From Aestuariivivens insulae (GTDB lineage Bacteria > Bacteroidota > Bacteroidia > Flavobacteriales > Flavobacteriaceae), in contig NZ_JAKMCS010000012.1 of the NCBI RefSeq assembly GCF_022662195.1, forward strand, positions 1 through 64,000: a stretch of 64,000 nucleotides of DNA. The letters run 5' to 3'. The notes under the pieces are model-generated. The model was not told where the DNA came from and did not search any database. It was given only the letters and a program-made list of their open reading frames with translations. Position 1 is the first letter of the stretch, and every line of letters starts with the position of its first letter. Shown here in pieces: positions 1-64,000 of this stretch. Position numbers and translations under genes: made by a program.

Positions 1-127
1 TTTGTAAACTCAAATAGAAACGATTCTTAGTGGCTCACTTTCGTCCGGCAAGCTATGCTCAATTTAGACCGGCAAGGGTGGCTCACTTTGCTCCGAAGTT
101 AGTGGTATACTTTGTCCGAATTTTGCA
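1..127. mobile_element. Terminus of an IS21-like insertion sequence (partial, runs off the window)
   Basis: Degenerate copies of a roughly 20-bp unit begin at about 31, 55, 79 and 103, a regular 24-bp spacing. The best copies read TGGCTCACTTTCGTCCGG, TGGCTCACTTTGCTCCG and TGGTATACTTTGTCCG. Tandem multiple terminal repeats are characteristic of IS21-family ends, which also finish in CA; here CA falls at 126-127. Integrase coding sequence stops resembling its family at the same place, which supports this as the insertion junction. No istA or istB coding sequence is visible, so the body of the element, if present, lies left of base 1. The family assignment rests on repeat architecture only. Confidence 0.6.
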
Positions 128-384
128 CTCAGCAGGTCTTCGTAAGATTCATAAATTTTGGCGCGTACTTGCTCTAAATATTTATTAAAGAGCCTAGCTT
201 GTTGCTTACTTCCTCTAGCCTTCCCTTTGTCAGCATCCCAACTGGAAATGGGTAGGCGTCTTTGCAAGCTTAAATTTGTTCGTTTACCATTTACGGTTAT
301 CCTGGCATAAACAGGAACTTGACCGTTTTTAATACGTGAAGTGTTAGCCCAAAATAACAGGCTAAAAGTCGATCGGGTTTTCAT
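64..384 (-). pseudogene. Tyrosine recombinase (integrase), N-terminal fragment truncated by an IS end
   Basis: The 106-residue product begins MKTRSTFSLLFWANTSRIKNG, the usual start of Bacteroidota integrase arm-type DNA-binding domains (Arm-DNA-bind_5). It carries the typical core with 'VYARITVNGKR', 'LSLQRRLPISSWD' and 'NKYLEQVRAKIYESYEDLL'. Full-length relatives have about 400 residues with a SAM-like core-binding domain and a catalytic domain holding the R-H-R-Y residues. None of that is present. The authentic part ends near residue 86 ('LLSAK', about base 125); the last 20 residues are read from the insertion-sequence terminus. The fragment lies beside tRNA-Arg, so it is probably the integrase of an element that inserted at that tRNA and later decayed. 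It cannot be catalytically active. Confidence 0.8.
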
Positions 385-464
385 AATTATCGTCTTTAGT
401 TAAACATTTACCAAGACGAAAGTCAAATACAACTATCTAAATATAAGGGTTTTAACCCCTTATT

Positions 465-501
465 CGGTCAACACTTTTTCATTTTTTTAAACTGTTGACC
501 G
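465..501. repeat. Perfect 9-bp inverted repeat upstream of the integrase fragment
   Basis: CGGTCAACA (465-473) and TGTTGACCG (493-501) are exact reverse complements separated by 19 bases. They lie between the integrase start (384) and the 3' end of tRNA-Arg (616), where recombinase arm sites or an integrase operator would be expected. The spacer is T-rich. A smaller hairpin AAGGG..CCCTT lies just before it (about 446-461). Function is inferred from position only. Confidence 0.4.
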
Positions 502-557
502 ATTTAGCATCATTTAATCTTAAATCAAATCAAATTAAATTGCTTCCTTAAAACTAT

Positions 558-592
558 AAAACCTTGCAAATCATATAGTTTGCAAGGTTTTA
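558..592. terminator. Rho-independent terminator, tRNA-Arg side
   Basis: AAAACCTTGCAAA and TTTGCAAGGTTTT form a long, nearly perfect stem around a short AT loop. T-rich sequence follows on both strands. It lies just beyond the 3' end of the minus-strand tRNA-Arg and is the likely terminator of its transcript. Confidence 0.7.
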
Positions 593-615
593 ACACTTTT
601 TAATTTCAGTAGTAG

Positions 616-689
616 TGATCGCGACAGGATTCGAACCTGTGACCGTCTGCTTAGAAGGCAGATGCTCTATCCAGCTGAGCTACGCGACC
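616..689 (-). tRNA. tRNA-Arg (anticodon TCT)
   Basis: Read on the minus strand this folds as a full cloverleaf of 74 nt. The acceptor stem GGTCGCG pairs with CGCGATC (one G-U pair), the D arm contains AGCTCAGCTGGATAGAGC, the anticodon stem-loop CTGCCTTCTAAGCAG places TCT in the loop, and the T arm contains GGTTCGAATCC. The discriminator is A and the CCA tail is not encoded. An integrase remnant on its 3' side suggests the gene served as an attachment site. Confidence 0.95.
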
Positions 690-922
690 ATGCATCTTTT
701 GCTAAGAGCGGTGCAAATATAAGTACCTAACCTCAACAATACAACATAAATTTAAACAAATTTTGTACTGGGTAAAAGTAGCTCTGCACAAGGTTTTATC
801 CTCTTTTTTATAATTATAATTTGCCAAGTTGGTTTTAAGAACTCCCTTAGAAAGAACTTTAAACAGCTTAAAACTGCATCGGCACTATACCTTTTGATCT
901 ATCATACACCTTTAGTATACAC

Positions 923-1423
923 TTATTTTGATAAAATAAGCAGCAGTTCATCAAGTTTTTCAAGTGTAGACATCATACCTTCTTTCATACCCATATTGAT
1001 AACGGCTTCAAGATCGTTAAGTGAATCATACGTCACCACTGTGGTAACCGTCGTATTTTCTCCCTTGTCATTAAACGTTACTTTCCAATTAGCTGTGGGC
1101 AACTCATTATTTATTTTTCCCTCACTATCAGAAAACGCATCAATTGTACGGTAAGAATCAATTGGATTTATATCGTGATATTCTGTATACCCCCAATATT
1201 CAGTTCCTTCTGGATCTACCATGGCATAATGCCAATGTCCTCCATTTTCAAATACCATGGATTTAGTTTTGGTTGTAAAGGGCTTTGGCGCAAACCATTG
1301 GTCCAATAACTCTTGTTTAGTGTAGCAGTCCCAAACTAATGGTCTTTCTGCCGCAAATTCACGAACAATGGTTAGGGTACTATTTTCCTTATCTACAAGG
1401 AAGTCAAATTGTAATCTGTTCAT
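923..1423 (-). CDS. SRPBCC / AHSA1-family protein
   Basis: A 166-residue soluble protein of the START-like SRPBCC fold, AHSA1 (activator of Hsp90 ATPase homolog 1-like) branch. The family-typical N-terminal block 'IVREFAAERPLVWDCYTKQELLDQWFAPKPF' appears around residues 19-49, followed by 'GGHWHYAMVDPEGTEYWGYTEY' and the C-terminal helix 'NMGMKEGMMSTLEKLDELL', which closes the hydrophobic cavity. No signal peptide is seen. The start lies 2 bases after the stop of the ArsR gene, so the two are co-transcribed. ArsR-AHSA1 pairs are a widespread gene unit, but the ligand is generally unknown. Function beyond ligand binding cannot be assigned. Confidence 0.88.
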   Translation of the reverse strand: MNRLQFDFLVDKENSTLTIVREFAAERPLVWDCYTKQELLDQWFAPKPFTTKTKSMVFENGGHWHYAMVDPEGTEYWGYTEYHDINPIDSYRTIDAFSDSEGKINNELPTANWKVTFNDKGENTTVTTVVTYDSLNDLEAVINMGMKEGMMSTLEKLDELLLILSK

Positions 1424-1425
1424 AA

Positions 1426-1746
1426 TTATTTGTTTTTAAGTGTATTCAATAAATTATCCAATTGATCAAAGCGGTTTTCCCAAATTGTTCTTAACTGTTC
1501 TAACCACTTATCTATTTCTTTCATTTTATCAATTTTGATTTGATAATGAATCTCGCGACCTTGTTGGTTAGCTTCTATGAGATCACATTCATTTAAAATT
1601 TGAATATGCTTTGAAATGGTTGGTCTCGCTACATCAAAGTTATTAGCAATCGCTCCAGCGGTCATAGTCTGGGATGCCAATAAGATTAATATGGAACGTC
1701 TGGTCGGGTCTGCAATGGCTTGAAAAATATCTCGTCTTAATTTCAT
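1426..1746 (-). CDS. ArsR-family winged-helix transcriptional regulator
   Basis: The 106-residue protein is almost entirely a winged helix-turn-helix: '[31 protein letters not shown]' followed by the recognition helix '[30 protein letters not shown]'. There is no CxC metal site in the recognition helix, so it belongs to the non-metal (SdpR-like) ArsR proteins rather than the arsenic sensors. It is first in a two-gene operon with the AHSA1 protein and probably represses its own promoter. A direct repeat flanks the predicted promoter upstream (1864-1905). Confidence 0.88.
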
Positions 1747-1778
1747 GTATCAAAGTTTATTTCTTCACAAAGGTCACG

Positions 1779-1794
1779 CTTCGACAAGCTCAGC
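1779..1794. repeat. Dispersed intergenic repeat (CTTCGACAAGCTCAGC type)
   Basis: CTTCGACAAGCTCAGC here is the reverse complement, apart from one inserted base, of the sequence at 5744-5760. Related sequences recur near 11360-11390 and 37950-37965. Short elements of this kind are common between genes in flavobacterial chromosomes. No function is assigned. Confidence 0.5.
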
Positions 1795-1863
1795 GCAATC
1801 ATGTAACATCTCATCCTACTCACTATTAATCTTTATAGTTTATAGCGTTGGATGTTTCATTAT

Positions 1864-1909
1864 GAAGTTATTTGGCTACAAATATATGTGAAGTCATTTA
1901 ACTACGCAA
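1864..1909 (-). promoter_or_regulatory. Promoter and likely operator of the arsR-AHSA1 operon
   Basis: On the minus strand a perfect -7 box TATATTTG (complement of 1879-1886) lies 20 bp from a TTG -33 element (1907-1909), the standard Bacteroidota promoter layout. A direct repeat, GAAGTTATTTGGCTAC (1864-1879) and GAAGTCATTTAACTAC (1890-1905), 13 of 16 identical, brackets the -7 box. Binding of the ArsR dimer there would block polymerase. The transcription start would be about 130 bases before the arsR ATG. The operator role is inferred. Confidence 0.5.
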
Positions 1910-2001
1910 TTTTTTTGACCGCTTTTTTTCCAACCAACATGTGAAGCATGTCCAAAAAAGGATAATTCTTTTAAGTATCTGGCTAAAATACAAAGAGACC
2001 T

Positions 2002-2586
2002 TTACGCATCGTTTAACCCTTTACCTTTAAGGATTTTATCAATACATTTTTCAATTCTGGATGCTCTAGTCTTGGATTGTTTTGCTCCAGAAAAATATAG
2101 GAGATAACCTCTTTGCCTTCCAGGGGTCAATGTTTCGAATGCGTTTTTTAGATCGGGGATTTCTTCAAATTTCAACAACAATTCTTCGGGCACATCATAT
2201 TCCTGGGTTGTTTTCATCTTCACTTCCAAACCTGCCCGCTCTACCTCAACAGCTTCAAAAATATAGGCTTTGATTGTCGATTCAAGTGCTTTGATTTCTT
2301 CTATACTTGTGAATCTTATTTGGCGGGCTGCCTGCACATTTTCGGTCTGTTGGACCAGCATGTTTTCTGTATCTTTTAAAAGCGCCCCTTTATGGAAAAG
2401 CAATGCACAATACGCTTTAAATCCATGTATTAACACGATATTTTTACCTTGAAAGGTATAACAAGGGTGCATCCATTTAAAATCTTCGGTCAACCCACAA
2501 TCTAAACAAATTTTTCGCAATAGGGTCATTTCTTCATTCCACTTTTTTGCTCGCGAAAGGAACCTATCAACAACTTTTGGATTCAT
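2002..2586 (-). CDS. YdeI/OmpD-associated-type protein with N-terminal DUF1801-like domain
   Basis: A 194-residue cytoplasmic protein in two parts. Residues about 1-115 form a DUF1801-like fold ('KICLDCGLTEDFKWMHPCYTFQGKNIVLIHGFK..CALLFHKGALL'). Residues about 140-190 carry the YdeI-type tail 'PEELLLKFEEIPDLKNAFETLTPGRQRGYLLYFSGAKQSKTRASRIEKC', in which the 'LTPGRQRGY..F..AKQ..TR..RI' pattern is diagnostic. The E. coli relative has been linked to stress and peptide resistance, but no biochemical activity is established. It is monocistronic, with the flanking intergenic spaces showing no obvious partner. Only the family assignment is secure. Confidence 0.85.
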   Translation of the reverse strand: MNPKVVDRFLSRAKKWNEEMTLLRKICLDCGLTEDFKWMHPCYTFQGKNIVLIHGFKAYCALLFHKGALLKDTENMLVQQTENVQAARQIRFTSIEEIKALESTIKAYIFEAVEVERAGLEVKMKTTQEYDVPEELLLKFEEIPDLKNAFETLTPGRQRGYLLYFSGAKQSKTRASRIEKCIDKILKGKGLNDA

Positions 2587-2739
2587 ATTTTAGTTTTTAA
2601 GAAGTTTTTTCTCTAGCTATACAATTTTAAATCTTACAGAAAAGCAATGTAAAGATAAGAAGTTATTCAAATCCCAAAAACAAAATGACACACCAAGGCA
2701 TTGCCATTGAAAACTCATAATCCATCAAAACAAGAACAA

Positions 2740-5661
2740 TTAGAGCAAAGCCCTATTTAAGATACTCACCGGGTGTTGTGCGTTACGCTTTGTGCCATCC
2801 AATATCTGATGCCTACAGCTCGTTCCTGCCGATGCAATTAGTGTTGAGGCATCCATCTTTCTAATTTTCGGGAACAAGGTGTCCTCACCTATTTGCATAC
2901 TCACATTGTAATGTTCTTTTTCGTATCCAAATGAACCTGCCATGCCGCAACAACCTGAATTAACTATACTAACAGAATAGTTTTTGGGAAGGTTTAACAT
3001 GCTAAACGCAGCCTCTATACTACTCAAGGCCTTTTGGTGACAATGCCCATGAATCTTGATCACTAAAGGTTCTTTACTAAATTGATCTTCTAAAATATTT
3101 TTATTGAGAATTTCGTTCTTTATAAACTCTTCTATAGTAAATGTATGCTTCGCTATTTTTTGTGCCGCACTTTTATCGGTTGCCAACCTTAAATACTCAT
3201 CGCGAAAAGATAAAATGGCCGATGGTTCAATGCCTACCAAAGGCGTTTCATTGGTTATCAAATCTTTAAAAACAGCAATATTTTTATCTATCACTACTTT
3301 AGCCTCATCCAAAAAGCCTTTCGAAATAAAGCTTCTTCCGCTTTCTTCATGATCTACTATATTAACTTTATATCCCAATTTTGAAAGCAGCTCAACAGTA
3401 TCTATACCAATTTGTAAATCGTAATAATTGGTAAACTCATCTACAAACAGATAAAGTTCTCTTTTGGCTTTGGATGAACTTTGAAATACACCTTTGTTTT
3501 TATTACACCACTTCCTAAAGGTTTGTGATGCCATTTTGGGGATACTCCTTTGTATTGCTACTCCCATTATTTTTTTGGCCAAAGCCGTATTTAAAACCAT
3601 ATTGGTAAGCAAAGGCACCAGGCTTCCTATTTTATTGTACTTAACATTATTGGCCATCATTTTAGTTCTGAAAGATGGCGGATTTGCCTTTTGATATTGA
3701 TACAGAAATTCGGCTTTAAAACTCGCTACATCCACATTACTGGGGCATTCACTGGCACAAGCTTTACAGCTCAAACAAAGGTCGAATACCTGTTTTAATT
3801 CTTTATGATTGAATTTATTGGGTTTATCTGAATTTGTTAAAAATTCGCGCAGCGCATTCGCCCTAGCCCTGGTAGTGTCCTTTTCATTCCTTGTGGCTCG
3901 ATAACTGGGACACATGGTCCCTCCTGCCGATGGCAATTTTCTACAATCCCCCGATCCATTACATTTTTCTGAAGCCCTTAAAATACCCTGAGAATCTGAA
4001 AAATCCAATAAGGTATCAACTTTAGGCTCTACCCTATCAACTTCATAACGCAAAGACTCATCCATGGGATAGGCATCAACAATTTTTCCTTCATTAAAAA
4101 TATGATTAGGATCGAAAGCTTGTTTAATACGTTTTAACAAATCATAATTCTTCTCGCCAATCATCAAGGGCAAAAACTCACCGCGAACAATACCATCGCC
4201 GTGTTCCCCACTAAACGATCCTTTATATTTTTTAACAAGCTTGGCCGTTTCGGTTGTAATTTCCCTGAACAAACCTACATCCTTGGATGACTTTAAATTT
4301 AATATGGGCCTTAAATGAATTTCACCAGCCCCTGCATGGGCATAATAGACTGCTTTTTGTCCATAGCGATCCATCATCTTGGTAAACTCCGAAATGTAAT
4401 TGGGCAAATCATCTAAATCGACTGCGGTATCCTCTATACAGGCAACGGCCTTTGCATCTCCTACAATATTGCCCAATAGTCCTAAACCAGCCTTTCGTAA
4501 TTCAATAACTTTTTTTATATCGTTGTTGTAAAGTTTTGGGAATGCATAACCCAATTCATGCTGCTTTAGATCCTGAACTAACGCATTGGAAAGTAGTTCT
4601 ACTTTTTCTTTTGATGACGCCCTAATCTCCAAAAGCAATATGCCTTCTGGATCCCCCTCGATAAAGAACCTGTTTTTACTTTGCTCCCTGTTATTTTTGG
4701 TACAATCCAAAATAGTCTTATCCAATAATTCACAAGAATACAGGTTATGTTTCATAGCCACCAATGTCGCCTCTAAACTCTCTTGAATAGACCTAAAATG
4801 CGCCACAACAAATACTTCGTGTTTTGGTGGAAGTTCATCTAATTGCAGCTTAATTGCAGTTGTAAAGGCTAATGTCCCCTCACTGCCACAAAGCAACTTG
4901 GCGATATTCATTTTTTCTGAAAGTCCACTAGCTGTATTCCTGTCCAATAAGGCATCTACGGCGTAACCTGTATTTCTTCTGTGGATGGTCTCTTTGGGAA
5001 ACTTCTCATGGATTTCGGTTTGAATTTCAGGGTTGGACAACACTTCCAAAATGGTCTTGTATATTGAACTTTCCAAACTTGCCCCTACCTGTTTTTCCTT
5101 CAACTCCTCATTTGATAATTCAGAAAACACGGCTTCGGAACCATCTGATAATACCGTTTCCAACTCCAACACCTTATCCCTGGTAACCCCATACTGTATT
5201 GACGTTGATCCCGATGAGTTATTGCCTACCATTCCCCCTATCATGCAGCGGTTGCTTGTTGATGTATTGGGTGAAAAAAACAAGTTATAAGGCGCTAAAT
5301 AACTATTGAGTTCATCCCTAATAATTCCAGGCTGCACTACAATGGTTCTTTCCTTTTCATTAAATTCCAATATGTTGGTAAAATGTTTAGACACGTCCAC
5401 AACAATACCTTCCCCAACGCATTGGCCTGCCAATGAAGTTCCAGCGGTTCTAGGTATAAGAGTAATGCCCATACTGGTTGCGAAAGCGATCAATATCTTA
5501 ATATCACTTTTATCTTTTGGAAAGGCTACTGCCAATGGTACTTTTCGATAGACAGAAGCATCGGTAGCATAAATGCTTTTGTGCAAATCATCATAAAAAA
5601 GTTCCCCTTTTAATCGTTTCGAAACTTCCTTTAATTCCTGCTTTATTTTAAGGTCGGTCAT
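2740..5661 (-). CDS. ydiJ: YdiJ-type FAD / Fe-S oxidoreductase, probable D-2-hydroxyglutarate dehydrogenase
   Basis: The 973-residue protein has an N-terminal FAD_binding_4 (PCMH) domain with the 'PRTAGTSLAGQCVG' nucleotide loop, then the FAD-oxidase C-terminal domain containing 'YAHAGAGEIHLRPILNL' and 'SFSGEHGDGIVRGEF'. Next come iron-sulfur cysteines ('CNGSGDCRK..MCPSY' and, at about 628-640, 'CLSCKACASECPS'), then a C-terminal CCG (heterodisulfide-reductase-like) domain with 'HGHCHQKAL' and 'SGCCGMAGSFGYE' near residue 902. This order and length match the YdiJ family, whose members oxidise D-2-hydroxyglutarate to 2-oxoglutarate. A D-lactate role is the main alternative. The presence of an hglS-type gene 3 kb away, whose product makes D-2-hydroxyglutarate, favours the first reading. 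No signal peptide is seen; electrons probably go to the quinone pool. Confidence 0.82.
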   Translation of the reverse strand: MTDLKIKQELKEVSKRLKGELFYDDLHKSIYATDASVYRKVPLAVAFPKDKSDIKILIAFATSMGITLIPRTAGTSLAGQCVGEGIVVDVSKHFTNILEFNEKERTIVVQPGIIRDELNSYLAPYNLFFSPNTSTSNRCMIGGMVGNNSSGSTSIQYGVTRDKVLELETVLSDGSEAVFSELSNEELKEKQVGASLESSIYKTILEVLSNPEIQTEIHEKFPKETIHRRNTGYAVDALLDRNTASGLSEKMNIAKLLCGSEGTLAFTTAIKLQLDELPPKHEVFVVAHFRSIQESLEATLVAMKHNLYSCELLDKTILDCTKNNREQSKNRFFIEGDPEGILLLEIRASSKEKVELLSNALVQDLKQHELGYAFPKLYNNDIKKVIELRKAGLGLLGNIVGDAKAVACIEDTAVDLDDLPNYISEFTKMMDRYGQKAVYYAHAGAGEIHLRPILNLKSSKDVGLFREITTETAKLVKKYKGSFSGEHGDGIVRGEFLPLMIGEKNYDLLKRIKQAFDPNHIFNEGKIVDAYPMDESLRYEVDRVEPKVDTLLDFSDSQGILRASEKCNGSGDCRKLPSAGGTMCPSYRATRNEKDTTRARANALREFLTNSDKPNKFNHKELKQVFDLCLSCKACASECPSNVDVASFKAEFLYQYQKANPPSFRTKMMANNVKYNKIGSLVPLLTNMVLNTALAKKIMGVAIQRSIPKMASQTFRKWCNKNKGVFQSSSKAKRELYLFVDEFTNYYDLQIGIDTVELLSKLGYKVNIVDHEESGRSFISKGFLDEAKVVIDKNIAVFKDLITNETPLVGIEPSAILSFRDEYLRLATDKSAAQKIAKHTFTIEEFIKNEILNKNILEDQFSKEPLVIKIHGHCHQKALSSIEAAFSMLNLPKNYSVSIVNSGCCGMAGSFGYEKEHYNVSMQIGEDTLFPKIRKMDASTLIASAGTSCRHQILDGTKRNAQHPVSILNRALL

Positions 5662-5743
5662 ATATCAATCTCTATTTGATAGTTTTTTCGCATATCCTCT
5701 ATTATGCCAGCTTTAGCTAAAAACTGTCACATCGAACGTGGTT

Positions 5744-5804
5744 GCTGAGCTTAGTCGAAGTACAGTCGAGATGTTTTTGCCAACCTTTCGACTGCGCTCA
5801 AGGG
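5744..5804. repeat. Dispersed intergenic repeat cluster
   Basis: GCTGAGCTTAGTCGAAG (5744-5760) and TTTCGACTGCGCTCAAGG (5787-5804) are facing members of the same CTTCGAC..GCTCAG family seen near 1779. They could form a hairpin between the ydiJ-type gene and the TPR regulator. The rest of the 5662-5872 gap shows no gene. Confidence 0.5.
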
Positions 5805-5872
5805 GACAAAAACATAAATCTTGAACAAAACTTTTACTACTGGCACAATAGTGTCTAATCAATGTTTTTATT

Positions 5873-7573
5873 TTAAATGTTTTCTAAGGCCTCGGTTAAG
5901 CTATCGCTCTTATTCAAGTTTAATTTCTTTCTAAGGCGATGACGGGCGATTTCAACTGAACTCAGTGAAATATTATTAATGTTAGAAATCTCTTTGGAGC
6001 TTAATTTCATCTTCACCTGTACTGCCAATTGGGTTTCTTTCTCGGTTAAACTTGGGTATTTTTCCTTTAGCCTGAACAAAAAATCGTTCTGAAGCGTTTC
6101 AACATTAGCATGGAACCGCTCTATATCTTCATTTAGATTAAGCTTAAAGGAATATTCTTTTATCAATGAAGACACTCTTTTCTTAATATCGTTAACATCT
6201 TTAAAATCAATACTTTTAAATGACTTTATTAATTCTTTATATAAGGCTGACCTTTGGGATATAAACAACGCTAAGTTAGTTAATTCCTTCATTTTAAAAT
6301 CCAATTTATTCTCTAGCTTTTCCTTTAAAAGCAATTGGGTTCTTAACCGCTCTTTAGAAAGCTTCTCATTCTGTTCAAATATGGCCTTTTTCTTTTTTAT
6401 GTTACTGCGAAGTGACACAATAATGAGGATCGCTATAATTACCAATAATACCGCTACCAGCATGATACCTTGGCGTCTTTGGGTTTCTAAATTGCGTTGT
6501 TGCTCCAACAATTTTATTTCAGACTCCCTTCGTTCTGCCTCATAGAGCACCCGCATTTCTGTTAGCTTTTGACTTTTATCTTTTGAGAAAATATCACTTT
6601 CGGCTTCTTTGTACTTTTTATAATTAAACAACGCTTCTTTGTAATTACCTATCTCTAAATAATAATCGGATCTAATCCTGTAGTTTTCGGCAATCCATTC
6701 CTTGTTATCCTTAAACCCTTCCAACAACAATCTAGCCTCATTTAAAAGGGTTAAACAGATATCATAATTTTTTAGCTTAAGGTTAACAATAGCTAGTTCA
6801 TTTAAAATTTCAACCTTGTTTTGCTCATCCTTAATTTGGTTTGCGATTTCCAATGAAGCCTCCAAAAGTTGCTTTGCAGAATCCAAATCGTCAATCTTGC
6901 GATAGCACATCCCCATATTTTTCATGGTTTCCGAAATTCGGTCTTTATTATTGAAAGGCCTTTTCAGTTCCAACGATTTTTTAAAAAAAGTTAAGGCCAA
7001 ATTACAATCGCCTTTTTGTTCGTGTATTAAACCAATACTATTGTAACTATATGCTATGCGCTGCATGTCACCAATTTTTTCATGCATTTGCAAGACTTCT
7101 TTGTGATACTCTAAGGCTTTGTCAAAATACCCTATATCGTAATACAGCCATCCCAGTGTACGCAAAGTATAAGCCACATCGTATTTATTGCCTAACTCCT
7201 TTCTTATTTCCAAAGACTGCAAGCCATACCTTAGCGCATCATCGTACAGGTCTTTCAACAAATAGCCCTGACACAAATTAATAAGTGCTAACCCTTCTTG
7301 GCTTCTATCATTATAGGCTTTTGAAAGTTGCAGGGCCTCAGCTCCGTATACTATAGTTTTATCTGGATCGATAAACCAATAAATTTCTGCCAATCGGTTC
7401 AACAATACCAGTCTTTGCTCCTCTTCAGCTTTGGGCAAAATGGTTAATAGGCTATCCAACTCAATCTGGGAATCGTTTGGGTTTTCGTCCCATATATTAA
7501 CCTGAGAATACGACAGTAATCCTATTAATAATGCTAATAATGACGTTAATAAGTCTTTTTTCAATATGTTCAT
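5873..7573 (-). CDS. Membrane-anchored TPR protein with C-terminal LuxR-type DNA-binding domain
   Basis: A 566-residue sensor/regulator. It has an N-terminal signal or anchor ('LLTSLLALLIGLLSYSQ'), about seven tetratricopeptide repeats (roughly residues 60-330; e.g. 'AYTLRTLGWLYYDIGYFDKALEYHKEVL' and the next unit), a single transmembrane helix at about 369-391 ('GIMLVAVLLVIIAILIIVSL'), a coiled-coil linker, and a LuxR/GerE helix-turn-helix in the last 60 residues ('SLTEKETQLAVQVKMKLSSKEISNINNISLSSVEIARHRLRKKL'). The ATG at 7573 is chosen because it begins directly before the signal sequence. The longer frame from 7639 would overlap the upstream lysR gene by 55 bases and add residues that do not resemble a signal peptide. 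Such one-protein TPR-LuxR regulators are common in flavobacteria; their signal is unknown. It lies 12 bases downstream of lysR, so probably in the same transcript. Confidence 0.85.
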   Translation of the reverse strand: MNILKKDLLTSLLALLIGLLSYSQVNIWDENPNDSQIELDSLLTILPKAEEEQRLVLLNRLAEIYWFIDPDKTIVYGAEALQLSKAYNDRSQEGLALINLCQGYLLKDLYDDALRYGLQSLEIRKELGNKYDVAYTLRTLGWLYYDIGYFDKALEYHKEVLQMHEKIGDMQRIAYSYNSIGLIHEQKGDCNLALTFFKKSLELKRPFNNKDRISETMKNMGMCYRKIDDLDSAKQLLEASLEIANQIKDEQNKVEILNELAIVNLKLKNYDICLTLLNEARLLLEGFKDNKEWIAENYRIRSDYYLEIGNYKEALFNYKKYKEAESDIFSKDKSQKLTEMRVLYEAERRESEIKLLEQQRNLETQRRQGIMLVAVLLVIIAILIIVSLRSNIKKKKAIFEQNEKLSKERLRTQLLLKEKLENKLDFKMKELTNLALFISQRSALYKELIKSFKSIDFKDVNDIKKRVSSLIKEYSFKLNLNEDIERFHANVETLQNDFLFRLKEKYPSLTEKETQLAVQVKMKLSSKEISNINNISLSSVEIARHRLRKKLNLNKSDSLTEALENI

Positions 7574-7584
7574 GACATACGAGA

Positions 7585-8472
7585 TTATATAAACTTTAAA
7601 AAATTCTTTAAAGTAGGATTGGTATAGTTCTTTTTCCAAAACACAAATAATTCTGTCTTGGATTTTGTGTCTTTTAGCTCGATAAAGCGGATGTGATAAT
7701 TATTTTCATCTCGCAAGGAATTAGGGACAATAGACAAGCCCATACCGTTCTCAACCAATTTAAAAATGGTGGCCCCATGAATTGCACGATGTGTTATAAT
7801 AGGACTAAAATTATACTCTGAACACAAATTTAAAATCTGTTGAAAATACATAGGGCTACTTTCGTTTGGATATAAAATAAACGACTCGTTAGCCACTTGT
7901 CCTATATTAACAAAATTTTGTTCTGTTAAATAGTGGTCTGCAGGCAATACCAATGAAAAATTCTCCTTGTAAACAGATTTAATATTCATTTCGGGAGACA
8001 CTAGGTTAGACCGCATAAAACCAACATCTATCTGACCCTCTTCCAAAGCCTTCAATTGATCTACATTTGTAAGCTCTTCGCAAGTTAAGTTTACCTCCGA
8101 ATAGCGGGTTGTAAACTGTTTAATAATTGGGGGCAGATAATGTTTCATGGCAGATCCAACAAAACCAATTCTTAAATGGCCTTCGTTTCCTTTTAAAGTC
8201 TCCTGCCAACGGTGCACCGATTTGTCAAAATTATTAATAATATGTCTCGCTTCCTTTAAAAATATTTTCCCAGCGGGACTTAAAGACACACTCCTATTGG
8301 TTCTTTCAAACAGCTTGACGTCCAGTATGGACTCCAGTAAATTAATTTGCTGACTTAATCCAGATTGAGATATTAACACTTTTGAAGCCGCCTTCCTAAA
8401 ATGCAAAGTCTCCGCTAAAACCAAAAAATATCGCAAATGACGAATTTCTAATTGATTTGTTTTACTTATCAT
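7585..8472 (-). CDS. LysR-family transcriptional regulator
   Basis: A 295-residue protein with the LysR helix-turn-helix at residues about 9-67 ('EIRHLRYFLVLAETLHFRKAASKVLISQSGLSQQINLLESILDVKLFERTNRSVSLSPAG') and a periplasmic-binding-protein-like effector domain (about 90-295; 'LRIGFVGSA..YLPPIIKQF..RYSEVNL' and 'GMGLSIVPNSL'). It is divergent from the hglS-type gene with an 86-base shared intergenic region and overlapping promoters, the classical arrangement for a LysR protein that controls its neighbour. The effector might be 2-oxoadipate, 2-aminoadipate or hydroxylysine; this is inference. Confidence 0.92.
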   Translation of the reverse strand: MISKTNQLEIRHLRYFLVLAETLHFRKAASKVLISQSGLSQQINLLESILDVKLFERTNRSVSLSPAGKIFLKEARHIINNFDKSVHRWQETLKGNEGHLRIGFVGSAMKHYLPPIIKQFTTRYSEVNLTCEELTNVDQLKALEEGQIDVGFMRSNLVSPEMNIKSVYKENFSLVLPADHYLTEQNFVNIGQVANESFILYPNESSPMYFQQILNLCSEYNFSPIITHRAIHGATIFKLVENGMGLSIVPNSLRDENNYHIRFIELKDTKSKTELFVFWKKNYTNPTLKNFLKFI

Positions 8473-8492
8473 TTACCATTTATTAAAAATCA

Positions 8493-16213: not shown

Positions 16214-18514
16214 CTATTTTTTTATAACGATAGTTGCCTTTTCATTAGCCAATTTCTCCAGAACTACTTCTTTAAACAAGGTATTTTTATGGTTTGCTGA
16301 TTTAACAAACTGGCTTTGCTTACTGTTTACAGATACCGATTTGTAGGCATTCAAAACATCCAGCACTTTAATTATCCACTTTTTTGAAGTGAGTTTGTTT
16401 TTATAATCCCCTTCGGCTTTCCCTATGGTTATTATCAACTCGCCTTGCGCGCCTACTTTTTGACTTAAAAGGGTTTTTGAATACTCGCCATTTTGATAAG
16501 CTATAGTTTTACTATCATCTTCATATAAGGTAAAGGAAGCAGACGATTTGGTTGGATATACTTCTAGGATTAAAACCTCTTCTTGTTGTCCTTCCTCTAT
16601 CCAATTACGTTCAGGTATTTTTGGTAGCATGGCTCCCGATTTTATAAACAGAGGCAACTTTTCTACGTCTTCGGTATTGTAGTTAATAATGCCACCATCC
16701 TTATACACTTCCTTGCTCCAATAGTCAATCCAGTCATTTCCTCGTGGCAAATATATTTCCATGGTCTTAAAATCGCCATAAACCGGGGCTACCAATAGAT
16801 TGGGCCCAAACATATACTGATAGGGCCAAGTATCAGAAAAACACAAATAGTCATCGGGAAAAGCAATAAGCATAGGACGGCTCATGGGCATACCTGTTAG
16901 GTAATTTTCAAAAGCCGTGGAATATATATAAGGCAATAGCTTATAGCGCTCTTTACGATGTTTTCTAATACTATTTTCAGCTGTTTTACCTTCACCCATA
17001 CCATCTACCGCATGGGTCAATCCGTCTTTGGTTTCCTTTACAACTACGTTTTCCCTGTCCTCAATTTTTATTTTATTCTGAAAATTGGCGACATCAATAT
17101 TACCTGCCCAGGGTTTAGGATTGTGGGATCTGGAAATGGCCGAAAAATCGGAAAACTGATTCCACCTTGCTTGAATTTGCCAAGTCTCACCAACTCCATC
17201 AGACGATATATAGGATACCCCTTTTAATGCGCCATGGGTATTAGTGATGGCTTTAATTTGCCATTTTAACTCATTCCAATTAAAGGAACAATCGCCTGTC
17301 CAATCAAACGGATACCGTCTAGATCCAATAATATTATTTACTGGCGTTACACTATACCTAAAATCCCACGGATTTACAGCTTGCATTTTCCGACAGCCCA
17401 TAAAAAGTACCCGATTATCGTCTCCCAAAAGCTCCTGTGTTCCCAACCATATTCTACTATCGGTAATATCATTTCGCCGCGTATCCTGCCAAGTGCCCCT
17501 AACACCAATATCCAATTTCTCTTTCCATTTTTGCCACCATAATGTTTCGGGTTGCACGGTTTCTGTCCAGCCTTGCCCTACTCTATTTTTAAAATCCGGT
17601 GCATTATGTTGGATTAACATCACATCAAAATGCATGGCCTTTAAACTATCTATCATGGTCTTTGGCGATAATGGCTTAGAATAGCTTTCAGACCAATCCA
17701 TAGCACTGCCCCAAACAATCTCTTTACCGTCTTGACAGCCATCACCCCACTCAAAATCGATAATTAAATTATCTACTGGGATATCATGTCTACGCAACTG
17801 TCTAGCGGCCTCCATCAGCTGTGTTTGATTTCCATGGCATGCCAAATGCTGCGTTTGGAAAAAACCAAAGGCTTTTTTGGGCAATAAAGGCTCTGGCCCC
17901 ACAAGCTGGTTAAACTGGTTATAGATCCCAGTATAAGAAGGGCCATAAATAAAGTAGGAATCCATAATGGCATCTTCTCCTAAATAAATGTCATAACGTT
18001 TGGTTTCAGGATTATAAAACCAATGGGCATACCTACTGTTATCGTTTTTTTCATTAAAAAAACTGGCACTGTCAAACATACTATAACCATCCTTAAACAT
18101 CCCATAAACAGGCCCATCCGATGGATAGACGCGTTTTTGTTCAGCTTTATCATCTACTCTAAGTAGCCCTTTGTATTCATCAATTTCAACGGTTAACCTT
18201 TCGGTCATAATAAAGTAGCTTATTCCTTCTTGCCGTACATTCACCTCTACTTTCTCCCAAGGCTCTACATGCCCTATAACAAATGGAATATCGTACTTTT
18301 TTGAAAATCCAAGACTATCATTCTGCAACGACCTAACCCGAAACATTGTTGGTAAATAAAACGATACTTCTGTAGTTTTTGAAAGGATTGCTTTTGTGGC
18401 ATATCCATCATAAATTACCCGAGCTGATTGTCCATAACAAGCAATACCTGCTACAAAAAGCACCATTAATATTCTAACTTTTTTTAACCGCTCTTTTAGC
18501 TTAACACCCGTCAT
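16214..18514 (-). CDS. Glycoside hydrolase family 31 (alpha-glycosidase), exported
   Basis: A 766-residue protein with an N-terminal signal ('ILMVLFVAGIACYGQSA'), a beta-sandwich N-terminal domain and a GH31 (beta/alpha)8 barrel starting near 'GPEPLLPKKAFGFFQTQHLACHGNQTQ'. The likely nucleophile is Asp344 in 'GTWQDTRRND' and the likely acid/base Asp408 in 'FDWTGDCSFNW'. The C-terminal 'YQYMFGPNLLVAPVYG' and 'LPLFIKSGAMLPKIP' blocks are typical. GH31 covers alpha-glucosidases, alpha-xylosidases, alpha-galactosidases and sulfoquinovosidases; the subfamily cannot be fixed by eye. It is the last gene of the operon, and its ATG overlaps the sulfotransferase stop codon (ATGA, 18511-18514), so translation is probably coupled. 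Only 14 bases separate it from the convergent fusion gene. Confidence 0.88.
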   Translation of the reverse strand: MTGVKLKERLKKVRILMVLFVAGIACYGQSARVIYDGYATKAILSKTTEVSFYLPTMFRVRSLQNDSLGFSKKYDIPFVIGHVEPWEKVEVNVRQEGISYFIMTERLTVEIDEYKGLLRVDDKAEQKRVYPSDGPVYGMFKDGYSMFDSASFFNEKNDNSRYAHWFYNPETKRYDIYLGEDAIMDSYFIYGPSYTGIYNQFNQLVGPEPLLPKKAFGFFQTQHLACHGNQTQLMEAARQLRRHDIPVDNLIIDFEWGDGCQDGKEIVWGSAMDWSESYSKPLSPKTMIDSLKAMHFDVMLIQHNAPDFKNRVGQGWTETVQPETLWWQKWKEKLDIGVRGTWQDTRRNDITDSRIWLGTQELLGDDNRVLFMGCRKMQAVNPWDFRYSVTPVNNIIGSRRYPFDWTGDCSFNWNELKWQIKAITNTHGALKGVSYISSDGVGETWQIQARWNQFSDFSAISRSHNPKPWAGNIDVANFQNKIKIEDRENVVVKETKDGLTHAVDGMGEGKTAENSIRKHRKERYKLLPYIYSTAFENYLTGMPMSRPMLIAFPDDYLCFSDTWPYQYMFGPNLLVAPVYGDFKTMEIYLPRGNDWIDYWSKEVYKDGGIINYNTEDVEKLPLFIKSGAMLPKIPERNWIEEGQQEEVLILEVYPTKSSASFTLYEDDSKTIAYQNGEYSKTLLSQKVGAQGELIITIGKAEGDYKNKLTSKKWIIKVLDVLNAYKSVSVNSKQSQFVKSANHKNTLFKEVVLEKLANEKATIVIKK

Positions 18515-19539
18515 GCCACAACAGCTTTAAAAGCGTTAAGCTCTTCCAATAATTCGTTTCTTTTAATGCGGCATAATCGGTCTACTTTTAAATGATTGGA
18601 CAACAGGGCTTCTTTTTTAAGCAGAACGTTTTTTTCGTTAAATTTATTAATGGTTTCAGCAGAAAACCCACTGCTTACTGGATTTGTAATCAAACCATAA
18701 CCATTCTCTTCTAAAACGTCACCTGCAACACGCTCAAAAATTTCAATTTCTTCAGGTGTAAGGACTTCCAAAAACTTTCTGGTGTTATTGGACATTATTG
18801 GCATGGTAAGATTGCTCCACATATATCCCGCCGCAGCAGTTATTTTAGATTCATTTGAATTGAAATATTCTAAAGCCGTCTCATCTAAATGCAATCCCAA
18901 AAAGGCATTTATCTGTTCAAGGACTTCTTTGGGGTTCGCTATAAGCGATTCATAACTAATCGTTAAACACCTTTTAGGTTCCACATGCTGAAATAACTTT
19001 TTTGCTTTCAAGTAATTGTTCTTCCAAATTGCTGCTAAATGGTAAGCATGCTTTTCGCCTACCAAAGTTTTTTTAAAGGATGCTGCTACATCGCGTCCAT
19101 CCCTAACCAAATGAATATAATAGGGTTTCATGCCATTAGCCTCAATAGCTTCGTAATAGTTTAGGTTTGCCATACTCTTACAGCACCAAAAGCTAGCGCC
19201 TTCCTGTATAGCCATAGCTTCATAAACAGCTCTGTACACTTCAACAAGTGTGTGTTCTCTACAGTTTTTTAATATCTCGTTCCGGTCTAAATTTAGATTC
19301 CATTTTACCGGATTGGTTTCAACTAATCTACATACATCGTGCACTAACCTTGAAAAATTATCATGCTGCTCTAAGTCTCCATATTTATGCAGAATGGGAT
19401 AAAACACCTTTAAAATATGTGGTGGGTGGTGTGCAGAAATCAAAGGTGATTGGTTCAAAATTAACCGAAGTAAATTCGAACCTGACCGTTGGGTTCCAAC
19501 AATTTGAATAGGCGTTAATGTCTTGCTTAATAAGGTCAT
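18511..19539 (-). CDS. PAPS-dependent sulfotransferase
   Basis: A 342-residue cytoplasmic protein. The 5'-phosphosulfate-binding loop is at residues 13-24 ('IVGTQRSGSNLLR') and the 3'-phosphate-binding region is 'HLVRDGRDVAASFKK' near residue 145, followed by 'CLTISYESLIANPKEVLEQINAFLGL'. This is the Sulfotransfer_1/3 fold, which moves the sulfuryl group from PAPS to a hydroxyl or amine acceptor. The acceptor is unknown; carbohydrate, lipid and tyrosine are all possible. Both gene ends overlap neighbours by 4 bases (ATGA with the transporter and with GH31), so it is a structural part of the polysaccharide operon. A PAPS-making kinase and PAP phosphatase are encoded just beyond susC. Confidence 0.88.
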   Translation of the reverse strand: MTLLSKTLTPIQIVGTQRSGSNLLRLILNQSPLISAHHPPHILKVFYPILHKYGDLEQHDNFSRLVHDVCRLVETNPVKWNLNLDRNEILKNCREHTLVEVYRAVYEAMAIQEGASFWCCKSMANLNYYEAIEANGMKPYYIHLVRDGRDVAASFKKTLVGEKHAYHLAAIWKNNYLKAKKLFQHVEPKRCLTISYESLIANPKEVLEQINAFLGLHLDETALEYFNSNESKITAAAGYMWSNLTMPIMSNNTRKFLEVLTPEEIEIFERVAGDVLEENGYGLITNPVSSGFSAETINKFNEKNVLLKKEALLSNHLKVDRLCRIKRNELLEELNAFKAVVA

Positions 19540-20756
19540 ATAAAACTAAATAATAATGTTAGTAAAATAATTAGGGCTGGATGGATTTTGGTAAACAAAA
19601 ACAATAAAAGGGAGATACTAAAAATTGCCCAAGGCAAGATGTTAAATCCAAAATGCTTTAACCCTATAATGTAGGCACCACTAAAAATGAGACCAATGAC
19701 TACCGATCGTACACCTTTCATCACCGCATCAATGTAAGTAAGGTGTTTTATTTTTTGTTGTACATGCGAAAGCAATATCATAAGTAGCGACGATGGCAAA
19801 AAAATAGATAGGGTTGCTATAATGGCCCCTGTAATGCCTCCCATTTTATAGCCAATAAAAGTAACACTGGATAAAATTGGCCCTGGTGTTACCTGACTTA
19901 TCCCTATGGCCGCATTAAACTCTTGAAGCGTTACCCAATGCAAATCACTTACAAGAGCTTGTTCCATGATGGGGATAATAACATACCCACCCCCAAATAA
20001 GGTTAAGCTCATTCCGGAAAATACCGATGCCAAAGACAATGAGGTACTCAACACTCCCGTAAAAAAAGATAAAAGCAGCATTAATGCTACAATGCTCGCC
20101 TCAATAACAACCAATGTTTTAAGTTCGGTTTTGTTTAAAGGTTTCGCTACACCAGGATTAGAATTAACAACTGGTTCTTCCTTACCATAAATAAAATAGC
20201 CTACCACCCCTCCTAAAAAAATAGATCCTATTAAAAATAGCACATTGGGAGCCGTAATAGCCACCATAAAAGCAATTATGGCAATACACCCCTGACTCAC
20301 CAATCGCATTTGTTTTTTAGCCATGTTAAAACCAACACTTGCAATTACTGCTGCCACTACTGGTATAATAAAAGCAATATGAAAATCGGCTTGCTCCCCA
20401 GTAGAAAAATAATACACCGAAAAGGTAGCCACTAAAACAACGGTAGGCAAAAGCACTCCAAAAAAACTAACCATTGCCCCTTTCACGCCCGACAAAATAA
20501 AACCGTAATAGACCACAGAGTTTACGGCCAATGGCCCAGGAAGTATGGATGCCAAAGAAACGCCATCCAAAATTTGGTCATCTGTTAATACCTTTCGTTT
20601 ATCAACCAATTGTTTTCTTACCATTGCGACCAAAGCCATATGCCCTCCAAAAGCATAACTTCCTATTAGGAAAAAATTCCAAAATAGCTCTTTAAGCGAT
20701 ATGCTAGTTTGAGGTGCTTTCAAAGGTTTAGTTTTTAATATAAAATGAAGGAACAA
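19536..20756 (-). CDS. chrA: ChrA-type transporter (CHR superfamily, two-domain)
   Basis: A 406-residue membrane protein made of two homologous CHR halves, each with an 'FGGG/FGG' loop ('YAFGGHMALVAMV' near 35 and 'LFGGGYVIIPIMEQALV' near 250) and a 'PGPL/PGPI' loop ('LASILPGPLAVNSV', 'ISQVTPGPILSSVTF'). Long-chain CHR proteins are proton-coupled chromate exporters; chromate is a structural mimic of sulfate. The location directly before a sulfotransferase suggests a sulfate- or oxyanion-related job here, but this is inference. The start overlaps the 3' end of the arylsulfotransferase-like gene by 29 bases, consistent with one transcript. Confidence 0.85.
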   Translation of the reverse strand: MFLHFILKTKPLKAPQTSISLKELFWNFFLIGSYAFGGHMALVAMVRKQLVDKRKVLTDDQILDGVSLASILPGPLAVNSVVYYGFILSGVKGAMVSFFGVLLPTVVLVATFSVYYFSTGEQADFHIAFIIPVVAAVIASVGFNMAKKQMRLVSQGCIAIIAFMVAITAPNVLFLIGSIFLGGVVGYFIYGKEEPVVNSNPGVAKPLNKTELKTLVVIEASIVALMLLLSFFTGVLSTSLSLASVFSGMSLTLFGGGYVIIPIMEQALVSDLHWVTLQEFNAAIGISQVTPGPILSSVTFIGYKMGGITGAIIATLSIFLPSSLLMILLSHVQQKIKHLTYIDAVMKGVRSVVIGLIFSGAYIIGLKHFGFNILPWAIFSISLLLFLFTKIHPALIILLTLLFSFI

Positions 20757-22065
20757 ATGTCGCCCTGTACGGATCGGGGATTCCTGTATTGATATGATAA
20801 CTAATTTCTCCTGATGGGGATAACACCAATATGGATCTGCTACGCGGCGAACATACTAAGTAATTGCCGTTGGGTAGGGTTTCTACATTTCCCATTTTAT
20901 CGGCATACAAATCATCTGGAAGGTTTATGGACACTACCGTTTGGGCTTTATTATCCTCCAATTTATAGGACACAACACTTGTTTGCCTTTGTTTTCTGCC
21001 ATTATTGAACAGCATGTAATTCCCTTTCGGGTCTTTATGAATGGCATGTTGACTATTGAAAGGCAGGTCTTCAAGTTGAAAATCGCCCTCTTCCCCTAAT
21101 ACCCATATCCGTTTGCCAGTTTTTATATCGATTTTCCATATTTGGCTCCAATCGCGATACGATATCAACAGGTTACCGTCATCATCAAATGCCAACGCAT
21201 TGGCATGCCCCCAGTCGCCATCCATATCTTCAAAGGAAATACCAACAGGATTTTTTATATCGAAGGTGCTCCACTTCCAAAGTACCTCTCCTTCTTTATT
21301 CAGCCGTACAACGGCACTCGAAACCGCTTTCTCTAATTGACCATTAACTTTATTGGGAATGGTGTCGTACACTATAGTAAAGACATCATCTTCATGTTCC
21401 AATACCTCGTGGTGCGCAACAAAGCCTAATGCGCTTAAATCTATTTGGTAAGTTATATCCCCATCAATAGTATATGAAACTATTCTGTTCCCCGCACTAT
21501 TATTATGTCTGGCATTACCAACCAATACCAAGACTTCATTATCTTTAGTCCATCTTGATAATTTGGGCTGCCCATCAACCATTTGATACCACACTAAATC
21601 GGATTCATTATCGAGCATATAAACACTTCCTTTAACTAACCGTCTTTGCGTAAGCACATAGCCATCGAATGCTTTTTTGGTATTAACCCTCTCGTAAACA
21701 CTCACAATATTTTCTTCAATGGGAGCCGTTCGAAAAGAGTCTATAACCGCTATCTCTTTTTCACCGTCTAAAATCTGTAATGCATAAGTCTCATTGGGCT
21801 TTAAACCCGCCAACAACAACTCATGTGCTTTGCTTTTAGTAGACACCAGATATTGCTCCTTATGTCTCTTTAAATTTTGTAGCCGAATGGTTACCAAAGC
21901 CGAATCGCTTAACGAAAACTGCAGTTTTTTTACCGTTGGATTTTTTGTTTGGGTAATTGTTGGCAAACCATTTACGGAAACCGCTTCTTTACAACTATGA
22001 AAAAAAAGCACCACTAGCAGTAATACCGCATAAAACCCCTGTTTCTTTTTGTTTTCTATATCCAT
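20728..22065 (-). CDS. Arylsulfotransferase (ASST)-like beta-propeller lipoprotein
   Basis: A 445-residue protein with a lipoprotein signal ('FYAVLLLVVLFFHSC'), a short fibronectin-like N-terminal domain (about 30-115, ending 'DSFRTAPI') and an ASST-type beta-propeller ('GYVLTQRRL', 'HHEVLEHEDDVFTIVYDT', 'DWGHANALAFDDDGNLLISYRDWSQIWKID', 'FNSQHAIHKDPKGNYMLFNNG'). Known ASSTs are PAPS-independent and shuttle sulfate between phenols through a sulfo-histidine. His287 in 'DWGHANAL' is a plausible candidate. Many Bacteroidota ASST-like proteins lack proven activity, so a sugar-binding or structural role is possible. It probably sits on the outer membrane or in the periplasm. Confidence 0.75.
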   Translation of the reverse strand: MDIENKKKQGFYAVLLLVVLFFHSCKEAVSVNGLPTITQTKNPTVKKLQFSLSDSALVTIRLQNLKRHKEQYLVSTKSKAHELLLAGLKPNETYALQILDGEKEIAVIDSFRTAPIEENIVSVYERVNTKKAFDGYVLTQRRLVKGSVYMLDNESDLVWYQMVDGQPKLSRWTKDNEVLVLVGNARHNNSAGNRIVSYTIDGDITYQIDLSALGFVAHHEVLEHEDDVFTIVYDTIPNKVNGQLEKAVSSAVVRLNKEGEVLWKWSTFDIKNPVGISFEDMDGDWGHANALAFDDDGNLLISYRDWSQIWKIDIKTGKRIWVLGEEGDFQLEDLPFNSQHAIHKDPKGNYMLFNNGRKQRQTSVVSYKLEDNKAQTVVSINLPDDLYADKMGNVETLPNGNYLVCSPRSRSILVLSPSGEISYHINTGIPDPYRATFVPSFYIKN

Positions 22066-22094
22066 ACTGCAATTTATAAAATTAGCATGTATTC

Positions 22095-25214
<3,120 letters not shown>

Positions 25215-25225
25215 TTAGTTTACTT

Positions 25226-27253
25226 TTATTCAATTAACAATAATACATGCGCTGCCGACCAACTAAAATGATTGGCATTCAAGCCTTCTCCGGTAATTGG
25301 ATGATAATTTTCCCTAATGGGATATCCTTTTTCCAGAAGGCCTTCGGCATTTTTAATAAGTTTTTCCTTTAATTGGATCGCCTCTTGTTTGTACCCATAA
25401 TTTTCCAAGCCAACTATGGCAAAATAGGCTTGATCTAACCAAACTGGACCACGCCAATATCCGTTTTGGGGATCGAAATCTTTATGGGTAATATTTAAAG
25501 TTGGAAATGGCACCTTACTATTAAATAAGGTTTGGTCCAGTATTTTATTTTTAACCGCTTTGGCTTTTTCTGAAGTGGCGATATTGGCCCAAAGTGGCAA
25601 CCACCCTTCTGGCCCTATCACATTAATGGTTTGATGATTATCTGTATTACGATCGAAGTAATATTGTTCTTTGTCGTTAAAAAAAGCAGTATTAATTGCT
25701 TCTGAAATTGCTTCTGCTTCTTTCTCCAGAAGGTCTATAGATGCTGTATTACCTGAAACTCTCGCCAATTTGACCAATCCTTTTTTTTCGGCCACCAGAT
25801 AAGCATTTAAATCAACCGATTCCTGATTTAACGACCAAGCCCTTGAATTGTTTTTAACTATTTGCGCCTCATCGAACCTCACGGCATTGTCCATACCACT
25901 TTCCCAAGCCGCAGCAATTCTAGTTCCATCGGTAGAGCCATATTCGCATAGCTTATTACCATCATGGTCTCTATTGGCATACCACCAATTATGGTATTTT
26001 AGAAGTTTAGGGAACATCTGTTTTACAAAAACGGTATCTCCGGTTTGTTCAAAAATTTCATTAACTGCCCACGTGGCCAGTGGAGGTTTGGTATCCCGCC
26101 AATTATGCTTCTCTATAAGGGTATCCCGAAACACACAATCGGCAATCATACCTTCGTTATCTTGGTAATCGAACATGGCCAATACTTGTGCCTTGGCTAA
26201 TTTAGGCTCAAACCGAGCTAGGGCCACCGCATGCTTCCAAGAGTCCCATGCCCAAAACCCGTGGAATCCTTGGTATAGGTAAGACGGAAATAACCCGTCA
26301 TGTTTCAATTCACCCTCGGCAGTTTTCCAGTTTCCTATTAGGGTCTGTATTGCTTTTGTTTTTAGCAATTCAAAATCCAATGAATCCAACCAATGCCCTT
26401 TTGTGTAGGGAAAGGCTTCATGATAAGCTTTCCATCGGTTAATGGTTTGATTATAGGAATTGACCACAAAATCATTACTAATAGATTGCTCCTTTTGGTT
26501 TTCAGCTTTTTGAAAAAATGAGGAATATTGTAAATTGACTGTTTCAGCTGTATTAGGCTGTATTTTAAATGCCTTTGAAGTCTTGGTTACAAACGATTTT
26601 CCTGAATCATCCACTTCAGTTTTAAAATCTCTGTCGAACTGATAATAATGAACCGATTCAGCATCTGAAAAGGTCACCTTTAGCGCTTCTTCTGAATTAA
26701 ATTGAGCCATTTCCAACCACACATCACCTTCCCACCCCACAAAGAGTGCTATAGGTTTTGAATTGTTATTTTGAACTTTAGCCGATACCAACACCGAAGT
26801 ACTTGAATAAAACCATAGTTTTAAATTGATTTCCAAGCCCTCTATTTCTGTAATAATATGCTGTTCTAAATAACCGGGATACTGATTTAAATTAGCCTTT
26901 ACATACTGTATCTTATCTCCGTTTGCTTTATATAATGATAGTTTTGCAAATGTTTTCCCTAACCAAATGCCGTTGTCCCTATCCATAGAAAAAGGTCCTA
27001 TAAAACTTCCGTAAAATTCCTCACTATTGTTGGGCAAGGCAAAAGCATGCCAAGATCCCAAATCGGTAAAACTAGACACCGAACGATCTTGTGGTGTATT
27101 GGGTACTCCTTTTAGATTGAGGACATTAGACATAAAATTGTTATGAGCTAATGGCAACGATTTGTTATTGACTTCCTTTTTACAGGACAGCCAACCTACC
27201 AATAGCGCCAAGCACAATAATGTGACATATATAGTAAATGTTCTTATTTTCAT
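25226..27253 (-). CDS. Glycoside hydrolase family 63 (YgjK-like), lipoprotein
   Basis: A 675-residue protein with a lipoprotein signal ('LLCLALLVGWLSC'). It has an N-terminal beta-sandwich and a C-terminal (alpha/alpha)6 barrel marked by 'GFHGFWAWDSWKHAVALARFEP', 'LIEKHNWRDTKPPLATWAV' and 'GYWRGPVWLDQAYFAIVGLENYG', the conserved GH63 blocks also found in E. coli YgjK. GH63 enzymes are inverting alpha-glucosidases. YgjK has been crystallised with Glc-alpha-1,2-Gal, a disaccharide that also occurs on collagen hydroxylysine. The ATG overlaps the FG-GAP gene stop by 4 bases. Mannosylglycerate hydrolase-like activity is an alternative within this fold. Confidence 0.82.
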   Translation of the reverse strand: MKIRTFTIYVTLLCLALLVGWLSCKKEVNNKSLPLAHNNFMSNVLNLKGVPNTPQDRSVSSFTDLGSWHAFALPNNSEEFYGSFIGPFSMDRDNGIWLGKTFAKLSLYKANGDKIQYVKANLNQYPGYLEQHIITEIEGLEINLKLWFYSSTSVLVSAKVQNNNSKPIALFVGWEGDVWLEMAQFNSEEALKVTFSDAESVHYYQFDRDFKTEVDDSGKSFVTKTSKAFKIQPNTAETVNLQYSSFFQKAENQKEQSISNDFVVNSYNQTINRWKAYHEAFPYTKGHWLDSLDFELLKTKAIQTLIGNWKTAEGELKHDGLFPSYLYQGFHGFWAWDSWKHAVALARFEPKLAKAQVLAMFDYQDNEGMIADCVFRDTLIEKHNWRDTKPPLATWAVNEIFEQTGDTVFVKQMFPKLLKYHNWWYANRDHDGNKLCEYGSTDGTRIAAAWESGMDNAVRFDEAQIVKNNSRAWSLNQESVDLNAYLVAEKKGLVKLARVSGNTASIDLLEKEAEAISEAINTAFFNDKEQYYFDRNTDNHQTINVIGPEGWLPLWANIATSEKAKAVKNKILDQTLFNSKVPFPTLNITHKDFDPQNGYWRGPVWLDQAYFAIVGLENYGYKQEAIQLKEKLIKNAEGLLEKGYPIRENYHPITGEGLNANHFSWSAAHVLLLIE

Positions 27254-30200
27254 AGATTTGGTGCTTTACGCTTTTGGGTCTTTAATAAATGAAACCTCAG
27301 CTTATCATTGTTATAAACTGATAATAGCCCCTTGTCTCCATTACCCAAGGTGATTAATTTCATATCCCGAAGGTCTCCATTTAGATAAAGCCCAGTTTTT
27401 GTATTATCCAGATTTGAAAACCCTCCTTTGCCATCACCAAGTAAAAGTGTTCCCATACTGGCATCGTTTCTTGTGGTTTCTACTTCCGACTGATAATTGT
27501 TTCCTGCCAACAAAACATCTAAATGCCCATCATCGTTAAAATCGAATACCTCGATAGCATTAACCGCTGAGAACTGTGCCGAAATGGGCAATGGCCTAAC
27601 CTCAAAGCTTTTATTGCCTTTATTTTCCACATAAACCGACGCAAAACTGTAAACACTGTAGTGCAACGCATTTTGAAGTTGATCTGTTCCATAAACATCA
27701 GATAGGTTTGCACTGGCAAATTCGTGATAGGTTGGAAATCTTTCTTTAATGCTTGGCATTTGCTGCGACGAACATTCTCGTCCACGCAATGGGTATAGAT
27801 TACCTTTTTCGTGATAACTCAACACAATATCAAACTTGCCATTGTTATCAAAATCATTGGCAAAGACCTCAAATGGTGCTTCAATACTGGCTTTGTATTT
27901 ATAATTCAATCCGTTATTCCCTATAATGTAATCTATATCGCCATCACCATCAAAATCGGAACCAGCAATGGCATTCCACCATCCTGTTGTATGCTCAATC
28001 CCCGTAATACCTTCATCTTTTTTAAACACGCCATTGTTATTTTCTAAAAAGACAACCCCTGTCCACTCGCCTACCAAAATGATGTCTATATCGCCATCGG
28101 TATCATAATCGGTCCAGGAAAAGTCGGTAATCATACCAATGTTCACCAAATCGGGTGCAAGCTCTAAAGTGGCATCTTTAAGTACGCCATGCTCATTTAA
28201 AAATAGTTTCGATGTTGTTGGCGAAGGGTATCTTCCGGGAAATTGTCTGCCTACCGAAAGGACATCCAAATCACCGTCCCCATCAAAATCGAATGCCTTT
28301 ACTTGAGAACCACTCTGACTGGAACCATCAATTTTTACAGATTTATTATAGATACCATTATTGTTTATATACAAACGATCGGTATAGAGCTTATGTCCAT
28401 TTACAAATTCATTTCCCCCACTTACTACATACAAATCATTATCGCCGTCGGCATCAACATCAAACAACAACGACCCCATGTCTTCATATTGTTTATCGTT
28501 TACCAAAGCAGGTTGGTTTATTCTTTTAAAACTACTTTCATTTGTTTGCATAAAAACCGCTCCTGCCTGACCCTGGGCTCCGCCAACATAAATGTCATTC
28601 AACCCATCATTATTAATGTCGCCTACGGATGCATGAGGCCCTAGCCTGCTCATACGATGTGGGATAAGCACTTCCCTTTCAAAATCATTAAACTCATTTT
28701 CTTTATGCTGAAAATCGAGACCTAAGCTATTGGCCGAATCTGTTGAAAACAAGTAATTATCTGCTATGTCCTTTATTTTTGAAGGCTTGGAAATTGCATT
28801 CTTACAATCCAAAACCAACTTTTGATTGGTGGCTACATTATATAGGGTTTGCTTTTTGTCATCCGGCCAAGTAATTTCTAAACTGTCAATGCTTTTACTG
28901 CCTTTAAAACCAAAATGGATAATAGGTTCTACCGAAGATTGATAGCCCCGAGTGGTATACATTTCCTTGGTTTGAAAGGTCCTTTCATTATAAACCCTTA
29001 CTTGCGCCCCAATTCCAGAACTGTTATTTTCCGATCCTTTAAGGCTAAGGGTTAAATAATTGCCCAAGTGCTGGTCTACGCTATTGTTTTTATATATAAA
29101 TGGTTCTTCATCTACATTATTGACCACCAAATCCAAATCACCATCGTTATCGAAATCGCCATAGGCCAACCCATTTGAAAAGGATTTGACAGCTATACCC
29201 CATTCGGAAACTTTATTTTCAAACTTCAGATTATTGTGTCCTTTATAAACATAATTAACCAATTGCTTTTGTGGTGTTAGATTTACCAAACTTTCAATTA
29301 GTGCTTTTTTATTGACGTTGGCTTGCTTTTCGGCTTCGGCAATAGCTTTCTTTTTATAATTTCTGAAATCGTTATTTCTAAAATCACGTTTTAGTCCATT
29401 GGTAACAAATAAATCCTGAATACCATCTAAATCGATATCCAAAAAAAGAGGCGCCCAACTCCAATCGGTATTGGACATTCCCGAATATTGTCCAATCTCA
29501 CTAAAATGTAAATTCCCTCTGTTTAGTTGTAAGGTGTTGTGCATGTATTGGTAATGGAATCCGTTTTTAACATGGGCAAAGAACAGTTCTTCATTCATAC
29601 TGCTCATGCTTGTTTTTTTTCCGTAATTGTCTTCGGAAACCATATCTAAAACAGCAATATCCATTAGGCCATCGTTGTTGATATCGGCTATATCGGTTCC
29701 CATGGCATAATTGGACTGATGACCAAATGATGATTTAGTTTCTTCCTTAAACGTACCGTCTTGTTGGTTTATGTAAAGAAAATCATGTTCGGAATAATCG
29801 TTTGCTACATACAAATCTGGCCAACCATCTTGGTTTAAATCTCCTGCCGAAACTCCTAAGCCATAGCCCAACTCGTTTGAAATGATTCCTGCTTTTTCTG
29901 AAACATCTACAAAAATGCCGTTATCATTCCGAAACAGTTTATCGCCCACATTGGGGTCTCTGGTCCGTTTAATTTTTTCAATATTAAAAAAGGGCTTAAC
30001 GTTCACATTATGATTAAGTAGAAACATATCCAAATCGCCGTCCTTATCAAAATCAAAAAATAAGGCTTGGGTACCATAACCTGTATCTGCCAATCCTAGT
30101 TTGGTAGCAGATTCTTCATAGATAGGTATATTTTGGGTTGATAGTCCTTTTGATACAAAGAACAGATTGGCACGTTGTGCTTCTGGTAATTTACCTGAAC

Positions 30201-30618
30201 GGCACACATAGATATCCAAAATGCCATCGTTATTTATATCGACCATAGTCGTGCCTGTGGTCCAGCTTGGAGAATCCCATACACCAGCTGCTTTTGTAAT
30301 ATCCTTAAACTTAAAACCTCCAAGGTTTAAATAGAGTTTGTTAGGGGTTACATTACCTGTAAAAAACACATCGGGCAAGCCATCTTTGTTCACATCGCCA
30401 ACCGAAACACCGCCTCCATTATAATAGTACTCATAGGTCATACTATTCATTTCCGCACTCTCTGGTATGGTGTTTTTAAAACCCATCCCCATAGCATTTC
30501 CTTTTAGTACAGAAAACAATGGCTCGTTTGCGACAGCCTTAACGGTATTATTAACCGTAGCCTTATCGTTGTTACAGGCCATAAATAAACTTATTATCAG
30601 GAGTACTCTAAACTTCAT
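27250..30618 (-). CDS. FG-GAP / VCBS repeat lipoprotein with ASPIC-UnbV domain (CRTAC1-like)
   Basis: A 1122-residue lipoprotein (signal 'VLLIISLFMAC') with many calcium-binding propeller repeats of the D-x-D-x-DG-x-x-D type: 'GDVNKDGLPDVFF', 'VDINNDGILDIYV', 'FDFDKDGDLDMFL' and further copies to the C-terminus. An ASPIC/UnbV domain lies in the middle (about 500-610: 'SLKGSENNSSGIGAQVRVYNE', 'HFGFKGSKSIDSLEITWP'). Proteins of this type are often encoded beside SusCD in marine Bacteroidota and are thought to be surface-exposed binding or adhesion factors; no enzyme activity is established. In human CRTAC1 the same domain pair is an extracellular-matrix protein of cartilage. It starts 147 bases after susD, beyond an attenuator-like hairpin. 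Confidence 0.88.
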   Translation of the reverse strand: MKFRVLLIISLFMACNNDKATVNNTVKAVANEPLFSVLKGNAMGMGFKNTIPESAEMNSMTYEYYYNGGGVSVGDVNKDGLPDVFFTGNVTPNKLYLNLGGFKFKDITKAAGVWDSPSWTTGTTMVDINNDGILDIYVCRSGKLPEAQRANLFFVSKGLSTQNIPIYEESATKLGLADTGYGTQALFFDFDKDGDLDMFLLNHNVNVKPFFNIEKIKRTRDPNVGDKLFRNDNGIFVDVSEKAGIISNELGYGLGVSAGDLNQDGWPDLYVANDYSEHDFLYINQQDGTFKEETKSSFGHQSNYAMGTDIADINNDGLMDIAVLDMVSEDNYGKKTSMSSMNEELFFAHVKNGFHYQYMHNTLQLNRGNLHFSEIGQYSGMSNTDWSWAPLFLDIDLDGIQDLFVTNGLKRDFRNNDFRNYKKKAIAEAEKQANVNKKALIESLVNLTPQKQLVNYVYKGHNNLKFENKVSEWGIAVKSFSNGLAYGDFDNDGDLDLVVNNVDEEPFIYKNNSVDQHLGNYLTLSLKGSENNSSGIGAQVRVYNERTFQTKEMYTTRGYQSSVEPIIHFGFKGSKSIDSLEITWPDDKKQTLYNVATNQKLVLDCKNAISKPSKIKDIADNYLFSTDSANSLGLDFQHKENEFNDFEREVLIPHRMSRLGPHASVGDINNDGLNDIYVGGAQGQAGAVFMQTNESSFKRINQPALVNDKQYEDMGSLLFDVDADGDNDLYVVSGGNEFVNGHKLYTDRLYINNNGIYNKSVKIDGSSQSGSQVKAFDFDGDGDLDVLSVGRQFPGRYPSPTTSKLFLNEHGVLKDATLELAPDLVNIGMITDFSWTDYDTDGDIDIILVGEWTGVVFLENNNGVFKKDEGITGIEHTTGWWNAIAGSDFDGDGDIDYIIGNNGLNYKYKASIEAPFEVFANDFDNNGKFDIVLSYHEKGNLYPLRGRECSSQQMPSIKERFPTYHEFASANLSDVYGTDQLQNALHYSVYSFASVYVENKGNKSFEVRPLPISAQFSAVNAIEVFDFNDDGHLDVLLAGNNYQSEVETTRNDASMGTLLLGDGKGGFSNLDNTKTGLYLNGDLRDMKLITLGNGDKGLLSVYNNDKLRFHLLKTQKRKAPNL

Positions 30619-30704
30619 GTGATATGGAAAAACTATAGTCTCTTCTATTTAAACTGAATACACAAAAGGATGGACACCTCTTGTTGTGATTGTTCCCTAT
30701 TGCT

Positions 30705-30743
30705 TAAAAAAGAGGTAAACACTAAAATGATTTACCCCTTTTT
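30705..30743 (-). terminator. Attenuator-like hairpin between susD and the FG-GAP gene
   Basis: On the minus strand AAAAAGGGGTAAA and TTTACCTCTTTTTT pair around an 11-base loop and end in a T run, a good rho-independent terminator 22 bases after susD. Since the downstream genes lack another clear promoter, partial read-through would give much more SusCD than enzyme, as is usual for such operons. Confidence 0.65.
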
Positions 30744-30765
30744 AATAACAACTCAAAAAATTAAA

Positions 30766-32277
30766 TTAATATCCTGGGTTTTGCACTAGGTTTTCATTGA
30801 TATTCATCTCACTAAGCGGGATTGGGAAAATATCATGCTTGCCATCAACAAAGTTCTCCGCAAATGGTTTTGTGTGATCGGTTAATGTTTCGCTAATGGG
30901 TTCTGTATTGGCACTACCTTTCGCCCAACGGTATAAATCGAACCATCTTATGGTATATTCCATAGCCAACTCTACCGGTCGCTCATGGTGACGTATTTGA
31001 TCGCGTAATTGCTCTTTATTTAAGCCTGCCAAGGCCTTTGCTTTCGATCGTTGTCTTACTTCATTCACCAAATCTAAAGCTTCGGGTGTTTGGTTGTTTT
31101 CATTAAGTGCTTCGGCTTGCATTAACAATACGTCTGCATAGCGCATAAGGTTAATATTAATGCCGTTGTAGAAACTTAAATCGAAATCCTCTGTATACTT
31201 TTTAAAATAGATAGGGTGACTTAAATTGTCCTTAACTTCAGCATAACTCTTGTTAACGCCTTCATATCTATCACTCATTTCAGACATGGGGTCGTCAAAG
31301 AATATACTGGCATACACGCGATCACTAAAGCCATCGGTATCTGTTAAATCCTGTTGCATTTCAGAGAACAACCAATCGGATGGATAATATAATTCCCATC
31401 CGCCTAAAGCTCCAGGGGTAACCTCGAAATTAAATGGGTGTCTTTCATCATTTCCATTTGAACGGTCTGCGCTCCATTGGATTTCAAATACGCTTTCTGA
31501 ACTATTTTCCCCTTGACCGTTAAAATTATCGGCATAGTTTGGCAATAAGCTATACGCTCCACTTGAGATTACAGCTCCAAACTCTGAAATGGCCTGAGTA
31601 TATTTTTCCTGAAACAAATATGCTTTTCCTAAATAGGCTGTAGCGGTGTGCTTTGTCGCTCTACCTAAATCGGCTCCATCCCAACTAGCTGGCAACCCCG
31701 CCTTGGCATCTGCAAAGTCGGCTTCTATTTGTGCCCAAACTGCATCTGGTGTAGTTTGCGACACGAAGAAATCCTCTGGTGTTTTAGGCGTTGAGGTTAT
31801 TAAAGGAATATTTTCGAAAGCAATTAACAGATGAAAATTATATAATCCTCTTAAGAACTTTGCCTCTGCTATTATAGCGTTTTTTTCTGCTTCGCTCATA
31901 GACTCTATAGTAGGCACATTTTCAATAACCTGATTGGCATATGAAATTCCGGCATAATTAGATCTCCAAAAGCTGGAAAACGTAATATCATCGGTACCAT
32001 TGGTAAAGCTTGCCAAGGATTTACCATAATCGGTTGGCGCATTTAAAATATCATCGGCTTTCCAGGTCACAGCAATGTACATCTGTTCGAAAAATGTCCA
32101 TTTAGAACCATCGTAAGCTTGTAAGGCTGAGTAAGCAGCAACAATCCCTTTTCTGGCATCATCTGCATTTTGCCAAAACGATTCTTCTGTTAATTCCTGT
32201 ACGTTTTTCTGTTCCAAAAAGTCATTACACGACCATAAGGTTAGTGTAAGACTAAGTAATAATATAAGCTTTTTCAT
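30766..32277 (-). CDS. susD: SusD/RagB-family nutrient-binding lipoprotein
   Basis: A 503-residue lipoprotein (signal 'KKLILLLSLTLTLWSC') with the SusD fold. The N-terminal 'DFLEQKNVQELTEESFWQNADDARKGIVAAYSALQ' and 'AEAKFLRGLYNFHLLIAFENIPLIT' are typical, as is the C-terminal 'RYADVLLMQAEALNE..TPEALDLVNEVRQRS' through 'FPIPLSEMNIN..LVQNPGY'. It forms the lid over the SusC channel and captures the ligand at the outer membrane. It lies 12 bases downstream of susC. The ligand cannot be told from sequence; SusD proteins bind glycans, glycopeptides and, for RagB, peptides. Confidence 0.95.
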   Translation of the reverse strand: MKKLILLLSLTLTLWSCNDFLEQKNVQELTEESFWQNADDARKGIVAAYSALQAYDGSKWTFFEQMYIAVTWKADDILNAPTDYGKSLASFTNGTDDITFSSFWRSNYAGISYANQVIENVPTIESMSEAEKNAIIAEAKFLRGLYNFHLLIAFENIPLITSTPKTPEDFFVSQTTPDAVWAQIEADFADAKAGLPASWDGADLGRATKHTATAYLGKAYLFQEKYTQAISEFGAVISSGAYSLLPNYADNFNGQGENSSESVFEIQWSADRSNGNDERHPFNFEVTPGALGGWELYYPSDWLFSEMQQDLTDTDGFSDRVYASIFFDDPMSEMSDRYEGVNKSYAEVKDNLSHPIYFKKYTEDFDLSFYNGININLMRYADVLLMQAEALNENNQTPEALDLVNEVRQRSKAKALAGLNKEQLRDQIRHHERPVELAMEYTIRWFDLYRWAKGSANTEPISETLTDHTKPFAENFVDGKHDIFPIPLSEMNINENLVQNPGY

Positions 32278-32289
32278 TTAAATTCTTTT

Positions 32290-35200
32290 TTAAAAATTAA
32301 GTTGTAATCCCAATAAAATGTTTCTTGAAAGCGGATATAATCCTCTATCTACACCTCTAGCAAATGTTGTATAGTTTGATACGCCAGGATCGAAACCTGT
32401 ATATTTTGTAAACGTTGCTAAGTTTTCGGCACTTACATAAACTCTCGCATTAGAAAGCCCTAATTCTTCTGTATCTATGGTATATCCCAACTGGATATTC
32501 TTAATTCTTAAATACGATCCATCTTCTAGGAAATAATTAGAAGGTCTTATATTTTCATTTGGATCTAATGAAGAAACTCTAGGCACACTGGTATTTGTAT
32601 TGGAAGGTGTCCAGGCATTCAAGAAATCGGAAGAGAAATTTTTTCGGTCTCCCATTCTTCTATATAGAAGCACTTTCGTTCCATTATAAATATCGTTCCC
32701 TTGAGATCCTTGCATGAATAATGTGAAATCGAAATTCTTATAGTCTGCTTTAAAGGTTATACCATACTCTAAATCTGGTAAACCGCTACCAAAATATCTT
32801 CTATCATCATCATTCAACTCTCCATCACCATTTATATCTACAAATCTTAAATCTCCAGGCACTGCATTGGGCTGTACACCATGTGTATTAATTTCGTCTT
32901 GATTTTGGAAAATCCCATTGGTTTCAAATAAATAGAATCCGCCAATCTCCCTTCCAACTTCGGTTCTTGTTGTTGGGTGCGTATCGAAAATGGTAAACCC
33001 ATCGGTAAACGACTCATCTTGGAATCCTAACTTGGTGACTTTATTTTTACTGGATGATGCATTTACCGTTACACTATAACTAAAGTCACTACTAGAATTT
33101 TTATAGCTCAATGACACATCCCACCCCTTATTCTCTAAGGTTCCTGCATTGGTAACTGGAGGAATGGTAATACCTGTAGTTGCAGGTACAGGTACACCAA
33201 CAAGCATATCGGTGGTTTTGGTTATAAAATAATCGAATGTGGCACTTACCTTATTATTAAACATCCCTAGCTCCAAACCAAAGTTTGCAGTTCTAGATTC
33301 TTCCCATTTAATATCTTCGGCCGAAAGGGAACGGCTAATGGTCCCTACATTAACAAATTGCGATTCGCCTCCTCCAAAAGGATAGTTAATGGCATTATTG
33401 TTACTTGACAGTCTTGATAAGTATAAAAAGTTACCTATATTTTGATTACCAACGGTTCCCAAACTGAAACGTGGCTTTAGGTTACTGATAAAAGGCACAT
33501 CAAAAAAGTCTTCTTCAGTAACTCGCCATCCTAATGAAAAGGAAGCAAATGTGGCATATCTGTTTTTAGGCCCAAATCTAGAAGACCCATCACGACGAAC
33601 ACTTGCATTCACCAAATACTTTTCTTTGTAGTCGTAGCTTAACTGCCCAAAGAAAGACTCTAAAGAATTAGTAACGTTAGATCCATAAGAATTGGCATCA
33701 CCAATTCCCGCCCCTAAAGCCAATAGATTATTGGAAGGGAAATTGTTGTTTGAACCTCCTGTTGATCTATATTCCTCTTTTTCATAAGATATACCAGCCA
33801 GTACTTTTACATTATGGTCGTTATTAAAGGTCTTGGTATATTCTAAGGTATTGTTCCATACGGTTCCCGTAAACCTAGACCTTAATTCACCAATATCAGC
33901 TTGGTCATTGACTTCCTGTGGCCCAAACTGATAGGTTGGTGCATGGTAAAAATAAAAGTCATTGGAAATATTAATTCCTATTCGGGTTAAAAACTTTAAT
34001 CCGTCCAAGAGCTCAATTTCACCAAATACATTACCTTGAATATGGTCTATCTCTGTTTGATCGGTAACAAGCTGGGTAATCCCAACCACATTACCAGATC
34101 CTACTACTGGATCGGCATAACCATCGATGGTATTGGGATCGTAAACGGCATTATGCGGTAATGATGACAACATGGATAGTATTGGTGAAAACCCAGAGTT
34201 TCCTCTACTTCCCGATTCATCTTCACCGATTAGATTACGCGTAGAACGTGCATAAGCAATCGACTGGCCTACTCTAATTTTATCACTTAAATTAAAGTCG
34301 GTATTAATTCTGAAGTTATAGCGCTCAAAATCTGAAGCTATTATCGTTCCCTTGCTATCAAAATACCCTAAAGACATACTATATCTGGCCTTATCTGAAC
34401 CTCCAGAAATCCCTAAGTCGTATTTTTGCTCGAATCCAGTTCTAAAAAATTCATCTTGCCAGTTAGTATCTGCTACCCCAGTTAATGAAGTATAGGCCAA
34501 TGGTGCCTCACCATCATTGGCATGGGCTGCATTACTTATTTGATTGTTTTGCGCTGTGTTTAAAACGCCCATACGCTCTGGTATGGTGCTAACTCCTAAA
34601 TAAGAATTGAAAGTTACTTTTAAAGCACCTTCCTTACCTCTTTTTGTGGTTACAATAACAACCCCGTTAGAAGCTCGGGCCCCATAAATTGTTGCTGAAG
34701 ACGCATCCTTAAGTACGTTTATAGCTTCTATGTCTGCGGGGTTAATGGTTGAAATATCCCCTGGAATACCATCTATAACATAAAGCGGATCGTTATCGCC
34801 TATAGTGGCCAATCCACGTACCCGAATTACAGGTGCACTACCTGGAGCACCAGAACCTGGGGTGGCAATAACCCCTGCTACTTGCCCTTGAAGTAAATTA
34901 GCAACGTTAGCTCCTGGCAACTTTTTAATATCTTCTACATTAACCGATGAAACGGCTCCTGTAATGTCTTTTCTATTTTGTGTAGTATAACCTACCACAA
35001 CAACTTCAGACAGTGCTTCTAAATCTTCGGTGAGATTTATATTAATTTCTGACTCGCTTCCTACTGCTACTTCTTTAGTTTCATATCCAATGTAACTAAA
35101 TACCAATGTAGCGTCTTGACTTACCTTTATGGAGTAGTTTCCATCAAAATCGGTTACAGCCCCATTGGATGTTCCTTTTTCTGATACGTTGACGCCCATC

Positions 35201-35328
35201 ATCAACTCACCACTAGTTGCATCTTTCACTGTTCCAGAAACCACCTTCTCCTGAGCGAAAAGGCAACCTGCTGACACTAGAAATAATGCTAAGGCTAAAA
35301 AATGGTTTTTAAAGTTAGTTTGTTTCAT
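32290..35328 (-). CDS. susC: SusC/RagA-family TonB-dependent outer-membrane transporter
   Basis: A 1012-residue protein with a signal peptide ('HFLALALFLVSAGCLFAQ'), an N-terminal carboxypeptidase-D regulatory-like domain (about 28-105, 'VVSGTVKDATSGELMMGVNV'), a plug domain ('LSEVVVVGYTTQNRKDITGAVSSV', 'GANVANLLQGQVAGV', 'IRVRGLATIGDNDPLYVIDG') and a beta-barrel ending in a terminal aromatic ('LLGLQLNF'). It imports oligomeric ligand with SusD, powered by TonB. It is the first gene of the nine-gene operon. There is no adjacent hybrid two-component or SusR-like regulator and no N-terminal STN domain, so it is not obviously sigma/anti-sigma controlled. Confidence 0.95.
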   Translation of the reverse strand: MKQTNFKNHFLALALFLVSAGCLFAQEKVVSGTVKDATSGELMMGVNVSEKGTSNGAVTDFDGNYSIKVSQDATLVFSYIGYETKEVAVGSESEININLTEDLEALSEVVVVGYTTQNRKDITGAVSSVNVEDIKKLPGANVANLLQGQVAGVIATPGSGAPGSAPVIRVRGLATIGDNDPLYVIDGIPGDISTINPADIEAINVLKDASSATIYGARASNGVVIVTTKRGKEGALKVTFNSYLGVSTIPERMGVLNTAQNNQISNAAHANDGEAPLAYTSLTGVADTNWQDEFFRTGFEQKYDLGISGGSDKARYSMSLGYFDSKGTIIASDFERYNFRINTDFNLSDKIRVGQSIAYARSTRNLIGEDESGSRGNSGFSPILSMLSSLPHNAVYDPNTIDGYADPVVGSGNVVGITQLVTDQTEIDHIQGNVFGEIELLDGLKFLTRIGINISNDFYFYHAPTYQFGPQEVNDQADIGELRSRFTGTVWNNTLEYTKTFNNDHNVKVLAGISYEKEEYRSTGGSNNNFPSNNLLALGAGIGDANSYGSNVTNSLESFFGQLSYDYKEKYLVNASVRRDGSSRFGPKNRYATFASFSLGWRVTEEDFFDVPFISNLKPRFSLGTVGNQNIGNFLYLSRLSSNNNAINYPFGGGESQFVNVGTISRSLSAEDIKWEESRTANFGLELGMFNNKVSATFDYFITKTTDMLVGVPVPATTGITIPPVTNAGTLENKGWDVSLSYKNSSSDFSYSVTVNASSSKNKVTKLGFQDESFTDGFTIFDTHPTTRTEVGREIGGFYLFETNGIFQNQDEINTHGVQPNAVPGDLRFVDINGDGELNDDDRRYFGSGLPDLEYGITFKADYKNFDFTLFMQGSQGNDIYNGTKVLLYRRMGDRKNFSSDFLNAWTPSNTNTSVPRVSSLDPNENIRPSNYFLEDGSYLRIKNIQLGYTIDTEELGLSNARVYVSAENLATFTKYTGFDPGVSNYTTFARGVDRGLYPLSRNILLGLQLNF

Positions 35329-35396
35329 AAAATGTTGAGATTATAAATTGTTTTGACCAAAATTGATAAAAATTACTTCCAGAGCATAGAAAAACA

Positions 35397-35414
35397 CCTT
35401 TACACAACCTTTAC
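35397..35414 (-). promoter_or_regulatory. Direct-repeat motif upstream of susC, shared with the fusion gene
   Basis: CCTTTACACAACCTTTAC matches the motif at 13077-13094 in 17 of 18 positions. Relative to susC it reads as GTAAAGG twice with an 11-bp period, 69-86 bases before the ATG. No textbook -7 box is seen; TCAATTTTG near 35361-35369 (complement) is the nearest. The rest of 35329-35853 (525 bases) shows no gene. It has a short palindrome CGATATttgATATCG (35819-35833) before cysQ and a lone TACATTTG at 35655. Confidence 0.5.
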
Positions 35415-35853
35415 AGCTTTATAAATACTTACTTGTTAACTACATGAAGAACTATAAAAGCTACCCTTTTAGGCGAATACCGAAAAGCCCAAACCCCTTA
35501 TCATTAAAGACGACAAGGACAGTTAAGCATGATGCTTCCGCTTAGTATAATTGAAACAAACTAACTTAACTAACTATGTGAGAGATATAATAAGCCTTTA
35601 TGGCTACAAGAGAAAAGAATTTACAAATTAAGGACTATATAAAGAACATTTATTTACATTTGAATTGAACCATAATTGTCTAATTGATACCTATTAAATT
35701 TAAGTTTCCAAAAAACCATTTTAATAATAAGCTGAAAAATAGAAATCATTGCATCTTGACTTTTTACGGCAATCGGGATAAAAACAATTAATTTAAAAAC
35801 CCTTAACTTGAGGTATAACGATATTTGATATCGGCACCAAATAGAATTTACAA

Positions 35854-36660
35854 ATGGATACACCCGCATCATACTTAAATATGGCTATAAAGGCCTCCTT
35901 AAAGGCTGGAGAAGAAATCCTGAAAATTTATAACCGCGATTTTTCCGTAGCATATAAAGACGATAAATCGCCATTAACGGAAGCCGATTTAATTTCCAAT
36001 AGTATTATTAAAGCTGAGTTACGGCATACTAGTATTCCTATTATAAGTGAAGAAAGTAAACAGGATTCTTACGCATTGAGAAAAACATGGAGCCAATGTT
36101 GGATTGTAGATCCTATTGACGGCACAAAGGAATTTATAAAGAAGAATGGGGAATTTACTGTGAATATTGCACTAGTAGAGAAAGGCATAACCCAATTGGG
36201 TATAATTTATGTGCCTGTTAGCAAGGAACTCTATTATACCGATCCCAAAAAATCCAGAGCATACAAAACTATTGTTTCTGATGTCAATGGGCCTTTAAAC
36301 AGCTTTTTGTTCAGTGACAAGGATCTTATAAAACCCTCTATGGAGCAAGGAGAAACAATAAGAGTTGTTGGAAGCCGATCCCATATGAACCAAGACACAT
36401 TAAATTATGTTAAGAGCTTGGAAAAGATTGGTAAACAAGTTGAAATAGTATCAAAGGGAAGTTCATTAAAATTTTGCTTGGTCGCAGAAGGAAAGGCCGA
36501 TATTTACCCTAGGTTTGCGCCTACCATGGAATGGGATACAGCTGCGGGCCAGGCCATATGTGAGGCCGTTGGACTTAAGGTTATCGATCAACAAACCCTT
36601 AATCCCATACAATACAATAAAGAAAACCTAACTAACAATTACTTTTTAGTTTCCCAATAA
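35854..36660 (+). CDS. cysQ: 3'(2'),5'-bisphosphate nucleotidase (PAP phosphatase)
   Basis: A 268-residue inositol-monophosphatase-fold enzyme. Metal-site motifs are 'DDKSPLTEADLISNS', 'IISEES', 'WIVDPIDGTKEFIKKNGEFTVNIALVE' and 'TMEWDTAAGQAICEA'; the 'DPIDGTKEF' form is typical of CysQ. It hydrolyses 3'-phosphoadenosine 5'-phosphate, the by-product of PAPS-using sulfotransferases, to AMP. It leads a three-gene operon with a DUF2061 membrane protein and cysC, divergent from susC. A start at 35881 (MAIKASLK) is also possible because the first nine residues are not conserved-looking. Confidence 0.92.
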   Translation: MDTPASYLNMAIKASLKAGEEILKIYNRDFSVAYKDDKSPLTEADLISNSIIKAELRHTSIPIISEESKQDSYALRKTWSQCWIVDPIDGTKEFIKKNGEFTVNIALVEKGITQLGIIYVPVSKELYYTDPKKSRAYKTIVSDVNGPLNSFLFSDKDLIKPSMEQGETIRVVGSRSHMNQDTLNYVKSLEKIGKQVEIVSKGSSLKFCLVAEGKADIYPRFAPTMEWDTAAGQAICEAVGLKVIDQQTLNPIQYNKENLTNNYFLVSQ

Positions 36661-36666
36661 TACCTG

Positions 36667-37083
36667 ATGCAAAACAGCATATATAAAAGACATATAGCCA
36701 AAACAATAACCTGGAGAATTGTAGGTACTATAGATACCATTTTACTATCTTGGATGATTTCGGGCAATTCATTAACTGGCCTAAAAATAGGAGGACTGGA
36801 ACTAATAACAAAAATGATTTTGTATTATTGTCATGAGCAAGTATGGTATAAAGCAAATGTCACCAAAAGCCAAAAAAGACATTTTTTAAAGACCATAACC
36901 TGGAGAATCATAGGAACATTAGACACCATGCTATTAGCATGGATTATAACAGGAAATCCATTAACAGGGTTTAGTATTGGCATTGCCGAAGTGCTTACAA
37001 AAATGGTTTTGTATTATTTGCACGAACGTACCTGGTATAAAATAGATTTTGGTTTAGAAAAGAGAAGAAGGTCAAAACAATGA
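36667..37083 (+). CDS. DUF2061 membrane protein, tandem-duplicated
   Basis: 138 residues made of two copies of the DUF2061 unit: 'RHIAKTITWRIVGTIDTILLSW' (about 8-29) and 'RHFLKTITWRIIGTLDTMLLAW' (about 75-96). Each is followed by a second hydrophobic stretch and a closing 'YY.HE..WYK'. Each unit should span the membrane twice. The domain is repeatedly found between PAPS and sulfate genes but has no known activity. The stop codon overlaps the cysC start (ATGA, 37080-37083), indicating coupled translation. A sulfate-handling or scaffolding role is inference. Confidence 0.85.
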   Translation: MQNSIYKRHIAKTITWRIVGTIDTILLSWMISGNSLTGLKIGGLELITKMILYYCHEQVWYKANVTKSQKRHFLKTITWRIIGTLDTMLLAWIITGNPLTGFSIGIAEVLTKMVLYYLHERTWYKIDFGLEKRRRSKQ

Positions 37084-37697
37084 CAAAAAACATCAGAAAT
37101 CAGCAATACAAAATTAGCAGGGAAGAACGCCAAAAATTAAACGGGCATCATTCGTTTTTGGTTTTCTTTACTGGTCTGTCGGGAGCAGGGAAATCCACTT
37201 TGGCCAATGCATTGGAAGAAAAACTGCATGGAATGAAAATCCATACCTATGTTTTGGACGGCGACAATATAAGGCGGGGCATTAATAAAAATTTAGGGTT
37301 TTCTCCTGAAGACCGATCTGAAAACAATAGAATTATAGGTGAAATATCCAATCTGTTTATAGACGCAGGTATATTGGTTTTAGCCGCTTTTGTGGCGCCC
37401 TATAAAAAGGACAGGGATTTCATTAAGGAAACAGTGGGTGAAGACCATTTTATTGAAGTTTTTGTTAACACCAGTTTGGAAGAATGCGAAAGAAGGGACA
37501 CTAAAGGGTTATACCAAAAAGCTCGAATTGGGAAAATTAAAAACCTAACCGGCATTTCGGCTCCTTATGAAATACCTGAAAACCCAAACATTGAAGTGTC
37601 CCATTTAAACACCATTGATGAATCTGTAGAGATTATTTTCCAATATATTAAAGATAAATTGGATTTAAAATTAACTCATCCCGATAAAACACTTTGA
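37080..37697 (+). CDS. cysC: Adenylylsulfate kinase
   Basis: A 205-residue P-loop kinase: Walker A 'FTGLSGAGKSTLANALE' (about 30-46), 'LDGDNIRRGINKNLGFSPEDRSENNRI', 'VAPYKKDRDF' and 'FVNTSLEECERRDTKGLYQKARIGKIKNLTGISAPYE', all standard for APS kinase. It phosphorylates adenylylsulfate to PAPS. ATP sulfurylase (CysDN or Sat) and PAPS reductase are not in the window. The pairing with a PAP phosphatase and nearby sulfotransferase fits supply of PAPS for sulfation rather than cysteine synthesis. It is the last gene of the operon before a terminator. Confidence 0.95.
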   Translation: MTKNIRNQQYKISREERQKLNGHHSFLVFFTGLSGAGKSTLANALEEKLHGMKIHTYVLDGDNIRRGINKNLGFSPEDRSENNRIIGEISNLFIDAGILVLAAFVAPYKKDRDFIKETVGEDHFIEVFVNTSLEECERRDTKGLYQKARIGKIKNLTGISAPYEIPENPNIEVSHLNTIDESVEIIFQYIKDKLDLKLTHPDKTL

Positions 37698-37782
37698 GGT
37701 AAATCCTTTTTTAGCGGAATATCGCCTCCTGTTTCCTGCGAATAGATGCTTTTATTTCATATCAAATAAAATGCATAAAAAC

Positions 37783-37822
37783 AAAAAACACTGAAAATCA
37801 TACGATTAACAGTGTTTTATTC
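37783..37822. terminator. Bidirectional terminator between cysC and tRNA-Pro
   Basis: AAAACACTG (37785-37793) and CAGTGTTTT (37810-37818) pair around a 16-base loop, with A-rich sequence before and T-rich sequence after. It can end the cysC transcript rightward and the tRNA transcript leftward. Confidence 0.65.
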
Positions 37823-37841
37823 CTAGTTGATACTAGGTTCG

Positions 37842-37916
37842 TCGGGGTGGCAGGATTCGAACCTGCGACCTCCTGCTCCCAAAGCAGGCGCGATGACCGG
37901 GCTACGCTACACCCCG
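37842..37916 (-). tRNA. tRNA-Pro (anticodon TGG)
   Basis: On the minus strand the acceptor CGGGGTG pairs with CACCCCG, the anticodon stem-loop CCTGCTTTGGGAGCAGG presents TGG, and the T arm contains GGTTCGAATCC. The discriminator is A and CCA is not encoded. A fragment resembling its 5' end, GGGGCTACACCCCGG, recurs about 45 bases away near 37960-37975. Confidence 0.95.
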
Positions 37917-38068
37917 AAAAATGTAAACTTCGTTGTGTAGTTTACCCCGAGCGAAGTCGAGGGGCTACACCCCGGACTGAGTGTTAAGAAAATGTCCTAT
38001 GAACATTTCTAGCGAAAGGACCAGCCGGCGGGAAGGCCTTTTAATCGCTTTACTCAAGTCTTTAAATG

Positions 38069-38152
38069 CGGAGAGACGGGGATTCGAACCCCGGCAACAC
38101 TTACGCGTTGACAGATTAGCAATCTGCTCCATTACCACTCTGGCACCTCTCC
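38069..38152 (-). tRNA. tRNA-Ser (anticodon GCT)
   Basis: On the minus strand the acceptor GGAGAGG pairs with TCTCTCC (one G-U), discriminator G. The anticodon loop TTGCTAA gives GCT, a long variable arm (GTCAACGCGTAAGTGTTGC) follows as expected for serine, and the T arm holds GGTTCGAATCC. CCA is not encoded. It is probably co-transcribed with tRNA-Pro, 152 bases downstream. Confidence 0.95.
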
Positions 38153-38247
38153 TATATTATATTAAGAACCTACGCAATAAAATTGCGGTTGCAAATGTAA
38201 TTTATATGAACATAGAACGCAACTATTTTTTTACTTTTTTAAACATT

Positions 38248-40299
38248 TTATTCTGGGTACTCAATTCGTAAATGGTAAATGTTTGCTAGCTTGTGCTTTA
38301 ACACCTTTTTAATTGATTCTATTTCTTTAAAAGTGATGTTCGCATTTAAAAATTGTTCCTCCTCTATCTGCTTATCTATTATGTTTTCTACAAAAACATC
38401 TATCTTAGTTGAAGTTGGTTCTTTTAAACTTTTAGAAGCCGCTTCCACACTATCACACATCATTAAAATAGCCGTTTCCTTACTAAAAGGCTTTGGTCCT
38501 GGATAACTGTAATCCAATTTATCCACAATAACATCCTGTAGCTCCTTTTCCTTCATATAAAAATAATACACTATGCTTGTGCCGTGGTGGGTTCTAATGA
38601 AATCAATCACCCTATCCGGTAGTTTATTTTTTCTCGCTATTTCTATCCCGTTAATAACATGATCAACAATAATTTTAGCACTCTCCCTAGATGAAAGTTC
38701 GTCATGAGGGCTAATTCCTGTAGATTGGTTTTCGGTAAAATAGGTTGGATTTTTCATCTTACCAATATCATGATATAATGCCCCCACCCTAATCAACATG
38801 GCATTGGCACCTACTTCATTAGCGCAAGCTTCAGCTAGATTTGCCACGTTTAAAGAGTGATGAAACGTCCCAGGCGCCTTATTTGATAACTCTTTTAGTA
38901 ACTTAGAATTGGTATCCGATAATTCCAAAAGAGAAACATCAGACACCAGGCCAAACAATTTTTCGTAAGCATAAATTAATGGCTGTACGAACAAAGTTGC
39001 CAAACCGCACAAAATAAACCATGCAAAAGTCTCCCATTTTATGGTTTCTACGGTTCCTTCATGAATTACAAAAAACGCGAAGTAAGCCACGATATATATT
39101 AACGTAATCTGCCCTACCGAAATAAACAAATTGGCACGCTTATAAAGTTCTGAAACGGTAAGAATGGTTACAATACCCGCTATAATTTGAAGGAACATAT
39201 ACTCGTAGCTATTAGGTACAATAAACCCTAATAACAATACCGTAATAACATGAGCAAACAACCCTAACCGGGCATCGAAAAAGGCTTTAAATACCAAAGG
39301 CAATATACAAATAGGAACAACATAGATGTATTTTGAATTGTAATTAACCACCAGCGTTGTTATGAATATGATAAGGAAAATATTAAAGAAGATGAATGTC
39401 ACCTTAGTATTGTCATCGAAAACAGATTGCCTATACTTTCTTAAAAACAATAACAGCATCAATAAAGCCAAAGCAACCAATAGTGTATAGGCAAACAGTA
39501 TCCAATTATAATTGGATGCGCTCCAAACTTGGGATTCGTATTCAGACTTTAATGAATTTAAAAGCAGATACTTATCACCTTCAACAATTTCACCCTTGGA
39601 GATGATTAAAGTCCCCCTTTCTACACTTCCCCTGGCATATGAAATATTTTTATATTCATCCTGCAAAGCTTTATCGGTAAATGATTTATCAAATGACAGA
39701 TTGGGTTCTATGATGTCAAAAAACAAGGAAACAAAACTACTTTTATAAGCTTCTAGGTTTTTAACCAATAAGCTGTTAGTTATAACATCCGATATGGCAT
39801 CTGGTTTTATTAAGTTTGAAAAAAACGTTTTTTCTGTTATCGTTCTACTGTTTAGAATGACCACAGGTTTTTCATCAGGAAAATCATAGGCCTGATCCAA
39901 AATACCATTTTTATACAGCTTCTCAATAGTTGCCTTACCTACATTAAACAAAAGGTTACGATCCAATCTTGGAATAGTATCTGAAAAAACGTTGTTGAAT
40001 TCGGTCTCATAAGCCCCTTTAACCTTATTAACAACAATACTATCCAAATTAAAATACAAAACTGCATTATTGGCTATTGTTTCTTTCTCTGCTTCAATTT
40101 CTTCATTGGATTTTTTAATGGCAAAATCAAAAGGGGCATATAAATTTTCGGATTGCCAAGGTTTTCCTTTTTCAAAATTGTATTTAAACTTTCCACTCTT
40201 AGGGAATAAATACACAATTAAAAATGTAGCACTTATAAAAAGCAATCCTTTGTATATTAAGGAATGGTTTCTGTAAAGTTTGTTTATTAGGTCTTTCAT
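38248..40299 (-). CDS. 7TM-HD domain phosphodiesterase (PgpH-like, predicted c-di-AMP hydrolase)
   Basis: A 683-residue membrane protein: an N-terminal transmembrane helix, an extracytoplasmic 7TMR-HDED domain (about 45-280), seven hydrophobic helices (about 285-470), and a cytoplasmic HD domain with 'FHHSLNVANLAEACANEVGANAMLIRVGALYHDIGKM' (the HD pair near residue 510) and 'DFIRTHHGTSIVYYFY'. This architecture is that of PgpH, which hydrolyses cyclic di-AMP in Firmicutes. Substrate is inferred from the family. It is not linked to its neighbours. Confidence 0.88.
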   Translation of the reverse strand: MKDLINKLYRNHSLIYKGLLFISATFLIVYLFPKSGKFKYNFEKGKPWQSENLYAPFDFAIKKSNEEIEAEKETIANNAVLYFNLDSIVVNKVKGAYETEFNNVFSDTIPRLDRNLLFNVGKATIEKLYKNGILDQAYDFPDEKPVVILNSRTITEKTFFSNLIKPDAISDVITNSLLVKNLEAYKSSFVSLFFDIIEPNLSFDKSFTDKALQDEYKNISYARGSVERGTLIISKGEIVEGDKYLLLNSLKSEYESQVWSASNYNWILFAYTLLVALALLMLLLFLRKYRQSVFDDNTKVTFIFFNIFLIIFITTLVVNYNSKYIYVVPICILPLVFKAFFDARLGLFAHVITVLLLGFIVPNSYEYMFLQIIAGIVTILTVSELYKRANLFISVGQITLIYIVAYFAFFVIHEGTVETIKWETFAWFILCGLATLFVQPLIYAYEKLFGLVSDVSLLELSDTNSKLLKELSNKAPGTFHHSLNVANLAEACANEVGANAMLIRVGALYHDIGKMKNPTYFTENQSTGISPHDELSSRESAKIIVDHVINGIEIARKNKLPDRVIDFIRTHHGTSIVYYFYMKEKELQDVIVDKLDYSYPGPKPFSKETAILMMCDSVEAASKSLKEPTSTKIDVFVENIIDKQIEEEQFLNANITFKEIESIKKVLKHKLANIYHLRIEYPE

Positions 40300-40321
40300 C
40301 TATTCACTTTTATTACTTTTA

Positions 40322-40339
40322 TCCCGATAGCTATCGGGA
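40322..40339. repeat. Perfect 18-bp palindrome TCCCGATAGCTATCGGGA
   Basis: Two 9-base halves are exact reverse complements with no spacer. This CCCGATAGCTATCGGG element is common between genes in flavobacterial chromosomes. It lies just upstream of the pgpH-like start. Function is unknown. Confidence 0.5.
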
Positions 40340-40550
40340 ATTAGATGTAACCCCTTTAAGCCAGCTGGCAAGTTTCATGTTTAAACTTACGTATATAATA
40401 TTTATATATGACCGTTACATGAAAAGAATTCAAGTTTTTCAAAAATAATAAAATAATGGGGGCTTTTTGATTTTTTATATTAACTGATTCGTTCGCCTTA
40501 ATAGTAAAAAAATCCTTATTTTCGCAAGTATCTAACTCAATGCTATTTTA

Positions 40551-41729
40551 ATGAATAAAGACGTTGTAATAGTTTCGGCTATAAGGACTCCAATAGGTAG
40601 TTTTTTAGGAGGATTATCGACTGTCCCCGCTCCTGTTTTAGGAGCAACAGCCATTAAGGGCGCTTTGGAAAAAATTAACCTCAACCCAGAAATGGTTGAT
40701 GAAGTTATTATGGGACAAGTAGTTCAGGCTGGCTCTGGACAAGCACCTGCCAGACAAGCGGCCATTAAGGCCGGCATACCCAATACGGTGCCATGTACAA
40801 CCGTAAACAAGGTGTGTGCTTCTGGTATGAAAGCTGTAATGCAAGCAGCTCAAGCGATTATGCTTGGCGATGCAGATGTTGTTGTTGCTGGTGGTATGGA
40901 AAACATGAGCCTGATTCCACATTATTTACACGCTCGTAATGGCAATAAATTTGGTCCTATATCATTGATCGACGGTATGCAAAAAGATGGCTTGGTAGAT
41001 GCCTACGACCAAAATGCCATGGGCGTTTGTGCCGATGCCTGTGCTCTTGAATACAACTTTTCTAGAGAAGAACAGGATGCCTATGCCGTACAATCATATA
41101 AGCGTTCTGCTGAAGCTTGGCAAACCGGAAAATTTAACAATGAAATTGTTCCTGTTGAAGTTCCACAACGTCGTGGTGAGTCTATACTTGTTGCCGAAGA
41201 TGAAGAGTACAAGAATGTTAAGTTGGATAAAATACCACAGCTTAGGCCAGCCTTCACAAAAGAGGGCACCGTTACAGCTGCTAATGCCTCTACCATAAAT
41301 GATGGTGCTGGTGTTATGGTATTAATGAGTAAAGATAAAGCTGAATCGTTAGGCTTAAAGCCACTCGCAACCATTAAGGGTTATGCTGATGCTGCACAGG
41401 AGCCAAAATGGTTTACCACGGCTCCAGCCAAAGCCTTACCCAAAGCTTTGGATAAAGCTGGAATAACTCTAAAAGATGTGGATTATTTTGAATTTAATGA
41501 GGCCTTTTCAGTAGTTGGGCTTGCCAATATGAAAATACTAGGGCTTAACGATAACAATGTAAATGTCAATGGTGGCGCCGTTTCATTAGGACACCCACTG
41601 GGATGTTCTGGAGTTAGAATCCTTATTACACTTCTTAATGTATTAGAACAAAACAATGCTAAGATTGGAGCAGCAGCTATTTGCAATGGTGGTGGCGGTG
41701 CTTCGGCAGTTATTATTGAACGCAACTAA
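40551..41729 (+). CDS. Acetyl-CoA C-acetyltransferase (thiolase)
   Basis: A 392-residue biosynthetic-length thiolase with all catalytic residues in canonical positions: nucleophile Cys89 in 'NKVCASGMKA', His348 in 'SLGHPLGCSG' and Cys378 in 'ICNGGGGASA'. Pro/Ala-rich and 'NEAFSVV' (about 316) signatures are present. It condenses two acetyl-CoA to acetoacetyl-CoA or cleaves it. In this window no other fatty-acid or ketone gene accompanies it, so direction is not decided. The NlpC/P60 gene starts 6 bases after its stop, indicating a shared transcript. Confidence 0.93.
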   Translation: MNKDVVIVSAIRTPIGSFLGGLSTVPAPVLGATAIKGALEKINLNPEMVDEVIMGQVVQAGSGQAPARQAAIKAGIPNTVPCTTVNKVCASGMKAVMQAAQAIMLGDADVVVAGGMENMSLIPHYLHARNGNKFGPISLIDGMQKDGLVDAYDQNAMGVCADACALEYNFSREEQDAYAVQSYKRSAEAWQTGKFNNEIVPVEVPQRRGESILVAEDEEYKNVKLDKIPQLRPAFTKEGTVTAANASTINDGAGVMVLMSKDKAESLGLKPLATIKGYADAAQEPKWFTTAPAKALPKALDKAGITLKDVDYFEFNEAFSVVGLANMKILGLNDNNVNVNGGAVSLGHPLGCSGVRILITLLNVLEQNNAKIGAAAICNGGGGASAVIIERN

Positions 41730-41735
41730 TTTTTA

Positions 41736-42485
41736 ATGCAATACGGAATTTGTAATTTAAGCATTGTTCCTCTAAGGCTCGACCCTTCAGATAAAAGTGA
41801 ACTCGTATCACAAATACTCTATGGTGAGTATTTTAAAGTTATAGAACCGCGCAAATCTTGGAGTAAAATTAGACTGGACTTTGATGGGTATGAAGGTTGG
41901 ATTGACAATAAGCAATATACCGAAATTGATAAGGACCTATATAACACCCTAAAAAAGGAAAAACCTAGGCTTACTGCCGATTTGGTTGAATTTATCCAGG
42001 ACGAAAATCACCAACTCCATCCCATATTAATGGGGTCTTCCCTAAATGGTTTGCCTGTATTAAAACACCATTTTGATGGTAATGCCATTGAAGGTAAGAT
42101 GGCGAAAAGCAACCTTATAAAAACGGCATTCCTATATCTAAACACGCCATATTTATGGGGTGGCAAAACCCCTTTCGGAATTGATTGTTCTGGTTTCACA
42201 CAAATGGTATATAAACTTAATGGCTATAAACTGTTGCGTGATGCCTCACAACAAGCCACACAAGGTGAAGCCCTTAGTTTTATTGAAGAAAGCGAACCAG
42301 GTGATTTGGCGTTTTTTGACAATAATGAAGGGGAAATAATTCATGTGGGCATTATCATGGAAGACAACTATATTATACATGCCCATGGTAAGGTAAGGGT
42401 TGACCGATTAGACCATTCTGGGATTTACAATGTGGATAAAAGAATGCATACCCATAAACTTAGAGTCATAAAAAAGATTATATAA
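41736..42485 (+). CDS. NlpC/P60 (C40) peptidase with SH3-like N-terminal domain
   Basis: 249 residues. The N-terminal half (about 1-65) is an SH3b-like domain ('CNLSIVPLRLDPSDKSELVSQILYGEYFKVIE'). The C-terminal half is NlpC/P60 with catalytic Cys151 in 'GIDCSGFTQMVY', His203 in 'IIHVGIIM' and His215 in 'IIHAHGKVRVD'. Such enzymes cut gamma-D-Glu-diaminopimelate bonds in peptidoglycan peptides. No classical signal peptide is seen, so it may be a cytoplasmic recycling enzyme, as in other Bacteroidota proteins of this size. It is followed by a strong terminator. Confidence 0.9.
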   Translation: MQYGICNLSIVPLRLDPSDKSELVSQILYGEYFKVIEPRKSWSKIRLDFDGYEGWIDNKQYTEIDKDLYNTLKKEKPRLTADLVEFIQDENHQLHPILMGSSLNGLPVLKHHFDGNAIEGKMAKSNLIKTAFLYLNTPYLWGGKTPFGIDCSGFTQMVYKLNGYKLLRDASQQATQGEALSFIEESEPGDLAFFDNNEGEIIHVGIIMEDNYIIHAHGKVRVDRLDHSGIYNVDKRMHTHKLRVIKKII

Positions 42486-42541
42486 AAAAGCCGCATGCAC
42501 TTCGAGAACCTCAGCGACCATACGGCTTTAATTTTTATTTA
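42485..42541. terminator. Bidirectional terminator
   Basis: AAAAAGCCGCATG and CATACGGCTTTAATTTTT form a stem with one mismatch around a loop that contains a 'CTTCGAGAACCTCAGC' sequence. It separates the convergent NlpC/P60 and TPR genes. Confidence 0.7.
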
Positions 42542-42551
42542 AAAGAGGTGT

Positions 42552-43799
42552 TTATTGCCCCTCCAAAGTTTCTACCTTAGCTTTCAATGCTTTGTAGTTG
42601 GCAGTATCGCCAGTAACACTATAAATATTCATTAAGGTTTTAGCGGCATTAATATTTTCTGGATCAATTTCTAATGCTTTTGATAAATACGGTATAGCAT
42701 CTTTATATAACTGTTGACGCTCTTCTTTTAGCTCCTCATATCTTTTGTCATCTTCTTTAGAGGTCCCCAACCCATTCATTTCTTGAATAAGTGGCTCTTC
42801 ACGGCTTAACACTAGAGCTGCCATATTAATATAAGCGTTTACATAATTAGGATCTAACTCAATAGCCTTTTTGTAATACTTCTTGGCATTTTCTTTATCA
42901 TCAGATTCTGAAGCTATAACGCCCAAGTTGTATTGTAATTCTGGATTCTTAGGATCCATTTTTGTTGCTTCTTCCAAAAGCTCCTTAAATTTATCCTTAT
43001 TGCCCATCTTATAATGCACATTAGCTTCACTAAGAATAAGGTTTATATCCTCTGGACTCTCTGCCCTGGCATCTTTCATAGCTTCAAGAGCCTTTTCGTT
43101 ATTGCCCTCACTTACATAAATAAGAGCAACATTCTTAACTATTTCTGCTTTTTTAGATTCTGTTTTGCGCTCTCCTGGCTTAATATGGGTACCACTTTTT
43201 ACATATAAATCCCTAGTGGTTTTGTCTAAAACTTCCTCTTCTCCAGTTTCCTTATTAGTCGCATAATATTCTGTAGCAACGCCTGTGTAACCTATCTTTT
43301 TTAATTCTTCGTATAATTTTAAAGCCCTATCGTATTCTTGGACGTTAACTGCTGTCGCTGCTGCATAATAAAGGAACAATGTATCTTTTGGAGAAGTTCT
43401 AAAGGCATGTTCGAAATGTTTTGAAGCCTTCGAAAAATCTTTTGCTTCATACGCCTTGTTTCCTTTAGTTAATATATTATTGGTCATTTGCTGTTTAATC
43501 TCAGCTATTTCTGATCCGTAAGCCCCATCAACCTTATTAAAGCTTTCTAGTGCTTGATCAATATCTTGATTAGAACCTGCTCCTCCTGCATAGAGGGCTT
43601 GCCCCAATAAATAATAGTATTTTGCCTTATTCTTTTCATCCATTGCAGACATTAAAGCCTTAGCTTGGTTTAAAGCCGCTTTAGCTTCTGCATAATTAGT
43701 CCCTTTAATAGCTTTTTCTGCTGTTTTCAACTCTTTCTTTTGCGCAAATGAAAATGCGCCAATCGAAACAGCTAAAGCTACGATAACTTGTTTTTTCAT
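42552..43799 (-). CDS. TPR-repeat protein, exported
   Basis: A 415-residue protein with a signal peptide ('KKQVIVALAVSIGAFSFAQ') and tetratricopeptide repeats throughout, clearest at 'GNKAYEAKDFSKASKHFEHAFRTSPKDTLFLYYAA', 'LIYVSEGNNEKALEAMKDARAESPEDINLILSEANVHYKMGN' and 'ENAKKYYKKAIELDPNYVNAYINMAAL'. It is periplasmic or membrane-associated and probably a protein-interaction scaffold. The gene lies downstream of gyrA, separated by a perfect hairpin; linkage with gyrA is seen in related genomes but its function is unknown. Confidence 0.8.
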   Translation of the reverse strand: MKKQVIVALAVSIGAFSFAQKKELKTAEKAIKGTNYAEAKAALNQAKALMSAMDEKNKAKYYYLLGQALYAGGAGSNQDIDQALESFNKVDGAYGSEIAEIKQQMTNNILTKGNKAYEAKDFSKASKHFEHAFRTSPKDTLFLYYAAATAVNVQEYDRALKLYEELKKIGYTGVATEYYATNKETGEEEVLDKTTRDLYVKSGTHIKPGERKTESKKAEIVKNVALIYVSEGNNEKALEAMKDARAESPEDINLILSEANVHYKMGNKDKFKELLEEATKMDPKNPELQYNLGVIASESDDKENAKKYYKKAIELDPNYVNAYINMAALVLSREEPLIQEMNGLGTSKEDDKRYEELKEERQQLYKDAIPYLSKALEIDPENINAAKTLMNIYSVTGDTANYKALKAKVETLEGQ

Positions 43800-43838
43800 G
43801 AGTGTGTTTAAATTTATTGTTTTTTATCGGTTATATGT

Positions 43839-43888
43839 AACATCCATGTGTCCTTATACTATACGATAAAGGTCTTAGCATGGATGTT
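43839..43888. terminator. Long-loop perfect hairpin between gyrA and the TPR gene
   Basis: AACATCCATG (43839-43848) and CATGGATGTT (43879-43888) are exact reverse complements with a 30-base loop. There is no strong T run directly after it, so it may be a weak terminator, a processing site or a regulator binding site rather than a classical terminator. Confidence 0.45.
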
Positions 43889-43911
43889 CCATTTTAAAAT
43901 AATATTAGCTT

Positions 43912-46449
43912 TTAACTTTCTGCTTTATTTTCGTCCAAATTACTATCAAGAGTTGTGCCACCCTCCGAATCATTAGCATTTTCAATAGCTTCAGCATCTT
44001 CAACTTCATCATCTTCATGCATTACTTTTGCAACAGCAGCTATGGAATCACCATTTCTAAGGTTGATTAGTTTAACACCTTGTGTTGCCCGGCCCATCAC
44101 CCTTAAATCTTCAACAGCCATACGAATAGCTATTCCAGATTTGTTGATAATCATTAAGTCATCTGCATCAGTCACATTCTTAATGGCCACTAAATTACCT
44201 GTTTTCTCTGTAATTGAAATGGTTTTAACTCCTTTTCCACCTCGGTTGGTAATTCTATAATCTTCTAAACTAGAACGTTTACCATAGCCATTTTCAGAAA
44301 CAACCAATATATTGCTTTCCATATCGTCTACGGCTATCATTCCAACTACTTCATCACTATCGTTGGCTAAAGTAATACCTCGAACCCCTGAAGCATTACG
44401 CCCCATAGGTCGCGTTTTGGCCTCCTCAAAACGAATGGCTTTACCCGATTTAAGTGCCAACATCACTTGGCTATTACCGGTGGTTAGTTTGGCTTCCAGT
44501 AATTCATCGTCCTCTTTAATGGTAATGGCATTAATACCATTGGTACGTGGGCGCGAATATTGTTCTAAAGACGTTTTCTTTACCTGTCCGTTTTTAGTCG
44601 CCATAATAACATAGTGGTTATTAATATAATCTTCGTCCTTAAGGTCTTGCGTACAAATAAATGCCATGACCTTATCGTCCTGTTCTATATTAATAAGGTT
44701 TTGGATAGCACGTCCTTTAGACGTTTTACTACCTTCTGGGATTTCGTAAACACGCATCCAGAAACACTTTCCTTTTTGTGTGAAGAACAACATATATTGG
44801 TGATTGGTCCCCACAAACAAGTGTTCTAAAAAGTCTTCGTTACGCGTGGTTGATGCCTTTTGCCCAACGCCACCTCTGTTTTGTGTTTTATATTCGGTAA
44901 GTGAAGTACGCTTTATATAGCCCGCATGGGAAATGGTAATTACCACTTTTTCATCTGGAATCATATCCTCAATACTTAAATCACCTCCAGCATATTCTAT
45001 AATTGAACGACGCTCATCACCATACTTTTCCTTAACCTGAAGCAATTCTTCCTTAATGATTTCCATACGACGCTCTTTCTTGTCTAAGATATCTTTTAAG
45101 TCTTCGATGGTCTTTAATAGCTCTTCATACTCTAAGCGTAACTTATCTTGCTCTAAGCCTGTAAGCTGTCGCAATCGCATTTCAACAATGGCCTTCGCTT
45201 GAATTTCGGATAATTTGAAGCGTTCCATTAACTTTTCGCGTGCTTCATCGGCATTGGATGATGCTCGAATTAATGCAATAACTTCATCTATATTATCAGA
45301 TGCTATAATTAATCCTTCCAGGATATGGGCACGTTCTTCAGCCTTACGTAATTCATATTTCGTACGTCTAACCACAACCTCATGCCTATGCTCCACAAAA
45401 TAATGGATCAAGTCCTTTAGATTGAGCAGTTGCGGACGACCGTCTACCAAAGCAATATTGTTCACACTAAACGACGACTGTAAAGCCGTATATTTATATA
45501 ACTTATTAAGAACGATATTAGGAATGGCATCACGCTTCAGTACATAAACTATACGCATACCATTTCTATCGGACTCATCACGAATAGTTGAAATACCTTC
45601 TAATTTCTTTTCGTTCACCAAATCGGCAGTCTTTTTAATCATATCTGCCTTATTGACCTGATAAGGGATTTCGGTCACTATAACACATTCCCTACCATTA
45701 ACTTCTTCAATATTGGCGTTTCCGCGAATCACTATTCTGCCACGACCTGTTTGGAATGCTTCCTTTACTCCATCGTAACCATAAATGGTCCCTCCAGTTG
45801 GAAAATCTGGTGCCTTTACATATTTTATGAGTTCATCGACTTCAATAGTATTATCCTCGATATAAGCCACTGTACCATCTACAACTTCAGAAAGGTTGTG
45901 GGGTGGCATATTGGTAGCCATTCCAACCGCAATACCAGACGCACCATTTACCAGCAATCCAGGAATACGCGTTGGCAAAACTGTTGGCTCTTGTAAGGTG
46001 TCGTCGAAATTTAATTTATGGTCTACAGTTTCTTTGTCGATATCTGCCAACATGTCTTCCGATATCTTGCGCATACGTGCTTCGGTATAACGCATTGCTG
46101 CTGGGCTATCGCCATCTATCGATCCAAAGTTACCTTGACCATCAACAAGCATGTAGCGCAAACTCCATTCTTGTGCCATACGCACCATAGCATCATAAAC
46201 CGATGTATCTCCATGAGGGTGGTATTTACCTAAAACCTCACCAACTATTCTTGCAGATTTTTTGTGAGCTGAATTCGACCTTACTCCCAATTCGTGCATA
46301 CCATAAAGTACGCGTCTATGTACTGGTTTTAAACCGTCTCTAACATCTGGTAGAGCACGTGACACAATGACCGACATTGAGTAATCAATGTATGCCGATT
46401 TCATTTCATCCTCAATATTAATAGGGATCAATTTTTCTCCTTCTGCCAT
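43912..46449 (-). CDS. gyrA: DNA gyrase subunit A
   Basis: 845 residues. The N-terminal breakage-reunion domain carries the quinolone-resistance region '[25 protein letters not shown]', and the active-site Tyr121 lies in '[10 protein letters not shown]'. '[28 protein letters not shown]' and coiled-coil segments follow. The C-terminal beta-pinwheel has six blades and the GyrA box-like '[10 protein letters not shown]' near 540, which distinguishes it from ParC. The acidic tail ('[18 protein letters not shown]') is common in the phylum. Ser at the position equivalent to E. coli Ser83 ('GDTSVYD') suggests no target-site quinolone resistance. Confidence 0.97.
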
Positions 46450-46685
46450 ATATTATTTAATTAAATTTTATCAATTTTTCAAAACATGCTAATATAAGTA
46501 TTTCATTAGTTATACTAAGCTTTTCCAGCGTATTTTTTTGATGGTTTTTATTAACAATTTAAGCAGCTTTTTTAGTTAATAAGTATCTGCCAAAATGTTT
46601 TGATTTTATAAAGATTTTTTCGTCAATTAGCATTTTAAGGTATAGTTTTTGCCTTTAGTAACTATTATTAGTATTTTTAATGCAG

Positions 46686-46692
46686 AAAGGAG
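46686..46692 (+). promoter_or_regulatory. Strong Shine-Dalgarno sequence of clpC
   Basis: AAAGGAG ends 6 bases before the clpC ATG (46699). Most genes in this window have no such sequence, as is normal for Bacteroidota, so this one stands out. The rest of the gyrA-clpC gap (46450-46698) is AT-rich, with a loose -7-like TATAGTTTTTG near 46642. Confidence 0.55.
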
Positions 46693-46698
46693 ACTATT

Positions 46699-49251
46699 AT
46701 GGATGATAATTTTTCACCTAGGGTAAAAGATGTAATTGCTTATAGCAAGGAGGAAGCATTACGTTTAGGCCATGATTTTATTGGCACAGAACATTTAATG
46801 CTTGGTTTATTAAGAGATGGCAATGGTAAGGCTATTAATATACTTAATGCTTTAAATGTAGATTTAAACCACTTAAGACGTAAGGTAGAAATTTTAAGCC
46901 CTGCCAATCCCAATATTTCTGCTTCTTCTAACGAAAAAAAGAACTTACATTTAACACGGCAGGCCGAACGTGCCCTTAAAACAACTTTTTTAGAAGCCAA
47001 ACTGTTTCAGAGTACTTCCATTAACACGGCACACCTGTTACTTTGCATTCTAAGAAATGAAAACGACCCAACTACAAAACTTTTAAATAAACTAAAAGTT
47101 GACTACGACAATGTTAAAGAACAATTCAAACTTATGATTACAAACGACAGTGACTATATAGAACCTAAATCAGAGTCTTTCCAAGACGATGATTCAGGCA
47201 CTGAAGAAGCTTCAGATAAGGACAATATTTTTAATACCCCTACAAGCAAGTCTAGCAAAAAATCCAAAACCCCTGTTCTAGACAATTTTGGGCGCGATTT
47301 AACTGCATTGGCAGAAGATGGTAAGTTAGACCCTGTAGTAGGTAGAGAAAAGGAAATAGAACGTGTCTCACAGATTTTAAGTAGACGCAAGAAAAACAAT
47401 CCCCTATTGATTGGCGAACCTGGTGTTGGTAAATCTGCTATTGCCGAAGGATTAGCGTTGCGTATTACCAAGAAGAAAGTATCCCGTATTCTATTCAACA
47501 AACGGGTGGTTACACTCGATTTGGCAAGCTTAGTAGCTGGCACAAAATATCGCGGACAGTTCGAAGAACGCATGAAAGCCGTTATGAACGAACTTGAAAA
47601 GAACGACGATGTTATTTTATTCATTGATGAAATCCATACCATTGTTGGTGCTGGCGGCGCTACAGGAAGTCTAGACGCCTCAAATATGTTCAAGCCTGCT
47701 TTAGCAAGAGGTGAAATTCAATGCATTGGCGCAACTACCTTAGATGAATACAGACAATACATTGAAAAAGACGGTGCCCTGGAAAGACGTTTTCAAAAGG
47801 TTATCATTCAACCTACTACGGTTGAAGAAACCATTGAAATCCTTAACAACATTAAGGGCAAATACGAAGAGCACCATAACGTCGATTTTACCCAAGAAGC
47901 CATTGAAGCTTGTGTGAAATTGACCAATCGTTACATGACAGAACGCTTTCTGCCAGACAAAGCCATTGATGCTTTAGACGAAGCTGGATCGCGCGTACAC
48001 ATTACCAATATTCAAGTTCCTAAACAAATTATTGAACTGGAAAAGAAACTTGAAGATGTTAGGGAAACCAAAAACTCGGTAGTAAGAAAACAAAAATACG
48101 AGGAAGCCGCTAAATTAAGGGACGACGAGAAGCGTCTTGAAAAAGAATTGGCCATTGCCCAAGAAAAATGGGAAGAAGAAACAAAACTCCATAGAGAAAT
48201 TGTTACCGAAGACAATGTTGCCGATGTGGTATCTATGATGACAGGAATACCCGTAAACCGGATTGCACAAACCGAAATCAATAAACTGGCACAATTGCCA
48301 GACTTAATAAAAGGTAAGGTTATTGGCCAGGATGAAGCCGTTTCTAAAGTCGTTAAGGCCATTCAGCGCAACCGAGCTGGACTTAAGGATCCTAACAAAC
48401 CTATTGGTTCGTTTATCTTTTTAGGTCAAACCGGAGTTGGTAAAACACAATTAGCCAAAGTACTATCGAGAGAACTTTTTGATAGTGAAGACGCACTGGT
48501 CCGCATAGACATGAGCGAATACATGGAAAAATTTGCCATTTCCAGATTAATTGGTGCGCCTCCCGGATATGTTGGTTATGAAGAAGGCGGGCAGCTCACC
48601 GAAAAAGTAAGACGCAAACCCTATGCGGTAATCCTTTTGGATGAAATTGAAAAAGCCCACCCCGATGTGTTCAACATGTTGTTACAAGTATTGGACGATG
48701 GTTATTTAACCGATAGCCTGGGCAGAAAGATTGATTTTAGGAACACTATAATCATTATGACATCTAACATTGGAGCCAGAAAACTTAAGGATTTTGGAAC
48801 TGGTATTGGATTTGGAACCGCTTCGCAAAAAGCACAAGAAGATGCCAACGCAAGAAGCGTGATTGAAAATGCCCTTAAAAAATCGTTTGCTCCAGAGTTT
48901 TTAAATAGAATTGATGATGTAGTGGTATTCAATCCGCTTGAAAAAGAAGACATCAATAAGATTATTGATATCGAACTGGAAAAACTTCTGGCAAGAATAA
49001 AAGGCTTAGGTTACAATCTTACCATAACCAATAATGCCAAAGATTATATTGCGGAAAAAGGATTTGATAAACAATACGGAGCCAGGCCATTAAAACGCGC
49101 CATTCAAAAGTACGTTGAAGATGCATTGGCTGAAGAAATTGTAGCATCCCATTTACAAGAGGGCGATAGCATAAAAATAGATTTAGACAAGAAAAATAAT
49201 GAACTAAAAATATCTATTGAAAAAGCCGAAAAGCCTACAGAATCTGAATAA
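46699..49251 (+). CDS. clpC: ATP-dependent Clp protease ATP-binding subunit ClpC
   Basis: An 850-residue Hsp100 unfoldase. It has an N-terminal double Clp_N repeat (1-145), a first AAA+ module with Walker A 'GEPGVGKSA' (Lys245), a UVR-type coiled segment 'QKYEEAAKLRDDEKRLEKEL' (about 455-475) that marks ClpC rather than ClpB or ClpA, and a second AAA+ module with 'GQTGVGKTQ' (Lys582), followed by the D2-small domain. An insert rich in Ser, Glu and Asp links the N-domain and D1 (about 150-190). It delivers substrates to ClpP. It stands alone here, divergent from gyrA. Confidence 0.96.
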   Translation: MDDNFSPRVKDVIAYSKEEALRLGHDFIGTEHLMLGLLRDGNGKAINILNALNVDLNHLRRKVEILSPANPNISASSNEKKNLHLTRQAERALKTTFLEAKLFQSTSINTAHLLLCILRNENDPTTKLLNKLKVDYDNVKEQFKLMITNDSDYIEPKSESFQDDDSGTEEASDKDNIFNTPTSKSSKKSKTPVLDNFGRDLTALAEDGKLDPVVGREKEIERVSQILSRRKKNNPLLIGEPGVGKSAIAEGLALRITKKKVSRILFNKRVVTLDLASLVAGTKYRGQFEERMKAVMNELEKNDDVILFIDEIHTIVGAGGATGSLDASNMFKPALARGEIQCIGATTLDEYRQYIEKDGALERRFQKVIIQPTTVEETIEILNNIKGKYEEHHNVDFTQEAIEACVKLTNRYMTERFLPDKAIDALDEAGSRVHITNIQVPKQIIELEKKLEDVRETKNSVVRKQKYEEAAKLRDDEKRLEKELAIAQEKWEEETKLHREIVTEDNVADVVSMMTGIPVNRIAQTEINKLAQLPDLIKGKVIGQDEAVSKVVKAIQRNRAGLKDPNKPIGSFIFLGQTGVGKTQLAKVLSRELFDSEDALVRIDMSEYMEKFAISRLIGAPPGYVGYEEGGQLTEKVRRKPYAVILLDEIEKAHPDVFNMLLQVLDDGYLTDSLGRKIDFRNTIIIMTSNIGARKLKDFGTGIGFGTASQKAQEDANARSVIENALKKSFAPEFLNRIDDVVVFNPLEKEDINKIIDIELEKLLARIKGLGYNLTITNNAKDYIAEKGFDKQYGARPLKRAIQKYVEDALAEEIVASHLQEGDSIKIDLDKKNNELKISIEKAEKPTESE

Positions 49252-49276
49252 AGAACACTTTTAAACATTATTAAAA

Positions 49277-49313
49277 TCCTACTTTCAATTTGAATGTGGG
49301 ATTTTTTTTTTGA
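49277..49313 (+). terminator. clpC terminator
   Basis: AATCCTAC and GTGGGATT pair, with further A-T pairs inside, followed by nine T residues. It is placed 25 bases after the clpC stop. Confidence 0.75.
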
Positions 49314-49367
49314 AAAAACTGTAACAAAAAAATAATTCGCTAATCTATAGAGTAACAATTTGTTTTA

Positions 49368-49931
49368 TTGACACCAACCCAATTAAATACTGAGCAGCTA
49401 ATAGCACTTTGTAAGTCTGGAGACCAATCTGCGCAATTGGAAATTTATAACAGATACTACAAGGCCATGTACAATGCTTCCATAAGGATTATAAAAAACC
49501 AATTTGAGGCAGAGGACATCATGCAAGATTCATTTTTAATGGCGTTCACAAAACTGGATACCTTAAATGATCCTAAAATTTTTGGTTCATGGTTAAAACG
49601 AATTGTTATAAACAATAGCATACATCACTATAACAAAAACAATAAAAACAACCATGTTCCCTTAGATGATGTACTATACAAGATTAAAGAAGAAACCAAT
49701 GGCTTTGACAGTGCTTATGATTTTAGAAACCTAAAAGCCAAACAGGTTTTAAATGCAATGAAATTACTAAAGGATAATTACAGGATTGCGCTAACCTTAA
49801 ATTTAATTGAAGGCTACGATTATGAAGAAATAAGCGACATTATGAATATCTCTTACACCAATTGTAGAACAACCATCTCAAGAGCAAAAGAGAGTTTAAG
49901 GCAAAAATTACAAGCCTCAATTGCTTACTAA
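49368..49931 (+). CDS. ECF-type RNA polymerase sigma factor
   Basis: 187 residues with sigma region 2 ('YNRYYKAMYNASIRIIKNQFEAEDIMQDSFLMAFTKL', about 27-63) and region 4 ('LKDNYRIALTLNLIEGYDYEEISDIMNISYTNCRTTISRAKESLRQKL', about 137-184). It lacks regions 1 and 3, as extracytoplasmic-function factors do. The best start is TTG at 49368, giving 'MTPTQLNTEQLIALCKSGDQSAQLEIYNRY', the normal N-terminus of the family; there is no nearby upstream ATG in frame. It heads a three-gene set with a membrane-anchored partner and a surface or periplasmic protein. Confidence 0.9.
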   Translation: MTPTQLNTEQLIALCKSGDQSAQLEIYNRYYKAMYNASIRIIKNQFEAEDIMQDSFLMAFTKLDTLNDPKIFGSWLKRIVINNSIHHYNKNNKNNHVPLDDVLYKIKEETNGFDSAYDFRNLKAKQVLNAMKLLKDNYRIALTLNLIEGYDYEEISDIMNISYTNCRTTISRAKESLRQKLQASIAY

Positions 49932-49942
49932 ATCATTTGATT

Positions 49943-50509
49943 ATGGACAAGACAACTTTAGACGATATATTTAAAAACCTAGAACATGATTTTGATACTG
50001 AAAATCCCGAAACTGGGCACGAGGCGCGCTTTTTAAAAAAACTTAAAGACCAGGACGCTCCAGTAATTAAAGTAAACAACACAAAAAAATACAACTGGAG
50101 ATCTTTTGTTGGGATTGCGGCATCCATTTTACTTCTAATAACCATTGCTTTTGGCATGCAGCAAGAAACAGAAACGGGTGATTTAGCTAGCATATCTCCC
50201 AAAATGGCAGAAACGCAAGGTTTTTTTACTGCAACTATCGATGAAGCGCTTAATAAACTAAAAGCAGAGTCAATTCCTGAAGTTCAGAGCTTGGTACAGG
50301 ACGCTTTAAATCAAATCAAAATATTAGAAACAGACTACGAAAAACTCAAAACCGATCTAATTGAAAGCGGTGATGACAACCGCGTTATTTATGCCATGAT
50401 TTCAAACTTTCAAAATCGTATAACTATTTTGAAAAATACTTTAGAACAAATTGATACGGTAAAACAATTAAATGATACATCAAAACATTTAAACGAATCC
50501 CATATTTAG
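49943..50509 (+). CDS. Probable anti-sigma-factor-like single-pass membrane protein
   Basis: 188 residues from the ATG at 49943; an upstream in-frame TTG adds two residues. The cytoplasmic N-terminus has 'FKNLEHDFDTENPETGHEARFLKKL', then one transmembrane helix 'SFVGIAASILLLITIAFGM' (about 58-76), then an extracytoplasmic helical part with coiled-coil character ('LKAESIPEVQSLVQDALNQIKILETDYEKLKTDLIES'). It lacks a recognisable zinc-binding anti-sigma motif. Its place 11 bases after an ECF sigma gene suggests it restrains that factor. This is inferred from context. Confidence 0.65.
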   Translation: MDKTTLDDIFKNLEHDFDTENPETGHEARFLKKLKDQDAPVIKVNNTKKYNWRSFVGIAASILLLITIAFGMQQETETGDLASISPKMAETQGFFTATIDEALNKLKAESIPEVQSLVQDALNQIKILETDYEKLKTDLIESGDDNRVIYAMISNFQNRITILKNTLEQIDTVKQLNDTSKHLNESHI

Positions 50510-50555
50510 ATTACTAAAACATTATATTTTTTCACAACAATTAAAAAACGAACAC

Positions 50556-51644
50556 ATGAAACGAGCACTACATTTTAAAACCCTAGTTACATGCTTAATG
50601 TTGCCCTTATTCATTTCTGCCACATCTGTTATAAAAGATAAGCATAGCAAGACTAAAACTATAAACAAGGAATTTTCGGTTAATGCAGATGCTAGCTTAA
50701 AAGTAAAAAACAGCTATGGCAACTTAGACATTGTTACCTGGAACGAAAACCGAATTGTTTTTGAAATCACCATTACCGCTTCTGGCAAAGATGAAGAAAA
50801 AGTAATGGAAAAATTAAATGCTGTAGATGTAACCTTTTCAGCTACAAAAGATTTGGTTGCCGCAGAAACTAAATTCAACAAGAAAAGCTCTAAATCTTGG
50901 TGGGATTGGGGAGGCAAAAGCAAGGTTAACATAAAGGTAAATTACGTGATTAAAATGCCCATATCCAACCATGTTAATTTAAAAAACAATTATGGCAATA
51001 TAAACTTAGAGAAACTAGAAGGTAAGGCCACAATACATTGTGATTATGGAAAAATAACCACTGGTGAATTAATGGCAGATGATAACGCTCTCGAATTTGA
51101 CTACAGTAAAGGCTGCTACTTTGAATATATAAAAAGCGGAAGTATAAATGCCGACTATAGCGAATTCACCGTTTCGAAAGCCCAAAAAATTGACCTTAAT
51201 GCAGATTACACCAATTCAAAAATTGAAATAGCGGAAGACGTAAATTACAATTGTGATTATGGCAATATCAAAATAGATAAAGCAAACAATATAGTTGGAA
51301 ATGGCGATTACCTAACCACTATTATAGGAGATGTTTACAAAAGCGTTACCCTTAAAGCAGATTATGGCAATATTAAAATAGGTAGAATGGATGAACATGC
51401 AACGAATGCTACCATCGACTCCGACTATACCGGTATAAAAATAGGTTACGATCCAAACTATAATTTTAAATTCAACTTAGATTTAGATTATGCGTCTTTT
51501 ACAGATAAGGACGGACTAACCGTCACCAAAGAAACCAAAAACTCTGTTAGCAAATTATACCAAGGATATCATGGTAACCAATCATCAAATAATGTCATAA
51601 CCATTAAATCAGATTATGGCAATGTAACCTTTTTCAAAAATTAA
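50556..51644 (+). CDS. Exported DUF4097-like (adhesin-type beta-solenoid) protein
   Basis: 362 residues with a signal peptide ('LVTCLMLPLFISATS'). Many short repeats follow the pattern 'xx-Y-G-N-I/L-x': 'VKNSYGNLDI', 'LKNNYGNINLEKLEGKATIHCDYGKI', 'CDYGNIKID', 'LKADYGNIKIG', ending 'IKSDYGNVTFF'. This fits the DUF4097/DUF2807 right-handed beta-solenoid group, often encoded with ECF sigma and anti-sigma genes. Probably cell-envelope located; function is unknown. Likely co-transcribed with the two upstream genes. Confidence 0.75.
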   Translation: MKRALHFKTLVTCLMLPLFISATSVIKDKHSKTKTINKEFSVNADASLKVKNSYGNLDIVTWNENRIVFEITITASGKDEEKVMEKLNAVDVTFSATKDLVAAETKFNKKSSKSWWDWGGKSKVNIKVNYVIKMPISNHVNLKNNYGNINLEKLEGKATIHCDYGKITTGELMADDNALEFDYSKGCYFEYIKSGSINADYSEFTVSKAQKIDLNADYTNSKIEIAEDVNYNCDYGNIKIDKANNIVGNGDYLTTIIGDVYKSVTLKADYGNIKIGRMDEHATNATIDSDYTGIKIGYDPNYNFKFNLDLDYASFTDKDGLTVTKETKNSVSKLYQGYHGNQSSNNVITIKSDYGNVTFFKN

Positions 51645-51674
51645 ATGCATCATCAGCAAACAACGGACAGTAAC

Positions 51675-51705
51675 AAAAAAACCACTCAAATTGAGTGGTT
51701 TTTTA
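51675..51705. terminator. Bidirectional terminator
   Basis: AAAAAACCACTCAA and TTGAGTGGTTTTTT pair almost perfectly, with A run before and T run after. It ends the DUF4097-like gene and the convergent lipoprotein gene. Confidence 0.85.
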
Positions 51706-51722
51706 ATAACTTATTTAAACCT

Positions 51723-52706
51723 TTAATTGACTGTATAAACCTTTAATTCCTGTAGAACATTACTAGTAATATTATCGTCTGCATCATAAACAGTACCTTC
51801 AACTTTTACCACACCTACATCCTTAGCAAAATAATAAACATAATCTACAGTAGCAGTGCTTGCTGGCAGACCTTCTATTGATGTTACCTGCTTAAACCCA
51901 AGCTTAATAACATTAGAGAACGTTACTCCATTCGACTCTACAGATATGTTTTTGTCCAAAATTTCGCAATCAATATTATAATTAGACTTAACATCTGGTA
52001 AGTTAGGTACACCATCAGCTATTGGAGCATAAGATGTTACCACATCAAAACTAGTACTCCATTTCCCTCCTACATCAAGATAATCCCTTAAAATTATATA
52101 ATCATAAGCGCTTTGGGTTACTTTATAAGTTTGAGGTATTTCTAATGTCATTTCACTTATCGCAATGTGATAATCCCCATTGTGCTTATGTGTGTAATAT
52201 TTAACATTAATATTTTCAAGACCTGTGCCATCAGTACCCTGTGCAGCTCCTATAAAGTTACTGTAATAATATCTTGAAACCCCTAGATAGTCTTCTACTC
52301 CACCTATTTTCATAGTCGATTCTGGCTGGGAAACACCATCAATCTTTTGATTGTAAGTCCAACTGTTCTCCACATTCATAGGCCAATAATCACCAGATGC
52401 TGAAGGCTCCTCTCCACAATCTCCCAAGGCATCAACCAATAATTGAAAACTACCATCTGGATCGCCACATACCGCTATTTGATCTTCTAGAGCAGCCTTA
52501 TAGGCTTGGCATAGCACTATATAATTTTCATCTGACGGCACTACCGTTGCATAATTCAATGCCGCTGCTGCTAGATTTTGAGTCGCTTCTTCACAAGACG
52601 GAACTTCTTCAGGTACATCCCCTTCATAAGGCTCTATATTACAAGAGAAAAAAAACGAAACAAGTACAATGGTAGCAAAAAAAGACTTCAAGTGGTTAAA
52701 ATTCAT
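51723..52706 (-). CDS. Hypothetical lipoprotein
   Basis: 327 residues with a lipobox signal ('SFFATIVLVSFFFSC'). Residues about 35-100 are helical and contain evenly spaced cysteines ('PSCEEATQNL', 'VLCQAYKAALEDQIAVCGDPDGSF', 'LGDCGEEP'). The rest looks like a beta-rich domain beginning 'YWPMNVENSWTYNQKIDG', reminiscent of DUF-type extracellular domains in flavobacteria. I do not recognise a functional family. A good -7 box (complement of CAAACATA, 52725-52732) lies 19 bases before the ATG. Confidence 0.65.
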   Translation of the reverse strand: MNFNHLKSFFATIVLVSFFFSCNIEPYEGDVPEEVPSCEEATQNLAAAALNYATVVPSDENYIVLCQAYKAALEDQIAVCGDPDGSFQLLVDALGDCGEEPSASGDYWPMNVENSWTYNQKIDGVSQPESTMKIGGVEDYLGVSRYYYSNFIGAAQGTDGTGLENINVKYYTHKHNGDYHIAISEMTLEIPQTYKVTQSAYDYIILRDYLDVGGKWSTSFDVVTSYAPIADGVPNLPDVKSNYNIDCEILDKNISVESNGVTFSNVIKLGFKQVTSIEGLPASTATVDYVYYFAKDVGVVKVEGTVYDADDNITSNVLQELKVYTVN

Positions 52707-52847
52707 AATGTAGATTTATTTCTACAAACATACTAATTAATATTATTTTTCGGATACTTTGTCTTACCTCTTTGACACTAAAAACGGATTCAAAAACTTA
52801 TCTAAAACCACCCTTGATCCAGACTCAATTACCCCACATACATTGCT

Positions 52848-53333
52848 CTATAAGGGAATTGCATACGTATGCTTTATCTCCCCCATAACAAAAGTACTAT
52901 GAGCACTTCCTACACCTGGGATATTACCCAAGCGATCCAATACAAAACTTTGATACTCTTTCATATCGCTAACCCGAATTTTTAAAAAAAAGTCGTAATC
53001 TCCAGAAATATTGTAGCACTCTACTACTTCTGGAAGCGCAAGGATCCCCTCTACAAATTGATTTCCTATTTTACGTGTGTGTTCCTTTAATGAAATATTA
53101 CAAAAAACCATTAAGCCTTTATTTAACTTCTCTGCATCTAAAACAGCTACATAGTTTTTTATATATCCAGCCCTCTCCAACTTCTTAACACGCTCAAATA
53201 CAGGCGTTGGAGATAAATCCACTTTAGCCGCCAATTCTTTAATGGTTAAATTAGACTTTGCCTGTAATATTTTCAAAATACGCATATCAACAGTGTCCAG
53301 CTGCAATACAGATTTTTTTTCTATTAACCCCAT
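52848..53333 (-). CDS. Lrp/AsnC-family transcriptional regulator
   Basis: 161 residues: an N-terminal helix-turn-helix ('LDTVDMRILKILQAKSNLTIKELAAKVDLSPTPVFERVKKLERAGYI', about 12-58) and a C-terminal RAM ligand-binding domain ('VEGILALPEVVECYNISGDYDFFLKIRVSDMKEYQSFVLDRLGNIPGV'). This is standard length and order for Lrp/AsnC. It is divergent from metE with 135 bases between them, so control of methionine synthesis or of itself is plausible. A perfect 8-bp inverted repeat overlaps its likely promoter. Confidence 0.93.
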   Translation of the reverse strand: MGLIEKKSVLQLDTVDMRILKILQAKSNLTIKELAAKVDLSPTPVFERVKKLERAGYIKNYVAVLDAEKLNKGLMVFCNISLKEHTRKIGNQFVEGILALPEVVECYNISGDYDFFLKIRVSDMKEYQSFVLDRLGNIPGVGSAHSTFVMGEIKHTYAIPL

Positions 53334-53366
53334 CCTTATTTAGTTTGAAAAGATTTTTATTCTGAT

Positions 53367-53387
53367 ATATCTATCAAATATAGATAT
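53367..53387 (-). promoter_or_regulatory. Lrp-gene promoter box within an inverted-repeat operator
   Basis: ATATCTAT (53367-53374) and ATAGATAT (53380-53387) are exact inverted halves with a 5-base spacer. On the minus strand a perfect -7 box TATATTTG (complement of 53375-53382) lies inside it, 34 bases before the regulator's ATG. This is the arrangement for autorepression. A rightward TAATTTTG at 53434-53441 is a candidate -7 box for metE, though no TTG is well placed for it. Confidence 0.5.
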
Positions 53388-53468
53388 TATATTCAAATAA
53401 CTACATATATCATTCTTTTTCATTCTTTAAATTTAATTTTGAACAGTCATTAACACTAATAATATTTT

Positions 53469-55772
53469 ATGAAATCTACCATTTTAGGATACCCAAGAAT
53501 TGGAAACAAACGCGAACTTAAAAAAGCCTGTGAAGCTTTTTGGGCTGGAAAAATAGACGAAACGGCACTACTGCAAACCGGAGCTGAAATAAAAAAACAA
53601 AATTGGCTTCTGCAGGAAGAATTAGGGCTTGATTTAATTCCATCCAACGATTTTTCTTTTTACGACCAGGTTTTAGACACCTGTTTAATGGTTGGATGTA
53701 TTCCAACACGCTACAAAAACATTGCTGAAAATAACTTTTTAGAGCTCTATTTTGCAATGGCCCGAGGTCTTCAAAAAGAAGATATCGATGTAACCGCCAT
53801 GGAAATGACAAAATGGTTTGACACCAATTATCATTATATCGTTCCTGAATTTGAAAAAGGACAAACTTTCGAATTCTTTTCAAAAAAAATTATCAACGAA
53901 TATACCGAGGCACTGGAACTGGGAGTTAAAACAAAGCCTGTACTGGTAGGCCCTGTAACATTTCTTTTGTTAGGAAAGGAGAAAGAAGCAGGGTTTCACA
54001 GATTGGATTTATTAAGTGAGCTGCTGCCTGTTTACCTTGAAATAATTCAAGAACTAACAAACTTAGGAGTTGAATACATACAATTTGATGAGCCTTGCCT
54101 TGCCCTAAATCTTAATTATAAAGAACAACAAGCTATTAAATCCACTTACGAACAAATAAACACCAAATTCCCAAAGCTAAAAATATACCTAGCCAACTAT
54201 TTTGACTGTTATGGTGATAATTTAGAGATTGCCCTTCAATTACCGGTAGACACATTGCATCTGGATTTGGTAAGGTGCCCGCTTCAACTTGATGACATTC
54301 TGGAGTCTAAACACTTTAACCCTAGCACTAAATTATCCTTAGGGCTTATTAACGGAAGAAACGTTTGGAAAAATAACTTTGAAGCGTCATTGAAAATTAT
54401 AGAAAAAGCATCCTCTAAAATTCCTTTGGATAATTTATGGATTTCGGCTTCTTGTTCGTTACTACACACACCTTACGACCTAGACCTAGAAACCAATTTA
54501 CCATCCGAAATAAAACAATGGCTGGCCTTTGCAAAACAAAAACTTAATGAAATAATAGCGCTTAAAAACCTGTCCTTACCAGAAAACGATGCCTATTTAT
54601 TCCTTTTTGAGGAAAATAAGCTGGCCAACTTAACAAGAAAAAAATCAAAATTAATTCACAACCAAAACGTAAAAGAGCGCATTGCAAACCTAGAAGATTC
54701 AGACAGCCATAGAGCAAGTAATTTCAAGGTACGGCAAACAAAACAAAAGCATGCGCTTAACTTACCTTTATACCCAACAACTACCATTGGTTCGTTCCCA
54801 CAAACAAAAGAAGTTAGAAGTTGGCGGTTAAAACATAAAAAGGGGCTGTTATCCCAAACAGAATACGACGCCCTAATTGCAAAAGAAATAGAGGCCTCTA
54901 TACATTTTCAAGAAGATATAGGACTGGATGTACTTGTTCATGGTGAATTTGAGCGTAATGATATGGTTGAATATTTTGGAGAAAAATTAAACGGATTTGT
55001 CTTTAGTGACTTTGGATGGGTACAAAGCTACGGTAGCCGATGCGTAAAGCCCCCTATTCTATTTGGTGATGTATCCCGCAACAAGCCTATGACCGTAAAA
55101 TGGTCTTCCTACGCCCAGTCGTTGACCAACAAACCATTAAAAGGTATGCTAACCGGTCCTGTAACCATTTTGCAATGGTCCTTTGTTAGGGATGACCAAC
55201 CCAGAAAAATTACCTGCAATCAAATAGCCCTAGCCATTAGGGACGAGGTTGTTGACCTTGAAAAGCATGGTTTAAAAGTAATACAGATTGACGAACCCGC
55301 TATTAGAGAAGGCCTACCGTTAAGAAAAGAAGACTGGGCTAACTATTTAAACTGGGCCGTTAAAGCGTTTAGAATTTCAGCCAGTGGCGTTAAAGATGAA
55401 ACCCAAATCCATACCCATATGTGTTATTCTGAATTTAATGACATTATAGCGAGCATTGCCGATATGGATGCCGATGTCATCACCATTGAAACCTCACGCT
55501 CTGAAATGGAACTGCTTGATGCCTTTGTTAATTTTAAGTATCCCAATGAAATAGGACCTGGAGTTTACGATATTCACTCGCCGCGAGTACCAACGCTAGA
55601 TGAAATTGAGCAACTTCTTATAAAAGCTAAAAACGTACTGCCAAAAGAGCATATTTGGGTAAATCCAGATTGTGGCTTAAAGACCAGGAATTGGCCAGAA
55701 ACCAAAAAAGCTTTAGAGAATATTGTAAAAGCTGCTAATAATCTAAGAAAGCTGGAAACTGAACTAGTATAG
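53469..55772 (+). CDS. metE: Cobalamin-independent methionine synthase
   Basis: 767 residues, the usual length of 5-methyltetrahydropteroyltriglutamate-homocysteine methyltransferase. The N-terminal barrel starts 'TILGYPRIGNKRELKKACEAFWAGKI'. The C-terminal catalytic barrel has 'TTIGSFPQTKEVR', 'DVLVHGEFERNDMVEYFGE', 'VIQIDEPAIREGLPLR' and zinc-site segments 'QIHTHMCYSEF' and 'WVNPDCGLKTRNW'. It makes methionine from homocysteine without B12. No cobalamin or SAM riboswitch fits in the 135-base gap upstream. Regulation by the divergent Lrp protein is possible. Confidence 0.97.
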   Translation: MKSTILGYPRIGNKRELKKACEAFWAGKIDETALLQTGAEIKKQNWLLQEELGLDLIPSNDFSFYDQVLDTCLMVGCIPTRYKNIAENNFLELYFAMARGLQKEDIDVTAMEMTKWFDTNYHYIVPEFEKGQTFEFFSKKIINEYTEALELGVKTKPVLVGPVTFLLLGKEKEAGFHRLDLLSELLPVYLEIIQELTNLGVEYIQFDEPCLALNLNYKEQQAIKSTYEQINTKFPKLKIYLANYFDCYGDNLEIALQLPVDTLHLDLVRCPLQLDDILESKHFNPSTKLSLGLINGRNVWKNNFEASLKIIEKASSKIPLDNLWISASCSLLHTPYDLDLETNLPSEIKQWLAFAKQKLNEIIALKNLSLPENDAYLFLFEENKLANLTRKKSKLIHNQNVKERIANLEDSDSHRASNFKVRQTKQKHALNLPLYPTTTIGSFPQTKEVRSWRLKHKKGLLSQTEYDALIAKEIEASIHFQEDIGLDVLVHGEFERNDMVEYFGEKLNGFVFSDFGWVQSYGSRCVKPPILFGDVSRNKPMTVKWSSYAQSLTNKPLKGMLTGPVTILQWSFVRDDQPRKITCNQIALAIRDEVVDLEKHGLKVIQIDEPAIREGLPLRKEDWANYLNWAVKAFRISASGVKDETQIHTHMCYSEFNDIIASIADMDADVITIETSRSEMELLDAFVNFKYPNEIGPGVYDIHSPRVPTLDEIEQLLIKAKNVLPKEHIWVNPDCGLKTRNWPETKKALENIVKAANNLRKLETELV

Positions 55773-55795
55773 CCCAAAAGCCACGCTTCAACTAA

Positions 55796-55846
55796 GAAAG
55801 CCTAAATTCTGAGTTAAAACAACTCAGCATTAGGCTTTTCTTTTTT
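55796..55846. terminator. metE terminator that overlaps the 3' end of the convergent MFS gene
   Basis: AAAGCCTAA..CTGAGTT and AACTCAG..TTAGGCTTT make a long stem with small internal loops, then 'tcttttttc'. The right arm and loop include the last codons and stop of the MFS gene (stop at 55814-55816), so one sequence is both terminator and coding. Confidence 0.75.

Positions 55847-64000: not shown

What the first reader, a model, noticed from the sequence alone, without database searches (positions are those of the whole stretch)
18511..22065. Sulfotransferase, arylsulfotransferase-like protein and ChrA built into a sugar-utilisation operon
Polysaccharide operons in marine Bacteroidota usually carry sulfatases that remove sulfate. 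This one has no sulfatase. Instead it encodes a PAPS sulfotransferase coupled by ATGA overlaps to a ChrA-type transporter and a GH31, plus an ASST-like lipoprotein. Adding sulfate while degrading sugar is unexpected. Possible roles: tagging an imported product, sulfating a surface glycan or lipid made from the released sugar, or sulfate export.
Basis: partly seen in the sequence, partly recalled or inferred. Interest (0 to 1): 0.65.

Follow-up and report, generated by a model that had tools for sequence, protein, structure and literature searches.

The report
Two-enzyme sulfation module inside sugar operons
This marine bacterium's sugar-eating operon carries a recurring three-gene module, probably adding sulfate in two steps: one enzyme in the cytoplasm, a membrane transporter, and a second enzyme outside the inner membrane; a two-enzyme relay of this kind is otherwise known from an antibiotic pathway.

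Summary
One co-directional operon carries an ASST-type lipoprotein, a ChrA-type transporter and a PAPS sulfotransferase (ST). ChrA-ST and ST-GH31 overlap as ATGA. The operon and window contain no sulfatase, although the genome has about 43.

The interpretation changes. The unit is not "sulfation of this sugar" but a portable ASST-ChrA-ST cassette. Of 14 genomes found with this ST subfamily, 12 have ChrA directly beside ST and ASST in the same locus. The surroundings vary: GH63/GH2/GH31 with hydroxylysine genes, GH20 with GlcNAc genes, or no sugar genes at all. "No sulfatase" is local, because related loci carry sulfatases. In two same-genus genomes the whole 19.7-kb block is absent between the hydroxylysine gene and cysQ-cysC, so it looks like an insertion.

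Both enzymes look catalytically intact. The ASST's closest solved structure, by sequence and by fold, is Cpz4, which in caprazamycin biosynthesis uses phenolic sulfates made by a PAPS sulfotransferase (Cpz8). Best model: a relay across the inner membrane. ST loads a small, probably phenolic, carrier; ChrA exports it; ASST transfers the sulfate to a periplasmic or surface acceptor. Carrier, acceptor and transport direction are inferred. Novelty: new variant of a known kind.

The parts
18511..19539 (-). ST: PAPS-dependent sulfotransferase (Sulfotransfer_3), 342 aa
   Evidence: PF13469 E 5e-26; P-loop GTQRSGSN and 3'-phosphate motif RDGRDVxxSF invariant in 10 orthologues; AlphaFold model pLDDT 82, closest folds TPST1/2, CurM and olefin-synthase sulfotransferases
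19536..20756 (-). ChrA: CHR-family two-domain transporter, 406 aa (TTG start; the G359 orthologue has ATG at this position)
   Evidence: PF02417 E 1e-69, two domains; TIGR00937 above cut-off; directly beside ST in 12 of 14 ST genomes
20728..22065 (-). ASST: PAPS-independent arylsulfate-sulfotransferase-type lipoprotein, 445 aa, lipobox Cys25
   Evidence: PF05935; H218, H287, N289, R304, H340 align with E. coli AssT H252, H356, N358, R374, H436; AlphaFold model pLDDT 87, best PDB fold hit Cpz4 9kf6, then AssT
16214..18514 (-). GH31 glycosidase, signal peptide, ATGA overlap with ST
   Evidence: PF01055/PF21365, overlap, closest PDB alpha-xylosidase/alpha-glucosidase GH31
22095..25214 (-). GH2 beta-galactosidase, LacZ type, lipoprotein
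   Evidence: NF052611 above cut-off
25226..27253 (-). GH63-type alpha-glucosidase (YgjK-like), lipoprotein
   Evidence: PF22422, PF21152; E. coli YgjK 3d3i E 7.5e-76
27250..30618 (-). FG-GAP/UnbV-ASPIC lipoprotein
   Evidence: PF13517, PF07593
30766..32277 (-). SusD-type glycan-binding lipoprotein
   Evidence: PF07980, PF14322
32290..35328 (-). SusC-type TonB-dependent outer-membrane transporter
   Evidence: carboxypeptidase-like N-terminal domain, plug and barrel seen in the sequence; homologous to SusC in related loci; no family search run on it
35854..36660 (+). CysQ: PAP 3'-phosphatase (inositol monophosphatase family)
   Evidence: PF00459; beside APS kinase
36667..37083 (+). DUF2061 small membrane protein
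   Evidence: PF09834; sits between CysQ and CysC also in G002, G003, G017
37080..37697 (+). CysC: APS kinase (makes PAPS), the only copy in the genome
   Evidence: PF01583 E 2.5e-62; one match in G000
13158..16199 (+). Left flank: APH-type kinase, M23 and class III aminotransferase fusion, candidate 5-hydroxylysine kinase/phospholyase; immediate neighbour of cysQ in same-genus genomes that lack the operon
   Evidence: PF01636, PF01551, PF00202; empty site

Best explanation
The three genes form a sulfate relay across the inner membrane. CysC supplies PAPS and CysQ removes the by-product PAP. The cytoplasmic ST moves sulfate from PAPS onto a small, probably phenolic, carrier. ChrA exports the anionic sulfate ester. 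The ASST lipoprotein takes the sulfuryl group onto His340 and passes it to a hydroxyl of a periplasmic or surface acceptor, most likely a sugar; the free carrier can be reused. The cassette is portable and has been recruited into several SusCD sugar operons, so sulfation is switched on together with uptake of the glycan. Shown here: gene order, intact catalytic residues, conservation of the trio, the operon-free site in sister species, closest structure Cpz4. Inferred: carrier, acceptor, transport direction and benefit.
For: (1) 12 of 14 genomes with this ST subfamily have ChrA directly beside ST and ASST in the locus, in at least three families of the class; the ASST gene is on either side of the pair, or about 9-10 kb away in two genomes. 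(2) Two loci have ChrA-ST-ASST as a stand-alone operon without SusCD or glycosidases (G871, G949), and a Robiginitalea MAG has ASST-ChrA-ST without sugar genes nearby: the trio is the unit. (3) All catalytic residues of ASST are conserved in 13 homologues except Arg304 in two; the lipobox Cys is invariant in the 10 of A3. (4) ST P-loop and 3'-phosphate motifs are invariant. (5) The best PDB match of ASST by sequence profile (E 3e-28 against 3.5e-8 for AssT) and by fold is Cpz4, which works downstream of the PAPS sulfotransferase Cpz8 via phenolic sulfate esters (PMC4257720) and prefers sugar hydroxyls (PMC13426309). (6) A different Flavobacteriaceae genome has ASST-CysQ-CysC-CysD-CysN-sulfotransferase (PF17784)-MFS in one direction, an independent pairing of both enzyme types with PAPS supply. 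(7) In G273 cysQ-cysC follow ST on the same strand after about 70 bp, and in G183 after one GH20 gene.
Against: No carrier-making gene is conserved in the cassette; a common phenol would have to serve. I found no report of a ChrA carrying organic sulfates; the known role is chromate, with sulfate discussed. G991 and G905 keep ST without a linked ChrA. cysQ-cysC beside this copy is explained by an older neighbourhood (empty site), and the genome's CysH looks like a PAPS-type reductase, so CysC is also needed for sulfate assimilation. The benefit to a sugar degrader is unexplained.
Confidence: 0.5

Rival explanations
1. Two separate jobs. ChrA imports sulfate to feed PAPS synthesis, ST sulfates an imported sugar, lipid or hydroxylysine product in the cytoplasm, and ASST acts independently on phenolic sulfates met outside.
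For: CHR proteins are annotated as oxyanion transporters; the PAPS kinase is nearby; ST-ChrA is tighter than ASST in G248 and Wocania, where ASST lies about 9-10 kb off.
Against: ASST stays in the locus in all 12 ChrA-ST loci, including loci without sugar genes; the genome must already import sulfate for its CysDNH set on another contig, as must relatives that lack ChrA.
Confidence: 0.25
2. Protection or marking of the cell's own surface. The cassette sulfates a capsule or O-antigen during growth on animal or algal glycans, and the co-encoded glycosidases are unrelated to the acceptor.
For: The acceptor is not linked to one glycan type (GH63/GH2/GH31, GH20, none); the lipoprotein location allows it.
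Against: Repeated recruitment into SusCD operons suggests a link to the incoming glycan; no EPS glycosyltransferases lie beside the cassette, unlike the genome's other PF13469 gene on C11.
Confidence: 0.15
3. Sulfate scavenging: ASST strips sulfate from the incoming glycan onto a phenol instead of a sulfatase, and ST/ChrA run in reverse.
For: No sulfatase in this operon; AST reactions are reversible in principle.
Against: Sugar sulfates have low transfer potential compared with aryl sulfates (established chemistry); related loci carry ordinary sulfatases beside ASST; a PAP phosphatase in the neighbourhood favours the forward direction.
Confidence: 0.05
4. Passenger genes without a joint function, brought together by chance or by transfer of the island.
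For: The whole block is an insertion relative to two same-genus genomes.
Against: The same trio recurs in at least three families with different neighbours and with intact active sites.
Confidence: 0.05

Closest known systems
Caprazamycin two-step sulfation (Cpz8 PAPS sulfotransferase plus Cpz4 arylsulfate sulfotransferase), Streptomyces
   Same: PAPS sulfotransferase paired with an ASST; Cpz4 is the closest solved structure to this ASST; Cpz4 prefers sugar hydroxyls (PMC13426309)
   Different: Antibiotic cluster with a type III polyketide synthase making the carrier; no ChrA known to me and no sugar operon; ASST identity only 19% in the structural alignment
E. coli AssT (3ELQ)
   Same: Same fold and same His/His/Arg/His active site; secreted
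   Different: I know of no PAPS sulfotransferase or ChrA encoded with it; larger; weaker match
CHR superfamily ChrA (TIGR00937)
   Same: Two-domain transporter above the family cut-off
   Different: No chrB or chromate-resistance genes nearby; beside ST here; GGxMAL in place of the usual GGP motif (usual motif from memory)
Polysaccharide utilisation loci with sulfatases
   Same: SusCD plus exo-glycosidases; relatives of this locus carry sulfatases
   Different: This one has sulfate-adding genes and no sulfatase
AdpST sulfation cassette (Streptomyces davaonensis, PMC12135136)
   Same: Sulfotransferase with dedicated PAPS genes
   Different: No ASST or transporter described in the cassette; different acceptor

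Membership tests
PAPS sulfotransferase (Sulfotransfer_3) | Pfam profile over its full length | tested here: met
   PF13469 1-216 of 216, E 5e-26
PAPS sulfotransferase (Sulfotransfer_3) | P-loop and 3'-phosphate binding motif | tested here: met
   GTQRSGSN and RDGRDVxxSF invariant in 10 sequences
PAPS sulfotransferase (Sulfotransfer_3) | PAPS-dependent transfer activity | not testable with these tools
   needs enzyme assay
Arylsulfate sulfotransferase (ASST) | Beta-propeller fold of AssT/Cpz4 | tested here: met
   AlphaFold model matches 9kf6, 4p07, 4p05, 3elq first
Arylsulfate sulfotransferase (ASST) | Catalytic His436 and His252, His356, Arg374 | tested here: met
   H340, H218, H287, R304 in the window protein
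Arylsulfate sulfotransferase (ASST) | Use of aryl sulfate donors, not PAPS | not testable with these tools
   needs enzyme assay
Two-step sulfation relay (Cpz8/Cpz4 kind) | PAPS sulfotransferase and ASST encoded together | tested here: met
   12 loci, with ChrA between or beside them
Two-step sulfation relay (Cpz8/Cpz4 kind) | Enzyme making an aromatic carrier in the cluster | tested here: not met
   no polyketide synthase or other conserved aromatic-making gene seen in the loci; so filed as 'works like', not as a member
CHR chromate/sulfate transporter | TIGR00937 / PF02417 tandem domains | tested here: met
   191 bits, cut-off 171.7
CHR chromate/sulfate transporter | Chromate or sulfate as substrate | not testable with these tools
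   no transport data
Polysaccharide utilisation locus | SusC-SusD pair with glycosidases in one operon | tested here: met

The most novel reading that the evidence does not exclude
A general bacterial system for sulfating molecules outside the inner membrane, where PAPS is not available: a cytoplasmic sulfotransferase charges a diffusible aryl-sulfate carrier, a CHR protein exports it, and an ASST lipoprotein spends it. It would give CHR transporters a first organic-sulfate role, give ASSTs a physiological donor, and show that sugar-degrading Bacteroidota sulfate glycans while feeding.
Probability: 0.35. Interest if true: 0.85.

Novelty: new variant of a known kind. Interest (0 to 1): 0.63.

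Why it matters
A 2026 review says that the physiological role and natural substrates of most bacterial ASSTs remain unknown (PMC13426309). A conserved operon that pairs an ASST with a PAPS sulfotransferase and one transporter makes donor, route and direction testable. It also offers a sulfate-ester function for a subgroup of CHR transporters, and an answer to how sulfate could be added to glycans in the periplasm, where PAPS is absent. If the acceptor is the imported glycan, the usual picture of marine Bacteroidota as sulfate removers needs amending.

Tried and rejected
Sulfatase-free operon as the key anomaly: rejected, because relatives have sulfatases in the same loci and this genome has about 43. 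CysQ-CysC as proof of dedicated PAPS supply at this locus: weakened, because in G002 and G003 these genes sit beside the hydroxylysine gene without any sulfotransferase. Weaker ST hits (G378, G127, G744, G764, G512; E 1e-41 to 1e-66) lie in surface-polysaccharide clusters or among unrelated genes without ChrA or ASST and were set aside as a different group. Base composition shows no sharp island boundary (GC 0.33-0.40 throughout). The single genome-contig scan used one protein and returned only two loci. Paper searches for ASST with chromate transporter, and for sulfotransferase with chromate transporter in polysaccharide loci, returned nothing. Gene trees agree on the GH20-type group for all three genes but not on Wocania's ASST, which is more diverged than its ST and ChrA and may have been exchanged.
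Full report
What is there. The minus-strand operon runs SusC 35328-32290, SusD, FG-GAP/UnbV lipoprotein, GH63-type glucosidase, GH2 LacZ, ASST, ChrA, ST, GH31 (ends 16214). ChrA-ST, ST-GH31 and UnbV-GH63 overlap by 4 bases (the first two as ATGA, the third as the ATGA of CTATGAAA); ASST-ChrA overlap by 29 bp. On the other strand, 526 bp from the SusC start, lie CysQ, DUF2061 and CysC. No sulfatase lies in the window; the genome has 44 PF00884 matches elsewhere, 43 above the cut-off.

The enzymes look active. ST keeps the P-loop GTQRSGSN and the 3'-phosphate motif RDGRDVxxSF in all ten orthologues aligned. Its model (pLDDT 82) is closest to tyrosylprotein sulfotransferases and to the CurM/olefin-synthase sulfotransferases. 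The ASST aligns with E. coli AssT such that His252, His356, Arg374 and His436 fall on H218, H287, R304 and H340. The mapping can be read directly from the alignment numbering, and the H436N mutant chain (4p04 group) shows Asn at that position. The residues are conserved in 13 homologues except R304 in two. The lipobox cysteine is invariant in the ten of A3, so the protein should be a lipoprotein outside the inner membrane. The best solved match, by profile and by fold, is Cpz4 (9kf4/9kf6), ahead of AssT.

The cassette is conserved and portable. Searches of about 1,590 whole genomes and one contig scan found this ST subfamily in 14 genomes. In twelve, ChrA adjoins ST and ASST is in the locus: window, Wocania, Robiginitalea MAG, G359, G248, G017, G162, G183, G273, G481, G949, G871. 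G991 has no ChrA at all, and in G905 it is on another contig. The neighbours fall into groups. Window, Wocania and G359 have GH63 with UnbV and the hydroxylysine-type kinase gene, plus GH2 and/or GH31. G017, G162, G183 and G273 have SusCD with GH20 in or near the locus (in G017 also NagB- and NagA-like genes recognised by eye; in G162 a PF01182 gene). G871, G949 and the MAG have no SusCD or glycosidases seen nearby. So the sugar varies and the trio stays.

Sulfatases and the empty site. Wocania's locus holds at least four sulfatases with C-x-P/S-x-R motifs (read by eye), and G359 holds two, so the absence in the window is a local feature. In two genomes of the same genus, the kinase-aminotransferase gene is followed after about 130-160 bp by CysQ-DUF2061-CysC, with no operon between them. 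In the window 19.7 kb separate the two. The simplest reading is that the whole operon entered there (or was lost in the others). This also means that CysQ-CysC closeness in the window is partly inherited. In G273 they follow ST on the same strand, and in G183 after one GH20 gene, which is better evidence of a functional link. CysC is single-copy in this genome, and the CysH on C22 ends in ECGLH without paired cysteines, which suggests a PAPS-type reductase; CysC then serves assimilation too.

How it probably works. A PAPS sulfotransferase and an ASST in one cluster have a precedent: Cpz8 makes phenolic sulfate esters that Cpz4 uses to sulfate the antibiotic (PMC4257720). Cpz4 prefers sugar hydroxyls (PMC13426309). 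A second, independent Flavobacteriaceae arrangement, ASST-CysQ-CysC-CysD-CysN-sulfotransferase-MFS (G035; CysN by eye), pairs both enzyme types with PAPS supply and a transporter. Here the two enzymes should be on opposite sides of the inner membrane, and the third conserved gene is a membrane transporter. The relay model follows; the carrier, acceptor and direction are inferred. The tyrosylprotein-sulfotransferase-like fold is compatible with a phenolic acceptor for ST but does not prove it.

What the operon may feed on. A YgjK-like GH63 (E 7.5e-76), a LacZ-type GH2 and a gene set next door resembling hydroxylysine breakdown (kinase/phospholyase fusion, aldehyde dehydrogenase, HglS) would suit glucosyl-galactosyl-hydroxylysine of collagen. 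YgjK's action on Glc-alpha-1,2-Gal is from memory. This is a lead, not a test. Wocania's cluster also has a secreted M43 protease.

Verdict. The kind is known (two-step sulfation), the arrangement is new to me and to the papers searched: a transporter-linked pair recruited into sugar operons. Interest 0.63.

Noticed in passing
window 8493-16199: Kinase-M23-aminotransferase fusion, APC permease, aldehyde dehydrogenase and HglS (2-oxoadipate dioxygenase) next to the operon: a candidate hydroxylysine/lysine breakdown set, suggesting collagen glycan use.
   Followed up: partly
L064:10453-15473 and L066:10763-15764: In same-genus genomes the hydroxylysine-type kinase gene is directly followed by cysQ-DUF2061-cysC without any sulfotransferase; why these genes are neighbours is unexplained.
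   Followed up: partly
L098:9607-16981: G035: canonical ASST lipoprotein, CysQ, CysC, CysD, CysN, Sulfotransfer_4 sulfotransferase and MFS transporter in one direction, a second ASST plus PAPS sulfotransferase cluster.
   Followed up: partly
L107:15709-19722 and L111:5680-9727: ChrA-ST-ASST stand-alone operons without sugar genes; the ASST-like protein there is longer (578-584 aa) and a radical-SAM-like gene (read by eye) follows.
   Followed up: partly
window 36667-37083: DUF2061 membrane protein sits between CysQ and CysC in several genomes; possible role in sulfate or PAP handling.
   Followed up: no
window 27250-30618: Large FG-GAP/UnbV-ASPIC lipoprotein directly after SusD, shared with Wocania and G359; function in the sugar locus unknown.
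   Followed up: no
L050:2841-4865: Secreted M43 metalloprotease with PKD and Por secretion domains beside the Wocania SusCD, a possible collagenase-like enzyme.
   Followed up: no
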